Source: a bacterium (GTDB taxonomy: Bacteria > T1Sed10-126). From it: 6,455 bases of DNA. Location of the stretch: the NCBI GenBank assembly GCA_003557545.1, contig PWOD01000066.1:1-6455 (forward strand). Direction: 5' to 3'. Below the pieces are notes generated by a model that saw only the letters and a program-made list of their open reading frames with translations, did not search any database and had not been told where the DNA came from. The first letter of the stretch is position 1. Every line of letters starts with the position of its first letter. The position numbers were made by a program, and so were the translations under genes. Positions 1 through 6,455 of this stretch are shown piece by piece.

Positions 1-1
1 G

Positions 2-136
2 GATGAAGGTGTGGAGCCGATTGAAGAGCCCCTCGAAGAGCAGGAAATAGAGGATTTTGGCGAACCGGATGATGATTTTGGTGACTGGGAGGATGATGAC
101 TGGGGCGATGACTGGGATGAGCCGGCTGATTTTTAG
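2..136 (+). CDS. C-terminus of an unidentified protein with a highly acidic tail (5' truncated by window)
   Basis: The open frame enters from the left edge and ends at TAG 134-136, giving the last 44 residues. Of these, 24 are Asp or Glu and none is Lys or Arg. The final part repeats short aromatic-acidic units (DDDFGDW, EDDDW, GDDWDE), with three tryptophans at tail residues 29, 34 and 38, and the protein ends in ADF. Such tails are usually disordered and sit at the end of a folded protein, where they can bind cations or basic partners; that is general knowledge, not shown here. The frame is supported by the strong composition bias, by ending 28 bases before an excellent intrinsic terminator, and by the absence of another plausible reading. 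I do not recognise the protein, because its folded part lies outside the window. It runs towards the glycosyltransferase gene. Confidence 0.7.
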   Translation, partial: DEGVEPIEEPLEEQEIEDFGEPDDDFGDWEDDDWGDDWDEPADF

Positions 137-164
137 TCGAGCTATTGTCTGATTGTATGTTACG

Positions 165-202
165 AGGCGAACAGGAATTACAACCTCCTGTTCGCCTTTT
201 TT
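165..202 (+). terminator. Strong intrinsic terminator after the acidic-tail gene
   Basis: A perfect 12-bp inverted repeat (AGGCGAACAGGA at 165-176, TCCTGTTCGCCT at 186-197) encloses a 9-base loop and runs directly into a six-T tract (197-202). This is the classic Rho-independent layout for plus-strand transcription and lies 28 bases past the stop codon. On the minus strand no T-run follows the stem, so it should work in one direction only and would not end the convergent glycosyltransferase transcript. Confidence 0.93.
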
Positions 203-239
203 ATTCCTTAGCTGTGGCTCCAGTATAGTTCTTCCTAGT

Positions 240-256
240 TTTTCGAGTGTCGAAAA
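240..256. repeat. Small perfect inverted repeat between convergent genes
   Basis: TTTTCGA (240-246) and TCGAAAA (250-256) form a 7-bp perfect dyad around a GTG loop, about 17 bases past the minus-strand stop of the glycosyltransferase gene. It is the only hairpin seen there that could end that transcript. The stem is AT-rich and no U-run follows on either strand beyond the stem itself, so terminator activity is doubtful. It could instead be an RNA 3'-end stabiliser, or chance. Confidence 0.35.
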
Positions 257-273
257 TCCGGTAGTTATTCCTG

Positions 274-1431
274 TCAGCTGAAACCGGTGATCGATAGAAT
301 TTTTTTTGCCTTTTCTTCCCAGGTATCATCCTTGTCCAGCCAACCATTATAGTCAATCTCTCTTGCAGGCTTTCCGTTATCTTGATTAATTTTTTTTACA
401 GCCTTATAAACCGAATTCTCTTTAAACGGATCAAAAAATATAATGTTATTCCTGTTATATTTTTCGCTCAGATATCTGGAGCCTGTAGAAATAATCGGGA
501 CAGACTGTGATAGTGAGTCGATTATTCGTTTATGACTCCCGTCGGGGAAAAAACAGCTTTCATTTAAAGACCAGCTATAGATGGATAATTTTTGCAACAT
601 TTTATTATGTGATAAGGGCGGGAACAATCGGAGTTTTCCAGTTGGCTTTTGTGGTTTTAAGGAGTCTGGTATTTTCCCATAGATGTCGACCGGCAAATCG
701 GTCAATTGCTGAAAAAATCTTAAACGTGATTTGGCTCTGAAATATTGTTCCATAATAAATAATATTGATTTGCGAAAAGCTGGTTTATAGTAATCGCTCA
801 GAATACTTCTGCGTTCAAGATACTCTTTTAAAACTTGATGGACTGGTTTTAGGGGGTATTTTAACCAGTGATGGACAAGTTTTTCAGCCAGTTTAACTTT
901 TCTTGGCGGAAATTTTTTTTGAAGTCTTTTAAAAGCTTCATCAGCTGAAATAATTGATCCGAAAAATACTCCCCTGTTTGATCTAACCCCGTCTCCTGAT
1001 CCTGAGCTTGTAAGGAGCTCATTACTGGAGATTCCGTGAGGTATAAAACAGACATTGGCTTCTGGATATAAATCTTTTATATAATTGACATGAGATCGAT
1101 CGGGACAGGAAAAATAAAAATTAGCTGATCGGGGATTTATGAAATGGTGTAGATGATAGAAGGGATGGTCGAGCAAAAAACAGAAATGTGCTGTTCCAGT
1201 TAAATCATAAAAATCCAACTTGTCGGTAAAGTAATAACAGATGTTTATACCAATTGTTAAATCCGGCTGGAATCGTCGATATATTTTGGGGAAATTAGCT
1301 GTGGCTGTTTTGTCATATAAATCGACAATCAGGCAGGTATGGCCTGCAGCTTTTAGTGCAGTCGCTAATCGTTTTATATATAGGCCAATAGTTCCATAAC
1401 TGGAGCGACTTGTAAATAGAATAATTTTCAT
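274..1431 (-). CDS. CgeB-like glycosyltransferase (GT-B type)
   Basis: This 385-residue cytosolic protein probably transfers a sugar from an activated donor to a surface polymer, lipid or protein; neither donor nor acceptor can be told. The N-terminus is Rossmann-like: MKIILFTSR, then a helix and strand ending LIVDLYD at 34-40. A second strand, PDLTIGINI (56-64), and the segment FLLDHPFYH (85-93) resemble the N-terminal half of CgeB/DUF3880 proteins. The C-terminal half resembles the Glyco_trans_1_2 domain, with SLNESCF (288-294), GSHKRIIDSLSQSVPIIST (298-316) as the donor-site helix and strand, and a closing DTWEEKAKKIL (369-379). Between them lies a basic, helical stretch (about 165-240) that I cannot assign. 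There is no signal peptide or membrane segment. The ATG is preceded by AGGAAG at 8-base spacing. It is divergent from the bor-like gene and convergent with the acidic-tail gene, so it is probably transcribed alone. No maf, flagellin or LPS genes are nearby to suggest a target. Confidence 0.72.
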   Translation of the reverse strand: MKIILFTSRSSYGTIGLYIKRLATALKAAGHTCLIVDLYDKTATANFPKIYRRFQPDLTIGINICYYFTDKLDFYDLTGTAHFCFLLDHPFYHLHHFINPRSANFYFSCPDRSHVNYIKDLYPEANVCFIPHGISSNELLTSSGSGDGVRSNRGVFFGSIISADEAFKRLQKKFPPRKVKLAEKLVHHWLKYPLKPVHQVLKEYLERRSILSDYYKPAFRKSILFIMEQYFRAKSRLRFFQQLTDLPVDIYGKIPDSLKPQKPTGKLRLFPPLSHNKMLQKLSIYSWSLNESCFFPDGSHKRIIDSLSQSVPIISTGSRYLSEKYNRNNIIFFDPFKENSVYKAVKKINQDNGKPAREIDYNGWLDKDDTWEEKAKKILSITGFS

Positions 1432-1500
1432 AAAATAAACTTCCTGATTGATAAAGTTGTCGCCTCTAGATTATTGAATTTAAATGGTGTTTTTATTTGC

Positions 1501-1529
1501 TTGACTGATTGATTCACCAATTATATCAT
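1501..1529 (+). promoter_or_regulatory. Sigma-70-type promoter of the bor-like gene
   Basis: A -35 box TTGACT (1501-1506, 5 of 6 consensus) and a -10 box TATCAT (1524-1529, 5 of 6) are separated by exactly 17 bases. Transcription would start near 1536, leaving a leader of about 30 bases that contains the ribosome binding site. The boxes lie in the 131-base gap between divergent genes. No equally good promoter was found for the opposite-strand glycosyltransferase, although a TATAAT hexamer occurs on that strand over the same bases. Confidence 0.72.
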
Positions 1530-1553
1530 TGAAATGTTGAAAATATTATATAT

Positions 1554-1559
1554 AGGGAG
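1554..1559 (+). promoter_or_regulatory. Ribosome binding site that selects the bor-like start
   Basis: AGGGAG lies 9 bases before ATG 1569 but only 3 bases before the in-frame TTG at 1563. The spacing therefore favours ATG 1569 and makes the two-residue-longer TTG start unlikely. Confidence 0.75.
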
Positions 1560-1568
1560 TGATTGATC

Positions 1569-1874
1569 ATGCGTCTTAAGTTGCTGGTAGTGGTTTTGAG
1601 TCTGGTATTATTTGTTGCTGGTTGTGCTACCCAGCAGATGGATCTTGCCGACGGTGTGCCGGATAGAGCTCGTGCCGAGCATGAGGAGTGGCAACATTTC
1701 TTTATTTTTGGTCTCGCTCCAGGCAGCCACAGGGTACAGGCTGAGAATTATTGTCACGGTGGAACGATTGGTCGGGTAGAGACTGAATTGACCTTTTTAA
1801 ACGGTCTTTTGCATGGTCTTACATATGGGATTTATAGTCCTTATACTATGCGGGTATACTGTTTGCCTCAATAA
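1569..1874 (+). CDS. Bor/Iss-family lipoprotein (lambda Bor-like)
   Basis: This is a 101-residue predicted outer-membrane lipoprotein. A lysine-bearing start and hydrophobic helix (residues 3-17) lead to a clear lipobox, VAGC, with lipidated Cys19; Ala at +2 is compatible with outer-membrane sorting. The mature part matches phage lambda Bor along its core. QHFFIFG (42-48) corresponds to HHFFVSG, VETELTFLNGLL (70-81) to VKTETQQTFVNGLL, and YGIYSPYTMRVYC (86-98) to the LGIYTPLEARVYC ending. Cys62 (YCHGG) and Cys98 align with the two Bor cysteines and may form a disulfide. Bor, a lysogeny-expressed gene, and its Iss homologue are linked to serum resistance in Escherichia coli; in this host the role is unknown. 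The start is ATG 1569, chosen by ribosome-site spacing. The gene has its own promoter and probably its own terminator, and no other phage gene is seen near it. The family call is from recalled sequence, not a search. Confidence 0.87.
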   Translation: MRLKLLVVVLSLVLFVAGCATQQMDLADGVPDRARAEHEEWQHFFIFGLAPGSHRVQAENYCHGGTIGRVETELTFLNGLLHGLTYGIYSPYTMRVYCLPQ

Positions 1875-1891
1875 ACAGTATATAAGTCTGT

Positions 1892-1910
1892 AGATTTTCG
1901 TTAGAAATCT
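1892..1910. repeat. Short inverted repeat in the bor-hypC convergent gap
   Basis: AGATTT (1892-1897) and AAATCT (1905-1910) can pair across a 7-base loop, just past the bor-like stop. On the minus strand this lies beyond the hypC stop and is the only dyad there. The stem is weak and neither side has a proper U-tract, so it is recorded only as structure. Confidence 0.3.
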
Positions 1911-1912
1911 TT

Positions 1913-1938
1913 CCTGGCGATTAGAATCGGGGTTTTTT
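1913..1938 (+). terminator. Probable intrinsic terminator of the bor-like gene
   Basis: CGAT (1918-1921) pairs with ATCG (1926-1929). The stem can be extended outward by CCT (1913-1915) pairing with GGG (1930-1932) if two Gs bulge. Six Ts (1933-1938) follow at once. The position, about 40 bases after the bor-like stop, and the T-run support a plus-strand terminator, but the imperfect stem makes it weaker than the one at 165-202. Nothing equivalent serves the convergent hypC transcript. Confidence 0.45.
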
Positions 1939-1963
1939 CTATCCTCTGATCCCGGGTTTAGGT

Positions 1964-2206
1964 TTAAAAACTGTCCTTTAACTGATCGGTGTAATGGAGA
2001 GTTTTTAAAGCTTCATCTTCGTCTATCATTGCGATTGCGCAGCCAGCGTGAACAAGCAGGTAATCGTCAGGTTTGGCTGCTGGGAGGTAGTTTAGAACAA
2101 CTTTTTTTTTAACCCCTGAAAAATTTACTATTCCCAGTTTGTCGTGGGAATTATGCTCAATAATTTGTTCAAGTTTACCGGGAATACCAAGACAGATCTT
2201 AACCAT
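1964..2206 (-). CDS. hypC: HypC/HupF family hydrogenase maturation chaperone
   Basis: HypC is a small cytosolic chaperone that, with HypD, carries the Fe(CN)2CO unit and delivers it to the precursor of the [NiFe]-hydrogenase large subunit. The sequence has the family signature CLGIPGK at the N-terminus, a beta-barrel-like core (LGIVNFSGVKKKVVLNY) and the hallmark LLVHAGCAIAMIDEDEAL, which contains the conserved His. A Cys replaces the aromatic residue usual after HAG. The protein is 80 residues from ATG 2206, but that start puts the catalytic cysteine at position 5, whereas the family needs it at position 2 (exposed when Met is removed). The AGAGGAG ribosome site also directly abuts this ATG. 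ATC at 2195-2197, nine bases further on, would give a 77-residue MCLGIPGK protein and is the likelier true start; in that numbering the conserved residues are Cys2 and His50. An in-frame TAG upstream excludes a longer form. The gene lies 53 bases after hypF. Confidence 0.93.
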   Translation of the reverse strand: MVKICLGIPGKLEQIIEHNSHDKLGIVNFSGVKKKVVLNYLPAAKPDDYLLVHAGCAIAMIDEDEALKTLHYTDQLKDSF

Positions 2207-2213
2207 CTCCTCT
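2207..2213 (-). promoter_or_regulatory. Ribosome binding site that contradicts the ATG start of hypC
   Basis: Read on the minus strand this is AGAGGAG, ending at the base next to ATG 2206, so spacing to that ATG is zero. Spacing to the ATC codon at 2195-2197 is 9 bases, within the working range. The site therefore argues for initiation at ATC, in agreement with where HypC needs its N-terminal cysteine. Confidence 0.6.
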
Positions 2214-2259
2214 AAAAGAAAAATATAATGGATCTAATAATTTTAACGGACTATTAAAT

Positions 2260-4551
2260 TTAATCAACTATATTAGCTCCGGCAATAGCTGCCTGGCCCA
2301 CAGAAATTCCGCCATCGTTGGCGGGTATTTTACTGTGCATTATAGGTTTAAACCCCCGTTTTATAAGTGAGTTCTGGGTTAATTCAGTAAGAAGTCTGTT
2401 TTGAAAACAGCCCCCGGTTAAAGCTACGATCTGCTGATTTTGTAAGGTTGCTAGGTCGCCAATCATCTCGGCCAGGCTATTATGAAATTTACGGGCAATT
2501 ATTGACGGTTCTACTCTGGATTGAAGCTGTTCAATAATACTAATAATAAGGGGTTCCCAATCAAAAATATATTTTGTTTCTTCTGCTGAATGATTTTCTA
2601 TTAAACAATAGGGTAACAGTTCCCCGGTTGAAGATTTTTCTGCCAGGTTTTCCAACAAAACAGGAGCCTCCCCTGGATAGTTATTCTGTCCGGTTAATCC
2701 TATTAATGCAGCCACGGCATCAAATAGTCGGCCCGCGCTTGAAGATATTGGAGAATTATAACCGCTCTTTAAAAGATCAATCAGCAGATCGAACTCTTTT
2801 TCAGTGAAAAACTGCTCAAAATTTTTCGGAAGATTTTCCAAACGTCCAATCTCATATAATATACCAAGACAGGCTCTCCTGGGCTCTATTATTGCTTTTT
2901 TTGCCCCGGGTAACGGGAAATGACGAAATCGAGCAAATCTTTGATAATTTTTCAGATTTGCCTCTAAAAACTCTCCCCCCCAGAGGGTTTTATCCGGTCC
3001 ATAACCGCTTCCATCCCAGGCTATACCAAATACTGTATCATCGGTTAAATCGTTATCTACCAGTGCTGAGGCTACATGCGCATGATGATGTTGAATAAAC
3101 AATAGGTTTTCAGGTCGTGTTTCAGCATAGGAAGAGCTATAGTAATCAGGATGTAGGTCGATTGCTAAAATTTTTGGGGAAAATTGATAAAGCTTTTCTA
3201 AATCATTTATACTATCATGAAAATTTCTGATAGCTTTGGTCGACTCTAGATCGCCCAGATGCTGGGAAACTATTATTTCACCGGATGTACGGGTAAAGGC
3301 AACAGTATTTTTCTGTTGAGCTCCAAGAGCTAAAATGCCCGAAGAAATTCCTGGAACGTCGAACGCCTGGGGGGCGTATCCTCGCGCCGGGCGAAGGAGT
3401 TGAACTTTTCGGTTAATAACCTGAACGACTGAATCATCAACCGGACGTTCTATAGGACGATTGTGTAATAAAATGTCATCAGCCAGCAGGCAGGAGTTCT
3501 GGAGTAGATCAGCATTACGAAAATATAATGGTTCACCCGATAGATTGGCGCTGGTTGCTACGATTGGTTTTGAATATTTGGAAGCTATCAGACTGTGCAG
3601 CGGTGTGCAGGGCAGCATAACACCTAGCCTGTCAACCGCCGGTGCAACCATGTGGGAGATCGAACTGGCAGACTTTTTTTGTAATAATACTATTGGAGCC
3701 GCTGCCGATTCTAACAGTCGCCGGCCAGTTTGGCATAAATGGCAATCATTTTCTATTGCAGTAATATTCGGATAAAGTAAGGCCAGAGGTTTTACAGGCC
3801 GGTTTTTATTTTGCCGCAGCCGTTTTATTGTATCTGTTTTATGGGCATCTGCCAGTAGTTGAAATCCACCAAGTCCTTTCAGGGCCACAATTTTCCCCTG
3901 CTGCAGCGATTTGCAGAGAGTAGAAATTATTCCTTCAACGTCGGTTATCGGCTGTTGTTTATGATTTTTGTACCAGAATAGCGTTGGCCCGCATTGTGGA
4001 CAGGCGTTAGGCTGGGCATGGAATCTTCGATCCAGAGGGTTTTCATACTCCTCCCGGCAAAATTTACAGAGTTTAAAATTATTCATTGAGGTATGAGGTC
4101 GGTCATAAGGTAATTTATTGATAATAGAATAGCGAGGTCCACAATCGGTGCAGTTAGTAAAAGCATACTGATATCGACGGTTTTCCAGGTCAAAAACTTC
4201 CTGGTAACAGTTTCCGCAGGTGGCCAGATCGGGCACTATTTGAACCTTGGGTGGGCCGGAGTTGGTACTTTTTTTAATCGATAATTTATCGTAATTAACA
4301 GGCTCAAGGTAAGTTTTGGTAATGGTATTAATTTGGGCGGCGGGGGGGTGGTGGTTCTTCAGACCATGCTCAAACTCATGCAGCTGTCGGTGGTCCCCTT
4401 CCACCTCAATCTCTAGACCCTGCGATGAGTTGCAGACCCAGCCAGTTAAGTTCAAACTGGTTGCCAATCGATAAACAAAGGGTCTGAAACCGACTCCCTG
4501 GACAGTGCCGTAAACCTTAAAATAACACCGTTTTATTCCCCTGATTTTCAC
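2260..4551 (-). CDS. hypF: HypF carbamoyltransferase, hydrogenase maturation
   Basis: HypF uses carbamoyl phosphate and ATP to make carbamoyl-AMP and passes the carbamoyl group to the C-terminal cysteine of HypE, the source of the cyanide ligands of [NiFe] hydrogenases. All domains are present in the standard order over 763 residues, a normal length. They are: an acylphosphatase domain (about 8-95) with GTVQGVGFRPFVYRL at 15-29; paired C4 zinc fingers with Cys112/115, 134/137, 162/165 and 184/187; a YrdC-like domain (about 205-390) with KGLGGFQL, KPLALL and TSANLSGEP; and a Kae1-like domain with IQHHHAH (486-492), WDGSGYGPD (512-520), WGGEFL (524-529), GGCFQNRL (713-720) and NDGGISVGQ (745-753). 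The start is GTG, preceded by CAGGAG at 8-base spacing. It lies 90 bases after gpmI and 53 before hypC. No key residue appears missing. Confidence 0.97.
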   Translation of the reverse strand: MKIRGIKRCYFKVYGTVQGVGFRPFVYRLATSLNLTGWVCNSSQGLEIEVEGDHRQLHEFEHGLKNHHPPAAQINTITKTYLEPVNYDKLSIKKSTNSGPPKVQIVPDLATCGNCYQEVFDLENRRYQYAFTNCTDCGPRYSIINKLPYDRPHTSMNNFKLCKFCREEYENPLDRRFHAQPNACPQCGPTLFWYKNHKQQPITDVEGIISTLCKSLQQGKIVALKGLGGFQLLADAHKTDTIKRLRQNKNRPVKPLALLYPNITAIENDCHLCQTGRRLLESAAAPIVLLQKKSASSISHMVAPAVDRLGVMLPCTPLHSLIASKYSKPIVATSANLSGEPLYFRNADLLQNSCLLADDILLHNRPIERPVDDSVVQVINRKVQLLRPARGYAPQAFDVPGISSGILALGAQQKNTVAFTRTSGEIIVSQHLGDLESTKAIRNFHDSINDLEKLYQFSPKILAIDLHPDYYSSSYAETRPENLLFIQHHHAHVASALVDNDLTDDTVFGIAWDGSGYGPDKTLWGGEFLEANLKNYQRFARFRHFPLPGAKKAIIEPRRACLGILYEIGRLENLPKNFEQFFTEKEFDLLIDLLKSGYNSPISSSAGRLFDAVAALIGLTGQNNYPGEAPVLLENLAEKSSTGELLPYCLIENHSAEETKYIFDWEPLIISIIEQLQSRVEPSIIARKFHNSLAEMIGDLATLQNQQIVALTGGCFQNRLLTELTQNSLIKRGFKPIMHSKIPANDGGISVGQAAIAGANIVD

Positions 4552-4586
4552 AATTTGAGCTCCTGAAAAGCTTGATTTAATAAAAG

Positions 4587-4603
4587 ACTGATAATCTTTC
4601 AGT
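4587..4603 (-). terminator. Weak hairpin between gpmI and hypF, possible attenuating terminator
   Basis: ACTGA and TCAGT form a 5-bp stem with a 7-base loop, and on the minus strand the stem is followed by CTTTTATT. It lies about 40 bases after the gpmI stop. The stem is short and AT-rich and the T-run is broken, so complete termination is unlikely; partial read-through into hypF would fit. Confidence 0.28.
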
Positions 4604-4641
4604 TTAATCGGACAGTATGGTTTTTTGGAAGCTGTTTGGTC

Positions 4642-6177
4642 TTATTTTGTTATGGCCAGACAGTCCCCTGTCATCTCATGAGGTACGGGTTGATTCATCA
4701 GATGTAAAATTGTTGCTGCAATATCAGCCAAGATTCCATCTTTTAACTCCAGCTGTTGATCGCCATCATAGATCAGTGGAACCGGTGACATGGTGTGGGC
4801 TGTATGGGAATCATCTTCTTCGGGGTCAAACATCTGTTCAGCATTTCCATGATCGGCTGTAATCAATGTTTGTCCATGGAGTTTTCTGATTATCTTGAGA
4901 AGTTTTCCGACCGAACTATCAACCGTTTCAACAGCTTTAACAGCGGCTTCGAAATAACCGGTATGGCCGACCATGTCGGGATTGGCGTAGTTTACTATGA
5001 TAAAATCATCATTATAATCAGTCAGTCGTTTTATTAGCTTTTGGGTCACTTCATCGGCACTCATCTCGGGCTGTTGTTCATAAGTTGAAACCTTGGGAGA
5101 AGGTATAAGTTCACGTTCTTCCCCCGGGAAGGGCTGCTCTTTTCCACCGTTAAAGAAGAAAGTGACATGAGCATATTTTTCAGTTTCAGCCGTGTGGAAC
5201 TGAGTTAATCCTAGCTTGGATAGATGTTCCGCCAGGACATTGTTTAACTCAACAGGTGGATAAGCCACTGGAAGCTGATAGTGTTCATCATATTCAGTCA
5301 GACAGATAAAGTTAACGTCAGGTTGGCTGGCAGAAAATTCAGAGAATTCATCAGCAGTTATTGCAGTTGTAAGCTGCCGGGCGCGATCGGGGCGAAAATT
5401 AAAAAAGATTACAGTATCGTCAGAATTTATTGTCGCGACTGGTTTGTTGTTTTGATCAACCATTACTGTAGGTTGAACAAATTCATCATTTTCATCCCGT
5501 TTTTGATAAGCATTTTCTATTGCCTTCAGGGGGTCAGTTGCGGTGAATTCAGAGTTGCCTTCAACTATCGCACGGTAGGCCAGCTCTGTTCTCTCCCACC
5601 GATTATCTCGGTCCATTCCATAATATCTACCACCAATTGTGGCAATTTTACCGATCTTCCGCTCCTTCAATTCTGCGACAAGTCTTGCGATATAGCGCTG
5701 GCCTGATCTTGGTGGGACATCTCGACCATCTAATAAAGCGTGGATCGCAACTCTGCTCTGCTCTGTTTGCCGGGCCATATCCAAAAGTGCAAAAAGGTGT
5801 TCTATATGACTGTGGACTCCACCATCAGACAGCAGACCCATTAAATGGACTGTGCTTCCAGCTTTTTTTGCCTGGTTAAATCCTTCGACCAATACCGAAT
5901 TTTCGAAAAAATCACCACTACTGATCTGTTTGTTTATCCGGGTTAATGGTTGGTAAACTATTCGGCCGGCTCCAAGGTTCATATGACCTACCTCTGAGTT
6001 ACCCATCTGACCCTCGGGTAGCCCGGAGGCTTCCCCGTCGGTTTTAATTTTAGACCATGGATTATTTTTAAACAGTTTATCAAGAACAGGAGTCTGTGCG
6101 GCCATCACCGCATTTCCATCAGCTTCTGCTCTCAAACCATAACCATCCATTACGATTAAAACAAACGGTTCAGACAT
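4642..6177 (-). CDS. gpmI: 2,3-bisphosphoglycerate-independent phosphoglycerate mutase
   Basis: GpmI is a cytosolic glycolytic enzyme that interconverts 3- and 2-phosphoglycerate using two Mn ions and a phosphoserine intermediate. The 511 residues match the family's usual length of about 510-515. The alkaline-phosphatase-like metal site is complete: VMDGYG with Asp11, the nucleophile Ser61 in QMGNSEVGH, NYANPDMVGHTG, ITADHGNAE and HTAHTMSPVPL. The substrate-binding inserted domain shows HSHIEH, HALLDGRDVPPRSG, GRYYGMDRDNRWER and, at its end, FNFRPDRARQ; the hinge and lysine region is TEKYAHVTFFFNGG. The ATG start has a modest AAAGGG site at 8-base spacing. It is the first of three same-strand genes with hypF and hypC. 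No functional link to hydrogenase maturation is known, so adjacency may be chance. No oddities were seen. Confidence 0.98.
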   Translation of the reverse strand: MSEPFVLIVMDGYGLRAEADGNAVMAAQTPVLDKLFKNNPWSKIKTDGEASGLPEGQMGNSEVGHMNLGAGRIVYQPLTRINKQISSGDFFENSVLVEGFNQAKKAGSTVHLMGLLSDGGVHSHIEHLFALLDMARQTEQSRVAIHALLDGRDVPPRSGQRYIARLVAELKERKIGKIATIGGRYYGMDRDNRWERTELAYRAIVEGNSEFTATDPLKAIENAYQKRDENDEFVQPTVMVDQNNKPVATINSDDTVIFFNFRPDRARQLTTAITADEFSEFSASQPDVNFICLTEYDEHYQLPVAYPPVELNNVLAEHLSKLGLTQFHTAETEKYAHVTFFFNGGKEQPFPGEERELIPSPKVSTYEQQPEMSADEVTQKLIKRLTDYNDDFIIVNYANPDMVGHTGYFEAAVKAVETVDSSVGKLLKIIRKLHGQTLITADHGNAEQMFDPEEDDSHTAHTMSPVPLIYDGDQQLELKDGILADIAATILHLMNQPVPHEMTGDCLAITK

Positions 6178-6363
6178 AGTATAGGCCCTTTACTATAGAT
6201 TTTCAGAATGATGAATTTACAGATAAGCCATAATGGGCAGAATTTTGATTAAACTAAGTAATTTTCAGTCAGACAGCGCAGTGGCCCCGGTTATCCAACT
6301 AAATATCATCAGACGATATATTAGCCTGCCCATCCCCTAAGATAATATAACAGCGTAGCTTTG
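6178..6363. other. Intergenic region upstream of gpmI
   Basis: These 186 bases separate the stop of the right-edge gene from the gpmI start, both on the minus strand. The gpmI ribosome site (AAAGGG, minus strand) lies at 6186-6191. A TATAGT hexamer just ahead of it lacks a credible -35 box and would start transcription inside the ribosome site, so I do not call it a promoter. No clear U-tract terminator follows the right-edge gene; only a bulged AAC-AGC/GCT-GTT hairpin sits at its stop codon. No riboswitch or RNA gene was recognised. Confidence 0.5.
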
Positions 6364-6455
6364 TTATTGCGGGAAAGACAGTTGATCGAAATCCCGTTCT
6401 GGCCAGTTTTCTTCAACCTCTGCATCTTCTAACAGAGGATCAATAAACTGATTAA
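6364..6455 (-). CDS. C-terminus of an unidentified protein (5' end beyond the window)
   Basis: On the minus strand an open frame enters from the right edge and stops at TAA (plus positions 6364-6366), giving 29 complete residues. They begin NQFIDPLLEDAEVEE and end RDFDQLSFPQ. The segment is acidic and hydrophilic with no membrane helix, and looks like a protein tail. Support is limited to an uninterrupted frame with plausible codon use and an orientation matching gpmI. I cannot identify the family, and it may or may not share a transcript with gpmI across the 186-base gap. Confidence 0.5.
   Translation of the reverse strand, partial: NQFIDPLLEDAEVEENWPERDFDQLSFPQ

Follow-up and report, generated by a model that had tools for sequence, protein, structure and literature searches.

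Where does translation of hypC begin at this locus? The window, i.e. the whole stretch of 6,455 nucleotides that was analysed (contig C135 of a 2.15 Mb assembly in 239 contigs, 92% complete), carries the gene on the minus strand, and its only ATG directly adjoins the ribosome binding site. An earlier note had proposed a start at ATC, the codon immediately before a cysteine codon. This interpretation was supported by a genome of a sister genus, which has ATC-TGT and lacks any canonical start. Judged from these sequences, hypC of the lineage is very likely translated from AUC, a very rare start codon, with fMet then removed to leave Cys2. The features of the locus are as follows.

6177-4642, minus strand: phosphoglycerate mutase gene (iPGM), encoded on the same strand as hypF and hypC
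2260..4551, minus strand: hypF, upstream of hypC and in the same orientation (Pfam Acylphosphatase, zf-HYPF, Sua5_yciO_yrdC, HypF_C; the GTG start is the ORF caller's proposal)
2234..2236, minus strand: in-frame TAG 5' of hypC, by codon reading of the minus strand
2207..2213, minus strand: Shine-Dalgarno (SD) motif AGAGGAG; from the end of AGGAG, 9 nt to ATC and 0 nt to ATG 2206
2204..2206, minus strand: putative decoy ATG adjoining the SD, which would yield MVKICLGIPG with Cys as residue 5; not conserved in the sister genus
1964..2197, minus strand: hypC as proposed, with ATC start, 77 codons and stop TAA (Pfam HupF_HypC, E=1e-19)
2195..2197, minus strand: proposed AUC start codon, immediately 5' of TGT (Cys2); ATC also in the sister genus
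2192..2194, minus strand: TGT codon of the essential Cys2 (for its role, PMC12134894, PMC11565642)

Read on the minus strand, the 5' region of the gene is TTTTAGAGGAG-ATG-GTT-AAG-ATC-TGT, and the fuller leader reads TAG ATC CAT TAT ATT TTT CTT TTA GAG GAG ATG GTT AAG ATC TGT CTT GGT ATT CCC GGT. The reading agreed with the earlier note in each particular: AGAGGAG touches ATG 2206 with no spacer, a start there would make the Cys of CLGIPG the fifth residue, ATC (2197-2195) directly precedes TGT (2194-2192) nine bases after AGGAG, and upstream the TAG at 2236-2234 is reached before any other ATG, GTG or TTG. The gene is present in a single copy in the window's genome. Its product belongs to the HypC family by profile match to PF01455 (HupF/HypC), scoring 70.9 bits where the curated cut-off is 28.5; the sister HypC scored 92.5 bits.

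The comparison was based on two genomes of the phylum, from two genera, with assemblies broken into 239 and about 120 contigs. The sister genome (G001; public record PWHN01000062.1, isolate T1Sed10_126) belongs to a genus other than the window's. The 5' region of its hypC is AAAGGAGG-ACTAACT-ATC-TGT, within the fuller leader TGA TAG CTT GAT AAA GGA GGA CTA ACT ATC TGT TTG GGA ATA CCG GGA. Between the upstream stop and the Cys codon we found no ATG, GTG or TTG at all, and the end of AGGAG lies 8 nt from ATC. Thus, to the question, raised in the earlier note, whether relatives carry ATC or ATG before TGT, the one relative of the phylum examined answers with ATC. A usable canonical codon at the conserved N-terminus is lacking absolutely in the sister genome, while the only ATG in the window adjoins the SD. 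The near-cognate ATC is conserved in the two genera together with a properly spaced SD (9 and 8 nt).

The two HypC proteins are 58% identical over the matched stretch (44 of the 77 positions end to end). Mismatches in the 77 codons fall mainly at position 3, with 27, 17 and 55 at the three codon positions, and ATC-TGT is unchanged although 55 of the 77 third positions differ. We observed that conservation sets in exactly at ATC; the preceding 60 nt match at 14 of 60 positions, which is the chance level. The ATG at 2206 has no counterpart in the sister genus, where CTA ACT stands at the last two positions of the unconserved MVK extension.

As a reference for SD spacing we took orthologue pairs of both genomes in which the conserved N-terminus has a single candidate canonical start nearby; 84 of these starts had an SD run of 5 nt or more. 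The distance from AGGAG to the start had a median of 9 and fell in the modal range of 8-10 in 58 cases; a spacing of 1 occurred once and a spacing of 0, that of ATG 2206, in none of the 84. An RNA fold hiding or exposing the hypC start was not seen beyond the level of shuffled sequences (z 1.6 and 0.4).

The HypC family itself constrains the start. The N-terminal residue C2 is indispensable and, jointly with C41 of HypD, carries the iron group; E. coli HypC loses its Met1 (PMC12134894, PMC11565642), as the earlier note had assumed in holding that Cys2 must be exposed by Met removal. A product of the window's hypC with the N-terminus MVKIC would therefore conflict with the biochemistry. Wherever the motif was located in other hypC genes, ATG preceded Cys, in 70 of 70 loci spread over many bacterial and archaeal phyla; therefore, the start codon belongs at the position right before Cys. 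In both genomes that position in CL[AG][IV]PG is occupied by ATC (ATC-TGT), and the Cys codon follows the start directly provided that ATC is the start, as we infer. E. coli HypC and HybG share with the window gene the family, a Cys2 right after the start codon and the HAG motif, whereas their start is a canonical ATG (ATG-TGC). A pattern scan of 386 genomes (GGAG, 4-10 bases, ATA, ATC or ATT, then the HypC start motif) gave matches in seven, and these were HypC only in the two genomes of this phylum; the matches in the five other genomes were rejected, the genes not being HypC.

A start at ATG 2206, giving MVKICLG... with a three-residue N-terminal extension, would use the sole canonical start in the window, and some initiation could occur there if the window is taken alone. 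Nonetheless we consider it unlikely as the start of hypC: its zero spacer is without precedent among the reference starts, the sister genus has no start at this place, and Cys would be moved off residue 2, against all of the other loci and the essential role of Cys2. The earlier note had held that a conserved MVKIC N-terminus in relatives would speak against ATC; in the sister genus the extension is missing. As its own alternative the note had offered a single-base error turning ATG into ATC, for which the fragmentation of the window's assembly could be cited. For this, two divergent assemblies would have to have been hit independently at one and the same codon, and the chance of it is negligible. 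Because ATC-TGT recurs in an independent 58%-identical orthologue whose third positions have changed so widely, the error reading is excluded for practical purposes, and the odd start codon is almost certainly real.

The automatic gene caller places the sister start at the TTG after Cys (MGIPGE...), and a start of this kind would leave both hypC genes without a functional Cys2. This is highly improbable: the SD spacing to TTG would be 14 nt, found in 3 of the 84 reference starts, the window has CTT at that codon, and the start would delete an essential Cys whose codon is conserved in a protein under purifying selection. Only marginally less improbable is decay of hypC in this lineage with loss of the start codon. 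Consistent with decay, the [NiFe] large subunit (PF00374) was not detected in the window's 92%-complete genome, which has hypC, hypF and hypD. Against it, the hypC frame is open with its motifs kept, the mismatch pattern indicates purifying selection, and both genera have kept ATC behind a good SD; each genome also carries hypD, and the sister genome encodes a large subunit with the motifs RICGIC and DPCYSC.

Initiation at AUC, the preferred reading, might proceed as follows. The strong SD (AGGAG, 8-9 nt away) would place AUC in the ribosomal P site and compensate for the weak codon, the ATG inside the SD zone of the window being too close for use. The ordinary CAU initiator tRNA would pair with AUC at codon positions 1 and 2 and insert fMet, and the predicted removal of fMet would expose the N-terminal Cys, which is expected to bind the Fe(CN)2CO group with HypD. 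In E. coli, AUC initiates poorly. IF3 may discriminate against the AUC of hypC as it does for infC, giving low and possibly IF3-responsive HypC synthesis. The earlier note suggested that a start at AUC would limit HypC output compared with that of HypF; such an effect is plausible, and it might be of use to the cell.

Near-cognate starts are already known; within the literature searched, an ATC start is new for hypC. The start of infC, the gene for IF3, is AUU in E. coli and AUC in Streptomyces. It resembles the hypC case in having a near-cognate AUH codon after a strong SD, and in this lineage infC has ATA. The difference is that infC feeds back on its own product, while HypC is not involved in initiation.

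Experimental characterisation of genes with starts beyond AUG, GUG and UUG is confined to very few cases (PMC5472188). The closest proven parallel is Streptomyces sigR, where translation passes over a GTG inside the SD in favour of a GTC downstream and is repressed by IF3 (PMC5472188). In both genes a canonical codon within the SD is skipped, the non-canonical codon is well spaced and conserved across species, and automatic annotation errs. For sigR, however, GTC was proven by Edman degradation and mutants and the IF3 control was shown (PMC5472188), whereas the ATC of hypC is deduced from sequence.

We also scanned 242-258 orthologue pairs, from the portions of the two genomes that were compared (0.62 Mb and 1.14 Mb), for a conserved N-terminus that has no canonical start in at least one genome. 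The scan flagged 14 pairs, from which the near-cognate cases were chosen by eye; the rest were overlaps, leader similarity or a disrupted frame. Besides the ATA of infC, the scan gave truD with ATT (the window's genome again has an ATG adjoining the SD, as for hypC), an LptA-like gene with ATT after GAGGAGG and before a signal-peptide-like stretch, and an SDR gene and a radical-SAM gene, each with CTG in both genomes. The truD, LptA-like, SDR and radical-SAM genes probably use these ATT or CTG starts. The near-cognate-start loci are listed here.

G000 (window's genome): L136, L086, L186, L191, L188
G001 (sister genome): L142, L206, L167, L168, L163

The near-cognate rate, about 6/242 (~2.5%), looks high compared to 0/80 in control pairs of other genes, but the difference is not significant. 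The six flags among the 80 control orthologue pairs were all read as upstream-gene overlap, an ATG further downstream or the interruption of an archaeal hypD. Since the control is small, the difference not significant and the genes not the same, a lineage-wide rate is tentative. With somewhat less than even expectation, we suggest that this deep bacterial lineage may use AUA, AUC, AUU and CUG starts for ~2-3% of its genes, conserved between genera, through relaxed start selection or as a standing control layer, the class comprising hypC, infC, truD and the LptA-like, SDR and radical-SAM genes.

An altered initiator tRNA was rejected, as the initiator of both genomes is of the ordinary CAU type and has the GGG/CCC stem; an initiator reading AUC was seen in neither genome. 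Defective IF3 was also rejected, the IF3 of the window's genome being full-length and aligning along its length with solved IF3s. Avoidance of an AUGUG overlap, an ambiguity described in PMC9841429, is not general, because a glmS/asnB-like gene of the lineage keeps ATG-TGC/ATG-TGT-type starts. Two frame interruptions were observed separately. At L238 ~1297 (+) in the window's genome, a polC-like gene carries TAG in frame at a codon that is GAG in the 1440-aa open frame of the sister genome; this may be an error, a strain variant or a real split. At L164 (minus strand, ~15101) in the sister genome, a TGA lies inside the apparent signal peptide of a conserved protein (83% identical), and the window's genome has TGT.

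The case bears on a maturation gene of hydrogen-metabolising enzymes, the product of which needs an exact N-terminus. The demand for Cys2 leaves one place for the protein to begin, which makes the conserved AUC a clean and checkable example of the near-cognate starts that standard gene callers misplace or lose. It comes from a lineage where such starts may be unusually common, and so bears on how strictly IF3 and initiator tRNA police initiation outside model organisms.

Two archaeal hypD genes are broken at one and the same site (IMHVCGT / HEWTISRFG) by stop-containing segments of 22 and 25 nt.

L038 ~7305-7330: interrupted hypD, Nezhaarchaeota QNVF01000019.1
L050 ~1826-1853: interrupted hypD, Thermoprotei QMSN01000052.1

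In the flanking sequence a 4-bp helix CGGU:GCCG can pair between two 3-nt bulges (ACA; ACU or AGU), and cleavage behind base 2 of each bulge would give back CGTHE. By its sequence the interruption looks like a bulge-helix-bulge mRNA intron; in a limited literature search we found none reported in hypD.

The gap between hypF and hypC is ~50 nt in the window and ~200 nt in the sister genus (L025 5793-6000), with purine-rich repeat-like segments in the latter. At 1563-1874 (+) the window also carries a small lipoprotein-like gene matching the Lambda Bor family (PF06291, E 7e-20).
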